From Rosettibacter firmus (GTDB taxonomy: Bacteria; Bacteroidota; Ignavibacteria; Ignavibacteriales; Melioribacteraceae), in NCBI RefSeq assembly GCF_036860695.1, contig NZ_JAYKGJ010000001.1, forward strand, positions 124,001-188,000: DNA of 64,000 nt, given 5' to 3'. Below the pieces are notes generated by a model. It saw nothing but the letters and a program-made list of their open reading frames with translations, did not search any database and had not been told where the DNA came from. The translations under genes were made by a program, and so were the position numbers. Below are positions 1 through 64,000 of the stretch, piece by piece. Numbering within the stretch: the first letter of the stretch is position 1; the number at the start of each line of letters is the position of its first letter.

Positions 1-965
1 TAATTATTTTTTAAATATTGAAGAACAGATTCGTTAGCGTCGTTGGCAACGAAATAAAATTCTTTGTCATTTAGATTTGTGTATTTTAGAACTTGTTCAT
101 ATACAAATTGTAACCATTCAATACTTTTATATATTAGGCATATAATTGAAATTCTTGGTTTAAATACCTCTTCTTTATAAACATCTAAACTCGAAATTGC
201 TTGAATAAAACTTCTAGGAATTGGTTTTTCATCATCTATATATAAACCATCAGGGAATAAGTTTTTATCGACCTTTTCTAATGTTAATGTACTTTCATCT
301 AAAAGTCTTTCTAAAGCCCAACCACTTTGACCATGTGAACGATAGGTTAAATATTTAAATGCTAAAGACCTTTCAGAAGCAAAGCCATAATGTATAACAC
401 TTACACGATCCGTTTTTTCTATTTTCTTAATTGAATGGGGGTATTGTTGCTGGTGCAACCCAGGAGTTGTTTCTTTGAACATTAAATTAGGTGTTACTCT
501 CCACAAACGAACAAACCATCCAAGATCGTAAGAATTATCGATTCGTTTCCATGAATAACTTCTCCATAAATTAATTTCATGAAAACTAATACCATCAATA
601 TTGTTTTCGTCAGCATATTTACATAACTTTTGAAGTTCTTCTTTAGCATTAGCAGTTAAAACTTCGTCTGCATCCAACCATAAAATAAAATCTGGTTGGA
701 GTTTAAGTGCATATTGGAGTAATATTTTTTTATGATTAATTTCATTTTTGAAATCATTTTCCCCTGCTCTAATAATAAATGTAGCTTTATCAAGCATATA
801 CTCATAACTTCCATCTGTACTGCCATCGTCATAAACAACGAGTGCATCACAAACTGAATTAATATGTTTCCAAAATCTTTCAAGATTTTGTTTTCTGATT
901 TCATTATAAATTTGCGTTATACAAACTATTTTGTATTTTTTTTCGCTACAATCTAATTTATTCAC
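1..965 (-). CDS. GT2-family glycosyltransferase, partial at left edge
   Basis: Read directly on the minus strand from a GTG at 965; the frame stays open to position 1, so the C-terminus is missing. The N-terminus has the GT-A layout: KIVCITQIYNE as first beta strand, DDGSTDGS nucleotide-binding loop at about residue 46, and WLDADEV (the DxD-like metal site) near residue 95. About 90 residues before the edge a new strand, RISIICLIYKS, begins and looks like the start of a second GT2 domain. It presumably adds sugar from a nucleotide donor to a glycan. GTG is preceded by GGGTG, and the gene starts 2 bases after the methyltransferase stop. Acceptor and donor cannot be told. Confidence 0.85.
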   Translation of the reverse strand, partial: MNKLDCSEKKYKIVCITQIYNEIRKQNLERFWKHINSVCDALVVYDDGSTDGSYEYMLDKATFIIRAGENDFKNEINHKKILLQYALKLQPDFILWLDADEVLTANAKEELQKLCKYADENNIDGISFHEINLWRSYSWKRIDNSYDLGWFVRLWRVTPNLMFKETTPGLHQQQYPHSIKKIEKTDRVSVIHYGFASERSLAFKYLTYRSHGQSGWALERLLDESTLTLEKVDKNLFPDGLYIDDEKPIPRSFIQAISSLDVYKEEVFKPRISIICLIYKSIEWLQFVYEQVLKYTNLNDKEFYFVANDANESVLQYLKNN

Positions 966-967
966 TT

Positions 968-2215
968 TTATTCACCCATTGTTAATTTTTCATTAAGATA
1001 ATTATTATTAATCCAGATAGAATCATACTGTAGTTTACCTGGCTGAATTGGAAAACTGGTTAATTCTACAAGTGTGAAACCTTTTTGCTCTAAAAAACTA
1101 ACAACATCAGAATGTAGGTTTTGTCCTTTATAAAAAGGATATGACTCAATTTCTATATGCATAACTTTAACAGTAGATAGCAAACTGCCCATACTTTCTA
1201 AGACTTCAAATGTGGCACCTTCAGCATCCAGTTTTAAAATATCTACTTTGTTTATGTTATAAATTCTAGCTAAGGTTTCGAATCTATATGAAGGAAGTTT
1301 TAATTCTTCATCCCCATACTCGTTGACTCTGTTATAAATGTTGTGTATTCCATTTACTTCTTTTTTATAAAAGGTAATTTCTCCATCTATGTGAGATACA
1401 ACTGCATTTATTGTTTCAATATTATTCAATGGCTTCAAGTATTTTTCATAATTTTCTGGCAGAGCTTCGATGGCAATAATTCTAGCATCAGGGAAAAATT
1501 TTTTAATATACTGCAAGTCATTTGGGTCTGGAGAACCTATTTCAACAATTGTATTAATTTCTTTTTCATCATCTATCATTTGTTTAAATTTACTGACAAG
1601 AGATGGCATTGTTAAAGATTTACTTAAGTTCCTTTCAAAATAGCGACTTGTGCAGACATGATTAATTTCATCGGAATCTTCCCATGCCAACTGGGTTTTT
1701 CTTTTTCTTACTATTGTTAAACCTGGATGAACTGGAATTGTTACAAATTCAAATTCATCAAGGTGATTTTTTAATTCTTCAACTACAAGGTATGCATCAC
1801 CACAATAGCCTTTATTTGTATAATGACGATTTTTAGGGTAAGTATCATGTAATAAAATCAAACCTTGTTCTTTTACAAAAGGAAAATAATTCCAAAAATC
1901 TTTTAAAACTGATTCTTTACTATGATCAGCATCAATAAATAATAAATCTATAGGCACAGGATATTTTCTAAGTAATTCTGCAAATTCATCTGTGGACATA
2001 TTCATAAACATAACTTTTTCAGAAGGATACATATACTTCCCAGCTTCAGGTGAAATATCTACTCCTATTAATGTTTCTGAGTAAGGGATCATAGCGTTGA
2101 AAAGTTCACAATGGTATAAACCAAGTTCAACATAAATTTGAGGTCTTAACTGAGCTGCTAAATTTACAATAAAACCTTCGTGCCAGTTTTCTTTTTTTTC
2201 AATATGATTAATCAT
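968..2215 (-). CDS. Two-domain SAM methyltransferase (Methyltransf_24 + FkbM)
   Basis: Two class I methyltransferase folds in one 415-residue chain. Residues about 25-165 have YVELGLYHC as SAM loop, GVDIS, LLFIDADHS and LLHDTYP, as in Methyltransf_24. Residues about 225-405 read IVEIGSPDPNDLQ, IAIEALPENYEKYL and DILKLDAEGATFEVLESM, the FkbM pattern, seen in O-methylation of sugars. The two domains may methylate the same glycan at two positions. The start overlaps the reductase stop by 8 bases, so translation is probably coupled. The FkbM SAM loop (GSPDPN) is shorter in glycines than usual. The substrate is unknown. Confidence 0.82.
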   Translation of the reverse strand: MINHIEKKENWHEGFIVNLAAQLRPQIYVELGLYHCELFNAMIPYSETLIGVDISPEAGKYMYPSEKVMFMNMSTDEFAELLRKYPVPIDLLFIDADHSKESVLKDFWNYFPFVKEQGLILLHDTYPKNRHYTNKGYCGDAYLVVEELKNHLDEFEFVTIPVHPGLTIVRKRKTQLAWEDSDEINHVCTSRYFERNLSKSLTMPSLVSKFKQMIDDEKEINTIVEIGSPDPNDLQYIKKFFPDARIIAIEALPENYEKYLKPLNNIETINAVVSHIDGEITFYKKEVNGIHNIYNRVNEYGDEELKLPSYRFETLARIYNINKVDILKLDAEGATFEVLESMGSLLSTVKVMHIEIESYPFYKGQNLHSDVVSFLEQKGFTLVELTSFPIQPGKLQYDSIWINNNYLNEKLTMGE

Positions 2216-3038
2216 CTTTTATTTTTATTTCATTAAAAAAATTTCTCATTTCGATTATCTGTTCTTGTAAACTTTTAGAACAAAGAATTTTAGTTAAATC
2301 ATAGATACTACTCAATGTTCTATCAACAGCATCTTTAGCTTCTATCGGATTAATCCTGGCAAAATTTAGTTCATAAACTTCATTAAAGATTTTAAGCAGT
2401 TCATATTTATTTACTTTATTTGGAGAATGAATGTGAAAGATTCCATTTTGATATAAATTCTGCTTCAAAATATTTTCAATTATTTCTGATAAGTACAAAG
2501 TTGTTACACCATTCCATAAATGGTTCGTAAAGCCATTAACTTCTTTACCAGCTTGACTTTTTGCCCATTCTAAAAGTGATCTGCTATTATTTTTCTCTTC
2601 ACCTATTATCGAAGTTCTTAATACCATACAATCTTTATTTTCGCCAGCATTTTTTGTCATCCCGTATAAATCTTCTGCATCGAATAAATCTAATTCATTG
2701 TAGTTCCCTTTTTTACCAGAGTAAACACAATCTGTTGTAATATGAAAGCATTTAATTCCTCGAGCTTTTGTCATTAATGCTAAGTTTCTTGGAAAAATTG
2801 AGTTTACTCTTATTGCCTGTTCTATTGGATATTTACCAATTGTTGGTTTGATTAATCCTGCACAATTAATTACGATATCAATTCCATCTAAATATTTTTC
2901 AAACTTTTCATGTGGTTCTATCCCAATATCGAAATCATTTCTTGTAAGTTTAATTACATCATACCCTTTACTAGAAAAATATTCTGAAACAGCATAACCA
3001 AGCATTCCTGTCGAACCAATGACTAAAATTTTTTCCAT
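2208..3038 (-). CDS. RmlD-like NAD(P)-dependent sugar reductase (extended SDR)
   Basis: An extended short-chain dehydrogenase: ILVIGSTGMLG is the Rossmann glycine motif at the N-terminus, VINCAGLIKP follows the NAD fold, and YGMTKNAGE holds the catalytic Tyr-x3-Lys. The overall pattern matches dTDP-4-dehydrorhamnose reductases and related enzymes that finish deoxysugar synthesis. The start at 3038 is preferred because GGAGG lies 7 bases before it and it forms a TAATG junction with the previous stop; an ATG 21 bases upstream has no such site. It works next to the cupin enzyme at 3038-3493, a normal RmlC/RmlD-type pairing, although the exact sugar is not predictable. Confidence 0.82.
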   Translation of the reverse strand: MEKILVIGSTGMLGYAVSEYFSSKGYDVIKLTRNDFDIGIEPHEKFEKYLDGIDIVINCAGLIKPTIGKYPIEQAIRVNSIFPRNLALMTKARGIKCFHITTDCVYSGKKGNYNELDLFDAEDLYGMTKNAGENKDCMVLRTSIIGEEKNNSRSLLEWAKSQAGKEVNGFTNHLWNGVTTLYLSEIIENILKQNLYQNGIFHIHSPNKVNKYELLKIFNEVYELNFARINPIEAKDAVDRTLSSIYDLTKILCSKSLQEQIIEMRNFFNEIKIKDD

Positions 3039-3493
3039 TATCTTTCCTCCACTTGCCAAGGATCCCAGTAATGAGATTCGTATCTGAAATCATCTTTTAA
3101 TCCTACATCAATTGTTTGATTAGAAAAAACCATTATTAATGTATCATCGTTTAGAGACATATGACCATTGGCATAACCTTCAGGAATATAAAGTATTGAA
3201 GGTTGAGTATCGCTTAATACAAATCTCCAAACTTTTGCATCTTTCGATGGTTTATCCCAATCATCAATTTTTACACAACAAACTAATGATGCACCTTTTA
3301 CAGCTATGACATACTTAGCTTCAACTTTGTGTCCATGCCATGCTCGAATAAAACCTTTTCTATGATTTTCAATAAAATAAAATCTTTTGATTCCTTCATT
3401 CATAAAATTAAATTCATTAACAAAACCAACACGACCTCTATCGTCTACAGATAAACCGCCTTTAATTAGCACTGGAATTTTTTCATTACTCAT
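3038..3493 (-). CDS. RmlC-like cupin sugar 3,5-epimerase / isomerase
   Basis: A 151-residue single-domain cupin. RAWHGHKVEAKYV gives the conserved metal/substrate-facing His cluster, ILYIPEGYANGHMSL is the RmlC-type strand with glycine turn, and the C-terminus has the Y-WDPW motif typical of dTDP-sugar epimerases/isomerases. It is shorter than canonical RmlC (about 180), closer to the FdtA/WxcM-type isomerase group. It overlaps the upstream epimerase by 4 bases. It should act on a nucleotide-linked 4-keto sugar that the neighbouring reductase then reduces. Confidence 0.8.
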   Translation of the reverse strand: MSNEKIPVLIKGGLSVDDRGRVGFVNEFNFMNEGIKRFYFIENHRKGFIRAWHGHKVEAKYVIAVKGASLVCCVKIDDWDKPSKDAKVWRFVLSDTQPSILYIPEGYANGHMSLNDDTLIMVFSNQTIDVGLKDDFRYESHYWDPWQVEER

Positions 3494-4464
3494 GCTGCTT
3501 CTACCTCTTTGAATTTTTCACTTAAGATTTCAAAATAATGTTCTTTTAAATAAGCTTGATTTGAATAACGTGGACTTTTTAAGTCTTTAATGCGTTTTGT
3601 TTCAACAAGATATTTTAATTCTTCAATCCCCTCATCAATTGAATGGACTGATTTAAAGCCAAACACTTCATGAGCTTTTTTTGAAGATACACGATAATTC
3701 CTTGTATCTTGAAAAGGCATATCTGTTTTTTCTATTAAGACATCAGGGAAATGCATTCTTACTTGATAAGCAAGATCACTTATTCTAACATTTTGACGAG
3801 CAAGATTAAAAATTCCTTTATGCTCTGTTTCAATGTTCATAAGAACAGCTCTTGCAACATCTTTAACATGTAGTAATGGTCTAAATTGATCTCCACCAAA
3901 TACACTTATTTTCCCTTCAAGATATGCACGAACAGTTAAAATATTAACAACAAGATCCAATCGAATTCTTGAATAAAGATCACCAACTCCAAAAAGTGTA
4001 CCTAACCTGAATATGATAGCATTTTTATGTTTAAGATACTTCTCTGCTTCAAGTTTTGTTTGAGCATAAAGTGATAAAGGATTTGTAGGTGAGGTTTCAT
4101 CTAATTCTTTATCTTGAGCACCATATACTGAACAAGTGGATGTGAAAATAATTCTTCCATCATAATTATCAGCAAGCCATGCAACAGAATCTTGATTAAT
4201 AGATTTAGTTAAATTAGGATTAATTTGGCAAGCACCATCACCAACTATTGCAGCTAACCAAACAACTGCATCTGCCCATTTTAATTGTGGTTTTAATTTT
4301 TCTAAATCACGAACATCTCCATAAACAAAATCAACCGGTTTACGAAAAGAATCTTCATAAAGTAACACATCATAGACACGAACATTATAATTCGAATTCA
4401 TCAATAAGTCTGTAATTGCACCACCTACATAACCGGCACCCCCAACAACAAGTACATTTTTCAT
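3490..4464 (-). CDS. NAD-dependent nucleotide-sugar epimerase/dehydratase
   Basis: An extended SDR of 324 residues. VLVVGGAGYVGGAI is the NAD-binding motif, VYGDVRDLEKL and WLAAIVGDGACQ follow, TSTCSVYG carries the catalytic Ser/Thr and LYAQTKLEAEK the Tyr-x3-Lys pair. These residues predict epimerisation or dehydration of an NDP-hexose in the cytoplasm. The gene overlaps both neighbours by 4 bases, so it lies inside a tightly coupled glycan operon. Whether the substrate is UDP-, GDP- or dTDP-linked cannot be read from the sequence. Confidence 0.82.
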   Translation of the reverse strand: MKNVLVVGGAGYVGGAITDLLMNSNYNVRVYDVLLYEDSFRKPVDFVYGDVRDLEKLKPQLKWADAVVWLAAIVGDGACQINPNLTKSINQDSVAWLADNYDGRIIFTSTCSVYGAQDKELDETSPTNPLSLYAQTKLEAEKYLKHKNAIIFRLGTLFGVGDLYSRIRLDLVVNILTVRAYLEGKISVFGGDQFRPLLHVKDVARAVLMNIETEHKGIFNLARQNVRISDLAYQVRMHFPDVLIEKTDMPFQDTRNYRVSSKKAHEVFGFKSVHSIDEGIEELKYLVETKRIKDLKSPRYSNQAYLKEHYFEILSEKFKEVEAA

Positions 4465-5540
4465 GTTAGTTCCCTTTTTAATATTTTAATAATTTTTTGA
4501 GAAGTTCTACCATCCCCTAACCATTTAATTTTTTCTTTTGATATTGAATATGATTCAAAAAAATTAATAGTATCTTTTACCATTTTTGTAATTGGTCTAT
4601 TCTCTCCAACTAAAATACTATTACCATTTTCAACAGATTCAGGTCTTTCAGTATAATTTCTTGGTACTGCAACAGGAACACCTAAAAGAGGACATTCTTC
4701 TTGACTTGTTCCAGAATCTGACACAACACCAAATGCATTATATTGTAGTTTTAAGTAGTCCACAAAACCATATGGACCTACTAATCTGATAGCTCTTTTA
4801 TCATCTAACAAATTATATTTATTAATTAATTTCACAGCTCTATTAAATTTTACAAGTCTAACTTCTAAACCTGTTTTCCTACCAAGTTCATCCAGGTAAC
4901 TCAGTATGTAATTATACTGTTCAGGGGTTTTTAAATTTTCATTTCTGTGAATATCGGCAACAATATAATCTTTACTTCTATTTCCAGTGGGCATAAACTG
5001 CTTAACAACTTCTACAATTGTATTTCCAACAACATAAATTTGTTCAGGATTTTTATTCTCAAGCATTAATCTTTTTTTATATAGTGGTGTATAAACAAAA
5101 ATTAAATCTGAGACATAATCACATATTACTCTATTTACTTCCTCAGGCATTCTTCTATCATATGATCTCATGCCTCCTTCTATATGAGCAATTTTATAAC
5201 CTTCTTTAAATAATGGAGCACTTACTAATACCGAATTAGAATCTCCTAAAAATATTATAAGCTCTGGATCAATCTTTTTCTTTTTAAGAAGATTTATCAC
5301 TTCTTTTGATAAATACGAAAGTTGTTCATAATGAGTATTACTATTCCTACCTGTTTCAAGAATAAAATCGGGTTTTCTAATTTTAAGTTCTTTAAAAAAA
5401 ATTTTACTTAGTTCATCATCGAAATGCTGTCCCGTATGAATCATAATATGTTCAAAATTATTATCCAACTTCTCAAATACTTTACTCATCCGAATAAAAT
5501 CTGGCCTTATACCAGTAATGGTCACTATTTTTTTCATCAT
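4461..5540 (-). CDS. UDP-N-acetylglucosamine 2-epimerase-like (WecB family)
   Basis: Non-hydrolysing WecB-type fold: TITGIRPDFIRMS, MIHTGQHFDDEL, FLGDSNSVLVSA, AHIEGGMRSYDRRMPEEVNR, ADIHRNENLKTP and SDSGTSQEECPLLGVPVAVP correspond to the conserved stretches of the family, with several substitutions (IRPD for TRPE, DSGTSQEE for DSGGIQEE). It would interconvert UDP-GlcNAc and UDP-ManNAc or a related sugar. The start is placed at the ATG pair 5537/5540 because the protein then begins MMKKIVTITG as in homologues; a TTG at 5570 would add ten residues but lies at the predicted transcription start. First gene of the glycan operon. Confidence 0.82.
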   Translation of the reverse strand: MMKKIVTITGIRPDFIRMSKVFEKLDNNFEHIMIHTGQHFDDELSKIFFKELKIRKPDFILETGRNSNTHYEQLSYLSKEVINLLKKKKIDPELIIFLGDSNSVLVSAPLFKEGYKIAHIEGGMRSYDRRMPEEVNRVICDYVSDLIFVYTPLYKKRLMLENKNPEQIYVVGNTIVEVVKQFMPTGNRSKDYIVADIHRNENLKTPEQYNYILSYLDELGRKTGLEVRLVKFNRAVKLINKYNLLDDKRAIRLVGPYGFVDYLKLQYNAFGVVSDSGTSQEECPLLGVPVAVPRNYTERPESVENGNSILVGENRPITKMVKDTINFFESYSISKEKIKWLGDGRTSQKIIKILKRELT

Positions 5541-5666
5541 AAATAATTTTTGTTTTATTTGTAAAATCAATTCTTATTCCAAAAGTTTTTAGGATGATTT
5601 AAATAAAAATCTGTGAAAATTTTTATTTTTTATTTACACTTCTGGCTAATATTATGCAGGTGAGTA
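5541..5666. other. Intergenic region before the glycan operon
   Basis: 126 bases without a gene. It holds a dyad at 5643-5658 and, on the minus strand, the element CTTTTGGA at 5585-5578, identical to the -12 part of the flgB promoter but without a GG at -24. No strong terminator is seen after the gene ending at 5667; only a weak AAAAAT/ATTTTT pairing exists. Confidence 0.5.
5643..5658. promoter_or_regulatory. 16-bp dyad, copy 1 (glycan operon)
   Basis: TGGCTAATATTATGCA matches 14 of 16 positions of the ideal palindrome TGGCTAATATTAGCCA. Its centre is about 83 bp upstream of the start predicted from the -12-like element at 5580-5578, the same distance as at the flagellar operons. The missing -24 GG makes function here less certain than at the other copies. 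Confidence 0.45.
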
Positions 5667-7499
5667 TTATCGAACGGTTTCTAAATCTTCGGTGAATTTC
5701 TTGATTTGTTCTTCGGCTTCAATACTTAATTTGGCTTTCTCGGTTTCTTTTTCTTCCTTCAATTTTTCTATCCTTTTTTGATGTTGCATTATATTGGCAT
5801 TAATATTACTTACTACCGCTTTTTCTTTTTCTCTCCAGTATTCTTCTGTATCTTTTATTGCCTGTTCTTTTTGATTTTTTAATGAATTAATTCTTTTAAT
5901 AAGTTTATTTTTTTCATCCGCTCTGTCTATTAATACAAGACCAGCAATAATTACTGAGATAATTAGTCCTACAAGAAAACTTATAAATCCCCATTTTAAT
6001 CCAGCTAAAAGCACAAATCCCAATATTGAATTAAATTCAGAAGTATCGGTAACTAATTTATTTGAATAACTTGCAAGTCCACCTATTAAAAAAACAAACA
6101 TAGCTATAATCGTGTTATTCATCATATTTACTGAAAATGATTTTGCAGGACTAAATTTTTCAAGATATGGTAATTGAGCAATTCGCTCTTCCAAACTTTT
6201 TATTTCGTTCTCATAACTTTCTTTAATATTCTTAATTGATTTTTCAAGATTTTCCTGTGCATTAATTTTATAACTATCTAACTCAGTTCTTAACTTCTCT
6301 ATTTCTGCAGAATATTCATTTATGTATTGATCATATTGTACTAATTTTGCTTCTATTTCTTCATATACCAATTTTTTCATTTGTTCGATAATTAAATCAA
6401 TAGTAAAATTATATTTTCTTTCAAATTCAGGATACATCGCAATTATTAGTGTATTTGAAGAATTCAGGTATCCTTCTGTTAGTTTCTCAAGTAAGTTGAT
6501 GCTTTTAGTTACATCATCAGTAAAATAATTCTTAACAGGTTTTTCTTTTAATAAAGTAATTTTATGAGCAATTTTACTGAGAAAATTTTCTTCAGCCAAT
6601 CTATATGGTTTTAAAACATTCCCGATTAAGTAATATGCAGGTGCAAAATCTTTTTCATAAAATATATTATTTACAAATGCATTTAATAAAAAGTAATTGA
6701 ACATTCCAAAATTATTTAAATCGAGTGCTACTAATAATCTATGCAGATCATAAGCCATAATTTCTTTTATAAAATAAGATGCTACTTCATCATTCCCCAT
6801 TTTAAATTCAGTTAATGCAATATAAAATTTTGCAGTAGTCCCACTGGATTTTATATCAACTGCTTCTTTGAAACTTTGATTTGCTTTTATATAATCTTTC
6901 TCTTTTAAATAAACAAAACCAGTAAATAAATTTACGATGTAATTCAATTCTTTCTTAACGCTATCAGATAATCTTAGAGTATTAACTAATTCTTTGACAT
7001 TTTCATATAGACTAATTGCCTTTGCTGGATTATAAAAACTATTATGATATGTAAGCAAAATAGCATGTATTAAATGCTTGAAGAAATTATGCTTGTAAAC
7101 ATCTCTTTCAATAAAATTTATAGTAAGATTAGCATAATATTCTTTTTCACTTCTTAATTTTGTTGTTACCCATTTAGCATAATTTTCTTTGATTGATTTA
7201 TGAAGATCAAGATATTTTACTTTTGAAAAATTTACTTTCATAAATTCTTCAATTTGACTTAAAAGCCATGAATCATAAATCCAGTAGACAGGTGCATTTG
7301 CAAAAGGAATAAAAATTTCTTTTAGTTCTTCTGGCAAATCGAATGAAAGAATTTTTATATTCTCTTTTATATTTGTTATATAATCAAACTCTCCAGGTAT
7401 GTTTAAGTCGAAATGCTCTTTCCCCAATTTATAAAAATTGGTTAAAGCATTTTCACTTCCTTTAACTGTTAGATTATTATTTATGTATTGACCAATCAT
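5667..7499 (-). CDS. TPR-like / coiled-coil membrane protein of unknown function
   Basis: Not recognised as a named family. The 610 residues begin with an all-helical cytoplasmic-looking region that includes a TPR-like pair at about 190-240. A charged coiled coil spans about 370-445, followed by two membrane segments (about 458-480 and 492-524) and a second long coiled coil from 526 to the C-terminus. The two-helix hairpin with coiled coils on both sides suggests a scaffold or tether with most mass on one face of the inner membrane. It lies 12 bases after the PAS kinase and ends the long flagellar run, so it may belong to that regulatory cassette. Confidence 0.75.
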   Translation of the reverse strand: MIGQYINNNLTVKGSENALTNFYKLGKEHFDLNIPGEFDYITNIKENIKILSFDLPEELKEIFIPFANAPVYWIYDSWLLSQIEEFMKVNFSKVKYLDLHKSIKENYAKWVTTKLRSEKEYYANLTINFIERDVYKHNFFKHLIHAILLTYHNSFYNPAKAISLYENVKELVNTLRLSDSVKKELNYIVNLFTGFVYLKEKDYIKANQSFKEAVDIKSSGTTAKFYIALTEFKMGNDEVASYFIKEIMAYDLHRLLVALDLNNFGMFNYFLLNAFVNNIFYEKDFAPAYYLIGNVLKPYRLAEENFLSKIAHKITLLKEKPVKNYFTDDVTKSINLLEKLTEGYLNSSNTLIIAMYPEFERKYNFTIDLIIEQMKKLVYEEIEAKLVQYDQYINEYSAEIEKLRTELDSYKINAQENLEKSIKNIKESYENEIKSLEERIAQLPYLEKFSPAKSFSVNMMNNTIIAMFVFLIGGLASYSNKLVTDTSEFNSILGFVLLAGLKWGFISFLVGLIISVIIAGLVLIDRADEKNKLIKRINSLKNQKEQAIKDTEEYWREKEKAVVSNINANIMQHQKRIEKLKEEKETEKAKLSIEAEEQIKKFTEDLETVR

Positions 7500-7511
7500 T
7501 TTAATATAGCT

Positions 7512-9365
7512 TTACATTTTAAATCTTGGGAAAGAGATAATAATTTCTGTCCCTTTATTTTTTTCACTTTGAATTCTAAAATCTCCACCCATCAGCTTTG
7601 TTAATTTATATGCTATTGTTAAACCAAGACCAATACCTTCATATGGTCGAGTATATCCTTCAATTTCTTGACTGAATGGGAGTAAAATTCTATCTATTTG
7701 TGAACTTTCTATTCCAATTCCAGAATCTGCAACAATAATTTCTACTTTATCTTTGTTAATTCTTGAACCAAGATAGACAAAACCAGATTTAGTATATTTA
7801 ATTGCATTATCAATTAACACATCAATTATTTTTTCTAATTTAATCCAATCGATTTCAATAAATGCTTCTTCTTCATAAAGTTCTAATTTGAAAGTTAGAT
7901 TCTTTTTCTCTGCTTCGTTTAATCTTTTTTCGAATACCTGTCTAATAACCTGATTACAATTTAGAACAACCATTTCAAGTTCAACTTCGTCGGATTCAAT
8001 CTGCGACAACTCAACAATATTAGTAAAAGCATTCAATACTCTTCCAAGAACTTCTTTTACAGAATCCATAATTTCTTTTAATGCCACATAATCTTTTGCT
8101 GCAAGACAATCATCTATAATTTCTGAATAACCAATAATTCCATTAAAAGGTGTTCTAATTTCGTGTGATATGTTGGCAATAAAAGCAGATTTCATTTTAT
8201 TAAGTTGAATCTCTTTCAAATAATTTTTTTCAAGTTGTTCTCTGTATTTAGTTTCGTCTGTTACATCTTTTAATGTTATAATGAATATTTTACTGTTATT
8301 CCCATTTAAATTTGCGGATGTAATCTTACAATTAAAATGTTGGCCAGATGAATGATGATAAAAAAATTGTTGAAATGACTCGTCATTATTCTCAAGAATT
8401 TTAATATTTTGTTCGATCAGGTCATATAATTGTGGTGGCAAAAAATCATTAACCAGTTGCAGATAAATTTTAGATTTTTCCAGATTAAATAGTTTACAAA
8501 AATTATCGTTTGCATTTTCAAAATATATTTTGTTGTCGAAAGATTTTAATATTAATAACAGGTCAGAAATATTTTCTATGATTAATTTTTGTTTCTTTTC
8601 TGATTCTTCAATTACTTTTTTCTGAAAAACATGTTCGGTTAAATTATTAGCACTGAGAACAAAATTAATTTCATTTGAATTTATTGGATAAAATGGCTGT
8701 AGATTAAAATCCCAATATTGATATTCTCCCCTCTTTTTTATTTCTACAAGTTGCTTCCATACTTTCCCATTATTTAAAGAAAAACTAAAATTATCCAGAT
8801 CATTTTGATTAAGATATTCTTTCATGACTTCTAAAATTTCAGCATTAAACAATTTTTCTAATCCACGAGAAAATATTTCTTCAAATGAGCTGGTTGCATA
8901 AACAATCTTTCTTTGATTATTTATTATAATTATTGGCACACGACCATAATCAAGTGCATGATGTAGTGAATCAATTTTTTTCTCGATAATTTTTCTTTGC
9001 TCAAGAGATTCAACAGTAATTAATAAATACTGATTATATGATATAATGATTCTCTCAATACCTATCTGATATAAAGTATCGGTGGATGTATAATTCGATG
9101 AAATAGAAAGATCAGCTAAAAGATTTTTGTATTTACTTTCAATAAATCCTTTCACAAAAACTAAAAATTCTGAACCGGGGTTTAGTCTATTTAAATTATC
9201 TTTAACCTTTAGCTTAAAAATATCTGTGAATGTATTATTGCAAAATATAATATCTAATGAAGGAGATACGATTGCCAGAGCTCTGATGTTGGGCAGTTCT
9301 TTATAATTAAAAAATTCCTCGTCGGAATTTTTTAGTGTATTATGAAAATTTATCCAGCTAGACAT
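7512..9365 (-). CDS. Soluble multi-PAS sensor histidine kinase
   Basis: About 617 residues, no membrane segment. Three PAS-like regions lie near residues 25-120, 135-245 and 260-375 (for example IISYNQYLLI, IIIINNQRKIVYATSSF, LKSFDNKIYFENANDNF). The HisKA motif FIANISHEIRTPFNGIIGYSE has its His near residue 401, and the ATPase domain shows LIDNAIKYTKSG, VADSGIGIESSQ and GIGLGLTIAYKL. All kinase boxes look intact. The ATG at 9365 is preferred to a TTG at 9377 that would overlap the previous gene. It follows two receiver proteins and may be the kinase that feeds them. Confidence 0.85.
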   Translation of the reverse strand: MSSWINFHNTLKNSDEEFFNYKELPNIRALAIVSPSLDIIFCNNTFTDIFKLKVKDNLNRLNPGSEFLVFVKGFIESKYKNLLADLSISSNYTSTDTLYQIGIERIIISYNQYLLITVESLEQRKIIEKKIDSLHHALDYGRVPIIIINNQRKIVYATSSFEEIFSRGLEKLFNAEILEVMKEYLNQNDLDNFSFSLNNGKVWKQLVEIKKRGEYQYWDFNLQPFYPINSNEINFVLSANNLTEHVFQKKVIEESEKKQKLIIENISDLLLILKSFDNKIYFENANDNFCKLFNLEKSKIYLQLVNDFLPPQLYDLIEQNIKILENNDESFQQFFYHHSSGQHFNCKITSANLNGNNSKIFIITLKDVTDETKYREQLEKNYLKEIQLNKMKSAFIANISHEIRTPFNGIIGYSEIIDDCLAAKDYVALKEIMDSVKEVLGRVLNAFTNIVELSQIESDEVELEMVVLNCNQVIRQVFEKRLNEAEKKNLTFKLELYEEEAFIEIDWIKLEKIIDVLIDNAIKYTKSGFVYLGSRINKDKVEIIVADSGIGIESSQIDRILLPFSQEIEGYTRPYEGIGLGLTIAYKLTKLMGGDFRIQSEKNKGTEIIISFPRFKM

Positions 9366-9373
9366 AATCAATT

Positions 9374-10024
9374 TCAACTTATATGTATACTTTTTATTAT
9401 TAAACCATCTTGTTCACCTCTGAATTCTCCATCCTGTATATGATGAAAATTCAGTTTTATAGAAATGTACTTATCTAAAAATTTAATCATGCAATTATTG
9501 ATGTAATTAATTTCTTTTTCTATTGTGCCAACAAACTCTCTGGATAATGAATCAATCGTATGCTGATCTGTTATAACATTAGGTTTTTTTACACTAAGAG
9601 ATTTAAACTGTTCGAAAAACTCTTTCAGTGCATTTAAATCTTTTTCTAAATTATTTTCTAAATCCAATTTAATTGGAGCAGAAAGAGTTACAATAACAAC
9701 TATTTCTGCAGCATAACCTTGAATATCTTTCTTAATCTTATATTCAATAATTTTATTCTTGCTTAATTCATTTATATGAATTGTAGTATCAAATTCAAAA
9801 TCATCTAATTCAAAAATGATGTGTATTTTGTCAGACTGTTGATTAAATTTTTTTAATTTCCATCCATAAGTTGATAGAAGTGCAGTGGCAGGAGAAATTA
9901 AGATTGAATCGTTAATTGAATTCGAGGCGTAAGTATATGAATTTACTTTTTTGTAATATTTTGTATTCCCGGTAGACTTTTTATAGTCTGAATTTGGGCT
10001 AATATTTACAATTTTTTCCAACAT
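9374..10024 (-). CDS. Hypothetical protein with occluded ribosome binding site
   Basis: 216 residues, not recognised. It starts MLEKIVNISPNSDYKK, is rich in Asn, Lys and Ile, has no membrane segment, and alternates beta strands (residues about 60-115) with a helical C-terminal half. It sits between a receiver/DHp protein and a PAS kinase, so an adaptor role in signalling is possible but unproven. The strong ribosome binding site GGAGGAGAAGG is fully paired in an upstream hairpin (10024-10060) that even includes the A of the start codon. No alternative ATG follows near the N-terminus. Confidence 0.72.
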   Translation of the reverse strand: MLEKIVNISPNSDYKKSTGNTKYYKKVNSYTYASNSINDSILISPATALLSTYGWKLKKFNQQSDKIHIIFELDDFEFDTTIHINELSKNKIIEYKIKKDIQGYAAEIVVIVTLSAPIKLDLENNLEKDLNALKEFFEQFKSLSVKKPNVITDQHTIDSLSREFVGTIEKEINYINNCMIKFLDKYISIKLNFHHIQDGEFRGEQDGLIIKSIHIS

Positions 10025-10060
10025 GCCTTCTCCTCCGATTTATTATCGAAGGAAAAGGCA
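10024..10060 (-). promoter_or_regulatory. RNA hairpin sequestering the ribosome binding site
   Basis: In the minus-strand transcript, positions 10060-10045 pair with 10039-10024 in an unbroken 16-bp helix (14 Watson-Crick, 2 G-U) around the loop AAUAA. The 3' arm contains GGAGGAGAAGG and the A of the AUG at 10024. Eight A residues precede the helix and no U-run follows, so it is not a minus-strand terminator. Translation of the gene at 9374-10024 would need the helix to be opened by a protein, an RNA, a ribosome or temperature. Confidence 0.75.
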
Positions 10061-10073
10061 TTTTTTTTAATTT

Positions 10074-10727
10074 TTAATCGGTTTTAATCATACGGTTTTC
10101 ATCAACATAATCAATTAGCTGAGGATTTTGCAAATAAATTAATTGTTGCACAAATTTATTTATACGGTCAACAGATTCATTAATAGTTTTAAGTTCTTCG
10201 GAAAGTTTTGCTCTTTCTTCTTCACTTAATTCATTTTCGATAGTTTTTAGAGATAATACAAGACTGCTTAACGGATTATTAATTTTATGACCAATTGTAC
10301 AAGCCATTTCTATGACTGCTTTATTATGTTCTGCATTTTTAAGTTCGTTTTGAAGGTTAAAAATGCGAATACCTGAACGAATTCTTGCAAGAAGTTCTTG
10401 ATTTTCTACAGGCTTAACAAGGAAATCATCTGCTCCAATATCCAATCCCATTATTCTATCTTTCAATGAAGAACGTGCTGTAAGAATAATAAAATAAATT
10501 CCTTTATATTTTTCATCGCTCTTTAAAATATTGCAAAGAGCCAATCCATCGAGAACTGGCATAGTCCAATCTGCAAGAATTACTTTTGGTGAAAAAGTTT
10601 TCAATATTTCGAGTGCATCCTCTCCGTTAATAGCGGTTACTACTTCATAATTATTTCTTGTTAGTAATTTTTCGAGGATGAACCTTGTATCTTTTTCATC
10701 TTCAACAACTAATATTTTATCTTTCAT
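10074..10727 (-). CDS. Receiver domain fused to a lone DHp (HisKA-like) domain
   Basis: Residues 1-120 are a receiver: VEDEKDTR acidic pocket, ILADWTMPV with phospho-acceptor Asp53, ILTAR, and FLVKPVE with the conserved Lys. Residues about 135-205 form a helical hairpin with IGHKINNPLSSLVLSL, a histidine-kinase H-box with His147, but the chain ends before any ATPase domain. It may pass phosphate between receivers or dimerise with a full kinase. It overlaps the previous receiver gene by 11 bases and is followed by the hairpin-controlled gene. Confidence 0.82.
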   Translation of the reverse strand: MKDKILVVEDEKDTRFILEKLLTRNNYEVVTAINGEDALEILKTFSPKVILADWTMPVLDGLALCNILKSDEKYKGIYFIILTARSSLKDRIMGLDIGADDFLVKPVENQELLARIRSGIRIFNLQNELKNAEHNKAVIEMACTIGHKINNPLSSLVLSLKTIENELSEEERAKLSEELKTINESVDRINKFVQQLIYLQNPQLIDYVDENRMIKTD

Positions 10728-11121
10728 AAATAAACCTGTTTACTTTTTGAATGAGTTTTTCAAAACTAACAATCGGTTTTAGAATTATATCGTCTGCTAA
10801 ACTGTCCCTTAGAAGATCTTCTCCACAATAATTTGGAGAATATGCTGTTACTAATATAATAGGTAAAATCAAATTATTAAAATTTTCTTTTATATATCTG
10901 GAAAGTTTTATACCATCAATTTTTTCTGAATTTAAGTAAGTGTTTCTTAAATTTATATCCATAATAATAAGTGAAATATTTTCATTTTTAATTGTAGAAA
11001 TAATTTCTTCTCCGTCTTCAAGTATAATTATATCCATACCAAGCTTCCGAAATAGTATACGATAAAATTCCTGTAATATATTATCGTCTTCGATTATTAA
11101 TATTTTATGATTATTGTTCAT
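10717..11121 (-). CDS. Single-domain response regulator (receiver)
   Basis: 134 residues with only a receiver fold: IIEDDNILQ acidic pair, LIIMDINLRN with the acceptor Asp near residue 60, ILVTAYS, and IILKPIVSFEKL with the conserved Lys. A loop longer than in CheY follows the Asp (NLRNTYLNSEKID). No output domain is present. It lies 3 bases after motB and overlaps the next receiver gene, so it is likely a relay member of the local kinase cassette rather than the motor-binding CheY. Confidence 0.85.
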   Translation of the reverse strand: MNNNHKILIIEDDNILQEFYRILFRKLGMDIIILEDGEEIISTIKNENISLIIMDINLRNTYLNSEKIDGIKLSRYIKENFNNLILPIILVTAYSPNYCGEDLLRDSLADDIILKPIVSFEKLIQKVNRFIYER

Positions 11122-11124
11122 AAC

Positions 11125-11943
11125 TTATTTTGTATATTTAAGTGTTATGCTAATTCTTCGATTTACATAGCTATAAGGATCATTTGGGTCACGAAGTCTT
11201 GTATCTGCATAACCTCTTATTTCATCTATTTGTTTTTCTGAAACACCACCAGCAACAAGAGCTCTTTTTGCAGAATTTGCTCTATCGGCACTTAATTCGA
11301 AATTAGTATATCCTGTACCATCATTTTTATATTGTCTGGAATCTGTGTGTCCTTCAATTATAATTTTATTTTTCAACTTTGAAATCTCAGAACCAATTTT
11401 CAATAAAAGTTTACGGGCTGAAGGTTTTAATTCTGCAGTACCAATTTCAAAAAAAATATCATTTGCCGAATCAATCAATTCGATTCTCAAACCTTCTTTA
11501 ACAACTTCAATTTTTACCTGATCGGATAATTCCATTAGTTCAGTATCTTGTGATAATTCTTCTTTTAATTTTTCTCCCATTTTTTCGAGTTCTTGTTTCT
11601 CCATTTCTTTTTGTTTCATTTCTTCTTGAAGTTTTAAATCGAGCATTTGAGAAGAACTACCATCAAATAAATTTTTACTTTTATCAGAAAATCCAATTGG
11701 ATCAGAAAAGTAAGCTGCCACTGCCTGTTTAACTTCTTCACTCTGGCTAAGTACCCAGAGAACAATAAAAAGAGCCATCATAGCAGTAACAAAATCTGCA
11801 TAAGCAACTTTCCATGCTCCGCCATGATGACCACCATGTACTTTCTTAACTTTTTTTATTATTGGAGGTTCATCATAATGAACTTCTTGTGGAGGTGGAC
11901 TTTCCTGTTTAGTTGTTGGTCTTTTATTTGCAACCTCCTGCAT
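11125..11943 (-). CDS. motB: Flagellar stator protein MotB (proton-type, first pair)
   Basis: Peptidoglycan-anchored stator subunit. A His/Gly-rich N-terminus precedes the single membrane helix WKVAYADFVTAMMALFIVLW, where Asp50 is the ion-binding residue; the plug region EEVKQAVAAYF follows. The OmpA-like C-terminal domain (about 170-272) has IIEGHTDSRQY and LSADRANSAKRAL for wall binding. The transmembrane stretch closely follows the enterobacterial MotB pattern. A coiled, Glu/Lys/Met-rich linker lies at about 100-135. The gene starts at the last base of motA (11943), giving a coupled pair. Confidence 0.93.
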   Translation of the reverse strand: MQEVANKRPTTKQESPPPQEVHYDEPPIIKKVKKVHGGHHGGAWKVAYADFVTAMMALFIVLWVLSQSEEVKQAVAAYFSDPIGFSDKSKNLFDGSSSQMLDLKLQEEMKQKEMEKQELEKMGEKLKEELSQDTELMELSDQVKIEVVKEGLRIELIDSANDIFFEIGTAELKPSARKLLLKIGSEISKLKNKIIIEGHTDSRQYKNDGTGYTNFELSADRANSAKRALVAGGVSEKQIDEIRGYADTRLRDPNDPYSYVNRRISITLKYTK

Positions 11944-12797
11944 TATTTCTTCCCTCTCAATGCATTTTCTAATTCCTGAAATGTTGGTCTATGATCAGAA
12001 AAGATTGTTCTTCTTGCCATTTCAGCTGCAACAAATGGTGGATTTCCTTTCACATATGCCAGTATAAATGTTTTAATAATTATAAGTTCTTGAACTTTAT
12101 CACTAACTAAATGATGAAGATTAGCTGCAATTGGACTTACAAATCCATAACAAAAAAGCACACCTAAAAAAGTTCCAACGAGAGCTGCAGCAACATGGTG
12201 ACCGACTGCTTCTGCTCCCTCGTTAATCGAAGCCATTGTTACTATCACGCCAAGCACCGCTGCAACAATTCCTAATCCAGGTAGAGAATCTCCTACTCTT
12301 CCAATTGTTTCAGAGACAGGCTTATTTTCAATTTCATATGTTTCAATTTCTGCATCCATCATTGCTTCTAATTCGTGAGGAGGAACTGAACCAGCGAGCA
12401 TTACTTTCATTGTATCACAAAAGAAATCTCGTTTAACAGGATCTTCGATAAAACTTTTACTTTTAGAAAGTATATCACTTTTTTCTGGAGCTTCAATATG
12501 CTTTTCGATAGCAAGTAATCCTTCTCGTTGTGCTGTTAAAAATAAAGTACTGAAAGCTCTCAACATTTCTATATAATCTTCTTTAGATGCTGAATGACCT
12601 TTAAACAATAAGGGAAGTTGTGCTAATATTTTTTTTAATAATACTGGAGGTGACGAAATTAAAATGCTGCCTATTGCTGCTCCACCAATTATAAGGAATT
12701 CCGATATTTGCAAAAGAAGAACTAAATTACCTCCAGCAATTAAGAATCCAGTTACTACGGAAACTATTACTACTGCAATACCGATAATAACGAACAT
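11943..12797 (-). CDS. motA: Flagellar stator protein MotA (proton-type, first pair)
   Basis: 284 residues with four membrane helices: two at the N-terminus (1-55) and two around 165-225. PGLGIVAAVLGVIVTM and VGTFLGVLFCYGFVSP match transmembrane helices 3 and 4 of enterobacterial MotA. The Ala-Ala pair in helix 3 is what proton-driven MotA has where PomA has Gly-Thr. The cytoplasmic loop (about 60-160) contacts FliG. It follows the REC/Hpt gene by 10 bases. Confidence 0.93.
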   Translation of the reverse strand: MFVIIGIAVVIVSVVTGFLIAGGNLVLLLQISEFLIIGGAAIGSILISSPPVLLKKILAQLPLLFKGHSASKEDYIEMLRAFSTLFLTAQREGLLAIEKHIEAPEKSDILSKSKSFIEDPVKRDFFCDTMKVMLAGSVPPHELEAMMDAEIETYEIENKPVSETIGRVGDSLPGLGIVAAVLGVIVTMASINEGAEAVGHHVAAALVGTFLGVLFCYGFVSPIAANLHHLVSDKVQELIIIKTFILAYVKGNPPFVAAEMARRTIFSDHRPTFQELENALRGKK

Positions 12798-12807
12798 TAC
12801 TTATTCC

Positions 12808-13527
12808 TTATTTTGAGTTCAGGATTTCAATTACTTCTATTTCATGAATTAATTCTTGATATTTGCTGTAAACTTCAATCCAGTCTGTAATTTCTTCATT
12901 TAAAATTTTCTCGATCGAATTACAAATATTTGATATGTTGTTAAATCCTAAAGTCCCACTCGAACCCTTTAACTCGTGAGCAATTGTTTTTAGTAGATTC
13001 ACATTTTTTATTCTTATCGCATCTTCCATATCTTTTAATTTTTGCTGTACATTTGCCAGGAAAAATTTTTTCATGCTTTCAAGAATTTCTTTTTTATCAA
13101 AATCAAGCATCGATTTATCTTTCTTAATTTTCATTAAAAAATCTTTACCAAGAGCTTCATTCAATGCTTTCAATAAAGTTTTTTTATTTAGTGGTTTAGA
13201 TATAACATGCACAGCTCCAGATTCTATAGCTTCAATTACATTTTTTCTATCTGTATGACCACTTACTACAATGACTGGAATATTTTTCAAGTCATCCAGG
13301 ATTTTAATAATCTTAATCATTCTCAAACCATCAAGATTTGGCATCATTATATCTACAAAAATTAATTTTGGTTTATATTCAATCGCTTTCTGAATGCCTT
13401 CAAGTCCATCATTACAAGTTATAACTTCTATATTGTAATCAGACAAAAAACTTTTAAAGAGTGATTGAATCACTTCCGAATCGTCAATAACAAGTATTCT
13501 TACCCTATCATCAAATGGTAACACCAT
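12808..13527 (-). CDS. Receiver-Hpt phosphorelay protein
   Basis: Residues 1-130 are a receiver (VIDDSEVIQ, LIFVDIMMP with Asp59, VVSGH, VISKPLN). Residues about 150-235 form a histidine phosphotransfer domain: LLKTIAHELKGSSGTLGF contains the phospho-His184. The fusion could move phosphate from a hybrid kinase receiver to another receiver; the hybrid kinase at 58189 and the orphan receivers at 10074 and 10717 are possible partners. The start overlaps the csrA stop by one base (TAATG). Confidence 0.88.
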   Translation of the reverse strand: MVLPFDDRVRILVIDDSEVIQSLFKSFLSDYNIEVITCNDGLEGIQKAIEYKPKLIFVDIMMPNLDGLRMIKIIKILDDLKNIPVIVVSGHTDRKNVIEAIESGAVHVISKPLNKKTLLKALNEALGKDFLMKIKKDKSMLDFDKKEILESMKKFFLANVQQKLKDMEDAIRIKNVNLLKTIAHELKGSSGTLGFNNISNICNSIEKILNEEITDWIEVYSKYQELIHEIEVIEILNSK

Positions 13528-13763
13528 TACTTTACCTTTTTAATTTTATATTTCGATAAATCAACTTTATCTGATATATTAACTTTCGATGCATCCAGAG
13601 AATATTGAATTACTTTTTCATAAACTTCGCCACGATAAATCTGAACAGAGTTTGGTGCAGTAATTCCAATTTTTACCTGATTCTCAGATAACGATAATAT
13701 TTTTATAGTTATATCTGGACCAATTTTTATTTCTTCATCAATTTTTCTTGTTAGTATTAGCAT
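13527..13763 (-). CDS. csrA: Carbon storage regulator CsrA
   Basis: 78 residues with the CsrA signature: MLILTRKIDEEIKIG, ITIKILSLSENQVKIGI and NSVQIYRGEVYEKV, including the Arg-Gly-Glu-Val-Tyr segment that contacts GGA in RNA. It dimerises and binds GGA-containing hairpins in mRNA leaders. It follows fliW by one base, the arrangement known from Bacillus where FliW titrates CsrA to match flagellin translation to secretion. A plausible local target is the flgE leader at 39065-39163. A C-terminal extension of about 15 residues is slightly longer than the enteric protein. Confidence 0.95.
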   Translation of the reverse strand: MLILTRKIDEEIKIGPDITIKILSLSENQVKIGITAPNSVQIYRGEVYEKVIQYSLDASKVNISDKVDLSKYKIKKVK

Positions 13764-13764
13764 T

Positions 13765-14157
13765 TTATTTCTCTGTAAATAAATTGTAATAAAGAGAATA
13801 TTTTTCTGAATCTAAGATTTTTTGAAAACCTGTTTTCTCATCCTGATTTATATATACAGGAGCTTTCAAGTTGATTGTAATTTTTAATGGATCTGGATTT
13901 AGAATTACAATTCCAAAAGCTTCATGATTTTCTTCCTGAGGATAGTCTTCGTCTATAAGTCTTAGACCAAATAGCGGAAAAGCTATCTCAGGTTTTTCAA
14001 TAGAATTAAGCCAGTAAAAAATAGTATCTTCTGGTTTAATGAAGACAAACTTTTTAAGTTCTTCAAAACCAATTAAACCATTTTCGAACTTGATGACAAG
14101 GTCATCAGGAAATTCGATTTCACCAAATTGTTTTGTTATTATTTTCATATTACTCAC
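13765..14157 (-). CDS. fliW: Flagellar assembly factor FliW
   Basis: 130 residues: ITKQFGEIEFPDDLVIKFENGLIGFEE is the usual N-terminal strand set, followed by FYWLNSIEKPEIAFPL and IVILNPDPLKITINLKAPV, which correspond to the conserved FliW core (longer motifs quoted in part). FliW binds flagellin and, when free, antagonises CsrA. It starts 4 bases inside the end of motB and ends next to csrA, so stator, FliW and CsrA are probably made from one message. A second ATG lies three codons in. Confidence 0.93.
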   Translation of the reverse strand: MSNMKIITKQFGEIEFPDDLVIKFENGLIGFEELKKFVFIKPEDTIFYWLNSIEKPEIAFPLFGLRLIDEDYPQEENHEAFGIVILNPDPLKITINLKAPVYINQDEKTGFQKILDSEKYSLYYNLFTEK

Positions 14158-14960
14158 TTTAATATTACTATGTCTACTCTTCTATTTAATGCTCTTGTTT
14201 CTGGAAGATCATTAGATGCAATAGGTCTATATTCTGAATAACCAACAATTGAAACTTTATCGGGCGATAAATTTTCATATTTAATTAAATAATATGCTGT
14301 ACTTAATGCTCTATCAACAGAAAGATGCCAGTTAGACGGATATTGCGGAGTATTAATTGGTACATTATCTGTATGACCTTCGACACGAATATCATTTGGA
14401 AGATTTCGCAATATCTTTGCTAATCTACTTAAAACCAACTTCGAATTTTCACTTAAAGTTGCTTTGCCCGGTGGAAATAATATATCTTCCAATATATGAA
14501 TTGTAACTCCTCTTTCATTCTGTTCCAGACGAATAGAATTATTATAATTATACATTGTAATAAGTTTATTTAAATCTTCTGCTAATTTATCTTTTGGAGT
14601 AGGGATTATTTGATCGGTGCCTGTGACTGCAATTTTAGAATCACTCCCGAAGATACTCCCTAATGCAGCAACAACACCTTTATACTTACCAGTATCAATA
14701 CTCGACATTGTATATAAAATAATAAACAACCCGAGTAAAAGAGTAATTAAATCTGCATATGTAATTAAGTATCTATCTTTATCGCTTTCTTCACGAAAGA
14801 AAGATTCATCAGTATCTAAGCGCTCTTCCTTTCTAATTGTTCGCTTTGTGGAAGCATACCTATCAAACGTGCTTTCATTACTGATGGTATTTCTCCACTC
14901 AGCAGAGTTATCACTCCTTCCAGCGATATTTCCATCATATGTTTTTCTTCTAGGTGACAT
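14154..14960 (-). CDS. motB: Flagellar stator protein MotB/PomB (second pair)
   Basis: 268 residues: a basic, disordered N-terminus, then the membrane helix ITYADLITLLLGLFIILYTM with the ion-binding Asp70, and an OmpA-like domain (about 155-268) with VEGHTDNVPI and LSVDRALSTAYYL. The helix resembles MotS/PomB more than the first MotB. The only canonical start gives a 145-base out-of-frame overlap with motA (14816-14960): the MotB N-terminus is read from the same DNA as the conserved C-terminus of MotA. No ATG, GTG or TTG in this frame lies between the motA stop and the membrane helix. No strong ribosome binding site precedes the start. Confidence 0.9.
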   Translation of the reverse strand: MSPRRKTYDGNIAGRSDNSAEWRNTISNESTFDRYASTKRTIRKEERLDTDESFFREESDKDRYLITYADLITLLLGLFIILYTMSSIDTGKYKGVVAALGSIFGSDSKIAVTGTDQIIPTPKDKLAEDLNKLITMYNYNNSIRLEQNERGVTIHILEDILFPPGKATLSENSKLVLSRLAKILRNLPNDIRVEGHTDNVPINTPQYPSNWHLSVDRALSTAYYLIKYENLSPDKVSIVGYSEYRPIASNDLPETRALNRRVDIVILK

Positions 14961-15595
14961 TTTTTCAATCTATCTCCAATTGGAAGCCAGATAATATTTG
15001 CTGTAAAAATTCCCCATAAAGTAGCTATAAAAGCAGAAGCAATATTTCTTATCAAAGAATTTGGATCTGCACCTGCATTTGCAAGTGTCATTATTAAACC
15101 CATTACTGTCCCAATAATTCCCATTGTAGGAGCATATCCACCCATTTTTGTAAATATGAAAATATTTGAATTATGACGTTCTTGCATTGTTCTTATTTCA
15201 AGTTGAGCTAAATTATAAAGCGATTCAGGATCAAGTCCATCTATTGCATACTTGGTCATCTTCTGTGGAAATTTATATGGAAATTTATGCAAATCTTTTT
15301 CTATTGATAATAAACCTTCTCTTCTTGCCTTTATAGCAAGTTCAATAAAAATATTTACAACTTTTTTTGTATCGAATTCAGGGGGGAAGTAAGCTAATTT
15401 TATAAGCGAAAACATTTTCTTGAAATTATCAAGACCAAAACCAATTATTATTGCCGAGAAAGTTCCGCCAAGAACTATTAATAAAGATGAAAAAATAAAT
15501 AAAGCTCTTATCGAACCACCTTCGATTATAAATGCACCGAAAATAGAAAATATGCCTAAAGCTAAACCTAATAATGATCCAGATTTCTTCATCAT
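14816..15595 (-). CDS. motA: Flagellar stator protein MotA/PomA (second pair)
   Basis: 259 residues, four membrane helices (about 5-25, 30-50, 150-172, 185-205). PTMGIIGTVMGLIMTL and AFIATLWGIFTANIIWLP match PomA helices 3 and 4; the Thr in helix 3, and the Thr in helix 4, are the polar residues of sodium-type stators, absent from the first MotA. The cytoplasmic loop carries KARREGLLSIEKDL, typical of the family. It overlaps flgL by 4 bases and motB by 145. Confidence 0.92.
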   Translation of the reverse strand: MMKKSGSLLGLALGIFSIFGAFIIEGGSIRALFIFSSLLIVLGGTFSAIIIGFGLDNFKKMFSLIKLAYFPPEFDTKKVVNIFIELAIKARREGLLSIEKDLHKFPYKFPQKMTKYAIDGLDPESLYNLAQLEIRTMQERHNSNIFIFTKMGGYAPTMGIIGTVMGLIMTLANAGADPNSLIRNIASAFIATLWGIFTANIIWLPIGDRLKKCHLEEKHMMEISLEGVITLLSGEIPSVMKARLIGMLPQSEQLERKSA

Positions 15596-16467
15596 AAATA
15601 ATCCAGAATTGATTTTGGTAAAATTGATGAAGCTAATTTATACGATAGTTGTAGTAAATAATCCTGATATTGTAAATCAATAGCTAATTGTGCAGGATCA
15701 ATTTCTTTTCTTTTTGATAAAAATCCCTGTGAATCCTGAAGCTGTTTTGTTAAAATTGTATTAATATCTTCAAGACGATTATATTTTTCGCCAGTTAATG
15801 ATTGAATAGAAAGAATTTCTTTATAAGCAGCATTCAATCGATCTTTTAGTGTTTTATCAGGTGCTATTCCTGCATCGAGACTATCGATTATATCATTAAT
15901 TGTATCGAGTAAATCGGAGTTTAAAATTTTATCGCCAGTAACATTAATTGTATCTTTAATACCATTTGCTATCTGAACTTTCACTTCTCCAGTCAAGTCA
16001 GTTGAATTATTAATCACTTTTCCATTTGAATCAATTAACCATGGTTCATTAGAATAATTTGTTCCACCAAAAATGTACATATCATTATACTTTGTATTTA
16101 AATTCTGCACTATTGCTTCGAGCGAAGCACGTACAGATTGTGCAACTGTTTTAAAATTCGAGTTAATTGGATTATCAATATTGACTACCTGAGTAATTAT
16201 TTTTTGAGTTTCATTCCCAATATTCTCAAGTGCATTTATTGTTGTATTTACAAATTCTTTCGCATAGTCTATATTTTTTTGATATGTCTCTATTTTTCTT
16301 ATTTGAGAATCAATTTTTATTATTTCAAGTGAATTAAATAAATCATCACTTAGCTTATCTATTTTACTATTAGTTATAAGCTGATTCTGAACTTTAACTT
16401 TGCGTTCGTTAATCTTGTTTTGATTATAAAGATATTTTTGAGTTAATATGTTATCTGAAATTCTCAT
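15592..16467 (-). CDS. flgL: Flagellar hook-filament junction protein FlgL
   Basis: Flagellin-like junction protein, 291 residues. The N-terminus MRISDNILTQKYLYNQNKI and the helical region up to about 135 correspond to the flagellin D0/D1 arm, and the C-terminus (about 215-291) gives the complementary helix ending in LLQLSYKLASSILPKSILDYL-like sequence. A small beta domain (about 140-190) includes MYIFGGTNYSNEPW, a well-kept FlgL motif. It follows flgK by 3 bases, the usual order. It is secreted and joins FlgK to the filament. Confidence 0.9.
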   Translation of the reverse strand: MRISDNILTQKYLYNQNKINERKVKVQNQLITNSKIDKLSDDLFNSLEIIKIDSQIRKIETYQKNIDYAKEFVNTTINALENIGNETQKIITQVVNIDNPINSNFKTVAQSVRASLEAIVQNLNTKYNDMYIFGGTNYSNEPWLIDSNGKVINNSTDLTGEVKVQIANGIKDTINVTGDKILNSDLLDTINDIIDSLDAGIAPDKTLKDRLNAAYKEILSIQSLTGEKYNRLEDINTILTKQLQDSQGFLSKRKEIDPAQLAIDLQYQDYLLQLSYKLASSILPKSILDYL

Positions 16468-16470
16468 TTA

Positions 16471-17868
16471 TTACACCATTTCAATTACTGTTTTTAGCAT
16501 TTCATCCGAAGCTCGTATTAATCTTGCAGCAGCTTCATAAACTCTTTGAAAACGAATTACATTTGTCATCTCTTCATCAATTGAAACACCTGAATAAGAA
16601 CCTTTTTGTAATTCTAATTGCTGTAATACCATTTCACTTGTTTCTATTCTACTATCACTTGTAACTTTTTCGAGACCAAAATCATTTAAAAAAGAAGAAT
16701 AAGTTTCAAGTATAGTTTTATCACCTAACTCAGCAAATTTTTGATCAGCCAGGTGAGCTATGCTATTCGCAATATCACCGTTGCCATCATTACCCGCTAC
16801 ACTCGATGCTGCAATATTTCCTGGATTATTCAATATATCAGGATTTATTTGAATCTTACCATTTACAAATGCATCTTCAACAACTCCACTACTCCATGTA
16901 CCAAAGAATGGTATATTAGTATATGAATTGCCATTTTGTACTAAAGTATAACCCTGAAGATGAAGTTCGTTTACTTTTTGAATAAAAGTATTAGCAAGAT
17001 TTTCTAAATCACTTTTATATTTTGGAATTTTATTTGAATATAAATCAGTAATTGCATAAAGTTCACCGCTATTTAAAACTATAGAAGTAGAAGGATCGGT
17101 TTTTGGAACAATTTTCATTTTTGTCCCTTCAAATCTTACTTCAAATTCTGTATACACATTTTTATCAGCACCCTGAATTCCACCCACACTTACAGATACA
17201 GTTCCAAACTCATTATGTTGAACAGAAATATTAGCTAATTCACTTACCTTCAAAAGCAAAGCATCTCGTCTATCCATTAATTCGCTTGCTTTAATACCAA
17301 CAGCTTCGTTTTCATAAATTTTTCTATTAAGATCATAAATTTCTTTAAGATAACTATTAAGTTGATTAACCTTATCAACAGCATCTCTTTGAAGTAGATA
17401 ATGAATAGAATCGATGCTATCATATACATCTTTAAATCTTTCACTTAATCTTTGTGCTTTTTCAATAATTTGACTTCTAAATTGAATTGAAGTGGGATTT
17501 GTAGTTAATTGATCCCATGAATTAAAAAAATCATTAAAATAAGAAGATAGGCCATAATCTGTTGGTTCTGCTAAAATTGTTTCAATTTGTTGAAGAAGTT
17601 CAGAACGTTTATTTGCATCTGAGTAAGAAGATTTAAATTGTCGAATCTGATTTTCAATTAAATCATTTTTTACTCTAACCACATCCTGAATCTTAACACC
17701 CATTCCCATACCAGCTTGAGTCTGTTCTGTACCAAAGACAACTTTCTGTCGTGTATAATCTGCATTCCCTGCATTAGAAATATTTTGTGAAGTTACATCC
17801 AGTGCACGCTGGTATGTAGCCATAGTTCTAACCGATATGTCAAATATCCTTCCAATACCCATAATCAA
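16471..17868 (-). CDS. flgK: Flagellar hook-associated protein 1 FlgK
   Basis: 465 residues. The N-terminus has GRIFDISVRTMATYQRALD and SQNISNAGNADYTRQKV, the hook/rod-family motif; the C-terminus has the matching heptad helix ending VYEAAARLIRASDEMLKTVI. FYLSSYFNDFFNSWDQL-like sequence at about 100-120 is also typical. It forms the first hook-filament adaptor. Shorter than the enteric protein (about 547), mostly from a smaller middle domain. Start overlaps the FlgN-like chaperone gene by 4 bases. Confidence 0.93.
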   Translation of the reverse strand: MIMGIGRIFDISVRTMATYQRALDVTSQNISNAGNADYTRQKVVFGTEQTQAGMGMGVKIQDVVRVKNDLIENQIRQFKSSYSDANKRSELLQQIETILAEPTDYGLSSYFNDFFNSWDQLTTNPTSIQFRSQIIEKAQRLSERFKDVYDSIDSIHYLLQRDAVDKVNQLNSYLKEIYDLNRKIYENEAVGIKASELMDRRDALLLKVSELANISVQHNEFGTVSVSVGGIQGADKNVYTEFEVRFEGTKMKIVPKTDPSTSIVLNSGELYAITDLYSNKIPKYKSDLENLANTFIQKVNELHLQGYTLVQNGNSYTNIPFFGTWSSGVVEDAFVNGKIQINPDILNNPGNIAASSVAGNDGNGDIANSIAHLADQKFAELGDKTILETYSSFLNDFGLEKVTSDSRIETSEMVLQQLELQKGSYSGVSIDEEMTNVIRFQRVYEAAARLIRASDEMLKTVIEMV

Positions 17869-18308
17869 ACTCTTTTGTTAACAAAATTATTTTCCCCTTT
17901 TCCGAAAACAGTATAAATTGTATCCCGAATAATATTTCTTGAAACATTTACCAGCACAGTGATATGAGAATTAAGTTTAATAATTTCTGCTGCTTTGTTT
18001 TTAATTGCATCTCTGCTTTCTTTAATCTTTCCAAAGTTTTTATCAGGCAGAGCATTAATTAATTCTTCAATAGAACCAGTTTTAAGCTGTATTGAATTTT
18101 CAGCTGCAAACTCAAAAGTTAATTTCTTTCTTTGTTTTTCTTCTCTACTTATGGCAGATAGTAATTTTTGTTCGTCGTCTACTGCTTTATCGAGTAAACT
18201 CATATCATTTTTAAGCAGTGCATCTTTTTTTAGTTTTACAACTTCAAAAAGATCATCAAAATTTTTTTTCTGCCTTTCAATTGAATTTGTTAATTCTTCC
18301 AGTTTCAT
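17865..18308 (-). CDS. flgN: FlgN-like export chaperone
   Basis: 147 residues, fully helical, with a long N-terminal helix (1-90, Lys/Glu-rich) and a C-terminal helix ending TIYTVFGKGEN. Sequence identity to FlgN is weak by nature, but length, helical form and position directly before flgK fit the chaperone that keeps FlgK and FlgL soluble before secretion. Overlaps flgJ and flgK by 4 bases each. Confidence 0.75.
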   Translation of the reverse strand: MKLEELTNSIERQKKNFDDLFEVVKLKKDALLKNDMSLLDKAVDDEQKLLSAISREEKQRKKLTFEFAAENSIQLKTGSIEELINALPDKNFGKIKESRDAIKNKAAEIIKLNSHITVLVNVSRNIIRDTIYTVFGKGENNFVNKRV

Positions 18309-19117
18309 GATTCATTCTCACTAAAATGATTTAAATAACTCATTACTTTTGTAATGTAATTTTGTGTTTCTTCAAAAGGAGGAACACCTTTATATTTTTC
18401 TACATTTTGTGGACCTGCATTATATGCTGCCAGAGCTAATTTCAAATCACCATTATATTGTCGAAGCATTTTAGCAAGATATTTAGTTCCACCATAAATA
18501 TTTTCTTTCGGATCAAAAACATTTCTTACTCCCATCTCGGCTGCCGTTGAATCCATTAATTGCATTAAACCTTTTGCTTTTACTGGTGAGACTGCTCGAT
18601 GATTTGCAGCTGATTCAGCTAAGATAATAGACTTAATTACATTTTTATCAATTCCAAATTCTTTTGATGCATCTTCAATTATGTCCTCAAATCTTTTCAG
18701 GCGATTTAAAGACTCTGTGCTTGGTTGTATTTTAGGGATATCAGTATTCTCATTTACTTTTACTTCTATTTTTTCTGTGGATTTTAATTTTACCTTTAAT
18801 TCAGGACTCATATCTTCGCCAGTAATCTTTTTATAAAGTGCTTCTGCAATTCCCAGACTTTTTCCCTGAGATATATAAGATGCAATCTCCTGTTCGAATA
18901 ATGTATCAAAAATATCATTACCATAACCTTCTTCTCCAAACAAGCCATTAGTTGTTTTAGTCATTGATTGTAGCAACATGGCTGTGAAAATACTTTCAAA
19001 ATCTTTTGCTGCTTTTGCAATTTTTTCTTTTTGCTTTTGATTTTGAGCAGCATTACTCTCCTTTATCTGAGAGATGTGTTTATTCATATCAGTTATTTTT
19101 AATGATAACTTTTCCAT
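18305..19117 (-). CDS. flgJ: FlgJ: rod-binding domain fused to a lytic transglycosylase
   Basis: Residues about 28-105 are the rod-binding domain: AAKDFESIFTAMLLQSM, FGEEGYGNDIFDTLF and AEALYKKITG. After a linker, residues about 140-265 are a goose-lysozyme-like SLT domain with IILAESAANHRAVS (catalytic Glu168), KGLMQLMDSTAAEMG and ALAAYNAGPQNV. It caps the growing rod and cuts peptidoglycan for its passage. Gammaproteobacterial FlgJ instead carries a glucosaminidase (GH73) domain, so the enzyme module differs. It starts one base after flgI ends. Confidence 0.93.
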   Translation of the reverse strand: MEKLSLKITDMNKHISQIKESNAAQNQKQKEKIAKAAKDFESIFTAMLLQSMTKTTNGLFGEEGYGNDIFDTLFEQEIASYISQGKSLGIAEALYKKITGEDMSPELKVKLKSTEKIEVKVNENTDIPKIQPSTESLNRLKRFEDIIEDASKEFGIDKNVIKSIILAESAANHRAVSPVKAKGLMQLMDSTAAEMGVRNVFDPKENIYGGTKYLAKMLRQYNGDLKLALAAYNAGPQNVEKYKGVPPFEETQNYITKVMSYLNHFSENES

Positions 19118-19118
19118 A

Positions 19119-20222
19119 TTACATTATCACCAATTCTGCTATTAATGCACCTGCTTCTTTTAATGCTTGAAAGATTGCAATTATATCTCTTGGAGAAACT
19201 TTAAGTGAATTAAGAGCAGCTGCAACTTCCTGAACATTAGTTGCCCCTTCAATTGCAATAGTTTTTGTTGAATCCTGAGTTACATACGGAACTAAATTAT
19301 TAAACACAACAGTAGAACCTCTCGAAAAAGCATTCGGTTGAGAAATAATTGGATATGAACGAATTTGAATATTTAATCCACCATGAGTTATTGAGACTGG
19401 AAGAATTCTTACATTGTTACCAGCAATTACAGTCCCGGTTCTTTCATTTAAAACAACTTTTGCAATTTCATCAACTTGAATATTAATGCTTTCAAGTTCT
19501 GCCAGAAATGAGATTAAATTATTCTGCCTTTCCTGAGGGACATTGACAATTACTTCTGCAGCATCCAAAGCTTTAGCTATTTCTCCACCAAATTTTGAAT
19601 TAATTGCATTGCAGATATTATTTGCTGTAGTTATATCTGGTTCTTTCAAATAGACTGATATTTCTGAATTTGTGTTTTCATTAAAATTAATTTGTTCTTT
19701 TAATGTGCCACCACGAGGAACTCTACCAGCAAGTGAATGATTTTTCGATATTCTATTTCCAGTTATTGTATTTATGTCATATCCACCAACAGAAACTGGT
19801 CCCTGAGCAAAACCATAAACTTTTCCATTCATGCTTGAAAGTGGTGTCAAAATTAATGTTCCTCCCTGTAAACTTGTTGCATCCCCAAGCGAAGAAACTG
19901 TGACATCAAATTCAGCTCCTGGCTTTAAATTTTTATTTAAAGATGCAGTAACCATTACAGCTGCAACATTTTTTGTTCTTACATCGGTCTGAGGAACAGT
20001 TATACCAAATTTTTTTAACATACTTGAAATAGATTGAATAGTAAACGAAGAGCGATAACTATCACCTGTACCAGCTAAACCAACAACAAGTCCATAACCA
20101 ATTAACTGTTCAGAACCATAACCACTTAAATATGCAACATCTTTAATCCTTTGAGCATAAATATCACTTAAATGGATTGTTAATAGTAGAATTAGAATCA
20201 ATGTTAATTTTTTCTTTTTCAT
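19119..20222 (-). CDS. flgI: Flagellar P-ring protein FlgI
   Basis: About 367 residues with a Sec signal peptide (basic MKKKKLT, hydrophobic stretch, cut near IYAQ). The mature start RIKDVAYLSGYGSEQLIGYG and LVVGLAGTGD are FlgI hallmarks, as is NVAAVMVTASL and the C-terminal ALKEAGALIAELVIM. It forms the periplasmic P ring in the peptidoglycan layer. ATG 20222 is preferred: AGGTG lies 7 bases upstream; a GTG at 20231 would only add three residues. Confidence 0.95.
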   Translation of the reverse strand: MKKKKLTLILILLLTIHLSDIYAQRIKDVAYLSGYGSEQLIGYGLVVGLAGTGDSYRSSFTIQSISSMLKKFGITVPQTDVRTKNVAAVMVTASLNKNLKPGAEFDVTVSSLGDATSLQGGTLILTPLSSMNGKVYGFAQGPVSVGGYDINTITGNRISKNHSLAGRVPRGGTLKEQINFNENTNSEISVYLKEPDITTANNICNAINSKFGGEIAKALDAAEVIVNVPQERQNNLISFLAELESINIQVDEIAKVVLNERTGTVIAGNNVRILPVSITHGGLNIQIRSYPIISQPNAFSRGSTVVFNNLVPYVTQDSTKTIAIEGATNVQEVAAALNSLKVSPRDIIAIFQALKEAGALIAELVIM

Positions 20223-20231
20223 AACTTTCAC

Positions 20232-20801
20232 CTAAAATAACCAGTGAAATAATCTTGTAAGTATTCCTGGTTTTTGTGAAGAATCAATTAATCCACTCCC
20301 TTCAAATGTAATTTCAGCATCAGAGATATTATATGAATAAACAGAATTATCTGAAGAAATATCACTTGGTCGCACTATGCCTGTAATTTTTATCAACTGT
20401 TCTTCTCCATTAATTACAATTTTTCTACTGCCACGAATTCGCATATTCCCATTTTCATAAACAGAATCTACAATAGCACTTATTTTCGTTTTAACTACAC
20501 CGGTTGTTTTAGTTGAACCAGAACCAGTAAATGAATTATCTGTACCAAGAGTTATATCTGTTTTTGGTAAACTTGTTTTATCTATACCACCAGCTAAATT
20601 TGCACTCAATGAGCTATTTCTTCCGGCTGATGTTTCTGCATTATTAGAAGCTTGAGAAGATTCTAATACAATTATTGTTATTGCATCACCAACCTGAAAT
20701 GCTTTATTATCCGAGAACAATGAATACAGGGAACTTTGTCTCATATTCTGAGCATAAATCATAGCAGAAATAAACCATACAATTAATATTAATCTTTTCA
20801 T
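20232..20801 (-). CDS. flgH: Flagellar L-ring protein FlgH
   Basis: About 189 residues. An N-terminal signal (MKRLILIVWFISAMIYAQ) precedes SLYSLFSDNKAFQVGDAITI and VLESSQASN, the family core; the middle has GNMRIRGSRKIVINGEEQ and GIVRPSDISSDNSV. It builds the outer-membrane L ring. Unlike enteric FlgH, no lipobox Cys is seen at the cleavage site. ATG 20801 follows GAGTG by 6 bases; a TTG at 20813 is less likely. Confidence 0.93.
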   Translation of the reverse strand: MKRLILIVWFISAMIYAQNMRQSSLYSLFSDNKAFQVGDAITIIVLESSQASNNAETSAGRNSSLSANLAGGIDKTSLPKTDITLGTDNSFTGSGSTKTTGVVKTKISAIVDSVYENGNMRIRGSRKIVINGEEQLIKITGIVRPSDISSDNSVYSYNISDAEITFEGSGLIDSSQKPGILTRLFHWLF

Positions 20802-20805
20802 AGTT

Positions 20806-21456
20806 TCACTCAATTAATGATACATTGTATTTATCAATAATTTTTGCTTTGAATATTTTATTATCATTTGTTACCACTCTAATTACATCACCAATTTTTC
20901 CTTCTTCTTTAGCAATAACTTCTGTTGAAATATCTACTCCATTTCTACCAGCGTGTAGAATTATTTTATCATTATAAAAAATATCAGGTATCTGCTCGAT
21001 TAATTCTTCTATTAAAACCGAACCACGTTTTATTTTGGTTTTAGCTCTATATCCTTCTGTAAAATTCAAATCCGAAATCGGTTTCCCACGAATGTTTGTT
21101 ATATCAATAACCTTACGTTCAAAATATGTACCCGACAATTGCTCATTTCTATTAATTTCTTGAATAGTCACCAAAACTTTTTTGTACAATTTTATCTTTA
21201 ATGTTACTATTGATAAGCTTACATTATTTCTTTTATCATATAATTTAACAGGAACAGTTGCATTATTTTTATTGATTATAAATTCTCTATCATAATCCAA
21301 TTCTAATCGAAAATAATTTTTTGGCATTCCAGTAATTTCATATTCATAAGAATCGCAGGTAGATAATTTTTCATCGAGATAATTTTTTAATTGAGTTTCA
21401 AATTGTTTATTACTTTGAGAAAATATTTGTAACAATATGATTAATAGAGATATCAT
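20806..21456 (-). CDS. flgA: P-ring assembly chaperone FlgA
   Basis: 216 residues with an N-terminal hydrophobic export signal. The C-terminal half carries the SAF-domain pattern: GKPISDLNFTEGYRAKTKI, KRGSVLIEELIEQIPDI and KEEGKIGDVIRVV. FlgA helps FlgI assemble in the periplasm. Position immediately upstream of flgH and flgI supports the call. The N-terminal half is poorly conserved, as usual. Confidence 0.88.
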   Translation of the reverse strand: MISLLIILLQIFSQSNKQFETQLKNYLDEKLSTCDSYEYEITGMPKNYFRLELDYDREFIINKNNATVPVKLYDKRNNVSLSIVTLKIKLYKKVLVTIQEINRNEQLSGTYFERKVIDITNIRGKPISDLNFTEGYRAKTKIKRGSVLIEELIEQIPDIFYNDKIILHAGRNGVDISTEVIAKEEGKIGDVIRVVTNDNKIFKAKIIDKYNVSLIE

Positions 21457-21458
21457 TA

Positions 21459-22259
21459 TTAACTTCTCTTTAGATTATTTGCAATTGTCATCATATCTTC
21501 AACTGTTTTAACTGTTTTAGAATTAATTTCATAAGCTCTCTGTGCTGTAATCATTGCAATCATTTCTTCTACAATATCAACATTTGAAGATTCAAGATAT
21601 CCCTGATGAATTTCTCCAAATCCTTCACTACCTGGGGTTCCTAAAATAGGTTGACCTGAAGCTGGAGTTTCGGCATAAAGATTATCTCCAAGAGCAAGTA
21701 AACCTCCATTATTAATAAACCTTGCTAACTCAATAGTGCCTAATGTTACTACTGTTCCATCGGTTTGTCTTCCATTAACAGTTCCATCTTTTGCTATTTC
21801 AATATCAACGATGTTATCTGTTAAAGTTATTCCAGGTTCAAGTTCATAACCACTTGCTGTAACAATTTTACCATCAGCATTTAATTTAAATGAGCCATCA
21901 CGAGTGTATGCAAATGTGCCATCACTTTTTCTAACCTGAAAAAATCCTTCACCATAAATTGCAAGGTCAAGCTGATTGTTTGTTGCAACTAAATCTCCCT
22001 GTTTAAAGATTTTTTGTGTTGATGCTGGCTTAACACCATTGCCAACCTGAATTTTATTATTTGTATTTTCAAATACTCCTGGCGTTGTAGTCGATAATGG
22101 ATTAATATTTACTTCCTGATACATTAAATCCTGAAAATCAGCTTTGTTCTTCTTAAAGCCAGTCGTATTAATATTGGCAATGTTGTTAGAAATAACCTCG
22201 ATATTTATCTGCTGAGCATACATTCCAGAAGCTGCAGTTCTTAAAGCTCTTGTTGGCAT
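21459..22259 (-). CDS. flgG: Flagellar distal rod protein FlgG
   Basis: 266 residues, the expected length. MPTRALRTAASGMYAQQIN and SNNIANINTTGFKKNKADFQD form the rod-protein N-terminus, QVGNGVKPASTQKIF lies at the FlgG-specific loop, GEGFFQVRKSDGTFAYTRDG is the core, and GYLESSNVDIVEEMIAMITAQ with YEINSKTVKTVEDM closes it. It forms the distal rod. It follows flgF by 15 bases. Confidence 0.95.
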   Translation of the reverse strand: MPTRALRTAASGMYAQQINIEVISNNIANINTTGFKKNKADFQDLMYQEVNINPLSTTTPGVFENTNNKIQVGNGVKPASTQKIFKQGDLVATNNQLDLAIYGEGFFQVRKSDGTFAYTRDGSFKLNADGKIVTASGYELEPGITLTDNIVDIEIAKDGTVNGRQTDGTVVTLGTIELARFINNGGLLALGDNLYAETPASGQPILGTPGSEGFGEIHQGYLESSNVDIVEEMIAMITAQRAYEINSKTVKTVEDMMTIANNLKRS

Positions 22260-22274
22260 CTATCACCTCTCTAA

Positions 22275-22985
22275 TTAAATTTTACCAATTTGATTTGCAT
22301 AATCCAGAGATTGATCAAGTGAATTGATAACTTTTTGAGACCTTTCATATGCTTTGTTTAATTGAATCATAGCTTCCATTTCAAGAATAGGATTTGTATT
22401 TGATTCTTCGAGATAACCTTGAGAAATTTTATAATCATCTGGATTAGCTTCTTTAAAGTTTTCTTCGTTGACTAAGAAATTAGATTCACCACTTCTTGTT
22501 AGTTGTTCTGGATCATCTACCTTAACAATTAGTAATGAATCAATATAATGTTCATCAATTTTTATTTCGCCAGAAGAAGAAATTAGAATTGAAGAACCTT
22601 TCTGTCGCAATGTATCTTCGAGAAATATTCCGCCATTTTTTCCCAATACTTTTCTTCCTTCAGAATCAACGAGATAACCTTCATTAGAAATTTGAAATCT
22701 CCCATTTCTGGTCAATTCAATTCTCCCATCTTCATTTTTTACTACAAAAAAGCCCTGACCACTTATTGCCATATCAAGGGGATTTGAAGTTTGGATTAAA
22801 TCTCCCTGTTGATGGCTTGTTAATTTTTTTATCTGTGATTCTCCAGCTTCGTTAATATATTCTGCAAATGGTATTTCTCTTTTATATGCTGTTGTATTGA
22901 TGTTTGCAATATTGTTTGCTATAACATCAATATTTTTTGCTCTTTGATCCATACTTCTTGCAACTGTATAAATTCCTTTTATCAT
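22275..22985 (-). CDS. flgF: Flagellar proximal rod protein FlgF
   Basis: 236 residues of the same rod/hook family: KGIYTVARSMDQRAKNIDV, NNIANINTTAYKREIPF, GQGFFVVKNEDGRIELTRNG and a C-terminal GYLEESNTNPILEMEAM. Its shorter length, divergence from the neighbouring flgG and position before it support FlgF. A clear GGAGG lies 7 bases before the ATG. Confidence 0.9.
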   Translation of the reverse strand: MIKGIYTVARSMDQRAKNIDVIANNIANINTTAYKREIPFAEYINEAGESQIKKLTSHQQGDLIQTSNPLDMAISGQGFFVVKNEDGRIELTRNGRFQISNEGYLVDSEGRKVLGKNGGIFLEDTLRQKGSSILISSSGEIKIDEHYIDSLLIVKVDDPEQLTRSGESNFLVNEENFKEANPDDYKISQGYLEESNTNPILEMEAMIQLNKAYERSQKVINSLDQSLDYANQIGKI

Positions 22986-22996
22986 TCTATCCTCCT

Positions 22997-23608
22997 TTAC
23001 ATTCTTTCATATTCAAGATATTTCAAACGTGCAGCAAGCATTAATTCACCTTTAGATATTTTCAACTCTTTTGCTTTCTTTGTAATATTTTTTTCAGTTA
23101 ATCTATTTAAAGGTAAATCGTGTATTAATGTTCGTCTCGATTTTGATTTTTTATCTTCAACCTTTGATATAACTTTTTCTTCTCTCAATAACTTAATTTT
23201 ATTTTTTAGTCCCTGTTTTGCTTTCTTCTGAACTTTAAGAATTATTCTTCTAATAGCTATTAATAAGAAGAGAAAAAAAGAAAATATTAAAAGCAACTTT
23301 ACTTCAAATGAAAGATTCAAAAACAATTGCACTAAAGTCTTTTTTGGTTTAAAAGCTGGTACATTCGATACATTAACTTCATAAGAATTATTTATGTTAT
23401 TCTTTTCAAGTTTCTCCTGCTCCATTTTTAATTTTGCAGCTAAAATCTGTTGTTCTACAATACTTTTAACATTAATCGAATCACCAGTAATAGTATCTGT
23501 AGATTTCAAAGCTAAATTACCTGATGTTTTTGTCAACAAGCTATCTATATTTACTTGTGCATTAATTACTGCACAAGAAAAGAATATGTAAAAAATAACT
23601 TTCCTCAT
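22997..23608 (-). CDS. Exported single-span membrane protein, unknown
   Basis: Not recognised. 203 residues: a signal peptide (MRKVIFYIFFSCAVINAQ), a periplasmic part of about 75 residues, a strong membrane helix at about 103-125 (VKLLLIFSFFLFLLIAIRR) and a basic cytoplasmic tail of about 78 residues ending KGELMLAARLKYLEYERM. The layout resembles FliO/FliL-size accessory proteins, but no motif links it to either. Being inside the fliA-flgF operon it is probably flagellar; the tail could touch the cytoplasmic face of the basal body. Confidence 0.75.
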   Translation of the reverse strand: MRKVIFYIFFSCAVINAQVNIDSLLTKTSGNLALKSTDTITGDSINVKSIVEQQILAAKLKMEQEKLEKNNINNSYEVNVSNVPAFKPKKTLVQLFLNLSFEVKLLLIFSFFLFLLIAIRRIILKVQKKAKQGLKNKIKLLREEKVISKVEDKKSKSRRTLIHDLPLNRLTEKNITKKAKELKISKGELMLAARLKYLEYERM

Positions 23609-24912
23609 TCTTTTAATTTCCTTTTTAGTGGAAATAATAAATGAATGCTTGTTCCTTTTAGTGGAAGAGAATCAAACTCTGCTTTTCCTTCACTCTTCTT
23701 CATTAATTCTTTGATAATTTTTATTGTGAGATTAGATATATAATCAGAAGAATTACCAAAATTTTCCCAATAATCTGTTATGAATACAGAAAGAACAACT
23801 ACTTCGTTTATATATCTTGTTTGAATTACAATTCCACAACCACTCTTCGATTTCTTTTTAATCATCGAAAAAATGTTTGTTAAAATCTGTTTAATTTCTT
23901 TTGGACTTGTTAAGATTGGTGGTAAATGCTCTTCAAGATCCAGTGCACATTCCAATCCCAGATTTGTAAGTGTAGAATTAATTATTCCATAAAACTCTTT
24001 GATTACATTATTCAATTCACAAGGCAGGTTTTGTTTTGAGTTATTCGAGTTAACATCATTAAATTTCAGTAATTTCTGAGATAGCCCACTTAATCGACTT
24101 ATTCTTTCCCTAATTTTTTCAACTATATCAGAATCAATTTCTTTATTCATACTTTCTATATAATCTACACCACTTTGAATAACCTGAAGAGAATTTAACA
24201 TATCCTGAATAATACCTTCTGCAAATTCGCCAACAGCATAAAGTTTAAAATCATTATTTAACTTTGATTCATAAAGCTGGACTTCGTCATAAAGTTTATT
24301 AATTGTTTTCTTTTGATTTAATGAAATAATTTGTGGAACAACAATACCGAGTAAAATTGATACAGCTTGATTTTCAAGAGAACTTTCTGAAATCTTATTT
24401 GCAGGTCCCAAAACAGAAAGCACTCCAATGTTATTATTTATATAGCTTATAGGAAAAATAGTTTGATATAACTTAGCTCCTTCACTTGTGTAAGAATTTA
24501 AGTCTGGAATTACAGTTGGCTTTTTAGTATCAAAGATCCAGTCAAGAATTCCATTCTTATAAGCTTTATTAACTAAATTAATTTGCATTGAAGATGCTTT
24601 TGGACTTACTGCAACAAGATTTCGTTTTGATGCATCAAACAGAAATAAATCTACTTCTTTAGAAGTTATAATTCTTTTTATATACTGACCAAAGAGTTCG
24701 TGAATTTCTTCAGAAGTTTTTAAATCACCAATTGCCTTTTGAAAATTGTATAGATGGTGAAAAATATAATTATACTTTTCAAAAAGATTAGTTTTGGATT
24801 GATAAGTTTCAATAGTAATTTTCTTATAATCTTCAGCATCCCCTTTTGTAAAGTACTGAAGAGTTTTTGAAAACGGTTCGTACTTAAGAGTATTTTCTTT
24901 TATCAGTCTCAA
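23605..24912 (-). CDS. Degenerate GAF-histidine kinase-like protein (pseudokinase)
   Basis: Residues about 45-200 form a GAF domain. The following region copies a kinase H-box (AVGEFAEGIIQDMLNSL) but has Gln236 where the phospho-His should be. In the ATPase-like part the N-box reads ILTNIFSMIKKKSKSG, without the usual Asn-Asn-Ala-Asp/Glu, and recognisable G1 and G2 glycine boxes are missing. The fold seems kept but catalysis should be lost, so it may sense and bind rather than phosphorylate. The TTG start at 24912, with GAGG 8 bases before, overlaps the HDOD gene stop by four bases. Confidence 0.8.
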   Translation of the reverse strand: MRLIKENTLKYEPFSKTLQYFTKGDAEDYKKITIETYQSKTNLFEKYNYIFHHLYNFQKAIGDLKTSEEIHELFGQYIKRIITSKEVDLFLFDASKRNLVAVSPKASSMQINLVNKAYKNGILDWIFDTKKPTVIPDLNSYTSEGAKLYQTIFPISYINNNIGVLSVLGPANKISESSLENQAVSILLGIVVPQIISLNQKKTINKLYDEVQLYESKLNNDFKLYAVGEFAEGIIQDMLNSLQVIQSGVDYIESMNKEIDSDIVEKIRERISRLSGLSQKLLKFNDVNSNNSKQNLPCELNNVIKEFYGIINSTLTNLGLECALDLEEHLPPILTSPKEIKQILTNIFSMIKKKSKSGCGIVIQTRYINEVVVLSVFITDYWENFGNSSDYISNLTIKIIKELMKKSEGKAEFDSLPLKGTSIHLLFPLKRKLKE

Positions 24913-25790
24913 ATTAAATACCTCAATGAATCTATTTGAAGAATAATTGGTTCACGATACATTGAAATAAATTTTTCTACTTCTTCTGGTTCTTTAAATT
25001 GAAGAATTTCAGTAGCTTCTCTTTTTAATTCCAGATCATCATCCCAGCTAAAATTTGCAAGTTGTAATTTTTGTGTCATATAATCTGCAAAATGGATGAT
25101 GGAAGTAAGTATTTTTGTATTAGAAGCAAGATTAGGATTATGATGATATTTTACAATTTCACATATTGAATCTGGAATATTCCAGCTTTTCAAAAGAGTA
25201 TAACCCACATTTTGATGGTCCATACCGAGTTGATTATTTTCTGCATCAGAATATTTAGCACCATTTTTTACATTCTCTACAATTGAAATAAAATCGCTAT
25301 GCATATAACGATGGATAACAGAAATTCCAAGATCGTGTAACAAACCCCCAATAAAAACATCATTACTTTCACGAATTCCAAAATCGTCTGCAATCTTTTT
25401 TGCAGTTGTTGCAGTTATATATGAATGTAACCAGAAACCCTTCTGGTCCATATACTCATCACTTTTGTTTTTCATCGACTCCATTAGAGATAGAGCAGTA
25501 ACAATATTTCTGATTTCATTGAACCCTAAAATCATTATTGCATATTCTATTGATGATACTCTTTTTGCCAGACCATAAAATGGAGAATTGGCAATAGTAA
25601 GAATTTTTACCACTATGCTTTGATCTTTAGAAATTGCTTTAGCAAGTGTGTGGGGACTTGTATTTAAATCTTTTAGAAGTTCAAGAACTTCGGATAATAT
25701 TTTAGGGACTGGTGAAAGAGAAGTTACTCTTTTCAAAACTAATTGTGTTCTGTCCCTTTTTTGTGACTGTTCAAATGATATTGTATGCAT
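24909..25790 (-). CDS. HDOD-domain signalling protein (copy 1)
   Basis: 293 residues with one HDOD domain (about 25-220): LSPVPKILSEVLELL, SKDQSIVVKILTIANSPFYG, IEYAIMILGFNEIRNIV and GGLLHDLGISVIHRY. HDOD proteins are non-enzymatic HD-like domains used in signalling, often with flagellar or c-di-GMP control. It is the tandem paralogue of the next upstream gene at 25800 and precedes a degenerate kinase, suggesting a joint regulatory module inside the fliA operon. Confidence 0.88.
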   Translation of the reverse strand: MHTISFEQSQKRDRTQLVLKRVTSLSPVPKILSEVLELLKDLNTSPHTLAKAISKDQSIVVKILTIANSPFYGLAKRVSSIEYAIMILGFNEIRNIVTALSLMESMKNKSDEYMDQKGFWLHSYITATTAKKIADDFGIRESNDVFIGGLLHDLGISVIHRYMHSDFISIVENVKNGAKYSDAENNQLGMDHQNVGYTLLKSWNIPDSICEIVKYHHNPNLASNTKILTSIIHFADYMTQKLQLANFSWDDDLELKREATEILQFKEPEEVEKFISMYREPIILQIDSLRYLI

Positions 25791-25799
25791 ATAACCTGA

Positions 25800-26669
25800 T
25801 CAATTTAGTGATTCAAAATGCCATTTAAATAAATCTTCATAACTTGAAATAAATTCTTCAAGATATTCAAAACTGCCAAATCCAAGAATATCAATGATAT
25901 TTTCATCAAGCTCGTAACCTGTATCCCACGAAAAATTTCCATAACCTAATTTATTGGTCATATAATCAACAAGATGAATTAGTGAAGCAAGTACAGGATT
26001 TTTTTCAGCAAGAGATGGTTTATGATGTTTTACAATAGCTTCAACTATGTAAGGTGGAAAGTTCCATTTTTCAAGTAAATATTCTGCTATATCTCCATGA
26101 TTATATCCAAGTACAATTTTTTCTGCTTCGTAATATGATATGCCTTCGTTCTTAACAAGTTTAACTATTTTTTTAAAATCATAGTTTAAGTATTTATATA
26201 AAATTACCAGACCAAGATCATGTAATAATCCAACCGTAAAAACTTCACCAGATCTTGGATATTTAAGGTCATCAGCAATTCTCTTAGCTGCAGTTGCAAC
26301 CATTAATGAATGAGCCCAGTATTCATTATGATTCCAATCTGGAGATTTTCTAACTTTAAGTGCATCTAAAAGTGAAATAGCAAGTAAGATATTACGTATG
26401 TGTTCAAAGCCTATTATTACAATTGCAAATTCGATTGTAGCCACTCTTCTTGGTAAACCATAAAGTGGTGAATTTGCAACTGCTAATATTTTTGTTGCCA
26501 GTGCCTGGTCTTTTGAAATAACTTTGCACAAATCTGAAGCACTGGTTTTTTCGTCATCGAGTAATTGAGTTACTTCGGCAACAATATGTGGAATAGCTGG
26601 AAGATTACCAATACCCGAAAGTTGTTTCCTGATTTTTTCTTTAATATCTAAAGTCGTCTGATCAAACAT
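25800..26669 (-). CDS. HDOD-domain signalling protein (copy 2)
   Basis: 289 residues, same architecture as the neighbour: GNLPAIPHIVAEVTQLL, SKDQALATKILAVANSPLYG, IEFAIVIIGFEHIRNIL and VGLLHDLGLVILYKYL. The two align over their whole length, including a C-terminal ISxYxD/E-type tail, so they arose by tandem duplication. It overlaps fliA by 8 bases, implying translation coupled to the flagellar sigma factor. Confidence 0.88.
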   Translation of the reverse strand: MFDQTTLDIKEKIRKQLSGIGNLPAIPHIVAEVTQLLDDEKTSASDLCKVISKDQALATKILAVANSPLYGLPRRVATIEFAIVIIGFEHIRNILLAISLLDALKVRKSPDWNHNEYWAHSLMVATAAKRIADDLKYPRSGEVFTVGLLHDLGLVILYKYLNYDFKKIVKLVKNEGISYYEAEKIVLGYNHGDIAEYLLEKWNFPPYIVEAIVKHHKPSLAEKNPVLASLIHLVDYMTNKLGYGNFSWDTGYELDENIIDILGFGSFEYLEEFISSYEDLFKWHFESLN

Positions 26670-27288
26670 TATACAAAGCCAGCTTTTGTTTTAATGTTTT
26701 AATTATTTTAGAATGAAGCTGAGAAACACGAGATACAGTTATATTCAAAACTTTAGCAATTTCCTGATAGTTTAGTTCTTCATAATAGTAAAGACTTAAT
26801 AATGTTCTATCTCGATCATTCAATTCTTTAATTAGTTGAATTAATTTTTCTTTGATTTCATTATTCTCCAGAATTTCATTGGGATTAGCACTTTCATCGG
26901 AAATCATCTCATACATTTGCATACCTTCTTCTTCGATAAAAGTGTTGTTAAGTGAAATTGTTGTTCCTATAGATGAATTACCATCTTCACATGCCATTTC
27001 ATATCTATGTGTATATTTTCTTATTTCATCATAAATTTTACCACGAATTCTCTGAATAGCATATGTTTCGAACTTTGTTCCATAATCAGGATCAAATCTA
27101 TCTATTGCTTCGCTTAGCCCTTCAATCCCGAACTGAAAAAAATCTCTTCTATCAAAAATTTCATTCTGATTAAAATTTGTTTTATGAATTACATAATGCA
27201 CAAGATTAATGTAATTAAGTATGATCTGCTTTTTTAGTTCAGGCGTGGGTTTGGCTTTAAATTTTGCCCAAAGTTCTTGATTATTCAT
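26662..27288 (-). CDS. fliA: Flagellar sigma factor FliA (sigma-28)
   Basis: 208 residues. DRRDFFQFGIEGLSEAIDRF and YAIQRIRGKIYDEIRKY are sigma region 2 (core and -10 recognition), and region 4 has RDRTLLSLYYYEELNYQEIA and VSRVSQLHSKIIKTL (helix-turn-helix). Region 3 is short, as in FliA. It should direct late genes such as flagellin, which are outside this window. No FlgM anti-sigma factor is recognised here. It overlaps the small membrane protein gene by 8 bases. Confidence 0.92.
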   Translation of the reverse strand: MNNQELWAKFKAKPTPELKKQIILNYINLVHYVIHKTNFNQNEIFDRRDFFQFGIEGLSEAIDRFDPDYGTKFETYAIQRIRGKIYDEIRKYTHRYEMACEDGNSSIGTTISLNNTFIEEEGMQMYEMISDESANPNEILENNEIKEKLIQLIKELNDRDRTLLSLYYYEELNYQEIAKVLNITVSRVSQLHSKIIKTLKQKLALYNV

Positions 27289-27517
27289 GCTCGCTTGTTC
27301 CTGTAAAATCGTTTGAGTAATTATTTATTTTATCAATAGTATTTTTGTTAATAGCTTTTATTAAGCCCAGTGTTATAATGCTAAGCATTACTGTGAGAAT
27401 AATGAAAATAGCTAATGAATTGATGATAATTTTTTCTAACTCTGCACCTCTTTGAACAAAATAAATTACCGAGAAAAAGAATACTAAAAGACCAATCTGA
27501 AGAATTATTTTGTTCAT
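27281..27517 (-). CDS. Small two-helix membrane protein, unknown
   Basis: 78 residues, not recognised. Two hydrophobic helices (about 4-20 and 32-54) are joined by a short charged loop and followed by a polar, Asn-rich tail. First gene of the fliA operon; AAAGGA lies 8 bases before the ATG and a sigma-54-like element 16 bases before the predicted transcript. Position suggests a flagellar accessory. Confidence 0.65.
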   Translation of the reverse strand: MNKIILQIGLLVFFFSVIYFVQRGAELEKIIINSLAIFIILTVMLSIITLGLIKAINKNTIDKINNYSNDFTGTSEHE

Positions 27518-27540
27518 CTTAAATCCTTTTTTGTTATTAT

Positions 27541-27559
27541 AATTTCAAACACTATACCA
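27541..27559 (-). promoter_or_regulatory. Sigma-54-like promoter of the fliA operon
   Basis: TGGTAT-AGTGT-TTGAA on the minus strand, GG at 27558/27557 and GA at 27546/27545 with the sigma-54 spacing of 10 bases between. Predicted start about 27533, giving a 16-base leader containing AAAGGA. The canonical -12 GC is GA here. Confidence 0.6.
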
Positions 27560-27605
27560 TCGAAAAGATTTTGAAAACCATTAAAAAGAACCAAAAATGA
27601 TATGA

Positions 27606-28454
27606 TTATAAACGATGTGACAGATAAGATTGGTTATTATTAGCCAAATGTTCGATTTTAAAAAATCTCTGCACAATTTCATCTATCTCAAGTGCAGCTA
27701 CAGAATTTGGATATACCTCTGCAAATAATTCCTGTTCTACTATCGATTTGTATACAGCTCTATCATAATCAATTACTCCTAAGAGAAATATTTCTTTTTT
27801 CAAAAAATGATTTACTGCAGTACTCAAATTTACAAATGCTCTCTCCCCTTCTTCTTTATTGTCTGCTTTGTTTATTACAATAAAATTATTTGCCTGTTCA
27901 AGATTCTCTGTAATAATTTTTATCAAAACATATGCATCCATTACTGCAGTAGGTTCAGGTGATGCAACTATTAAATTAATATCAGAACGACTGAGCTGAT
28001 AGATTATGTTATCATCAGCTCCAGCTGAGCTATCAAGAATTATGTAATCATAATTATGTGAGATATAATCCAGGTTGATGAAGAAATATTCAAGTAAATC
28101 GTTGTTTAACTTCGGAAAATTTGTTGAACCAGAATCGCCAAAAATAAAATTAAGATTTTCAGAATATTTAAATATTAATTCGTCTATAGAAGATTTTTGT
28201 AAAAATAAATTTGAAATCGGGTTATCGGATATTTCATTTATTAATAAATGCAGATTGGAAAAATTAAAATCAAAGTCAACTAAAAGAACTTTCTTATTCA
28301 ACCTCGAAAGTTTATAACCGAAGTTAAGTGCAAAAAATGTTTTACCAGTTCCCCCTTTCCCAGAACAAACGGATATAATTTTTGTCCCGCTTTTTTTTAC
28401 ACTCTTTCTTTCGAGTCGCTTAAGTTCAATTAATCGTGATATTTGCTCATTCAT
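27606..28454 (-). CDS. flhG: Flagellar number regulator FlhG (MinD-like ATPase)
   Basis: 282 residues. IISVCSGKGGTGKTFFALNF is the deviant Walker A of MinD/ParA proteins, VLLVDFDFNFSNL the switch I region, and DYIILDSSAGADDN the Walker B. The N-terminal MNEQISRLIELKRL resembles the DQA.L.R segment that activates FlhF GTPase. FlhG limits flagellar number and position. Its final codons contain the dyad at 27631-27646. Overlaps flhF by one base. Confidence 0.92.
   Translation of the reverse strand: MNEQISRLIELKRLERKSVKKSGTKIISVCSGKGGTGKTFFALNFGYKLSRLNKKVLLVDFDFNFSNLHLLINEISDNPISNLFLQKSSIDELIFKYSENLNFIFGDSGSTNFPKLNNDLLEYFFINLDYISHNYDYIILDSSAGADDNIIYQLSRSDINLIVASPEPTAVMDAYVLIKIITENLEQANNFIVINKADNKEEGERAFVNLSTAVNHFLKKEIFLLGVIDYDRAVYKSIVEQELFAEVYPNSVAALEIDEIVQRFFKIEHLANNNQSYLSHRL
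27631..27646. promoter_or_regulatory. 16-bp dyad, copy 2 (fliA operon)
   Basis: TGGTTATTATTAGCCA matches 14 of 16 positions of TGGCTAATATTAGCCA. It lies inside the last codons of flhG, centred about 105 bp before the predicted fliA-operon start, two helical turns farther than the other copies. Confidence 0.6.
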
Positions 28455-29563
28455 TAATATAGCTTCCCTTTATAAATAAGGTTTGCTAAATATTCTGAAT
28501 TAACAGATATAATATCATCAGGTATTACCTGACCATTAGTTAAAAATGTTATAGGAAGATTAAAGTTATGTGAAAGATTTAATAGGTTACCATAAGTAAC
28601 AGCTTCGTCAATTTTTGAAAATATAACAGAGCTATAGTTAAGCACTTTAAATTTCTGTGCAACATCGTATAATGTTTTATAAGAACTGGTTGAACTTAAA
28701 ACAAGGATTGTTTCGTCAACTTCTGCTTCATCAAGATATTCTTTTATTTTATTCAAATTATCTGCATTCCTTTGACTTCTTCCTACAGTATCTATAAAAA
28801 TCAAATCCTTGTTCTTAAATTTTTTTATAAGTTTTTGCATATCACCAGGCTCATATGCAACAGCCATTTCAATATCACTTATTTCAGAAAAAATTCTTAA
28901 TTGATCTATAGCCCCCAGACGATATGTATCAATTGATATCAGACCAACTTTGAGTTTGTGAATTATTTTTGAAATCACTGCAAGCTTGGCAATACAAGTA
29001 GTTTTTCCTACGCCAGTTGGTCCTACGAGAGCAACTTTAGTAGTTTTATTTTTCTTTACTTTAAATTCTTTTGTATGAATTAAAGAAGACATTCCAGCAA
29101 TTAAATAGCTTTCAAGATTAACTTCGCCAAGTAATCCATCATAATTTTTAAGTTGATTAATTAATGTATTTGCAATGTTCTTTTGAACTTCCCTTTCAAT
29201 AAGTAAATCATATAAATCATCAAGTTCCTTATCAATTTTTAAATTCGTAGAAGTACTTTTTTTAAACTGCGATTTAGTATCTGGTTCAAAATTATTATGA
29301 GAAAAAATTTTCTTCGTTAACTTTTCAATTTCAGATTCTATAAGTGATTTATTCTGATTTAAATCATATTCTTCTTTGATATCTGAAGCAACTTTTACAT
29401 CATTATCAATTCCAGCAGTAATTTCATACATTTTTTTATTATTGAATCTTCTATCGCCTTCAATTACTCTTGTACCAAGAATAATTGCTTCGCCACCGAG
29501 TTCATTTTTCATTTTTTCAGTTGCTTCTTTCAATGTTGGTGCAATAAATTTTTTAATCTGCAT
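28454..29563 (-). CDS. flhF: Flagellar SRP-type GTPase FlhF
   Basis: About 369 residues. The N-terminus MQIKKFIAPTLKEATEKM is typical of FlhF; an acidic linker follows. The NG domain has VALVGPTGVGKTTCIAKLA (G1), LISIDTYRLGAIDQL, LIFIDTVGRSQRN (G3) and SSVIFSKIDEA (TKxD-like, here SKID). It targets early basal-body parts to the pole. Start chosen at 29563 because GAGGTGG lies 4 bases before it; this gives an 11-base overlap with flhA. Confidence 0.93.
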   Translation of the reverse strand: MQIKKFIAPTLKEATEKMKNELGGEAIILGTRVIEGDRRFNNKKMYEITAGIDNDVKVASDIKEEYDLNQNKSLIESEIEKLTKKIFSHNNFEPDTKSQFKKSTSTNLKIDKELDDLYDLLIEREVQKNIANTLINQLKNYDGLLGEVNLESYLIAGMSSLIHTKEFKVKKNKTTKVALVGPTGVGKTTCIAKLAVISKIIHKLKVGLISIDTYRLGAIDQLRIFSEISDIEMAVAYEPGDMQKLIKKFKNKDLIFIDTVGRSQRNADNLNKIKEYLDEAEVDETILVLSSTSSYKTLYDVAQKFKVLNYSSVIFSKIDEAVTYGNLLNLSHNFNLPITFLTNGQVIPDDIISVNSEYLANLIYKGKLY

Positions 29564-31610
29564 TTTCCACCTCGAGCTTACCAATAAATTCTATTTCAAC
29601 ATTTGAAGGTAATTCACTATACGATAACAATGCGTAATCTGGAAAACTTGAATTAATCAGTCTGAAGAAATATGGTCTTATAGCTGCAGAAGTAATAATA
29701 ACTGGCGGATATCCCAGTTTATTGAATGTTCCTAACTGTTCCTGAAGTTTTGTATTTAATTGTCTCAAAACTTCGGGAGATAAACCGAGAGTAACAATGC
29801 TATCTTTTTGAGATTGTAAAGATTTTGTTATCATTCCTTCAAGATTTTCGCCAAGTGCTACTGCGTGGATAATTCCATTCGAATCTTTATAAATATTAGC
29901 AATTGTATCACCAATAGTATGGCGAACGTATTCAGTTAATACATCAATATTCTTAGTTGTTTTAGAATAATCAATTAATGCTTCGAGTATTCTAACAAGA
30001 TCTTTAATTGGAATTCCTTCCCTTAATAGGTTTTGTAAAACCTTTTGAATCATTCCAAGATTAAGTATTTCTGGATTGATATCTTCGACCACAGCAGGAT
30101 AATCTTTTTTAATATTTTCAAGTAATTGTTTAACATCCTGACGAGATAAAATTTTATCAAAATTTTTCTTTAAAGTTTCCTGTAAATGAGTTGCCAGAAC
30201 AGAAATAGCATCAACTACAGTATAACCAAGCATTTCAGCTTTTTCTTTTTCTTCATAAGTAATCCAGTAGCTTTTCAATCCAAATGCAGGATCTGTTGTT
30301 GGAATTCCAGATAATTCTTCTTCGGTTGTTCCTGGATTCATTGCAAGATATCTATCTGGATACATTTCATAATTTGCTGCAACATTCCCTTTGATTTTAA
30401 TTACATATTCATTTGGAGAAAGTTGTAAATTATCTCTCACTCGTACTGGTGGAATAAGAACTCCAAATTCAAGTGCAATTATTTTTCTTGTAGAAGAAAT
30501 TTTCTGAAATAAATTACCACCCTGCTTTTCATCAACTAAACTTATGAGACCATACCCAATTTCAATTTCAATTGGATCAACCTGAAGATATTGCTCAACT
30601 TTTTCTTCGACTGGTTGTTCTGCTGTCTGAACTTCCTGTTCTTGCTCGGTTGAAGATGATGGTTGAATTTTATTTTTTCTATTAATGAAAGAAGATGTGC
30701 CAAGTACTGCACTTAAAATTAGAAAAGGAATAGTTGGCATACCTGGAATCAGAGCAAATAAAAATACAGCTCCAGAAACTGTTCCAAGAACACGAGGATT
30801 GGCAAGTAATTGAGATTTCATTTGTAAATCTAATGCCGTACCCGATGCACTTCGTGTAACAACGAGTCCAGCTGCTGTAGAAATTAATAAAGCTGGAACT
30901 TGAGATACAAGTCCATCACCAATTGTTAAAATTGTATAAGTATGAAGTGCATCCTGAAAACTCATTCCTTTTTGAGCAACGCCAATAATAAAACCACCAA
31001 TAATATTTATACCATTTATTACTAAGCCAGCTATAGCATCACCTTTAACAAATTTACTTGCACCATCCATAGCACCATAAAATTCAGCTTCACGTGCAAT
31101 TAAATCTCTTCTTTTTCTTGCTTCTGCTTCTGTTATCAAACCAGTATTTAAATCAGCATCAATTGCCATTTGTTTACCTGGCATTGCATCAAGAGTAAAT
31201 CGTGCAGCAACTTCTGAAATTCTACCTGAACCTTTTACTATTACAACAAATTGTATTACAACCAGGATTATGAATACTATGAATCCAACTACATAATTAC
31301 CACCAACAACAAATGAACCAAAAGATTCAATAATTTTTCCTGCATAACCATCAATTAAAATCAATCTTGTTGAACTGATATTCAAACCCAATCGATACAA
31401 AGTTAATATCAACAATAAACCAGGGAATACAGAAATATCAAGTGGTGATGAAATATAAAGTGCAACAATTAATACAAGAACAGCAGTCGATATATTTACA
31501 GCTAAAAGAAAATCCAGTATAGCTGGTGGTAATGGAATTAACATTAATCCAAGCATTAATATCAAACCAAAAGCCAAAACTATATCTGTATTCTTACCCA
31601 GGAAGTTCAT
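29553..31610 (-). CDS. flhA: Flagellar export gate protein FlhA
   Basis: 685 residues, the usual length. Eight membrane helices occupy about 1-310; the FHIPEP-type loop includes RFTLDAMPGKQMAIDADLN and EAEARKRRDLIAREAEFYG, with GASKFVKGDAIAG. The cytoplasmic domain (about 340-685) shows GYTVVDAISVLATHLQETL and LGLSPEVLRQL. It forms the nonameric ring of the type III export gate. Confidence 0.96.
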   Translation of the reverse strand: MNFLGKNTDIVLAFGLILMLGLMLIPLPPAILDFLLAVNISTAVLVLIVALYISSPLDISVFPGLLLILTLYRLGLNISSTRLILIDGYAGKIIESFGSFVVGGNYVVGFIVFIILVVIQFVVIVKGSGRISEVAARFTLDAMPGKQMAIDADLNTGLITEAEARKRRDLIAREAEFYGAMDGASKFVKGDAIAGLVINGINIIGGFIIGVAQKGMSFQDALHTYTILTIGDGLVSQVPALLISTAAGLVVTRSASGTALDLQMKSQLLANPRVLGTVSGAVFLFALIPGMPTIPFLILSAVLGTSSFINRKNKIQPSSSTEQEQEVQTAEQPVEEKVEQYLQVDPIEIEIGYGLISLVDEKQGGNLFQKISSTRKIIALEFGVLIPPVRVRDNLQLSPNEYVIKIKGNVAANYEMYPDRYLAMNPGTTEEELSGIPTTDPAFGLKSYWITYEEKEKAEMLGYTVVDAISVLATHLQETLKKNFDKILSRQDVKQLLENIKKDYPAVVEDINPEILNLGMIQKVLQNLLREGIPIKDLVRILEALIDYSKTTKNIDVLTEYVRHTIGDTIANIYKDSNGIIHAVALGENLEGMITKSLQSQKDSIVTLGLSPEVLRQLNTKLQEQLGTFNKLGYPPVIITSAAIRPYFFRLINSSFPDYALLSYSELPSNVEIEFIGKLEVENAD

Positions 31611-31611
31611 A

Positions 31612-32697
31612 TTAAATTATGCTTCTTTGTTTTCTTAATTTCTTCATTTGATAGATGTAAGCCAAAATCTGAGCAACAGCTTTGAATAATTTAGCTGGAA
31701 TTTCATCTCCAATTTCACAGGATTTATATAAAGCTCGTGCTAATTCAACATCTTCATAAAGAGGAACATTATTTTCTGCAGCAATTTTCTTAATTCTCTG
31801 AGCTAATTCATCAAGACCTTTGGCAACTACTTTAGGAGCATTATCTTTTTCCATTTCATACTTAAGAGCAACTGCAACGTGTGTTGGGTTTGTTATTACA
31901 ACATCTGCAGTTGGAATTTCTTTCATCATTCTCCTTCTTGCTGCCAGAACCATCTGTTTTCTAATTCTGGATTTAATTAATGGATCTCCTTCGGTCTGTT
32001 TTAATTCTTCTTTAACTTCTTCTTTAGTCATCATCATATCTTTTTTGAATTTATATTTCTGCCATATAAAATCGACACCAGCTATGATTGTAAAAAACAA
32101 AACTATCTTCCAGGTTAATGAGAAGAACGAATCCAGCATAAAACTTACTGTATCTTCGATGCTCAAATCTACAAGCTTTGTAGTATCTTCAATTAACTTT
32201 GAAATTATAAAATATGTGAAAAGACTAATTACAAATAGTTTAACTAATGATTTTGATAATTCAACAAATGAATAAGCTGAGAAAAATAATCTCTTAATAC
32301 CATTTACTGGATTGAATCTGCTAAATTTTATTTCAAGAGCTTTAGGAGTAAATTTAAAACCTACCTGTGCAATGTTACTTATTAGAGCAACTACAGTTAC
32401 GCCTATTAATACTGGCAAAGACAAAGTAAAAAAGAAAATTACCCACTTAATTGCATAGGTTTGAACAACTGCTTTTGTTAACTCAATATTATTAAGAGAA
32501 TTAAATGACTCTCGAGCAAAGTAATAAAATTTATCGCCTATATAGTTTTTTGTTAAATAAATTAAAATTAATCCCGATCCAAATACAGCCAGTGAATTGA
32601 TTTCCATACTTTTAGCAACCTGACCACGCTCTCTTGCATCTGATAATTTCTTACCAGTCGGTTGCTCAGTTTTTTCCTGTCCTTCGAATTCTGCCAT
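31612..32697 (-). CDS. flhB: Flagellar export switch protein FlhB
   Basis: 361 residues. EKTEQPTGKKLSDARERGQV opens the protein, four membrane helices follow up to about 215, and the cytoplasmic domain carries DVVITNPTHVAVALKY, with the autocleavage site NPTH that flips export from hook to filament substrates. KGLDELAQRIKKIA and the C-terminal helix complete the family pattern. Confidence 0.96.
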   Translation of the reverse strand: MAEFEGQEKTEQPTGKKLSDARERGQVAKSMEINSLAVFGSGLILIYLTKNYIGDKFYYFARESFNSLNNIELTKAVVQTYAIKWVIFFFTLSLPVLIGVTVVALISNIAQVGFKFTPKALEIKFSRFNPVNGIKRLFFSAYSFVELSKSLVKLFVISLFTYFIISKLIEDTTKLVDLSIEDTVSFMLDSFFSLTWKIVLFFTIIAGVDFIWQKYKFKKDMMMTKEEVKEELKQTEGDPLIKSRIRKQMVLAARRRMMKEIPTADVVITNPTHVAVALKYEMEKDNAPKVVAKGLDELAQRIKKIAAENNVPLYEDVELARALYKSCEIGDEIPAKLFKAVAQILAYIYQMKKLRKQRSII

Positions 32698-32698
32698 A

Positions 32699-33475
32699 TT
32701 ATGAACCCATTGCTCTAATCAACTGTAATAAATTTGTTTCGTATCTTTCGAGTAAATTTCTAATTGCATAGATATAAAATGGAATCAGTGTTGTTAACAA
32801 AAGAATTCCAATTCCACTTTTTAATGGTTGAGAAACAAAAATAATTTGTATTTGTGGTATCACTCTGGCAATAATACTTTCTGCAATATGAATTAAGAAA
32901 AACGAAACTATAATTGGCGAAGCAATTTTAATTGCAACAATAAAAACAACAAACGAATATTTAATTAAAAGCAGATATACTGCTGAATTGATTACATATT
33001 TTCCGATTGGAATTACATTAAAAGAAGCAACAACACCACTTATAACATAATGATGTCCATTAATCAATAAGAAAACAAGAATTGTAGTGTAATATAAAAT
33101 TTCGCCAATGATATTATTTTGAATTTCTTCCATTGGATTCATAACTTCTGCCAGCATTAATCCCATATCAAAACCAATGTAAGTTCCTGCATAAGAAACG
33201 CCCCAGAAAATAAAATTTATAACATAACCAATTATAAGTCCCGTAATTAATTCCCTTATGGAATAAACAACCAGACTTACAAGATTCAAATCAACATTAA
33301 TACTGGTTTTATTAATTGTTAAAAAAGTGATATAAGCAATAATGAGAGCAAGAAATATTTTTGCTAAAATAGGTACTGAATTATGTGCAAATATTGGTGC
33401 TGAGAAAATCATTCCTACAATTCTCATAAAAACTAATAACAGAATTATAAAATCAGCTATTAATATATTTGTCAT
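32699..33475 (-). CDS. fliR: Flagellar export gate protein FliR
   Basis: 258 residues, six predicted membrane helices. FMRIVGMIFSAPIFAHNSVP, LGLIIGYVINFIFWGVSYAG-like region at about 78-97 and MNPMEEIQNNIIGEILYY are FliR features. Builds the export gate with FliP and FliQ. Overlaps fliQ by 4 bases. Confidence 0.94.
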   Translation of the reverse strand: MTNILIADFIILLLVFMRIVGMIFSAPIFAHNSVPILAKIFLALIIAYITFLTINKTSINVDLNLVSLVVYSIRELITGLIIGYVINFIFWGVSYAGTYIGFDMGLMLAEVMNPMEEIQNNIIGEILYYTTILVFLLINGHHYVISGVVASFNVIPIGKYVINSAVYLLLIKYSFVVFIVAIKIASPIIVSFFLIHIAESIIARVIPQIQIIFVSQPLKSGIGILLLTTLIPFYIYAIRNLLERYETNLLQLIRAMGS

Positions 33476-33741
33476 TTTATCACTGTTAGAAACATTGTAA
33501 ACATTTTATTTGTAAGTGATGTCAATTTATCAACTATCCAGGGTAATAGAAAAATTATAACAACAACTGTTGCTACTAATTTAGGAACAAAAGTAAGAGT
33601 CATCTCCTGGATTGAAGTTGCAGCCTGAAATATTGAAATAAATATTCCTACAAGTAATGATACACCAAGAATTGGAAGCAATACAATAAAAGCAGTAAAG
33701 AATGCATCTTTAAGAACTTCTATAATTACTTCTTCTGTCAT
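33472..33741 (-). CDS. fliQ: Flagellar export gate protein FliQ
   Basis: 89 residues with two membrane helices: AFFTAFIVLLPILGVSLLVG-type helix near the N-terminus and a second at about 52-72. IFQAATSIQEMTLTFVPKL is the highly conserved FliQ loop. Starts one base into the end of fliP. Confidence 0.95.
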   Translation of the reverse strand: MTEEVIIEVLKDAFFTAFIVLLPILGVSLLVGIFISIFQAATSIQEMTLTFVPKLVATVVVIIFLLPWIVDKLTSLTNKMFTMFLTVIK

Positions 33742-34499
33742 TATGAAAAACTCCTTACAAGTGATCCGATAATTAAATTCCAGCCATCAACCAGAATAAA
33801 AAGCAAAATTTTGAAAGGTAAAGAAATCATCATTGGTGGCATCATCATCATTCCCATTGACATTAAAATACTTGATACAATCATATCAATCATTAAAAAT
33901 GGGACAAACAGAAAAAATCCAATTATAAATCCTGCTCTAAGTTCACTTAAAACAAATGATGGAATTAATATATAAGTTGGTAGTTCACTTCTATTTTTAG
34001 GTCTTGGCATTTGAGATAAACTTACAAACAATTCCAAATCTTCATCTCGAGTATTTCTAAACATAAATTCACGAATAGGTTCGATACCTTTATCATAAGC
34101 TTCTTTAACTGTAATTTTATTATCCATTAAAGGTTGTAATGCAATATCATTTACTTTTGACCAGGTTGGAGCCATTATAAAAAATGTTATGAACAAAGCA
34201 ATTCCAGCCAGAAGTTGAGAAGGTGGCATTTGTTGAGTGCCCATTGCACTTTTTAAGAAATGAAATACAATTATAATTCTTAGATAAGATGTTGTCATTA
34301 TTATAATTGAAGGTGCAAGAGAAAGTATTGTCATTAAAAGAAGAATCTGTAAAGTTACAGATACATCTTCCCCTTTTGTAGCTGTTCCAACATCAAGATT
34401 AATTTTAGGGAATGGAATTGTTTGTCCCTGAGCTAATAAATTTCCAGCAGTGAAAATTAAAAATCCAAGAATAGTTATTAAAAAAAATTTCCTTTTCAT
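33741..34499 (-). CDS. fliP: Flagellar export gate protein FliP
   Basis: 252 residues with a cleavable signal (MKRKFFLITILGFLIF, cut near LLAQ), as FliP has. LLMTILSLAPSIIIMTTSY, RIIIVFHFLKSAMGTQQMPP and SQLLAGIALFITFFIMAPTW are near-invariant motifs, and PFLMIDMIVSSILMSMGMMM follows in the second half. Pentamer core of the export gate. Confidence 0.96.
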   Translation of the reverse strand: MKRKFFLITILGFLIFTAGNLLAQGQTIPFPKINLDVGTATKGEDVSVTLQILLLMTILSLAPSIIIMTTSYLRIIIVFHFLKSAMGTQQMPPSQLLAGIALFITFFIMAPTWSKVNDIALQPLMDNKITVKEAYDKGIEPIREFMFRNTRDEDLELFVSLSQMPRPKNRSELPTYILIPSFVLSELRAGFIIGFFLFVPFLMIDMIVSSILMSMGMMMMPPMMISLPFKILLFILVDGWNLIIGSLVRSFS

Positions 34500-34837
34500 C
34501 TTATTCCTAAATTCTGCTTCAATAATTCCAGAAATGTCTTTTTAATTTCGCCTTGTTCTATATCTGTTTCTAAAGACTGGTTATAATCATATTCTTTAAG
34601 TAGTGTAATATTGTTTTCGCTTATTCCAAGTAATAGAATTTTATCCTGTACTCGTATTACTGACAAATATTTTTTTGGCATTATTAAATGATTATTCAAA
34701 ACCTCGATTTTCAGTAATTTTGATTTTTTACCATTAATCGAAAAAGAATATCTTCGTACCATAATAAGAGCAAATAAGAGAAGACCAAGAATAAGTATTA
34801 ATGGTAATAAAGCTTTTATAATATCAAAGAATGTCAT
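34496..34837 (-). CDS. fliO: Flagellar biosynthesis protein FliO
   Basis: 113 residues: one membrane helix (about 9-29, LLPLILILGLLLFALIMV) and a small beta-rich cytoplasmic domain with VLNNHLIMPKKYLSVIRVQ and LLLGISENNITLL. This matches FliO, which helps FliP assemble. Sequence is poorly conserved in the family; location between fliN and fliP is decisive. Confidence 0.88.
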   Translation of the reverse strand: MTFFDIIKALLPLILILGLLLFALIMVRRYSFSINGKKSKLLKIEVLNNHLIMPKKYLSVIRVQDKILLLGISENNITLLKEYDYNQSLETDIEQGEIKKTFLELLKQNLGIR

Positions 34838-35220
34838 TAATAAATATCCTTTAATCTTTGTGCAGGGTCTACAAGAGCAGTAATTCTTATACCAAAATGT
34901 TTATCGATTACTACCACTTCACCTTCTGCAATCTTTTTATTATTAACAAAAACATCAACAGGTTCACTTGCTAATTTTTCAAGTTCAATAACATAACCTC
35001 TTTCAAGTTCGAGAATATCTTTAATTTGCATTTGAGTTCTACCTAATTCGATATAGACATTTAGAGGCAAATCCTTAAGAAGATTCAATTTTTCTTCGGC
35101 ACCACCTAAAGTACGGGTAGAATCATCAAATTCATCAAATTGTGCTAACGATGCCTGAAAGGAATCTTCCTGATTTTCTAAATTATCTAAAGTAGTATTG
35201 TTAATATTATTTTCACTCAT
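34837..35220 (-). CDS. fliN: Flagellar switch protein FliN
   Basis: 127 residues. The C-terminal SpoA domain (about 45-127) reads LPLNVYIELGRTQMQIKDIL, LERGYVIELEKLASEPVDVF and VVVIDKHFGIRITAL. The N-terminus is acidic and disordered. Lower C-ring component with FliM. Starts on the last base of the fliO region junction (one-base overlap) and follows fliM by 7 bases. Confidence 0.95.
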   Translation of the reverse strand: MSENNINNTTLDNLENQEDSFQASLAQFDEFDDSTRTLGGAEEKLNLLKDLPLNVYIELGRTQMQIKDILELERGYVIELEKLASEPVDVFVNNKKIAEGEVVVIDKHFGIRITALVDPAQRLKDIY

Positions 35221-35227
35221 AACAGCC

Positions 35228-36211
35228 TCATCTGGATTTTTTTTCGAATATTTTTTCAGTTACTTTAACTGCTTTATGATTATTTGAGATACCAGCTCTT
35301 CCTAAAAACAAAATTCTATCACCTGTTTTAACTTTAACTTCTTCGTCAATTTTGTTTTTCAGTTTAATAATATCTCCAACTTCAAGTTCCATTAATTCTT
35401 TAAGAGAAATTTTTGTTGTACCAAATTCTACCTTTATTGGAATTAATGTTTTTGTTAAATGTTTTGTAAGAACTTCGCGAGATGTAACTCCAAAATATTT
35501 CGTAGTACGAATTGAAGACAACTTTTGAGTAGTCATCTTCGATAAAATTGCATCAAAAGCAAAAGTAGCAAAGCATAAATTCATTAAATATGATTGATCA
35601 CCTATCACAAGTTCAAAGGAAATTAATAAAACGGATTCGCTTTGTGATGTTATTTGAGCAAAATCAATATCAGGTTCAAATCTTTCAACTACAAATTCAA
35701 GATTATCAATCATCTGCCAGGCTTTGTTTAGATCATACATTACTCTATCAACTATTACACGAAGTACTTTTTGTTCAATTGGAGTAATTACTTTTACTTG
35801 CTTTGTTCCTGTTCCACTTCCACCAAGTAGTTTATCGACAAATAAAAAGGCGAGGTCATTATTAATCTCCAGTATACCTTTAATATCAGTATTTTTAATT
35901 TCGAAAGTAAACAAACAGGCTGGATTTGAAACCGAGAGAACATATTCTGAATAGTAGATTTGATCTACAGTGGCAACATTAATACTTACAGTTGTTTGAA
36001 GTTTAGTTACAAGGAAAGAAGTAAAACTTTCGGCAAAGTTATCGCAAATGCTCCTGATGATTCGAAGTTGATTCTTCGAAATCCTGTTTGGAAGTCTGAA
36101 GTCAAAAAGTACTGCTTCTTTTTCAGGAGTGGTTTCTACTTTTTGAGTTTGACCACTTTTTAGGTTATTGAGCAGTTGGTCAATTTCTTGTTGCGATAAT
36201 ATCTCTGCCAT
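35228..36211 (-). CDS. fliM: Flagellar switch protein FliM
   Basis: 327 residues. The N-terminal MAEILSQQEIDQLLNNL is the CheY-phosphate-binding peptide. The CheC-like middle domain (about 45-225) includes LRIIRSICDNFAESFTSFL and LLGGSGTGTKQVKV, and the C-terminal SpoA domain (about 245-320) includes LKELMELEVGDIIKLKN and GDRILFLGRAGIS. It couples CheY signals to rotor direction. Confidence 0.96.
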   Translation of the reverse strand: MAEILSQQEIDQLLNNLKSGQTQKVETTPEKEAVLFDFRLPNRISKNQLRIIRSICDNFAESFTSFLVTKLQTTVSINVATVDQIYYSEYVLSVSNPACLFTFEIKNTDIKGILEINNDLAFLFVDKLLGGSGTGTKQVKVITPIEQKVLRVIVDRVMYDLNKAWQMIDNLEFVVERFEPDIDFAQITSQSESVLLISFELVIGDQSYLMNLCFATFAFDAILSKMTTQKLSSIRTTKYFGVTSREVLTKHLTKTLIPIKVEFGTTKISLKELMELEVGDIIKLKNKIDEEVKVKTGDRILFLGRAGISNNHKAVKVTEKIFEKKSR

Positions 36212-36213
36212 AA

Positions 36214-36768
36214 TTATTGTAAAATATACTTACTGAAATAAACGTTATTAATTTTTACATCTGGAATTAATTGAGTAATCTTTTGAGAAATTTCCATTCG
36301 TAAAGTATCACGATATAATGCATCGCTAAGGTGTGTCATATCCTTACTACTCAATACTGAAATTACAGCATCTTTAACGAGCACTTCTTTTTCTTTTAGC
36401 TCTTTTTGATTTTGATCTGTGAGAAGGTCGAAGCCAATGGAAGTAAGTAAAAGTCGTTTACCATCTGTTCCGGCTGGGTTTATTATTAAATCTTCAACAA
36501 CATACACATACTTACCGAGTTCAAGATGTTTAATTGAATCGTTCGCATTGGCTTCGCCATTCTCTACGGAATCTACAGCCACAGAAGAGGTATGTGATTG
36601 AATTTTTGGCAATAGAATGTTTGCTGTAATAAAATAAACAGCAATTAACTGGATTATAAAAAGAGGTAATCCGATTAAAAGTATTTTTGCATTGAATCCT
36701 TTTGAACCGGATTCTTTGACTCTCTCTTCTGCCTGTTCAGCAATATTTTGATTTTTTTCCTGTTCCAT
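36214..36768 (-). CDS. fliL: Flagellar basal body protein FliL
   Basis: 184 residues: a short cytoplasmic N-terminus, one membrane helix (about 29-50, ILLIGLPLFIIQLIAVYFI) and a periplasmic stomatin-like domain with YVVEDLIINPAGTDGKRLLL and INNVYFSKYILQ at the C-terminus. It supports the stators. First gene of its operon. No ribosome binding site precedes the ATG, and the predicted transcript would start only about 4 bases upstream, so the message may be leaderless. Confidence 0.92.
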   Translation of the reverse strand: MEQEKNQNIAEQAEERVKESGSKGFNAKILLIGLPLFIIQLIAVYFITANILLPKIQSHTSSVAVDSVENGEANANDSIKHLELGKYVYVVEDLIINPAGTDGKRLLLTSIGFDLLTDQNQKELKEKEVLVKDAVISVLSSKDMTHLSDALYRDTLRMEISQKITQLIPDVKINNVYFSKYILQ

Positions 36769-36779
36769 AGTGACATTAA

Positions 36780-36798
36780 TTTTTCAATTATAATGCCA
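36780..36798 (-). promoter_or_regulatory. Sigma-54-like promoter of the fliL operon
   Basis: TGGCAT-TATAA-TTGAA on the minus strand, with GG at 36797/36796 and GA at 36785/36784. Predicted start about 36772, four bases before the fliL ATG. Shares the TGGCAT and TTGRA parts with the flgB promoter. Confidence 0.58.
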
Positions 36799-36814
36799 CC
36801 AGAAACACTTAGAA

Positions 36815-36830
36815 AAGCGAAATTTTGCTT
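36815..36830. repeat. 16-bp near-palindrome in the fliL promoter region
   Basis: AAGCGAAATTTTGCTT is self-complementary at seven of eight base pairs. It lies between the dyad at 36850 and the -24 element at 36798. A matching sequence is not seen at the other flagellar promoters, so it may be a site for a bending or local regulatory protein, or chance. Confidence 0.4.
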
Positions 36831-36849
36831 GAGGAAGGATAAATTTTAA

Positions 36850-36865
36850 TGGCTAATATTATTCA
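36850..36865. promoter_or_regulatory. 16-bp dyad, copy 3 (fliL operon)
   Basis: TGGCTAATATTATTCA matches 14 of 16 positions of TGGCTAATATTAGCCA, and is identical in all 16 bases to the minus-strand reading of the copy at 56738. Centre about 85 bp before the predicted fliL start. Confidence 0.65.
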
Positions 36866-36870
36866 CTTGG

Positions 36871-36916
36871 ATAAAAAAATTAAAATCCTTGCCGTTGACT
36901 TTAGTCAACGGCAAGG
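36871..36916 (-). terminator. Rho-independent terminator after flgE
   Basis: A perfect 13-bp stem (CCTTGCCGTTGAC and its complement, 36887-36899 and 36904-36916) around a TTTA loop is followed on the minus strand by ATTTTAATTTTTTTA. It lies 30 bases after the flgE stop and cleanly separates the flgB-flgE operon from the fliL operon. It is the clearest terminator in the window. Confidence 0.93.
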
Positions 36917-36946
36917 AAAAATCTTAACTATAATTGTTTAGTTTAC

Positions 36947-39064
36947 TTATCTTATCAAATTAGTAATCTCCTGCAACATTGTATCTGCAGTTGTAATTAC
37001 TCTTGCATTAGCCTGGAATCCTCTCTGAGAAATAATCATTCTTGTAAATTCTTCTGATAAATCTACATTTGATTGCTCAAGTGCACCGGATTGAATTGTA
37101 GTAACAGAATTTTCTCCAGGAGCATCAATTCTTGGATCGCCACTGTTTGCAGCTACGTTATACATATTATCACCTACACTAACCAGTGCATTTAAGTTTT
37201 TGAAAGTAGCAACCATAATTTGAGCAAGTTTAAGAGAATTACCATTGGAGAAAATTCCAATTATATTTCCATATTGATCAATATTTAAATTAGATAATGC
37301 TGCAGATGCAGATCCATTTTGCGATAATGCAGCTATTTGTGATGATAAGTTAGTTTGTGTAACACCTGCTGTGCCCTTACCAAAATCTAAATCAATTACC
37401 TGTACTTCTGCACCAGTAGCAGGAGTGAATGTAATCTGTGGAGTTGGTGGTGTAGTTGTTACCTGATTTCCTGCTTGCCATATACTTTGAATCTGTCCAT
37501 TAGCATCGAAATAAATTTCACCAAATGCATTTGGACTTAATGTACCACTTGTTGTTGGAACCGATACAGTCCAGCTCCATCTGTTATTGTCAATATGTTC
37601 GAATTTAATAGAAAGAGTATGTGAGTTACCTAATGAATCGAATATTGTTACTGCACCTAATACTGGCTCAGGAATTTCTCCTTTATCTACACGACTGATT
37701 GGATTGGTGGTTGCATTGAGATTTGTTAAAGAATTTAGATTAATCTTAAAATCAAGTTTATTAGCTGAATTTGAGAAATTAATATTAATTGCTGAAGTAC
37801 CTTCAATTCCGGTTAATAAACCTGTAATATTATCAAAAGATAATTTTATTTTTCCATCATTACTGTCTGCATCATTACTTGCAGTATTTTCATTATTAAC
37901 TAAAATTCCATCATTATCAAATACCTTATAATAATAATACCAATCAGAACCATCAAATTCATAGTAGTTTACTAAATAAAAATCTTTCCCATCCTTACTG
38001 TAAATTTTATTTCCTGTAATTGGTTGAATTGTTCTATCAATATTAGAACTTCCAGCTAAGTTTGTTATTTCTGTTAAGTCTATTTTAAATTTTAAATCAG
38101 GAAAATCTGGGTTTGTATCTGCATCACTACCATCATACAAACCAATGTCAACTATGTCAGTACCGTCAAAATCTATAGTTTCAGTTTTATCATTAGCTGA
38201 TGATATTGAACTCTGCGAAGAGTTATAAACTTGATATTTCAACTCCCATTTACTAGAAACTGTATTGAATTCATATTTATAATACAAATAATAAGGTTGA
38301 TTTTTATTATCATAAACTACCATTTCTTTATAACCATCAACAATATCTGGATCCCCGGAACTCGGATTTGGATAAGGTGTTGTGGTATCTGAACTACTTA
38401 AGTTACCAAACATTTTCAAATTATATGTATAACCATCCTCAGGATATTTTGAACCTGTTGGAGCAGTATTACTTAAATTACCAACCAGATCTACAACATC
38501 AGTCCTAATTGTAGGAGAACTACTCTGAAGGTTGCCACCCCAGGATACATTTGTTGTTTTAACTGCTGGCAGTCTCATATTTTTATCAATTACAATATCC
38601 TGCAATGTAGTTCCTGGAGGAATTTCGCCCAATCCATTTGCAATTTTACCCTGAACAACTGCGCCATTCTGTGGATTTACAAGTTTACCATCTGCATCAA
38701 AAATAAAAGCACCTGCACGAGAATAAAGCTGCTGACCATTACTTTTCAAAATAAATAAACCAGGACCCTGCAATGCTAAATCTGTTGTAATTCCAGTTCT
38801 TTCAAATGTGCCCTGATTCCAGTTACGATCAATTGAATTGATCTTGGTACCCAATCCAATTTGAAATGAATTTGTTCCACCAGATGAAGCAGTTGGATTT
38901 GTACCAGCTTTTACGAATTGATTGAAAGTATCACTAAATGTAACACGAGAACCTTTGTAACCAATTGTGTTAACATTAGAGATGTTGTTACCAATTACAT
39001 CCATCATTGATTGATGATTACGAAGACCGGACACTCCGGCAAAGAGTGAATTTAGAAGTGCCAT
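36947..39064 (-). CDS. flgE: Flagellar hook protein FlgE, enlarged
   Basis: 705 residues, far longer than enteric FlgE (about 400). Ends are typical: MALLNSLFAGVSGLRNHQSM with NNISNVNTIGYKGSRVTFSD, and GALEQSNVDLSEEFTRMII near the C-terminus. The extra length is in the middle, where three related FlaE-like beta units follow each other (about residues 245-337, 350-451 and 468-573), each with a Tyr/Trp-rich strand pair and a closing D/N-L-T-N/E stretch. AAGGAGG lies 7 bases before the ATG, after a structured leader (39086-39140). Confidence 0.95.
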   Translation of the reverse strand: MALLNSLFAGVSGLRNHQSMMDVIGNNISNVNTIGYKGSRVTFSDTFNQFVKAGTNPTASSGGTNSFQIGLGTKINSIDRNWNQGTFERTGITTDLALQGPGLFILKSNGQQLYSRAGAFIFDADGKLVNPQNGAVVQGKIANGLGEIPPGTTLQDIVIDKNMRLPAVKTTNVSWGGNLQSSSPTIRTDVVDLVGNLSNTAPTGSKYPEDGYTYNLKMFGNLSSSDTTTPYPNPSSGDPDIVDGYKEMVVYDNKNQPYYLYYKYEFNTVSSKWELKYQVYNSSQSSISSANDKTETIDFDGTDIVDIGLYDGSDADTNPDFPDLKFKIDLTEITNLAGSSNIDRTIQPITGNKIYSKDGKDFYLVNYYEFDGSDWYYYYKVFDNDGILVNNENTASNDADSNDGKIKLSFDNITGLLTGIEGTSAININFSNSANKLDFKINLNSLTNLNATTNPISRVDKGEIPEPVLGAVTIFDSLGNSHTLSIKFEHIDNNRWSWTVSVPTTSGTLSPNAFGEIYFDANGQIQSIWQAGNQVTTTPPTPQITFTPATGAEVQVIDLDFGKGTAGVTQTNLSSQIAALSQNGSASAALSNLNIDQYGNIIGIFSNGNSLKLAQIMVATFKNLNALVSVGDNMYNVAANSGDPRIDAPGENSVTTIQSGALEQSNVDLSEEFTRMIISQRGFQANARVITTADTMLQEITNLIR

Positions 39065-39085
39065 AGTTAACCTCCTTTGATTTTT

Positions 39086-39140
39086 GATTCGGCTTCAGTC
39101 AGTCCACCGAATCTGGAGCGTCCTCGGAAGGTCCCGCTCC
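39086..39140 (-). promoter_or_regulatory. Two-hairpin flgE mRNA leader with GGA motifs
   Basis: In the minus-strand RNA, hairpin 1 pairs GGAGCG (39140-39135) with CGCUCC (39120-39115) and has an inner CCU/AGG stem with a UCCG loop. Hairpin 2 pairs GAUUCGG (39113-39107) with CCGAAUC (39092-39086) around a 14-base loop containing GGA. A third GGA lies in the ribosome binding site AAGGAGG (39077-39071). The stretch is GC-rich in an AT-rich locus. Multiple looped GGA sites ending at the ribosome binding site fit CsrA control; this is inference. Confidence 0.6.
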
Positions 39141-39163
39141 GTTATTACTAATTTGTTAATTAA

Positions 39164-39541
39164 TTAAAATGCAAAAACTACACTATCAATATTTGTAAAA
39201 ACATTTTCGTTTGAATTTTCTACCTCGATTGCAGTAACAACTGTTCTATTGGGAATATTTACAATAAAAGCAGTATTGTTCATTAATATTAATGAATCAC
39301 GAGAACCTTTTGCTTCTGCTTTTTCGACTGCATCCTGTATCTTTGCTATTTCATCTTCACTTAATTGAATCTTTCGTGATTCCAATCTCTTCATTGCGTG
39401 ATTTGAAAATTTTATTTTCTCTAACTCTTCCTTAAATATCGAATCAAAAGATGCTTTTACAGGATCTCGATGATTCTTAACCGAATCGTTGTTACCTACA
39501 ATCGGAACAAATGGAACTGATATTCCATTAATTTCCGGCAT
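39164..39541 (-). CDS. Flagellar operon protein, TIGR02530 family
   Basis: 125 residues. IKFSNHAMKRLESRKIQLSE, VEKAEAKGSRDSLILMNNTA and FIVNIPNRTVVTAI match the small protein commonly encoded between flgD and flgE in Firmicutes and others (TIGR02530 / Flagellar_put). Its role is unknown but it is tied to hook assembly by position. N-terminal 40 residues are disordered. Confidence 0.85.
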   Translation of the reverse strand: MPEINGISVPFVPIVGNNDSVKNHRDPVKASFDSIFKEELEKIKFSNHAMKRLESRKIQLSEDEIAKIQDAVEKAEAKGSRDSLILMNNTAFIVNIPNRTVVTAIEVENSNENVFTNIDSVVFAF

Positions 39542-39546
39542 TAATA

Positions 39547-40218
39547 TTAACCTCCCTGTTTGTTAATAATTTCAAGAATATCACCAGCTGAGTATTGAAC
39601 TCCATTAATTAATAACATTGTGCCATCTTCAGTATATTTAACTCCATCAATCAAGCCTGTAACATACGAAGTTACACTAACTGCTTTTTCACTGAAATCT
39701 GTTGCTATCACTTCGAATTTATAATTCCCATTTGCTACTTTTTCACCATTATTATCGTTTAAATCCCACAAAAGTTTATTGCTACCTTTTGTATTTGGTG
39801 CTTCAATTGATTTAATTAAAGTCCCATATTCATTATAAATATTGACTTTTACATTTCTAACACCATCAGGTAATTCGTACCCAATTGTAAAATTCTCCTG
39901 TCCATTTACTTTTATTTCATTACTGTTAACTTTTACTTCTTTCCCTATCAAATTAGCAAGCATTGTATTATTAATTGATTGAGTTAACATATAATTTGCA
40001 TCAATGCTTTGCTTTAAGTATTCATTGAGATTAGTAATTTGCTCGAGTGAACTGAACTGAGCAAGTTGTGCTGCATACTCAGTTCCATCCATCGGATTTA
40101 AAGGATCCTGATTTTTTAATTGTGTAATCATTAACTTTAAAAAATCATCTTTACCCAGTACACTTTTATTTTTAGAAACATTAGCTGAATTTGTTGAATT
40201 ACTTACCTGACTTACCAT
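39547..40218 (-). CDS. flgD: Flagellar hook cap protein FlgD
   Basis: 223 residues. [20 protein letters not shown] and [19 protein letters not shown] are the FlgD N-terminal motifs; residues about 100-190 form the FlgD Ig-like domain with [20 protein letters not shown] and [20 protein letters not shown]. It caps the growing hook and guides FlgE addition. Confidence 0.94.
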
Positions 40219-40228
40219 AACTCACCTC

Positions 40229-42595
40229 TTAAATTAAATAATCATATGTATTGTAACCCATCATCTTTTTTGTTGATGATGTTTTTGTATTTTCTACTTT
40301 TATCTCTTTACCATAACTTTTTGAATATGACTTTTTCTTTGCATAAGCATTTCTTAATGATTTTTGTTCATAACTGCCCAGACTAACATTTACATCATTT
40401 AATTGAATTCCAGATGATTGTAATGAATTTTTTAATTGTTCAATATTGTTCTGGATTAATTGTTTTGCCTGTTCATTCTCTACTTCGAAACGTGCGTGCA
40501 ACTGATTTTCGATAAAGTCTATAGATAATGTAAGTTTACCAAGACTTTCTGGATTTAACTGGAATGTAATTGATTGTTTATCTCCAGAATTTATATAACT
40601 TGCAAGTTCTTTAACTACCTGATCAGCATTTATAATTTTCAAAGATTCTTTAAGATTATTGAATTCACTCTGAACTTTATCTTTGATATATTGAGATTGT
40701 AATTCACCAGTTTCAACTTTCTGATTTAAATTGTGTTGTGAATTAACCTGTTCGTGTTTTAATATTACTTTTGAAAATGATTGTTCTGTATTTATTGCTT
40801 TTTCAAATTCATTCAAATCACTTTTTGCTGTAATCTTTTTCTCATTTTTTTCGTGTTCATTACTATTCTGATTAAAGTTTTTTGACTCTGTAAACTCTCC
40901 AGCAAAAAATTCATTTTTTTGAGAAACTGTTGCTTTTGTAAAATCAATTTTTTCTGGTTCTATTTTTATTTCAATACTATCTTGCTGAACTTGTTTTGTT
41001 GTTTCTTTTTTCTTTTCAGATGGTTCAGTGAGATTAGCAGGTGTTATTTTTTCTACAGCTGAAGAATTTTGTTTATAATTATTTAATGCATTTTTGAGAT
41101 CTGGCTTCGATAAACTTTGAAGAATATTTTGTGCAGGTAATTGTTCGGCGTTTTCATTTTTGCCAGCTTCAACAGAAGCTTGTAAAGATTTTGTTGATTT
41201 ATGTAACTCATCAGTAATTATCTTTTCTTCAAAAGGATTTTTCTTTACTGTCTTTTCAACTTTAAAGTCAATTAAATTAAGTTCGTTAAGTTTATTTTCA
41301 ACTTCACTTTTTAATTCATTTGATACATTAGAAGATTTTTCTGTTTCCCTGTTTTCATTACTTTCAAACGGAATAACAACTTTATCTTTTGTATCCTTTA
41401 TTACATTTGCTTTTACAAACTTTCCACCTACCAGTTGATTAAAATTAATTAGCTCGCCTTTAGTAAATTCATCAGCACTTTCATAATTTAATTGTGGTTT
41501 TACAGTTTCAGGTGTTTTAATAAATTTATTTTCAATTAAATTCTGATCCGTTTGGTTAAGATTATTATTTAATTTCTGATTATTAATAGAATTAGAGTTC
41601 TGAAGAATCTCATTTTCCTGTCTTTCTATTTTTACTGGATTAATTACACCAGCTATTTTAGAATCAACTTCAACATTATTATTGTTTATAGTTTCTTCTT
41701 TAGGTTGATAAATAAAGTAATTATTATCATATGATGTGTGAATGACTTCAATTTTATAATATTTTTCATCCGATACTTCTTCTAATTTTTTAATATCAAA
41801 CAGATAATTTTCATTTTTGTCTGTTTCGTTATTTGAAATGAGTTCGTCTAATTTGTTAGTAGACTTCTTTCCTGAAACTTCATTATCAATATTTTTATTA
41901 TTGATATTTTCGGAGTTACTTAGTTCACTTGGCGAGAAAGTATTATTATCTAAAGATTCTTGAGTTTCAACTTTACTCTGAAGTTTATTTTCAGTCCCTA
42001 AATTTGAAATGGATAAAGCTAATTTTTCTCCATCGGTTTTGAGAGTTATGCTAAATAAATTTTTATTATCAATCGATTTAATTATTTCAGAAGGATTAAA
42101 GCCAGCAAAACTATATTTATCTTCTTTTTTCTGATCTTCTTTCTTATTTAGAAAAATTAATTTAGGATTTTCTGATTGACTATTTGTAGATAAATTATGC
42201 TCCTGTAATGATTCATTAATCTTATCAAAAAATAGACTTAAACTATCGCTGTCAATTACAAATACCTTTGAAGTAATTTTTGCAGAATTAAGATTTACCG
42301 AGTTAGTATTCGAGACAAGAGAAATATTTTCGAGTAATTCAATAGCTTGTTGAATACCTTCTACAGTTTCTTTATTTGATTTAGTAATTATTAAATTTTC
42401 GAGATCATTAATATCAAGAAGAATTTCTTTATCAAAAGGACTATTAGCTGTTTGTTCTGTTTTTAATTCTTCTTCACAAAATTTAATTATATCTGAGAAT
42501 AAATAGTTTTTAACAGAACTTTCTGTTAAACTTTTCGAGTTCTTGTTATCAACAAAAAATAATTTATCAAAAAATAAAGGATTTAAGTTCATCAT
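40229..42595 (-). CDS. fliK: Flagellar hook-length control protein FliK
   Basis: 788 residues, twice the enteric length. Most is low-complexity, rich in Asn, Lys, Glu and Ser, as expected for a secreted ruler. The C-terminal Flg_hook domain (about 660-745) has SITFQLNPESLGKLTLSIDF, HARFEVENEQAKQLIQNNI and LQSSGIQLNDVNVSL, which interacts with FlhB to switch export specificity. The extra length may go with the enlarged hook protein or a longer hook. Confidence 0.88.
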   Translation of the reverse strand: MMNLNPLFFDKLFFVDNKNSKSLTESSVKNYLFSDIIKFCEEELKTEQTANSPFDKEILLDINDLENLIITKSNKETVEGIQQAIELLENISLVSNTNSVNLNSAKITSKVFVIDSDSLSLFFDKINESLQEHNLSTNSQSENPKLIFLNKKEDQKKEDKYSFAGFNPSEIIKSIDNKNLFSITLKTDGEKLALSISNLGTENKLQSKVETQESLDNNTFSPSELSNSENINNKNIDNEVSGKKSTNKLDELISNNETDKNENYLFDIKKLEEVSDEKYYKIEVIHTSYDNNYFIYQPKEETINNNNVEVDSKIAGVINPVKIERQENEILQNSNSINNQKLNNNLNQTDQNLIENKFIKTPETVKPQLNYESADEFTKGELINFNQLVGGKFVKANVIKDTKDKVVIPFESNENRETEKSSNVSNELKSEVENKLNELNLIDFKVEKTVKKNPFEEKIITDELHKSTKSLQASVEAGKNENAEQLPAQNILQSLSKPDLKNALNNYKQNSSAVEKITPANLTEPSEKKKETTKQVQQDSIEIKIEPEKIDFTKATVSQKNEFFAGEFTESKNFNQNSNEHEKNEKKITAKSDLNEFEKAINTEQSFSKVILKHEQVNSQHNLNQKVETGELQSQYIKDKVQSEFNNLKESLKIINADQVVKELASYINSGDKQSITFQLNPESLGKLTLSIDFIENQLHARFEVENEQAKQLIQNNIEQLKNSLQSSGIQLNDVNVSLGSYEQKSLRNAYAKKKSYSKSYGKEIKVENTKTSSTKKMMGYNTYDYLI

Positions 42596-43191
42596 TGCAC
42601 GCTAATTATTCTATTTGCTACTTCTGGTTTAAGTTCTGCAATAATTTCTGCAGCTTTTTTCTTTTTCATTGCAAAGATTATATCTCTTGCAATATTATCG
42701 GAATAATTTTGAATAATTTTAGCAGCTTTTTTAGAATCCATAGCTTCGTATAATTTTACTGTATTTTTAATCCAAATCTTATATGCACTATCTTTTTTAG
42801 ACACTTCATTCACTTTTGAAACAGTCACTGGCACTTGAGTTTGATTTGATAACAATCCTTTTTCTGTTTTTAATTTTTTTAGTTCTGATAAATAATATTG
42901 TATACTATCAATAAGTGTTGAGTCTTTTAAATTCATTGTCAAAGTATCGTAAGCACTTTTTTCTTTCAAAGCATTAAGTGAATCCAGCAATTCTTTTCTT
43001 AAATTCAGAATACTTTTATTATCAAAAGAAGCTTTAGAAAGATTTTCTGGTTTTATTCCACTTTTATTATCTACAGGTGTAAAATCAAATTTAAATATAT
43101 TCCTGTATGCTGAAGATGCATAAATCATTAAAAGTGTAACAATTAAAAAAGCTGCTACAAAAGAAAATCCATAAATAATTTTCTCTTTCAC
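42592..43191 (-). CDS. MotE/MgtE-N-like flagellar protein
   Basis: 199 residues: an N-terminal membrane helix (about 6-26), a coiled-coil periplasmic part and a C-terminal helical domain with KLYEAMDSKKAAKIIQNYSD and AAEIIAELKPEVANRIISVQ. The latter is the MgtE N-terminal-like pattern found in MotE (Helicobacter) and YlxF-type proteins encoded after fliJ. Probably a chaperone or partner of stator proteins. Overlaps fliK and fliJ by 4 bases. Confidence 0.78.
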   Translation of the reverse strand: MKEKIIYGFSFVAAFLIVTLLMIYASSAYRNIFKFDFTPVDNKSGIKPENLSKASFDNKSILNLRKELLDSLNALKEKSAYDTLTMNLKDSTLIDSIQYYLSELKKLKTEKGLLSNQTQVPVTVSKVNEVSKKDSAYKIWIKNTVKLYEAMDSKKAAKIIQNYSDNIARDIIFAMKKKKAAEIIAELKPEVANRIISVQ

Positions 43192-43625
43192 TGCTCCTTC
43201 CTGTTAAAATTGTTTATTGCTATTTCATTTAATTGTTTTAGTTCTTCTCTATTAGAATTAATTAAAAATTCTTCGTATTGTTTTTCTTTTAGAGCTTCCA
43301 GTATCTGAATTTCTTTTTTTCTTTCAATTAACTCATCAAGTTTACTTTTTCTTTTTAATTGCCATTCATAAATTTTCTTTTCAACACCTGCGATTTCTTT
43401 CTCCAGTGTTTTACATAAAGATTTAGCACTTTTATAATCAACTACTTTTATTTTACCTTCTGTAATTTTTTGAGCAAGGTCTTCTTTCTTAGTAATTAAT
43501 TTTTTCTTATCGATTTCCAGTTTTTCAATTGTCTTTTCTATATCCGAAATTTCTTTTAAAATTTTTTTCTCAAATACTTCTTTAATCCTTAAAACAGTAT
43601 CATACCTGTAAATGAATTTTGACAT
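43188..43625 (-). CDS. fliJ: Flagellar export chaperone FliJ
   Basis: 145 residues, almost wholly a two-helix coiled coil, beginning MSKFIYRYDTVLRIKEVFEK (the FliJ N-terminal pattern) and rich in Lys/Glu. It links the FliI ring to FlhA and recycles export chaperones. Directly after fliI with one-base overlap. Confidence 0.88.
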   Translation of the reverse strand: MSKFIYRYDTVLRIKEVFEKKILKEISDIEKTIEKLEIDKKKLITKKEDLAQKITEGKIKVVDYKSAKSLCKTLEKEIAGVEKKIYEWQLKRKSKLDELIERKKEIQILEALKEKQYEEFLINSNREELKQLNEIAINNFNRKEQ

Positions 43626-44947
43626 CAGCTATCCATAATTTGATATAGTCGTTCAATTGTATCTGGATAATTAGCTTTTTCAAAAATATCCTGACGTAAA
43701 AAACTTCTTAATTGATTTATTTTACTTATTGCTCTATCAATTTGAACGTTACTACCTTTTACATAAGCACCAATATTAATTAAGTCTTCTGCTTCTCGAT
43801 AAGTTGCAAGTAGTTCATTAAAAGCCATAACTTTTTTATAATGATCCTGATCAATAATATCTGGCATAACTCTGCTTACACTTTGTAAAGTATCGATTGC
43901 AGGATAATGACCTTTATTAGCAAGTTTTCTTGAAAGAACAATATGACCATCAAGGATTGATCGAACTGCATCTGCAATTGGTTCAACCATATCATCTCCA
44001 TCGACAAGGACAGTATAAATTCCTGTAATAGAGCCACGTTCAGAATTACCTGCACGTTCAAGTAATTTTGGTAATAAAGCAAATACAGATGGAGTATAAC
44101 CTTTTGTTGTAGGAGGTTCACCAATTGTTAATCCAATTTCTCTTTGTGCCATTGCAAAACGAGTTACTGAATCCATCATTAACATTACATCAAGGCCAAG
44201 ATCTCTAAAATATTCTGCTATTGTTGTTCCAACATATGCACCTTTCATTCTGATTAAAGGAGATTTATCACTTGTTGCAACTACCACAACAGATCGTTTC
44301 AAACCTTCTTCACCTAAATCTTTTTCAATAAATTCACGAACTTCTCTTCCCCTTTCGCCTATGAGAGTAATTACATTTATATCTGCACTTGTATTACGAG
44401 CTATCATACCGAGTGTTACACTCTTGCCTACACCGCTACCTGCAAAAATTCCAATTCGCTGTCCTTTCCCGATTGTAAGCAATCCATCAATTGCACGTAT
44501 ACCAGTTTGAATTGGAGTTGTAATTCTTTTTCTTTCGAGAGGATTTGGAGGTTCTCGATGAGCTTCTCTAAAAGATGAGTAATTAATTTCACCTTTTCCA
44601 TCTATTGGATTTCCGAGACCATCTATTACACGACCAAGTAATTCTTTGCCAACACCAACTAAAAATCCTTTACCAGTAGCTTTTATTTCACAGGCTGGAG
44701 AAATATTATGAACCTCTCCAAGTGCAATTGATAATACTTTACCGTTTTTAAATCCAACCACCTCTGACTTACAAATTTCATTTCCATTTTGATCAACAAT
44801 CGTACAAATTTCACCCATAACTGCATTAGGTCCAACAGATACTATTATCAATCCTACAACATCTATAACCTTCCCGTTAACCTTAAGAGGATCAGTTGTT
44901 ACCAATACTCTTTGATATCTTTCTAATATTTTCTCTGCTAAGTTCAT
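43625..44947 (-). CDS. fliI: Flagellum-specific ATPase FliI
   Basis: 440 residues. Walker A GIFAGSGVGKSVTLGM, LIGERGREVREFIEKDL, the Walker B region LDVMLMMDSVTRFAMAQREI and GEPPTTKGYTPSVFALLPKL are characteristic of FliI and its F1-beta relatives. It powers unfolding and entry of export substrates. Overlaps fliH by 4 bases. Confidence 0.96.
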   Translation of the reverse strand: MNLAEKILERYQRVLVTTDPLKVNGKVIDVVGLIIVSVGPNAVMGEICTIVDQNGNEICKSEVVGFKNGKVLSIALGEVHNISPACEIKATGKGFLVGVGKELLGRVIDGLGNPIDGKGEINYSSFREAHREPPNPLERKRITTPIQTGIRAIDGLLTIGKGQRIGIFAGSGVGKSVTLGMIARNTSADINVITLIGERGREVREFIEKDLGEEGLKRSVVVVATSDKSPLIRMKGAYVGTTIAEYFRDLGLDVMLMMDSVTRFAMAQREIGLTIGEPPTTKGYTPSVFALLPKLLERAGNSERGSITGIYTVLVDGDDMVEPIADAVRSILDGHIVLSRKLANKGHYPAIDTLQSVSRVMPDIIDQDHYKKVMAFNELLATYREAEDLINIGAYVKGSNVQIDRAISKINQLRSFLRQDIFEKANYPDTIERLYQIMDS

Positions 44948-45567
44948 TTGTCTATCTTAGGTATACTTTCTTCCAATTTTTTTCTTAATTCATCAAGTTG
45001 ACTTGATATTCTTGCATCAACATTTCCAATTTCAGTTTCAATTAAGCATCCACCTTTTTCGATTCTATTATCGGGTTCAAATTTAATTTTGTTAAATGAA
45101 CTATTATTTAGAAGATTCTTACTGAACTCATTTAATTTTTCAACATCTTCTGGATTTAATCTTATTTTAACTTCGTTTGCTCCAATTATTTTTGAAATAG
45201 CTGCTTTAAGATTTTCGTTTATTAAAGTTTCTATTTCAATTTCTCGCTGTACAATTTTTTTTGATATTTCATAAGCCACCTGAATAACAAGATTTTCAAA
45301 AGCTACTTCAAATTCTTCCATTTTTCGATCATAAGATGAAAGAATATTATATACTTCTTCATATTTCTTGTATAATTTATCTGTAAAATCTTTTTCTAAA
45401 TCCCTTCTTAATTTCTGCTGACCATCCTGAAATCCTTTTTTATAAGCATCTTCAATTCTTTTCTGTATCGATTCAACTTCTTTTTCTTCGATTATAGCTT
45501 CATTATTCGACAAAATTTTAACAAGTGGTTTTGATTTACCTGCATTGACTTTAAGAACATTAGACAT
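44944..45567 (-). CDS. fliH: Flagellar export regulator FliH
   Basis: 207 residues. A long charged coiled coil (about 25-95) with KKGFQDGQQKL precedes the FliH/V-ATPase-E-like C-terminal half: VAYEISKKIVQREIEIETLI, VKIRLNPEDVEKLNEF and GGCLIETEIGNVDARISSQL. It binds and restrains FliI. Overlaps fliG by 8 bases. Confidence 0.92.
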   Translation of the reverse strand: MSNVLKVNAGKSKPLVKILSNNEAIIEEKEVESIQKRIEDAYKKGFQDGQQKLRRDLEKDFTDKLYKKYEEVYNILSSYDRKMEEFEVAFENLVIQVAYEISKKIVQREIEIETLINENLKAAISKIIGANEVKIRLNPEDVEKLNEFSKNLLNNSSFNKIKFEPDNRIEKGGCLIETEIGNVDARISSQLDELRKKLEESIPKIDK

Positions 45568-46612
45568 AAATTTCTTCTGGACCTCCTCTTATGTTCAAAG
45601 AAATTTCTCCAGCTTCTTCGAGTGCTTTAATTACATCAATTATTCTTGCCTGTGCAGCTTCAACTTCTTTTAGTTTTACTTTACCCATATATTGCAATTC
45701 TTCTTTCAATAAATCAGCTGCACGTTCAGACATATTTTTAAATATTTTCTCTTTCAATCTATCGTCTGCAATTTTAAGAGCCAGAGCTAAATCTTTTCTA
45801 TCTACTTCTCTTAAAATCTTTTGTATATCACGGTCTGCTATATTTATAATTTCATCAAATATGAACATAAGTCTTTTAACTTCATAAGCAGTTTCTGGAT
45901 CTTTTTCCTCGAGTTTGGTTAATATTTCTTTTGTGAGAGATACATTGAGTCTATTTAGAATACCAGCAAGACATTTTGCTCCACCCAGTTTTCCAACAGA
46001 TTGACTCATAGACAAACCAGCAATTTCATCAACAACGTGTTCAATTTGTTTGAGAGTTTGAGGAGCAATCTTACCAAGTGTTGCAATTCTATATGCTACA
46101 TCTGTTCTTAAATCTTCTGGCAATTCTTTTAATGCAGCTGCAGTTTGATCTGGACTTAGCTGAGAAAGTATTAAAGCCATTGTTTGAGGATGTTCTTTGT
46201 TAAGAAAATTGATTAATTGAGCTGGCTCTGCTCTTTTGAGAACGTCAAATCCTTTAAGTGTAGTAAGTCTTTTTACTTTTTCAATAATTTCCTGAGCTTT
46301 TGGTTTACCGAAAGTTTTTTCGAGAACAGCTTCGGCATAATCAATACCACCTTCGAGAACATACTCGCGTGCAGTAACCATATTATAAAATTCTTCGATA
46401 ACTCCATCCGCTACTTTTGAAGGAATATTTTTAACTCTTGTAATTTCGGCTGAGATAGCTTCGATATCATTCTGGTCTAAATGTTTAAGTACAGCCGAAG
46501 CAGCTTCTACATTGAGAGCTACCATTAACATTGCTGCTTTTTGTAATCCGCTAATTTCTGAAAGTTGCTCTTGTCTTTGCTGTGTTGTTGTTATATTTGC
46601 ATTAGATTTCAT
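45560..46612 (-). CDS. fliG: Flagellar switch protein FliG
   Basis: 350 residues. Three helical domains: LQKAAMLMVALNVEAASAVL at the N-terminus (FliF binding), EHPQTMALILSQLSPDQTAA in the middle, and a C-terminal domain with DDRLKEKIFKNMSERAADLL, whose charged helix meets MotA. It starts 11 bases inside the end of fliF. Confidence 0.96.
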   Translation of the reverse strand: MKSNANITTTQQRQEQLSEISGLQKAAMLMVALNVEAASAVLKHLDQNDIEAISAEITRVKNIPSKVADGVIEEFYNMVTAREYVLEGGIDYAEAVLEKTFGKPKAQEIIEKVKRLTTLKGFDVLKRAEPAQLINFLNKEHPQTMALILSQLSPDQTAAALKELPEDLRTDVAYRIATLGKIAPQTLKQIEHVVDEIAGLSMSQSVGKLGGAKCLAGILNRLNVSLTKEILTKLEEKDPETAYEVKRLMFIFDEIINIADRDIQKILREVDRKDLALALKIADDRLKEKIFKNMSERAADLLKEELQYMGKVKLKEVEAAQARIIDVIKALEEAGEISLNIRGGPEEIYV

Positions 46613-48209
46613 CTTCGTGCATCCATGCGTTTATTAATTTTGCAGCTTCTGCAGGATTTTTAGTTACATAATTAATTATTTTCTCCTGTTGATTTTTCTT
46701 AAGTAAAGCTTCATCCGAAATTTCATCTTCTATATCACCTACTGGAATCAAAGGACGCTTTTTAGCCTGTGCAATTTGATTCGTTAAATTTGATTCTGCT
46801 CTTTGATGCATAAATGCTGGAGTGGCTGGTACAGTTGCAAAATCTCCAGTATTCACTGTCCCAATAATAATTTTTTCGGTTTTTAATTTTTTCATCAAAC
46901 TCTTTAATACAAATATCGAAGCAACAATAGCAATAAGCATAAATATCACATTCGTCAATTCATCTGTTGCAGGAATAAAAGAGCCAGATTCATCAACATT
47001 CATATCTTCTTGCATTTTTACTTCGAAAGGAATACTTACAAGAGAAAATTGATCATTTCTAAGTGGATCGATTCCTACTGCATTCTTTACAAGATCTTCA
47101 AGTTTTTTCAATTGTTCAGCTGGTCGAGGTTCATAAACAATTTCTGTTTTATCTCCTTTTTTTACTTCTTTCGGAATATCATTGATTACTGCTGCAACAC
47201 TTAATCTTTTTATGTTACCACTTTCTTCAATAACTTTCTGAATAGTTTTGCTTATTTCATAATTAGTTAAAGTATTTTCACTATTCTGAGCTGATGAATC
47301 TTTTGAACTTACTCCAGCATTGTTCGATTTAATTGTTTGTTCACTTATAGCAACTTGCGACTCAGGATCATATTGTTCCATTGTTTTTTCTACCTGATCA
47401 AAATTTAATTCTGCATTAACCTGAACAACAGAATTTCCATATCCAAGTACATTATCAAGAATTGCCTGAGCTTTTTTCGCTAAATAATTTTCAACTGATT
47501 GTTTTATTTCATATTGCTTTGTCGAAGCAAAAGCAAGCGGTCCTTCTTCATATTCATCTGAAAGTATTCTTCCCTTTGTATCTATAATCGATACTTTACC
47601 AGGTTGTAATCCCTCAACACTTCCGCATATTAAATTCACAATTGAAAGTATATTTTCTTTACTGATTAATGCACCATTTCTTAATTTCAAAACAACCGAA
47701 GCAGATGGTAATTTTTCTTCATCCTTAAATATTGTTTTTTGTGGAATTACTATATGAACTCTTGCTCCTTCAACTCCATCCAGTTGAGTAATTGTTCTTG
47801 CAAGTTCTCCTTCTAATGCTCTTTTATAATTTAATTTCTGCATAAATTCAGACATACCCATTGTTGTTTTATCAAAAATTTCATAGCCTATTACACCAGA
47901 GCTTGGAATACCACGACCTGCTAATGCCAATCTTATTTCATAAACTTTTTCTCGAGGAACTTTTATTGTCTGTCCACCATCATCAATTTTATATACTACT
48001 TTTTGACTTGTTAAATAATCAACAACTTTTGATGCATCTTCTGCCGATAATCCACTATATAATGTTGTATAAGTTGGCTCATTTAATACAAAAAACATTA
48101 TTGAGAGAAGAATAATTGTTACTAATATTCCCCCAAACAACATAAACTTCTGTTTGGGATTTAATTTGTTGATTATTCCCATTAAAGCTTGCAAAGGATT
48201 TGAGTTCAT
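46602..48209 (-). CDS. fliF: Flagellar MS-ring protein FliF
   Basis: 535 residues. Membrane helix at about 22-43, then YTTLYSGLSAEDASKVVDYL, RLALAGRGIPSSGVIGYEIF and LNYKRALEGELARTITQLDG, and EGARVHIVIPQ of the ring-building motifs; second membrane helix near 435-455. The C-terminal tail binds FliG. Follows fliE by one base. Confidence 0.96.
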   Translation of the reverse strand: MNSNPLQALMGIINKLNPKQKFMLFGGILVTIILLSIMFFVLNEPTYTTLYSGLSAEDASKVVDYLTSQKVVYKIDDGGQTIKVPREKVYEIRLALAGRGIPSSGVIGYEIFDKTTMGMSEFMQKLNYKRALEGELARTITQLDGVEGARVHIVIPQKTIFKDEEKLPSASVVLKLRNGALISKENILSIVNLICGSVEGLQPGKVSIIDTKGRILSDEYEEGPLAFASTKQYEIKQSVENYLAKKAQAILDNVLGYGNSVVQVNAELNFDQVEKTMEQYDPESQVAISEQTIKSNNAGVSSKDSSAQNSENTLTNYEISKTIQKVIEESGNIKRLSVAAVINDIPKEVKKGDKTEIVYEPRPAEQLKKLEDLVKNAVGIDPLRNDQFSLVSIPFEVKMQEDMNVDESGSFIPATDELTNVIFMLIAIVASIFVLKSLMKKLKTEKIIIGTVNTGDFATVPATPAFMHQRAESNLTNQIAQAKKRPLIPVGDIEDEISDEALLKKNQQEKIINYVTKNPAEAAKLINAWMHEDEI

Positions 48210-48210
48210 A

Positions 48211-48501
48211 TTAGACCGGTATCCTTGTTAGTTCTTTATACATATCAATTGCTTTATTTCTAATTTCCATTAAAAGTTCAAGACTTGTCTTTGCTTTTTC
48301 GCCAGCAATCATAACTTCGTGAAGTTCTACACCATTGCCTGCAACAAAATCTTCTATTGCTTTTGCAGATTCTTTTTGTGCTTGATTAACATTGTTAATC
48401 AATTCTGCAAAAGTATTTGTTAAGCCATTTTCTTCTTTTGGTTTAGTTACTTCTGTATTGATTGCCTTAGCAAAAGGATTAGTCAATCCTTCGATTTTCA
48501 T
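48211..48501 (-). CDS. fliE: Flagellar hook-basal body adaptor FliE
   Basis: 96 residues ending with the FliE signature: HEVMIAGEKAKTSLELLMEI and RNKAIDMYKELTRIPV. FliE joins the MS ring to the rod and is the first rod-type export substrate. Length is as expected. Confidence 0.92.
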   Translation of the reverse strand: MKIEGLTNPFAKAINTEVTKPKEENGLTNTFAELINNVNQAQKESAKAIEDFVAGNGVELHEVMIAGEKAKTSLELLMEIRNKAIDMYKELTRIPV

Positions 48502-48502
48502 T

Positions 48503-48724
48503 TTATCCTCTCCTATCTATTATTGAACCTATTGTTACACCAGTAACTTTCCCTTTAGAATTATAAAACTCATACGTCATTATTTCTTTTTGTTTTTCTG
48601 GATACATATTTGCAAAGAATTTTTTTTCGTCTGGAGTTACTTCTGCTTTTTTAATTTTATTTGTATTAAATGTACCATGATTATTTACAGAATAATTACC
48701 AAATGAATTAGTTGTAATCTTCAT
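48503..48724 (-). CDS. Small unknown protein in the flgC-fliE gap
   Basis: 73 residues, not recognised. An Asn-rich N-terminus is followed by a compact, more conserved-looking part: EVTPDEKKFFANMYPEKQKE then a beta strand pair with YNSKGKVTGVTIGSIIDRRG. No membrane segment or signal. It is packed one base from flgC and fliE, between two rod genes, so translation and a flagellar role are likely; it could be a rod-export substrate or regulator. Confidence 0.7.
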   Translation of the reverse strand: MKITTNSFGNYSVNNHGTFNTNKIKKAEVTPDEKKFFANMYPEKQKEIMTYEFYNSKGKVTGVTIGSIIDRRG

Positions 48725-48725
48725 A

Positions 48726-49226
48726 TTATATCTCCAATGAATCTTTTACCATTTGTTTTGAAGAGTTCAATGCTGTAAGATTTGCTTCGTATGCACGTGT
48801 TGCTGCAATCATATCTACCATTTCATTAATTATATTAACATTCGACATCTGAACATATCCATTTTCATCTGCATCGGGATGATCTGGCATATATACAGTC
48901 TCGCCTGGTTTTTCATCGGTTAATTCATTTATTTCTATATTATCTTTTGCAGAAGGTAAAGATGGACTCTGTGTTTTAACTCCCCTGAAATGATTTTCAT
49001 TAGTAGTATTTAATTTAAGGATTTGACCTTCAACAGCTAAACTCGAAGCAAAACTTGTTTTTTCTTCCTGAACTTTTAGATATTTTCTTTGATATGGTTC
49101 ACCATTTTCTGTTCTAATTGTATCTGCATTTGCAATGTTCTGAGCTATGAGTTCCATTTTCTTTCTCTGTATACCCATACCTCGAGCACTTATTTCAAAA
49201 CCAAATAAACTTCCTAAAATTTTCAA
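48726..49226 (-). CDS. flgC: Flagellar proximal rod protein FlgC
   Basis: 166 residues. FEISARGMGIQRKKMELIAQ and NIANADTIRTENGEPYQRK are FlgC motifs and the C-terminus has GYVQMSNVNIINEMVDMIAA with RAYEANLTALNSSK. Overlaps flgB by 4 bases. Confidence 0.94.
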   Translation of the reverse strand: MKILGSLFGFEISARGMGIQRKKMELIAQNIANADTIRTENGEPYQRKYLKVQEEKTSFASSLAVEGQILKLNTTNENHFRGVKTQSPSLPSAKDNIEINELTDEKPGETVYMPDHPDADENGYVQMSNVNIINEMVDMIAATRAYEANLTALNSSKQMVKDSLEI

Positions 49227-49618
49227 CTCCTGCCTCCTCCTCTTATTACATTTTGAAGTGTTCTGTAATAATCACCAATTTTTTTCGAAGCAAATTTGAA
49301 ACGAAGAGTATTCTCTGCTAATTCTGCCATTTCTTTTTCAATATTAACATTATTTATTCCGGATGTATTATCACTACTTTCATCATAAATTATTTCGAAT
49401 ACTGGATTTGAATCCTGTGTAGTATTAATTGCTGGCAAATGTTTGTTATTAGTAGTTTTTAGAATTGAATCTGTATTTTCTTTCAAGAGATTTTTGAACG
49501 AAACATCTTCTCTTTTATAATTTTCTGTTTGGATGTTTGCAATATTATTAGCAATAACTTTGTTTTTAATTGCACAATAATTAAGTAAATTTTCAAGTAG
49601 CTTTACAGTTGACGACAT
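49223..49618 (-). CDS. flgB: Flagellar proximal rod protein FlgB
   Basis: About 131 residues. VKLLENLLNYCAIKNKVIAN and NIANIQTENYKREDVSFKNL form the rod motif; the C-terminus has NNVNIEKEMAELAENTLRFK. Start set at 49618: an upstream in-frame ATG at 49663 would lie in the promoter, and homologues start near MSSTVKLLENL. AGAAG lies 4 bases before it. First gene of the flgB-flgE operon. Confidence 0.92.
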   Translation of the reverse strand: MSSTVKLLENLLNYCAIKNKVIANNIANIQTENYKREDVSFKNLLKENTDSILKTTNNKHLPAINTTQDSNPVFEIIYDESSDNTSGINNVNIEKEMAELAENTLRFKFASKKIGDYYRTLQNVIRGGGRS

Positions 49619-49643
49619 AATCTTCTGGATTTTTATTTTTATA

Positions 49644-49662
49644 TAATCCAAAAGAAATGCCA
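49644..49662 (-). promoter_or_regulatory. Sigma-54-like promoter of the flgB operon
   Basis: TGGCAT-TTCTT-TTGGA on the minus strand, GG at 49661/49660 and the -12 G-G at 49649/49648. Predicted start about 49636, 17 bases before the flgB ATG. Confidence 0.6.
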
Positions 49663-49712
49663 CAAAAACGATTTGATTTTTGAAGGAATGATTAATTGAC
49701 TATTGGTCAGGT

Positions 49713-49728
49713 TGGCTAAATATAAACA
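49713..49728. promoter_or_regulatory. 16-bp dyad half-site, copy 4 (flgB operon)
   Basis: TGGCTAAATATAAACA keeps the left arm TGGCTAA and the terminal CA, but not the right arm. It shares TGGCTAA-N7-CACTTG with the fliL copy. Centre about 84 bp before the predicted flgB start. Confidence 0.5.
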
Positions 49729-49739
49729 CTTGTAAATTA

Positions 49740-49985
49740 TTATTCATAATCCAGTATTATACTTTTGGATTGACCACAGGAGCATACAAATTTAATTTCT
49801 TTAATCACATCATTTGCATCTTTCTTTAAATAAATTTTTACTCCTTCCATTTCATCTTCTTCAACAGAAATTTTTGTATATCCTTTGAATTCAACATCAG
49901 AAGCTTTAATTAAATTTCCAGTATGAGTTTTGTGTTTAGTAAAAATGTCCTTCATTAATGCATCTTCAAATTTATTATTAGGCAT
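49740..49985 (-). CDS. Small CxC protein downstream of cheB, unknown
   Basis: 81 residues, not recognised. A helical, Lys-rich N-terminus is followed by beta strands and a C-terminal FVCSCGQSKSIILDYE, with a Cys-x-Cys pair that could bind metal or be redox-active alone or as a dimer. It overlaps cheB by 8 bases and is the last gene of the chemotaxis operon, so co-expression with cheB is likely. Confidence 0.7.
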   Translation of the reverse strand: MPNNKFEDALMKDIFTKHKTHTGNLIKASDVEFKGYTKISVEEDEMEGVKIYLKKDANDVIKEIKFVCSCGQSKSIILDYE

Positions 49986-51048
49986 GGCACACCACCTTAT
50001 TTATTATTTCGGGTATTTTTTCTAATGGTAAAACAATATCAGCAAGTCCCGCATCAACTACAGCTTTTGGCATTCCGTATACTACACATGTTTCTTCATC
50101 CTGAGCTATTGAGAATCCACCAACACTTTTTAAATATCTTATAGCTTCGAGACCATCTTTTCCCATTCCAGTCATAATTACACCAAGCGTATGTTTGCCA
50201 TAATAATCAACAACCGAACTCATCATCACATCTACAGAAGGTTTATGAAGTGAATCTGCTGGTTCATCTGTAATTTCAATTGCTGCATTTGATATACTAA
50301 GTTTTTTTATTTTCATATGATATCCACCAGGAGCAATGTAAATAGTACCTCCTTGAACTTTTTCTCCATTCTCGGCTTCTTTTACATTTAGACCACAAAT
50401 TGCATTTAATCTATCTGCAAGAGATTTTGTAAATCTTGGTGGCATATGTTGAACAATAAAGATTGGTATTTGAATTTGAGATGATAACATTGGCAATATT
50501 TTTTGTAGAGTAAGAGGTCCTCCGGTTGAAATACCAATTGATACAGCACGATAATCATTATCAGAAAATTCCTTTGCAGGAATTTTAATGGGAGTTTTAA
50601 TTGTTAATGGAGTTCGGGAAATTCTATCGATTCTTTCTTTAAGAAATTTCTGGCGATAGATTTCCTTAACTTTTGAAATCAAATCATCTTTTATTTTTGC
50701 GATATTAATATTAACATAGGATAATTCTTTAGGAATAAAATCTACAGCTCCAAGTTCCAATGCTGTCAAAGTAGCTTCTGCTCCTTCAGTTGTAAGTGAA
50801 CTTACCATAAGAACAGCAGTAGGAGCTTCTGCCATAATCTTTTTTAGAGCTGTCAATCCATCCATTACTGGCATTTCGATATCGAGTGTAATTATATCAG
50901 GTCTTAACTTTTTTGCTAATTCAACACCTTCCTGCCCATTTCTTGCAGTACCTATTACTTGAATTTTTTCATCACTTTCAAGCATTAAGGAAATTGCTTT
51001 ACGCATGAAAGCTGAATCATCAACTACAAGTACAGATATTTTATGCAT
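49978..51048 (-). CDS. cheB: Chemotaxis methylesterase CheB
   Basis: 356 residues. Receiver (1-120) with VVDDSAFMRK and IITLDIEMPVMDG (Asp56), then the esterase with catalytic triad residues Ser173 (SIGISTGGP), His200 (VQHMPP) and Asp297 (MTGMGKDG). It removes methyl groups or deamidates receptors when phosphorylated by CheA. Overlaps cheA by 8 bases. Confidence 0.96.
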   Translation of the reverse strand: MHKISVLVVDDSAFMRKAISLMLESDEKIQVIGTARNGQEGVELAKKLRPDIITLDIEMPVMDGLTALKKIMAEAPTAVLMVSSLTTEGAEATLTALELGAVDFIPKELSYVNINIAKIKDDLISKVKEIYRQKFLKERIDRISRTPLTIKTPIKIPAKEFSDNDYRAVSIGISTGGPLTLQKILPMLSSQIQIPIFIVQHMPPRFTKSLADRLNAICGLNVKEAENGEKVQGGTIYIAPGGYHMKIKKLSISNAAIEITDEPADSLHKPSVDVMMSSVVDYYGKHTLGVIMTGMGKDGLEAIRYLKSVGGFSIAQDEETCVVYGMPKAVVDAGLADIVLPLEKIPEIINKVVCHA

Positions 51049-52813
51049 TAAGCTTCTTTTCCAGTTTGTTAAATAATTCGTTTATATCAAGAATTATAAC
51101 AACTGTTCCATCGCCCATAATAGTAGAACCTGCAATACCATCAATTTTGCCTAAATAATTTCCTAATGATTTTATAACAACTTCCTGTTGACCAATTAAA
51201 TTATCTACTTTAATACCAAATCTTTTTTCTGCGATGCCAACTTCAACAATATATTGCCAATCAGAATCTTTTTTATGACCATTTTCTGCATTATCGAGAA
51301 GTTCTTCAAGTCCAACAATTGGAAGTATAGAATCTCTTAAATTAATTACTTCTCTTCCTCGAACAGTTTCAATCTGATTCTTATTTACTCTAATTACTTC
51401 AATTACAGAATGTAAAGGAATCACAAGCGTCTGGTTGCAAGCTTTAACAATCATACCAGATATAATTGCTAAAGTTAGAGGAAGTCTTAAAATTATTCTT
51501 GTTCCTTTGTCAACTTCGGATTCGATAGAAATAGTACCTCTTAATTTAGCAACATTAGTTTTAACCACATCCATTCCAACTCCACGTCCCGAAACATTGG
51601 TAACAACCTCGGCAGTAGAAAAACCAGGATGAAAAATTAAATTATATGCTTCCTGTTTTGTTAATTCTTTTGCTTTTTCTGCTGTAATAAATCCTTTGCT
51701 TATTGCTTTCTCTTTAATAACTTCTGGATCAATACCTTTACCATCGTCTTCTATTTTAATAACTATATTATTCCCTTCATGTTCTGCTGATAGTATAACA
51801 GTTCCTTTTCTATTTTTACCTTTAGATTCTCTAACATCAGGTTTTTCAATACCATGATCAATTGCATTACGAATAAGATGAACAAGTGGATCGTTAATTT
51901 CTTCAATTAAATTTTTATCTACTTCTGTATCTTCGCCATAAATTTTCAATTCAACTTCTTTTTCGAGTTCTTTACACATATCACGAACAACACGAGGGAA
52001 ACGATTAAACACTTTCCCTATCTTTATCATTCTTAATTTCATTACAACAAGTTGAAGTTCGGTAGTCATCAAATCGATTTGCTTGGTTGCATCTGCTAAG
52101 TCTTTTGCAATGTTCGTATTTTCATATTCAAGTGCGAACTGGCTATTAACCTGAGTAAGCCTATTTCTACCTAATACCAGTTCTGATGCAATATTCAAGA
52201 GAGCATCCAGTCTTTCAACATCAACTCTAATTGTATTATCTGTTTTTCTTGTATCAGGTGATGAAGCTAATTTTGTAGCATTATTTTTTTCATTCGATAC
52301 AACTGTTGTTGCATCAGTTTTTATTTCTTTTTGTTCTTTATTTTCTATTTGATTTGATTGTTGAATTTGTTCTTCAGGTAAATTTGCTTCGCCTAAATTT
52401 TTTAATAATCCTGTTAAAACATTAATCACATTCTCCACATCAACATCTTCATTCTTATCGTTTTCAATCTTAAACATTAATTCCTTTATAACATCATATC
52501 CCAAGAGAATTCCATCCATTATATTGGAATTAAGTTTAGCTTCGCCTCTTCTTAATTTATTTAAAATATCTTCGCACTTATGAGTAACTTCTGGTAACTT
52601 TTCCAAGCCAAGAAAACCTGAAGTACCTTTAATTGTATGGAATGAACGAAATATTTGATTTAATAAATCGAGATCGTCCGGACGTTTTTCGAGCTCCATT
52701 AAATCGACATTGAGATTTTCGAGAATTTCTTTTGTCTCCAGCAAAAAGCTGTCGACAATTTCTTTCATCTCCGGATCAATCAGCATTGGATTTTGAGTTA
52801 CACCTTCCATCAC
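51041..52813 (-). CDS. cheA: Chemotaxis histidine kinase CheA, lacking P2
   Basis: 590 residues. P1 (Hpt) has IFRSFHTIKGTSGFLGL with phospho-His59. A polar linker (about 145-195) leads directly to the P3 dimer helix (RVDVERLDALLNIASELVLG); the usual P2 CheY/CheB-docking domain is absent. P4 shows LIRNAIDHGIEKPDVRESKG, IEDDGKGIDP and SGRGVGMDVVKTNV, and P5 is CheW-like (about 450-590). Transfer to CheY and CheB must occur without P2 docking. Confidence 0.95.
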   Translation of the reverse strand: MMEGVTQNPMLIDPEMKEIVDSFLLETKEILENLNVDLMELEKRPDDLDLLNQIFRSFHTIKGTSGFLGLEKLPEVTHKCEDILNKLRRGEAKLNSNIMDGILLGYDVIKELMFKIENDKNEDVDVENVINVLTGLLKNLGEANLPEEQIQQSNQIENKEQKEIKTDATTVVSNEKNNATKLASSPDTRKTDNTIRVDVERLDALLNIASELVLGRNRLTQVNSQFALEYENTNIAKDLADATKQIDLMTTELQLVVMKLRMIKIGKVFNRFPRVVRDMCKELEKEVELKIYGEDTEVDKNLIEEINDPLVHLIRNAIDHGIEKPDVRESKGKNRKGTVILSAEHEGNNIVIKIEDDGKGIDPEVIKEKAISKGFITAEKAKELTKQEAYNLIFHPGFSTAEVVTNVSGRGVGMDVVKTNVAKLRGTISIESEVDKGTRIILRLPLTLAIISGMIVKACNQTLVIPLHSVIEVIRVNKNQIETVRGREVINLRDSILPIVGLEELLDNAENGHKKDSDWQYIVEVGIAEKRFGIKVDNLIGQQEVVIKSLGNYLGKIDGIAGSTIMGDGTVVIILDINELFNKLEKKLNA

Positions 52814-53562
52814 TTACCAAATAATTTATCAATTTCTTCTTGAGATGTTTTATTATTAATTAACTCATCTGCTACCTTTTGCATTTCATGATTACGATCA
52901 TATTTTGCATTTGGATTGTAAGGTTTCTTTTCGTCATCCAAATCAGTTTCAAAATGAGGAATACTAACTTCCTGTTTATTAAAATCAAATAATAATGATG
53001 AAAGACGTTTTTGAACTGAATGAATAAGATGATTTACAGATGCTAATTGTTGTGCTGTAATATCCTGTACCTGAAGCGAAATTGTAATATTTGTAATATC
53101 ATTTTCTATTTTCTGTATAGTATTTTCCAGTCCAAGAACTTTACTTTCAAGTTCATCTATTACCAGAGCAGTTTTAAGTTCTTCGAGTCTACCATTTAAA
53201 GAAGGATATTCATTAATAAGTTTATCGAGAGCAACTCTTTGATTAAAAAATCCATTCTTCATATCATCAAGTTCACTTTTTATTTTTGACATATCTGCCG
53301 ACATTGAATCAACAATATCAAGAATTTCACTGGTTGCAATTTCTGTTGCATTAGTAACACTATTAATTTGATGAGCTGCTTTTGGCATTTTACTCGTTGT
53401 ATCTTGAATTGAATTATTTACATTTTCAAGAAGTGGAACTATATCTGTCATAAAATCTATGATCTTTTTGAAAAGAGGGACAATTTTCTGACCGAAGATG
53501 AAAAATTGTTTCAAGTCCCCTAATTTTTGAAATACCTGTTCCATACTTAATTGATTTTCCAT
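52810..53562 (-). CDS. cheZ: CheZ-type CheY phosphatase
   Basis: 250 residues, helical. ITISLQVQDITAQQLASV holds the catalytic Gln166 next to Asp167, as in the AQDFQDLT motif of CheZ. The C-terminal SQEEIDKLFGK resembles the FliM peptide SQQEIDQLL and would bind CheY-phosphate. An amphipathic stretch near 20-45 is more hydrophobic than usual. Position between cheY and cheA supports the call. Confidence 0.85.
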   Translation of the reverse strand: MENQLSMEQVFQKLGDLKQFFIFGQKIVPLFKKIIDFMTDIVPLLENVNNSIQDTTSKMPKAAHQINSVTNATEIATSEILDIVDSMSADMSKIKSELDDMKNGFFNQRVALDKLINEYPSLNGRLEELKTALVIDELESKVLGLENTIQKIENDITNITISLQVQDITAQQLASVNHLIHSVQKRLSSLLFDFNKQEVSIPHFETDLDDEKKPYNPNAKYDRNHEMQKVADELINNKTSQEEIDKLFGK

Positions 53563-53575
53563 GATTAACTCCGTT

Positions 53576-53953
53576 TTATGAACTTGCTAATATTTGTTCT
53601 ATTTTTTCTCTCAAAATCTGAGGTGTAAATGGCTTAACAATGTAGTTATTTACTTTTGCCTGAAGTGCTTCCAGAATATCTTCTTTAAGACCTCTGGTAG
53701 TTACCATTAAAATTGGTAACGATTTTGTTTTTTCGTTTGATCTAATAGCTTTTACAAGCTCTAAGCCCGAAACTTCAGGCATATTCCAGTCTGTTATGAC
53801 GAAATTAATACCTTCGTCAGAGTTCAGCTTGGAAAGGGCTTCTTTACCATCAGCTGCCTCTACGAAGTTATCATAACCAATTGATTTGAGAGAATTGGCT
53901 ACAATTCTCCTCATTGTTACTGAGTCGTCTACGACTAAGAATTTTAGTGCCAT
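53576..53953 (-). CDS. cheY: Chemotaxis response regulator CheY (copy 1)
   Basis: 125 residues, receiver only: LVVDDSVTMRRIVANSL, INFVITDWNMPEVSGL with the acceptor Asp near 57, MVTTRGLKEDI (Thr) and NNYIVKPFTPQ (Lys). Matches CheY closely, including the WNMP after the Asp. Adjacent to cheZ. This is the best candidate for the motor-binding CheY. Confidence 0.94.
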   Translation of the reverse strand: MALKFLVVDDSVTMRRIVANSLKSIGYDNFVEAADGKEALSKLNSDEGINFVITDWNMPEVSGLELVKAIRSNEKTKSLPILMVTTRGLKEDILEALQAKVNNYIVKPFTPQILREKIEQILASS

Positions 53954-53963
53954 AGTTTTTCTC

Positions 53964-54329
53964 CTAATTCAAATATTTTGAAACTTCGTATAAAACTCTT
54001 TTGGGATCAAAAGGTTTTATTAAATATGAGTTAGCCCCACATTCTAAACCTTTATGAATATCTTCGCTATTACCTAAAGAAGTCAATACAATTATTGGTA
54101 AGTCTTTATATTCTTCATTATTTCTGATGGAACGGATTAACTCGAAGCCATCTACATTTGGCATATTCAAATCTGTAATGAGCAAATCAATTTTATAATT
54201 TGGTAACTTTTCAAGAGCTTCCATTCCATCTGCACAAGTTATGATCTCGTAACCTTTGACACTTAAGGCTACAGAAACAAATTTTCGAATTGTTGGAGAA
54301 TCATCTGCAACTAATATTACCCTTTTCAT
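53964..54329 (-). CDS. CheY-like response regulator (copy 2)
   Basis: About 121 residues: ILVADDSPTIRKFVSVAL, LLITDLNMPNVDGFELI, IIVLTSLGNSEDI and NSYLIKPFDPKRVL. More diverged from CheY than the neighbour and may act as phosphate sink or separate output. Start at 54329, with AAGGAG 9 bases before; a longer start at 54356 would overlap cheR. Confidence 0.9.
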   Translation of the reverse strand: MKRVILVADDSPTIRKFVSVALSVKGYEIITCADGMEALEKLPNYKIDLLITDLNMPNVDGFELIRSIRNNEEYKDLPIIVLTSLGNSEDIHKGLECGANSYLIKPFDPKRVLYEVSKYLN

Positions 54330-54336
54330 AATTATA

Positions 54337-55236
54337 TTACTCCTTCTTATATCCAATCGTTTTAGGAAAACTCACTAAGCTAAAAGCCTTCGATATCCCT
54401 TGCAGCGTCTCTGAATAACCTATAAACAAATAGCCCCCTCTGTTTAATGAATTATATAAATTTGATACTACTTTTATTTTCGATGCATTATCGAAGTAAA
54501 TCAATACATTAGCACAAAATATTACATCAAAATTGAACATGGTTTTCATCATTATATCATCATATAAATTTAAGATACTGAAAGAAACAAGCTTTTTAAT
54601 TTCTGGTTTCACTTCAAAAGTATTTCCATTTATTACAAAATATTTTTTCAAATAGTATGGTGGTATATTTCTAACAGAATATTCCTTATATACACCACTC
54701 TTTGCAGTTTCTATTACTGCAACACTTATATCTGTTCCAATTATCTCAACTTCAATATCTGGATATTTTGGTTTTACAAGATCATCAATAACCATTGCAA
54801 TTGAATATGCTTCTTCACCTGATGAACATGCAGCACTCCAGATTCTAATTTTATTCTTTTTCTGCTCCAGTTTTTTCTGAATAATTTCTGGCAATACCTT
54901 TGATGCTAATGCATCTAACTGGGGCTGATTTCTAAAGAAAAAAGTTTCATTTATTGTTATAGCTTCGTAAAAATATTTCTTCTCTTCTGTGTTTTTGTTG
55001 CTCTTTAATAATTTAAAATATTCTTCATAACTTTTTAGTCCGAGAAATGAAATTCTCCTTTGAAGACGACTTTCAAGTAAATATTTCTTATTATCCTGAA
55101 AATATATTCCGGTTGAATCATAAATATATTTTCTTATTTCCTGAAATAACTGGAGAGACATACTCTCCTGTTTTGGCAAAATACTATTCAAATTTTTTGT
55201 TAAATCTTGAATCTTTAATTCTGTATATTGACTCAT
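54337..55236 (-). CDS. cheR: Chemotaxis methyltransferase CheR
   Basis: 299 residues. The N-terminal helical domain (about 25-110) with YIYDSTGIYFQDNKKYLLES and RLQRRISFLGLKSYEEYFKL is followed by the SAM domain: INETFFFRNQPQL, KIRIWSAACSSGEEAYSIAM, FNFDVIFCANVLIYFD and GGYLFIGYSETL. It methylates chemoreceptor glutamates. Confidence 0.95.
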   Translation of the reverse strand: MSQYTELKIQDLTKNLNSILPKQESMSLQLFQEIRKYIYDSTGIYFQDNKKYLLESRLQRRISFLGLKSYEEYFKLLKSNKNTEEKKYFYEAITINETFFFRNQPQLDALASKVLPEIIQKKLEQKKNKIRIWSAACSSGEEAYSIAMVIDDLVKPKYPDIEVEIIGTDISVAVIETAKSGVYKEYSVRNIPPYYLKKYFVINGNTFEVKPEIKKLVSFSILNLYDDIMMKTMFNFDVIFCANVLIYFDNASKIKVVSNLYNSLNRGGYLFIGYSETLQGISKAFSLVSFPKTIGYKKE

Positions 55237-55244
55237 GATTTTTT

Positions 55245-56639
55245 CTATTTTGTAGTAGAATTAATTTTATTTCTAAATTCAACAATTTGTAATGCTCTTT
55301 CTTTTACCATTTCATCTTCATCATTTGATAATCGAATTAATGCATTAGTCGATTCTGGTTTATCAATATTTCCAAGTAGTTCAATCAATCTTAACTTATT
55401 CCAGATATTTTCATCATTTATCATTGAATCTATAAACAGGAAGGCACTATCAGAATCAAGATTAAATATTATTTCCATACTCGCTCTTCTTACTTCTTCG
55501 TCAGGATGATTTAGGTATTCACTTACTGAGTGAATAATGTTTCTTATTGACATTAAAGAAATCTGACGAAGGTAATTTGTATTAACAAGATGCTCGATAG
55601 CAGATAACAATAGATTCAAAATATGTAAAACATTCTCAGGTTTTTCATTCAATAACTTAGGAATTTCATCAAAAACAAAATTTATATTGTTAATAGCTTT
55701 CGATCTGATTATTTCATCCAGTTCGTAATCTTCACCTAAATACTTGAGACTTGCTATTAAAATATCTTTATCGCTAAATACATTAATTAATGAAAGTGCA
55801 ATTTTTTTATGTTCAGCAGTTCCTTCTTTTAATGTATACATCAGCAGACTTTTCATTTTATCGTCGAAAGGAATATCGAGATTATACTTTTCTTTTAATA
55901 AAAATAATGATGTAATTAATGGCCATACTAAAGGTCCGTGAATATTCATTACCTGTTCTAATAAAAAGAAGTATGTATTTACATCTCCTATGTATCCCAG
56001 ACTTTCCAGTATTGAATATTTAGTTAATTCATCTTCTGTATTGAATTTAGAAATCAGAAAGTCCAGAGCCTTTTGAGAACCAATTTTACCAAGTGCCTCT
56101 ACAACTGTAGGTCTATAAAGTTCATTTCTTTCATAAAAAAGTAAAAGAATATCTATTGAATCTTCATATCTGATATTCCCCAATGCTTCGATACAGGCAA
56201 GTATAACATTATCATTATCTGTAGTGCTTAAGATTTCTATAATGTGATTTATTGCTTTAGGACTGGCTATAATTCCAAGTAAATCAATTATAAATTTTTT
56301 ATCATCATCATTCCTATCGTGATTATACTCAATTAACGCATCAATCGATAAATCACCAAGCTTTGCTAAAATTTCGCCTGCAAGATTTCTTATAGCAATA
56401 TCTGGAGAAGAAATAAATGGCACGAGATAAGTTGGTGCATCAATTGGACGGTGATTTAATATTAATAAAGTTGCAGCATTTCTTACACCTTTATCTTCGT
56501 GAGATACTAAAGAACAAATTTGTGATGCATATTTATCAATATTCTCTTTTTCATTTAATGCATATAAAAAATCTATTATTTGATCTCCAGAGTATTTTTC
56601 AATTTCTTGAAAGAAATTTTCAATTATCTGTTCATTCAT
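55245..56639 (-). CDS. HEAT-repeat protein, head of chemotaxis operon
   Basis: About 464 residues of tandem 30-residue helical repeats of HEAT/PBS-lyase type; examples are DKGVRNAATLLILNHRPIDA, SPDIAIRNLAGEILAKLGDL and HPDEEVRRASMEIIFNL. No catalytic motif. Such solenoids act as binding scaffolds. Leading position before cheR suggests a partner of the chemotaxis proteins, but the partner is unknown. ATG at 56639 chosen over a GTG three codons upstream. Confidence 0.82.
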   Translation of the reverse strand: MNEQIIENFFQEIEKYSGDQIIDFLYALNEKENIDKYASQICSLVSHEDKGVRNAATLLILNHRPIDAPTYLVPFISSPDIAIRNLAGEILAKLGDLSIDALIEYNHDRNDDDKKFIIDLLGIIASPKAINHIIEILSTTDNDNVILACIEALGNIRYEDSIDILLLFYERNELYRPTVVEALGKIGSQKALDFLISKFNTEDELTKYSILESLGYIGDVNTYFFLLEQVMNIHGPLVWPLITSLFLLKEKYNLDIPFDDKMKSLLMYTLKEGTAEHKKIALSLINVFSDKDILIASLKYLGEDYELDEIIRSKAINNINFVFDEIPKLLNEKPENVLHILNLLLSAIEHLVNTNYLRQISLMSIRNIIHSVSEYLNHPDEEVRRASMEIIFNLDSDSAFLFIDSMINDENIWNKLRLIELLGNIDKPESTNALIRLSNDEDEMVKERALQIVEFRNKINSTTK

Positions 56640-56666
56640 AAACACCACTATTTATGTTTTATTTTA

Positions 56667-56685
56667 ACTTTCAAGATGTATGCCT
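56667..56685 (-). promoter_or_regulatory. Sigma-54-like promoter of the chemotaxis operon
   Basis: AGGCAT-ACATC-TTGAA on the minus strand, GG at 56684/56683 and GA at 56672/56671. Predicted start about 56659, 20 bases before the HEAT-protein ATG. Confidence 0.58.
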
Positions 56686-56737
56686 TTTAATTATTTTGAA
56701 AAATGAATTAATAAAATAATATCTCAAAGCACTGTAA

Positions 56738-56753
56738 TGAATAATATTAGCCA
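56738..56753. promoter_or_regulatory. 16-bp dyad, copy 5 (chemotaxis operon)
   Basis: TGAATAATATTAGCCA, i.e. TGGCTAATATTATTCA on the minus strand, identical to the fliL copy. Centre about 86 bp before the predicted chemotaxis start. Orientation relative to the promoter is opposite to the fliL copy, as allowed for a near-palindromic enhancer. Confidence 0.63.
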
Positions 56754-56947
56754 GATGATAATAATCATCCACTTTGATTATCGAAAAGTTATTAAAAACA
56801 TTTAGCTTTGATTGATTATATTTCACTCAAAAAATTTAAGATAATGATATTTTTATTAAATAAAATTGAATTCACTCCGATAATACATAAGGGAATAATG
56901 TTTTTATGGAAAGTAATACTTATTTTAAAAATTAAATTCTATTAATA

Positions 56948-58177
56948 ATGCAGAATAACATAACACACAATCAACATTTTTACTCTGGAAGCAACAATCC
57001 TAATATTAAAGGTCTTCACCTATTATACTTATTATTAAATTCATTTGATATTGGTTTTATTGTTAGCAATAAGTCAGATATTATTTATTCAAATAGTTCT
57101 TTACTTAAAATTCTGGGATTTAATTACGAAGATATTTCTACAAAAAACATAAATGAATTCTGGGATCTTGTTCAAAAGAACTGTTTGAACGAATTAAGTA
57201 ATATTGATATCATTAAAAGTCTCATTAAAGATGATGAGCGTAATCTAAGTTTAATTCTAAATTGTAAAGGAAATCATTTTATAAAATTTTCTTCCTATTC
57301 TTTGAAATCATTTAATCTACCTTATAGAATCTGGGTATTTTCAGATTACTCAGATAAAATATCTGGCGGTCTTACAATTAAATTTGACACACCATTTGAA
57401 CCAAAAGAAACTGATTTTGAAGAATTATTTAAGACTCTACAGGAAAAGAATTTACAACTCGAAAAACAAATCGAAGAATTAACTAAAGACAAAACCTCAA
57501 AAGAGAAATTTATTTCTATAATTGCTCACGACTTAAAAAGTCCATTCCAGGGATTACTTGGCATTTTTGATATCATAACAGAAACATTTGATGAGTTAAC
57601 TACTGAAGAACTAAAAAAATATCTGGGTTACGCAAAATCTTCTGTAAAAAATCTTTATCAATTGATTGATGAATTATTGCAATGGTCAAGATTTATTACT
57701 GGACAGGTTAAACATAATCCATCCAATTGCAATCTATATAATGAAATGATAAATGTTATCAATATCAATAAAAATCTAATTGAAAATAAAAAATTGACCA
57801 TAATAAACTATCTCAAAGAAAATTTAGTAGCATATGCAGACGAAACAATGGTCAGTTCTATTTTCAGGATTTTGATTTCAAATGCAATAAAATATTCAAA
57901 GCGTGGTGGAACAATTGTAATAGATTCTCAAAGCTCAGAAGGTTATATTCAAGTTTCTATTGCAGATCAGGGTATTGGTATGGATAAAGAAACACAAGAA
58001 AAATTATTCAAGATTGGCGAACAAAAAATTATGCCAGGTACAGATAACGAGATGGGAAGTGGATTAGGACTTATTTTATGTAAGACAATGGTAGAAATGA
58101 ATGGTGGAAAAATCTGGTTCGAAAGCGAGCTCGATAAAGGCTCTACTTTTTATATCACTTTACCTAAAGCAAAATAG
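56948..58177 (+). CDS. PAS sensor histidine kinase
   Basis: 409 residues, no membrane helix. One PAS domain (about 25-140; GFIVSNKSDIIYSNSSLLKI), a coiled helix (about 155-185), HisKA with FISIIAHDLKSPFQGLLGI, and an ATPase domain with SNAIKYSKRGGT, ADQGIGMDKETQEKLF and GSGLGLILCKTMVEMNGGK. Complete kinase without receiver. It is one of only two genes on the plus strand and is followed 11 bases later by a hybrid kinase; the pair may share a message. Confidence 0.9.
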   Translation: MQNNITHNQHFYSGSNNPNIKGLHLLYLLLNSFDIGFIVSNKSDIIYSNSSLLKILGFNYEDISTKNINEFWDLVQKNCLNELSNIDIIKSLIKDDERNLSLILNCKGNHFIKFSSYSLKSFNLPYRIWVFSDYSDKISGGLTIKFDTPFEPKETDFEELFKTLQEKNLQLEKQIEELTKDKTSKEKFISIIAHDLKSPFQGLLGIFDIITETFDELTTEELKKYLGYAKSSVKNLYQLIDELLQWSRFITGQVKHNPSNCNLYNEMINVININKNLIENKKLTIINYLKENLVAYADETMVSSIFRILISNAIKYSKRGGTIVIDSQSSEGYIQVSIADQGIGMDKETQEKLFKIGEQKIMPGTDNEMGSGLGLILCKTMVEMNGGKIWFESELDKGSTFYITLPKAK

Positions 58178-58188
58178 AACAGGTTCTT

Positions 58189-60153
58189 ATGGAACGTGGA
58201 CAAACAGTAAAAGCAAAAAAATACGAAATTAATTTACCTTTCGATGAAAATATTGATTTTTATCGAATCATTTTTGAAAATTCTAACGAAGCTTTTGCTG
58301 TTTTGAAAGATGATAAGTTTATTATTTTTAACAAAGCATTTAAGAAATTATTCAACCTGGATGAAGGTCATTCGTTCTACAATAAAAGTATTTTTGATTT
58401 ATTAAACAGTTCAAATCAGAATAATTTTAATGAAATACTTTCATCATTAAAAAATAATCATATTACAGAAATTAATAATCTTAAATGCAAAAGAAATGAT
58501 GGTTATGAACTCGAGCTAAAATTAAATCTACTCCCCATTCAGATTGACACAATAAAATATCTCATAATATCATTTCATAATCTTACAGAGAAAAAGAAAT
58601 TACTTGAACAGGTTAATAAATTATCAAGAATTGTAAACCAGAGTTCTTCAATAATTATAATTACAGATTTAGAAGGTAAAATTGAATACACAAATCCAAA
58701 GTTTACTGAAGTTACTGGATATTTCTTTGAAGAAGTTCATAATAGAAAACTTGATTCTTTAATCTTTGGCTTAATTACAGATGAAGAATGCAATAATTTA
58801 TGGAAACAACTTTTATCTGGTAAAGATTGGCGTGGCGAATTAAAGAATAGAAAAAAGAATGGTGAATATTACTGGGAATCTGCAACAATCTCTCCAATCA
58901 AAAACGATGAAGGTATAATAACACATTTTCTTGCAATAAAAGAAGATATTACAGAAAAGAAAGAGATGGAGTTTGAATTAAAGAGAGCACTCGATAGTTC
59001 AGAAGAAGCTAATCGATTAAAATCAACACTTCTTTCTAATATGAGTCACGAACTTCGAACACCACTTACAGGTATTATCGGTTTTGCAAGTTTATTGAGA
59101 GATGAGTTAACAAATATCGAGCATATTGATATAGTAGATAAAATTCTAAAATCTGGAAAGAGATTATTAATTACACTAAATTCCATTTTAAACCTTTCCG
59201 AAATCGAATCCGGTACTTTTCCAATTAATATTACCGAATTCAGCATACCTTCTTATACAAAATATTTCCTTACAAATTATGATAAAACAGCTGCAGAAAA
59301 GTCACTTTCCTTCAGTATCGAAGTTTTAGACGAAGATATATGTGCTGTAGGCGACGAAAATCTTTACAAACAAATTCTTTTACATATTGTGGATAATGCA
59401 ATTAAATTTACACAGAAAGGCAGTGTAAAAGTTGTTGTTACTTCTTCATACGATTCATCAAATCAACTAAAAGCTATTGTTAAAATTATTGATACTGGAA
59501 TTGGTATAGCCAAACAAGATCAATCAAAAATATTCAGAGAGTTCAGACAACTCAGTGAAGGCATTCGCAGAAACTTTGAAGGGAGTGGATTAGGATTGGC
59601 TGTTGCAAAAAAAATGGCTAAGCTAATGAACGGAGACATAACAGTTGAAAGCGAATTGGGAAAAGGCTCTACATTCAGTATAATTTTGCCAGGAATTAAA
59701 TCTACTTCTGAGAACAAAAACAGAAAATCTTCTAAAATTAAAATTCCAACACAAAACAAAACCAGAGAAATTAAGGGAAATAATAAACTATATGTATTGA
59801 GTATTGAAGATAATTTATTAAACGCAGAATTGGTATCCCTTTTCTTAAAAGATATATGTGAAGTGGATAGTGCATTTAACTATGAGCAGGCAATTGAGAA
59901 AATCAAGAATAAAAAATATGAAGCCATTCTTGTTGATATTAACTTAGGAAATGGACCAAGCGGTATTGATTTTGCTAAAGAGATAAAAAAATATAACGAG
60001 TACAAAAATACTCCTCTTATCGCTATTACTGGTTATGCACTTCTAAGAGACGAAAAAAAATTACTTAACGAAGGCTTTGATTATTATCTCGCTAAACCTT
60101 ACGACAAAGAAGATCTTATTGATATAATACTTTCAATAATATCTAAAAAGTAA
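58189..60153 (+). CDS. Hybrid sensor histidine kinase (PAS-PAS-HisKA-ATPase-REC)
   Basis: 654 residues. PAS 1 (about 25-135), PAS 2 with PAC (about 145-265; IIITDLEGKIEYTNPKFTEV, GEYYWESATISPIKNDEG), HisKA with LLSNMSHELRTPLTGIIGF, ATPase with VDNAIKFTQKGSV, DTGIGIAKQDQ and GSGLGLAVAKKMAKLMNG, then a receiver (about 530-654) with IEDNLLNAEL, AILVDINLGNGPSG and LAKPYDKEDL. The attached receiver needs a histidine phosphotransfer partner; the REC-Hpt protein at 12808 is a candidate. Confidence 0.92.
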   Translation: MERGQTVKAKKYEINLPFDENIDFYRIIFENSNEAFAVLKDDKFIIFNKAFKKLFNLDEGHSFYNKSIFDLLNSSNQNNFNEILSSLKNNHITEINNLKCKRNDGYELELKLNLLPIQIDTIKYLIISFHNLTEKKKLLEQVNKLSRIVNQSSSIIIITDLEGKIEYTNPKFTEVTGYFFEEVHNRKLDSLIFGLITDEECNNLWKQLLSGKDWRGELKNRKKNGEYYWESATISPIKNDEGIITHFLAIKEDITEKKEMEFELKRALDSSEEANRLKSTLLSNMSHELRTPLTGIIGFASLLRDELTNIEHIDIVDKILKSGKRLLITLNSILNLSEIESGTFPINITEFSIPSYTKYFLTNYDKTAAEKSLSFSIEVLDEDICAVGDENLYKQILLHIVDNAIKFTQKGSVKVVVTSSYDSSNQLKAIVKIIDTGIGIAKQDQSKIFREFRQLSEGIRRNFEGSGLGLAVAKKMAKLMNGDITVESELGKGSTFSIILPGIKSTSENKNRKSSKIKIPTQNKTREIKGNNKLYVLSIEDNLLNAELVSLFLKDICEVDSAFNYEQAIEKIKNKKYEAILVDINLGNGPSGIDFAKEIKKYNEYKNTPLIAITGYALLRDEKKLLNEGFDYYLAKPYDKEDLIDIILSIISKK

Positions 60154-60239
60154 TTTTAAAAAACATTCTATTACTTAACAGTTCGATAAGTTAATTTACA
60201 CAGTTTGTAAAATTTGATGTTATTAATTAAAAGATAAGA
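60154..60239. other. Convergent intergenic gap
   Basis: 86 bases between the stops of the hybrid kinase and the sigma-54 activator. Two weak AT-rich inverted repeats (TTAAC/GTTAA and TTACA/TGTAA) are visible, neither followed by a clear T-run, so any terminator is weak. Confidence 0.4.
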
Positions 60240-61637
60240 TTATTTCTGATTAATTTGTTTTGTTACCTGAATACCAAGTTGTTCCATTCTATAACGAAGT
60301 TTTGAACGAGATAATCCTAATATTTTAGCAGCTTTTACCTGATTACCATTTGTAATATTTAATGTCTTTTGAATTAATTCTTTTACAACATAATCCATTT
60401 TTATACCTTTAGAAGGTATCTGTAATATAAATTGATCTTCATTACTGATATTTCCACTCTTACTATCACTTAAAAAACTAAAATGATGTTCACTCAATAC
60501 ATTGTCTTCACATAGTAAAACAACTCTTTCCATAACATTTCTTAATTCTCTAATATTCCCTTTCCAGTGATAAGATTTTAATAATTCTAATGCACTGGAG
60601 TCGATACCTGTAATTTCTTTATTAAATTTTTGATTAAATTCTTTTAAGAATGAATAAGCTATATATGGAATATCTTCTTTTCTTTCACGAAGTGGTGGAA
60701 TATTAATCTTAACAACATTAAGTCTATAAAATAAATCTTCTCTAAAATTACCTTTATTAACTTCTTCTTCAAGATTTCTATTGGTAGCTGCAAGTACTCT
60801 TACATTAACACTAATCTCTTTTTCACCACCAAGTCTATAAAATTTACGTTCCTGCAAAACTCGAAGTAATTTTACCTGCATATCAAGACTTAATTCGCCA
60901 ATCTCATCGAGTAATAAAGTGCCATTATTAGCTAATTCAAACTTACCGAGTTTAGTTTTTTGAGAAGCTCCTGTAAATGCTCCTTTTTCGTGACCAAATA
61001 ATTCACTCTCTGCTAATTCCTTTGGTATAGTGGCACAATTGATCGTTATAAACGGTGCATTATTACGTGGACTTTTCTGATGAATATATTTTGCAAATAC
61101 TTCTTTACCAGTTCCACTTTCTCCTTCAAGTAAAATAGTAGTATCTGGACTTTTAGCTAATTTTTCTACTGAATGAACAAGCTTTTGAATTTTTGCACTT
61201 CTTCCAAAAAAGTCTGGTGTTAATTCATCCTGTATTAATAATGTATGAAGTCTATCGACTTCAGTTTTTAATCTTAAATTTTCTATAGCTTTGTTCAATA
61301 CAATCAATAACTGATCAAGATCTATTGGTTTCAATAGAAAATCAAAAGCTCCAGATTTTATTGAAGTAACTGCCATCTTTATATCAGCATAACCTGTAAT
61401 CATAACAACAGGAATATCTGGATGTTCTTTTTTAATTACTTTTAATAGTTCCAATCCATTGTGTGTTGTAAGATATATATCGAGCAGAATTATATCTGGT
61501 TGAAAATTTGAAATGTAATTTTTTGATTCGTTTGCATTGAGACAGGTTTGTACTTCAAAATTTTGCTTTGTCAATACTTTCTTTAAAGAAGAAGAGACTA
61601 AATCGTCATCATCAATAATTAATACTTTTGGATTCAT
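60240..61637 (-). CDS. NtrC-family sigma-54-dependent activator (FlgR/FleR-like)
   Basis: 465 residues, three domains: receiver (1-120; LIIDDDDLVSS, IILLDIYLTTHNG with Asp53, FLLKPID), AAA+ (about 140-375) with Walker A LLEGESGTGKEVFAKYIH, the sigma-54-contact loop GHEKGAFTGA and Walker B GTLLLDEIGEL, and a Fis-type helix-turn-helix (about 420-465; GNQVKAAKILGLSRSKLRYR). It should activate sigma-54 promoters when phosphorylated. With the kinase 10 bases upstream it resembles FlgS/FlgR and FleS/FleR pairs that drive mid-class flagellar genes. Confidence 0.93.
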   Translation of the reverse strand: MNPKVLIIDDDDLVSSSLKKVLTKQNFEVQTCLNANESKNYISNFQPDIILLDIYLTTHNGLELLKVIKKEHPDIPVVMITGYADIKMAVTSIKSGAFDFLLKPIDLDQLLIVLNKAIENLRLKTEVDRLHTLLIQDELTPDFFGRSAKIQKLVHSVEKLAKSPDTTILLEGESGTGKEVFAKYIHQKSPRNNAPFITINCATIPKELAESELFGHEKGAFTGASQKTKLGKFELANNGTLLLDEIGELSLDMQVKLLRVLQERKFYRLGGEKEISVNVRVLAATNRNLEEEVNKGNFREDLFYRLNVVKINIPPLRERKEDIPYIAYSFLKEFNQKFNKEITGIDSSALELLKSYHWKGNIRELRNVMERVVLLCEDNVLSEHHFSFLSDSKSGNISNEDQFILQIPSKGIKMDYVVKELIQKTLNITNGNQVKAAKILGLSRSKLRYRMEQLGIQVTKQINQK

Positions 61638-61647
61638 ATTCCTTTCA

Positions 61648-62352
61648 CTACTTAATTTCTGTCATAGGATTAAATATTACATAAAATCTTGAGCCTTTGC
61701 CGTATTCAGATTCAAAATTGAATTCTGCATTTATTTCATCAAGCAATCTTTTACATACTGTAAGTCCAATTCCTGTGCCCTGTGTTTTATTTGTAAAAAA
61801 TCCATTTAATATTTTTTCTTTATCTTCTGGTTTTATACCACAACCAAAATCCTGAACTTCCCATAGAACTTTTTTTCTATTATCTAAATTAAGGTTCTTT
61901 GTTTTTATTATAATATTACTATTTTCATTTGAAGCTTCAATTGCATTGTTTACCAGATTAATAAATACCTGAAGCAATTTATTTTCGCTTGCTAAAATTG
62001 GAGATATCGATTCATCAAGTTCTTTAATTATGTTTATTCTTTTTTTGGATGCTGTTATATTTATAATTTCTATTGTTCTATGAGTAACTTCATTTACAGA
62101 AACAGGTTTTAAATTTTCACTCGATTTTCGTGTGAAATCCAATACATCGCTTATTATAAAATTAATTCTTTCGAACGCTTTAATAGATGAAGAAATTGAT
62201 TCGTTTATTTCATCGGAAAGTTCATTTTCAAACATCTTCATGTAATCAAGATTTAACTTGATTACAGACAAAGGATTTCTTATTTCATGCAATAATCCAG
62301 CCGTTAACTTGCCCAAAATTGTAAGCTTATTATTCTGAACAAAATCTTCCAA
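61648..62352 (-). CDS. Soluble histidine kinase partner of the sigma-54 activator
   Basis: 234 residues, with no sensor domain: it begins almost at the H-box KLTAGLLHEIRNPLSVIKLN, followed by VFINLVNNAIEASNENSN, VQDFGCGIKPEDKE and TQGTGIGLTVCKRLLDEI. The lack of a sensor suggests it reads assembly state through a partner protein, as FlgS does with the basal body. The start appears to be TTG at 62352; a stop lies three codons upstream and no ATG is near. Confidence 0.87.
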   Translation of the reverse strand: MEDFVQNNKLTILGKLTAGLLHEIRNPLSVIKLNLDYMKMFENELSDEINESISSSIKAFERINFIISDVLDFTRKSSENLKPVSVNEVTHRTIEIINITASKKRINIIKELDESISPILASENKLLQVFINLVNNAIEASNENSNIIIKTKNLNLDNRKKVLWEVQDFGCGIKPEDKEKILNGFFTNKTQGTGIGLTVCKRLLDEINAEFNFESEYGKGSRFYVIFNPMTEIK

Positions 62353-62468
62353 ATCGATTAATTGTTTTTATTTGTTAATAAAAAGAAATAAATTTTTTAT
62401 AAAGATACGAAAAGATTTTTATTAATTAAATGCTACTTTTTAGTAATTCAAACTTTTCTTAACTAAAA
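62353..62468. other. Intergenic region before the two-component operon
   Basis: 116 AT-rich bases. TATCTTTA on the minus strand resembles the -7 element of Bacteroidota housekeeping promoters, but no matching -33 element is clear. A short TACT/AGTA hairpin lies after the epimerase gene without a T-run. No dyad or sigma-54-like element is present. Confidence 0.35.
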
Positions 62469-63407
62469 TTATTTAATGGAATTATCTTTAAAATATTTTA
62501 TTGTTTCTTCAAGTCCCTGTTGTAATGTGTATTGTGGAATAAAATTTAATTGTTCCACAGTCTCTTTTATAGAAGCCTGACTATATTTAATATCACCTTT
62601 CCGTTCTTTTTCATAAATAATCTTACTTTGACTATTAGTTAGTTTAATTATCTCTTTTGCAATCTCATTAATTGAAATTGATTTACCAAGAGCTACATTA
62701 AAAACTCCATTTATATTTGATGTTGCTGCTAAAACATTAGCCAGCACCACATCTTTCACATAAATAAAATCTCTCGTTTGAGTTCCATCTCCATAAATTA
62801 TTATTGGTTCATTTTTTAATGCTTTATTTATGAAAATAGGGATTGCAGCTGCATATTGACTTTTAGGATTCTGACGTGGACCAAATACATTGAAATATCT
62901 TAACGATACAGTTCCCAATCCGTATTCATCATTATACATTTTCAAATAATATTCACCATCAAGTTTTGTTATACCATAAGGTGATTTAGGATCGGGAATT
63001 GTCTTTATTGTTTTAGGCAATTCTTTATTATCGCCATATACAGCTGCAGAGCTACTAAAAACAACTTTTTTAACTTTATGAAATTTAGCAGCTTCAAGAA
63101 CATTTATTAAACCAATAATATTTATTTCAATACATTCATAAGGTTTTTCGATTGATTCTGGTACAGAAACCAATGCTGCAAGGTGATGAACATAATCCGT
63201 ATTTTTTAAAACATCTAAAACAAGTTCTTTATCTGTAACACTTCCATTATAAAATTTTACATCTGGAAATTTTTCTATATTCGATAAAAAACCTGAACGA
63301 AGATTATCAATCACACAAACTTCTGCACCATTATTCACCCAGTATTCTACAATATGACTGCCAATAAAACCAGCTCCACCTGTTATTACCACTTTTAATT
63401 TTTTCAT
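62469..63407 (-). CDS. GalE-like NAD-dependent nucleotide-sugar epimerase
   Basis: 312 residues, extended SDR: VVITGGAGFIGSHIVEYW, VSVPESIEKPYECIEIN, VFSSSAAVYGDN (catalytic Ser), SPYGITKLDGEYYLKMY (Tyr-x3-Lys), RYFNVFGPRQNPKSQYAAAI and GDGTQTRDFIYVKDVV. The pattern fits UDP-glucose/UDP-GlcNAc 4-epimerases. It lies 11 bases after htpG. It may supply sugars for the surface glycan made by the left-hand operon, although it is 57 kb away. Confidence 0.88.
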   Translation of the reverse strand: MKKLKVVITGGAGFIGSHIVEYWVNNGAEVCVIDNLRSGFLSNIEKFPDVKFYNGSVTDKELVLDVLKNTDYVHHLAALVSVPESIEKPYECIEINIIGLINVLEAAKFHKVKKVVFSSSAAVYGDNKELPKTIKTIPDPKSPYGITKLDGEYYLKMYNDEYGLGTVSLRYFNVFGPRQNPKSQYAAAIPIFINKALKNEPIIIYGDGTQTRDFIYVKDVVLANVLAATSNINGVFNVALGKSISINEIAKEIIKLTNSQSKIIYEKERKGDIKYSQASIKETVEQLNFIPQYTLQQGLEETIKYFKDNSIK

Positions 63408-63418
63408 TCAAATACCTT

Positions 63419-64000
63419 TTATAACTTTTTAGCATTTACATATAAATTACTTGCATCTTCCAATATTTTATTTGTTCTTTTTATAAATGAATGAATATCA
63501 TCTAATTCACTTTCGCCAAGTACTGCTAAATCAAATAATTGTTGTGTTGCAGTAACAATAAAATCATCATCAGAATTATTCTTAAATACTTTAATAAGAT
63601 TTTTAATTAAAGTGTTATTTGGATTTACTTCCAGAATCTTTTTCTGTGGTGCAACATTTTTATTTGTCATTCTTAATATCTTTTGCATTGCACTTGTCAT
63701 TTCACTATCCTTCGAAACCAGACATGCTGCACTATCAACCAATCTATTTGATTCAACAACATCAACAACTTTATCACCAAGTATCTTTTTCATCTTTGAT
63801 AGTAAACTACTGAAATGCATTCTATCTTCTTTACTCAATTCTTCTTTTTCAATCTTCTCTTCAGAAACAGTTTTAAATTCTTCAAGCTTTTTGGGATCTA
63901 TTGTTTCAACAGATTTAAACTCATAATCTTTGTATTTTCTTAAAGAAGTAAGAATAATTTCGTCAACTGTATCGTATAGATATAAAACTTCAATTGATTT
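63419..64000 (-). CDS. htpG: Molecular chaperone HtpG (Hsp90), partial at right edge
   Basis: The frame is open from the right edge to the stop at 63419, giving 193 residues of the C-terminal part. SIEVLYLYDTVDEIILTSLR ends the middle domain, and KILGDKVVDVVESNRLVDSA, ACLVSKDSEMTSAMQKILRM and KKILEVNPNNTLIKNLIKVF form the Hsp90 dimerisation domain. A short TTG-started reading frame from 63838 is only part of this gene. Housekeeping chaperone. Confidence 0.93.
   Translation of the reverse strand, partial: KSIEVLYLYDTVDEIILTSLRKYKDYEFKSVETIDPKKLEEFKTVSEEKIEKEELSKEDRMHFSSLLSKMKKILGDKVVDVVESNRLVDSAACLVSKDSEMTSAMQKILRMTNKNVAPQKKILEVNPNNTLIKNLIKVFKNNSDDDFIVTATQQLFDLAVLGESELDDIHSFIKRTNKILEDASNLYVNAKKL

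Follow-up and report, generated by a model that had tools for sequence, protein, structure and literature searches.

A sigma-28 (FliA) promoter is probably nested within the hairpin that covers the start site of a 216-aa protein gene in the window, the 64,000-nucleotide stretch of the Rosettibacter firmus genome analysed here, and the promoter from which an mRNA originates would decide whether that mRNA is translated. A probability of about 0.78 is assigned to this reading. The spacer and -10 element of the promoter would form the 5' arm and loop of the hairpin, and the leader bearing the Shine-Dalgarno (SD) sequence would form the 3' arm. A read-through mRNA of the upstream flagellar/response-regulator operon would carry both arms and fold, hiding the SD sequence and the AUG. 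At the late flagellar stage, when FliA is free, transcription would start about 11 nt before the AUG, yielding an mRNA without the 5' arm and with the SD sequence open. Before the sigma-28 stage, two layers of control would then keep the gene switched off, and probably also the kinase and the 610-aa protein encoded downstream. Sequence evidence covers the helix, its covariation, the bias towards the sense strand, and the promoter motif together with its conserved position, and this evidence gives good support to the promoter and to the covarying helix alike.

Table 1. Features at and around the start-site hairpin, in window coordinates
Feature	Position	Strand	Basis
Gene, 216 aa, of a family conserved in Ignavibacteriales	9374..10024	-	ORF, homologues
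Hairpin 5' arm, doubling as promoter spacer	10045..10061	-	fold
Hairpin loop AATAA, 5 nt	10040..10044	-	fold
Hairpin 3' arm, with SD sequence and A and U of AUG	10023..10039	-	fold
SD sequence GGAGGAG	10030..10036	-	sequence
Sigma-28 (FliA) -35 element TAAAAAAA, TAAA core	10062..10069	-	leader alignment, profile, pattern match
Sigma-28 -10 element TTCGATAA (CGATAA 10048-10043), in top of 5' arm and loop	10043..10050	-	leader conservation
Predicted sigma-28 transcript start, ~10035, 7 nt past the -10 element	10033..10037	-	predicted from spacing
Upstream gene, receiver + HisKA domain protein, putative source of read-through	10074..10727	-	stop 49 nt before start codon
PAS histidine kinase downstream, overlapping the stop of the 216-aa gene; probably on the same class-3 transcript	7512..9377	-	
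610-aa protein downstream, no significant family match; probably on the same transcript	5667..7499	-	
FliA/WhiG-type sigma factor, same flagellar cluster	26662..27288	-	TIGR02479, 2.4e-44, 151.7 bits (below the curated cut-off of 189.6)

An earlier, sequence-only reading of this DNA had described an unbroken 16-bp hairpin whose 3' arm contains the whole SD sequence and the first base of the AUG. The helix is unbroken as described but one pair longer, with the minus strand pairing 10061-10045 to 10039-10023 in 17 bp (15 Watson-Crick and two G-U); the whole SD sequence lies in the 3' arm, and the AUG contributes more than had been claimed, both its A and its U. Region 10110-9990 has a minimum free energy of -32.1 kcal/mol (z -6.3), a stability that no sequence among 200 dinucleotide shuffles reaches. 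Among 50 genes of the window, the folding energy of this start region (-26.7) is by far the lowest, the median being -3.6 and the next value -11.6, and the cost of opening the SD sequence and AUG (24.6 kcal/mol, median 5.6) is the highest. The runner-up in start-site folding, with its leader just upstream of 36768, is the gene at 36214..36768 (-) (-11.6 kcal/mol, opening cost 15.0), which follows a flgE-like gene at 36947..39064 and appears FliL-like by eye.

Overlapping the 5' arm and loop of the hairpin is the sigma-28 promoter TAAA-N17-CGATAA at 10069-10043 (-), found at C1:134043-134069 by pattern matching on the contig and overlooked by the sequence-only reading. Among 53 homologous leaders (duplicates dropped), CGATAA or CGATTA is kept 20-38 nt before the start codon in 48, and within these CGAT is present in every one, CGATAATA is near-invariant and the last CGATAA base usually lies 19 nt before the start codon. 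The best-kept letters of the leaders are those of CGATAATA, with TAAA 17 nt upstream, and not those of the helix. A gap-free alignment of 23 equally spaced leaders shows no change in the T of TAAA, in any letter of CGATAAT or in the ATG, and has A6 and A7 at 90% or more. The sigma-28 consensus is TAAAGTTT-N11-GCCGATAA, and it is matched by the profile over the 48 leaders, TAAAnTTT-N11-nnCGATAATA. Genome-wide, TAAA-N16-18-CGATAA counts are no higher than those of a reversed control and the motif alone is weak; identification of the promoter thus rests on conservation, position and the genes preceded. The same TAAA-N17-CGATAA pattern also precedes a flagellin gene and a FlgM-like gene in this genome, there without a hairpin. 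No comparable helix was found at the other sigma-28 promoters of the genome, whose leaders are generally ~50 nt or more (one is 28 nt), in a hunt for further hairpin-nested sigma-28 promoters that covered the window and about 15 genomic matches. Divergent sigma-28-like motifs were also seen at 56778-56804 (-) and 56857-56883 (+), in the intergenic region at 56.8 kb, where they separate a HEAT-repeat gene at the head of a chemotaxis run from a gene for a PAS histidine kinase.

We infer the exact transcript start, by the general rule for spacing between the -10 element and the start of sigma-28 promoters, and also that a read-through mRNA exists and how strongly its translation is silenced. The predicted sigma-28 5' UTR is ~11 nt at this locus and 10-13 nt in 41 of the 48 leaders. 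The predicted sigma-28 mRNA would carry the SD sequence at its 5' end and nothing of the 5' arm, so that only read-through mRNA from upstream could fold; since the hairpin would be possible only in that mRNA, promoter choice is most likely what acts as the switch. The sequence-only reading had named a start of the transcript downstream of 10060 as evidence against its own proposal, and such a start (~10035) is in fact predicted for the sigma-28 mRNA. Upstream genes on the same strand are separated by short gaps or overlap, and no terminator-like site was seen on the minus strand from 10 kb to 20 kb in the window. Opening the SD sequence and AUG is computed to cost 24.6 kcal/mol in the read-through mRNA versus 2.9 in the sigma-28 mRNA, and over the 48 leaders the median cost is 11.3 for the long RNA versus 2.9 for the short. 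These lower costs of sigma-28 mRNAs arise in part because the RNAs are short, as the medians for window genes also fall when shortened alike, though only from 5.6 to 2.5.

Compensatory change in the leaders of relatives, proposed earlier as a check on the helix, is found across Melioribacteraceae/Ignavibacteriales both by arm swaps and by pair counts. Native arms fold at a mean of -11.6 kcal/mol versus about -7.7 (SD 0.4) for arms swapped between species (z -9.8). With leaders restricted to those less than 75, 65 and 60% alike (32, 22 and 19 leaders) z is -8.2, -6.4 and -6.1, the last set of representatives giving -9.2 for native versus -5.5 for swapped arms. In the unselected gap-free alignment, double-changed cells number 27 versus 15.2 in shuffles (0 of 500 as high), and the covariation score is reached by no shuffle and is at its maximum at the true register. 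Two other measures, 'pairs with a change on both sides' and 'further types', were not above their values in shuffles. RNAalifold, run on all 23 unselected gap-free leaders, returned no common structure, because several leaders are without the helix and others have slipped in register.

The sequence-only reading had suggested a translational switch opened by protein, RNA or temperature. Such a classical switch, in which the helix of an mRNA with both arms is opened by temperature, by a protein such as CsrA, or by an sRNA or metabolite, would agree with the burial of the SD sequence and AUG, with the covariation, which indicates a real RNA structure, and with csrA and a fliW-like gene about 3.5 kb upstream, yet it is judged unlikely. 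Among relatives the helix strength spans about -9 to -27 kcal/mol, a range too wide for any melting point to be conserved. CsrA prefers GGA in a loop, whereas here GGA is paired in the stem and the loop is AATAA. The invariant letters of the leader are those of the sigma-28 promoter, which is found elsewhere without a hairpin; sigma-28 accounts for the conserved letters and, these aside, no conserved unpaired motif of the kind expected for a ligand is present. A search of Rfam with the leader gave no match, to an RNA thermometer, a riboswitch or any other described family, with E up to 1. An opening by protein, RNA or temperature lacks support and is not required by the favoured reading, promoter choice.

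A DNA palindrome that overlaps the sigma-28 -10 element and serves a dimeric regulator as operator is held to be very unlikely. The inverted repeat does overlap the promoter, and covariation taken alone fits an operator too, the swap test on the antisense strand giving z -7.8. The arm letters, however, vary freely among relatives, unlike those of an operator, the centre slips by register, and the repeat extends exactly over the SD sequence and AUG. Also against an operator, the sense strand folds beyond what composition gives. Sense folding is better than antisense in 38 of the 44 leaders that differ, and of the 31 leaders at -9 kcal/mol or below, 30 fold better as sense RNA and none as antisense. 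The excess is partly compositional (chimera mean -3.1 versus native -4.6 kcal/mol), and the sense excess that remains over swapped arms is significant when tested on representatives (p 0.002-0.01). Both G-U pairs turn into A-C on the plus strand, as claimed in the sequence-only reading, and its argument from them for function on the sense strand is borne out in this weaker but tested form. The leader comparisons support a functional RNA structure by which the sense transcript conceals its start site.

A terminator or attenuator, in either direction, has only a very slight chance of being the explanation: the plus strand reads the hairpin and then TTTTTTTT (T8, 10062-10069), but two pairs are A-C on that strand and it carries no gene ending at this site, the T-run is not conserved in relatives (L003, L006) and can be put down to the A-rich -35 region, and on the minus strand the helix is followed by ATGTTGGAAAAA, with no T-run. 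Equally remote is a functionless by-product, a pyrimidine-rich promoter spacer facing a purine-rich SD sequence by chance; swapped arms do pair somewhat (the mean of about -7.7 given above), but native pairing beats swapped by about 10 SD, and by about 6 SD in distant representatives, and leaders L015, L020, L030 and L073 have greatly differing arms that pair solely, or almost so, with their own partner.

The helix is less widespread than the promoter. About one third of the leaders keep the promoter with the helix weak or absent (e.g. L011, L013, L018, L019, L024), and the helix is thus not essential everywhere. It is stronger where the upstream gene ends at most 62 nt away (median -14.1 versus -5.3, p 1e-4, without correction for kinship and confounded with kinship and SD strength), as expected if the helix guards against read-through. 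In L060 and L070, whose upstream stop lies 10-21 nt ahead of the start codon, neither a sigma-28 motif nor such a helix was seen; L017, with a gap of 142 nt, has no motif at the corresponding place.

Promoters within start-site hairpins are known from phage T4, in which the stem's 5' strand in genes e, soc, 49 and I-TevI contains a late promoter; early and middle read-through mRNA has its SD sequence and AUG paired, and late mRNA lacks the 5' strand and is translated (PMC3014915, PMC2988022). The arrangement has been shown experimentally for e and I-TevI, the hairpin of gene e lowering lysozyme synthesis about 100-fold, and this control is also described for I-TevII/III, segB and Aeh1 mobE (PMC3014915, PMC2988022). 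As in T4, the SD sequence and AUG of the R. firmus gene would be paired in the long transcript and the 5' strand holds a promoter specific to one stage, both here as predicted from sequence. Unlike T4, the locus is on a bacterial chromosome, is served by flagellar sigma-28 instead of gp55, shows covarying conservation across an order, and belongs to a flagellar cluster and not to a lysis or endonuclease gene. The locus has the sequence features of the T4 promoter-in-hairpin genes and, by analogy, would work like them. Fold-back inhibition of read-through transposase mRNA is known for IS10/IS50. There, too, a read-through mRNA hides its own SD sequence in an inverted repeat, but at the end of an element and not at an alternative sigma promoter, and with no expression hierarchy. 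For flgM of Salmonella, 80% of transcription comes from the class-3 promoter (PMC13344023). It is one of the flagellar genes with both a class-2 and a sigma-28 class-3 promoter and so, as proposed for the 216-aa gene, can be transcribed in two ways, as part of an early operon or from the sigma-28 promoter; unlike at this locus, the literature examined describes no start-site hairpin that would silence its early mRNA. Searches of the open literature brought up no bacterial flagellar promoter with a hairpin-silenced read-through transcript, an absence that is not proof.

Late promoters nested in longer operons are common in bacterial transcript maps, and read-through is usually assumed to express the nested gene. 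The locus offers a simple and apparently conserved block on such expression, in which the spacer of the late promoter would be used as the anti-SD strand. The trick is known from T4 and would here be conserved across an order of bacteria. It is likely that an alternative-sigma promoter in a covarying start-site hairpin forms a stable chromosomal module across that order, in which the promoter of origin and not the amount of mRNA decides translation, and which would insulate a late flagellar cassette from the early operon surrounding it. If so, the signature, a hairpin that spans SD sequence and AUG and encloses the -10 element of an alternative sigma factor, could be searched for in other regulons, and the family of the 216-aa protein would be marked as one that has to be kept back until flagellar assembly reaches the sigma-28 stage.

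Homologues of the 216-aa protein occur in 57 of 97 related genomes, among them Melioribacter and metagenome-assembled genomes of Melioribacteraceae and Ignavibacteriales; a 16S rRNA search of the genome sequence found none. The 22 aligned homologues share M1, L2, I8, D39, S44, P45, W55 and F71, and since they are alike from residue 1, with M1 and L2 invariant, the start codon is supported. The order of genes is kept in relatives, running from motor-type proteins through a receiver protein and the receiver-HisKA protein to the 216-aa gene, the PAS kinase and the 610-aa protein, and the earlier placement of the gene between two-component genes agrees with its neighbours, the receiver-HisKA gene upstream and the PAS histidine kinase gene downstream. 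The upstream protein (10074..10727, -) is a receiver fused to a HisKA-type phospho-acceptor without an ATPase domain, kept beside the 216-aa gene across the order, and is possibly a phosphotransfer protein.

The description of the gene as unknown also stands, with no Pfam or NCBIfam match of the 216-aa protein above cut-off. Its AlphaFold model (pLDDT 73) has residues 1-42 disordered, followed by a folded domain. Foldseek gave no match to the model at E up to 0.001, and the best VIA-align Z, 5.5, to p32/Mam33-like proteins, is within the tool's stated noise. A profile match to the viral polyprotein chain 6h3x (E 1e-4) is weak and was taken as chance. The protein could be an export substrate or a regulator of the late flagellar stage. 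A (N)D(S)-x-SPA motif, also conserved in the family, looks by eye like the start of FlgM-like proteins.
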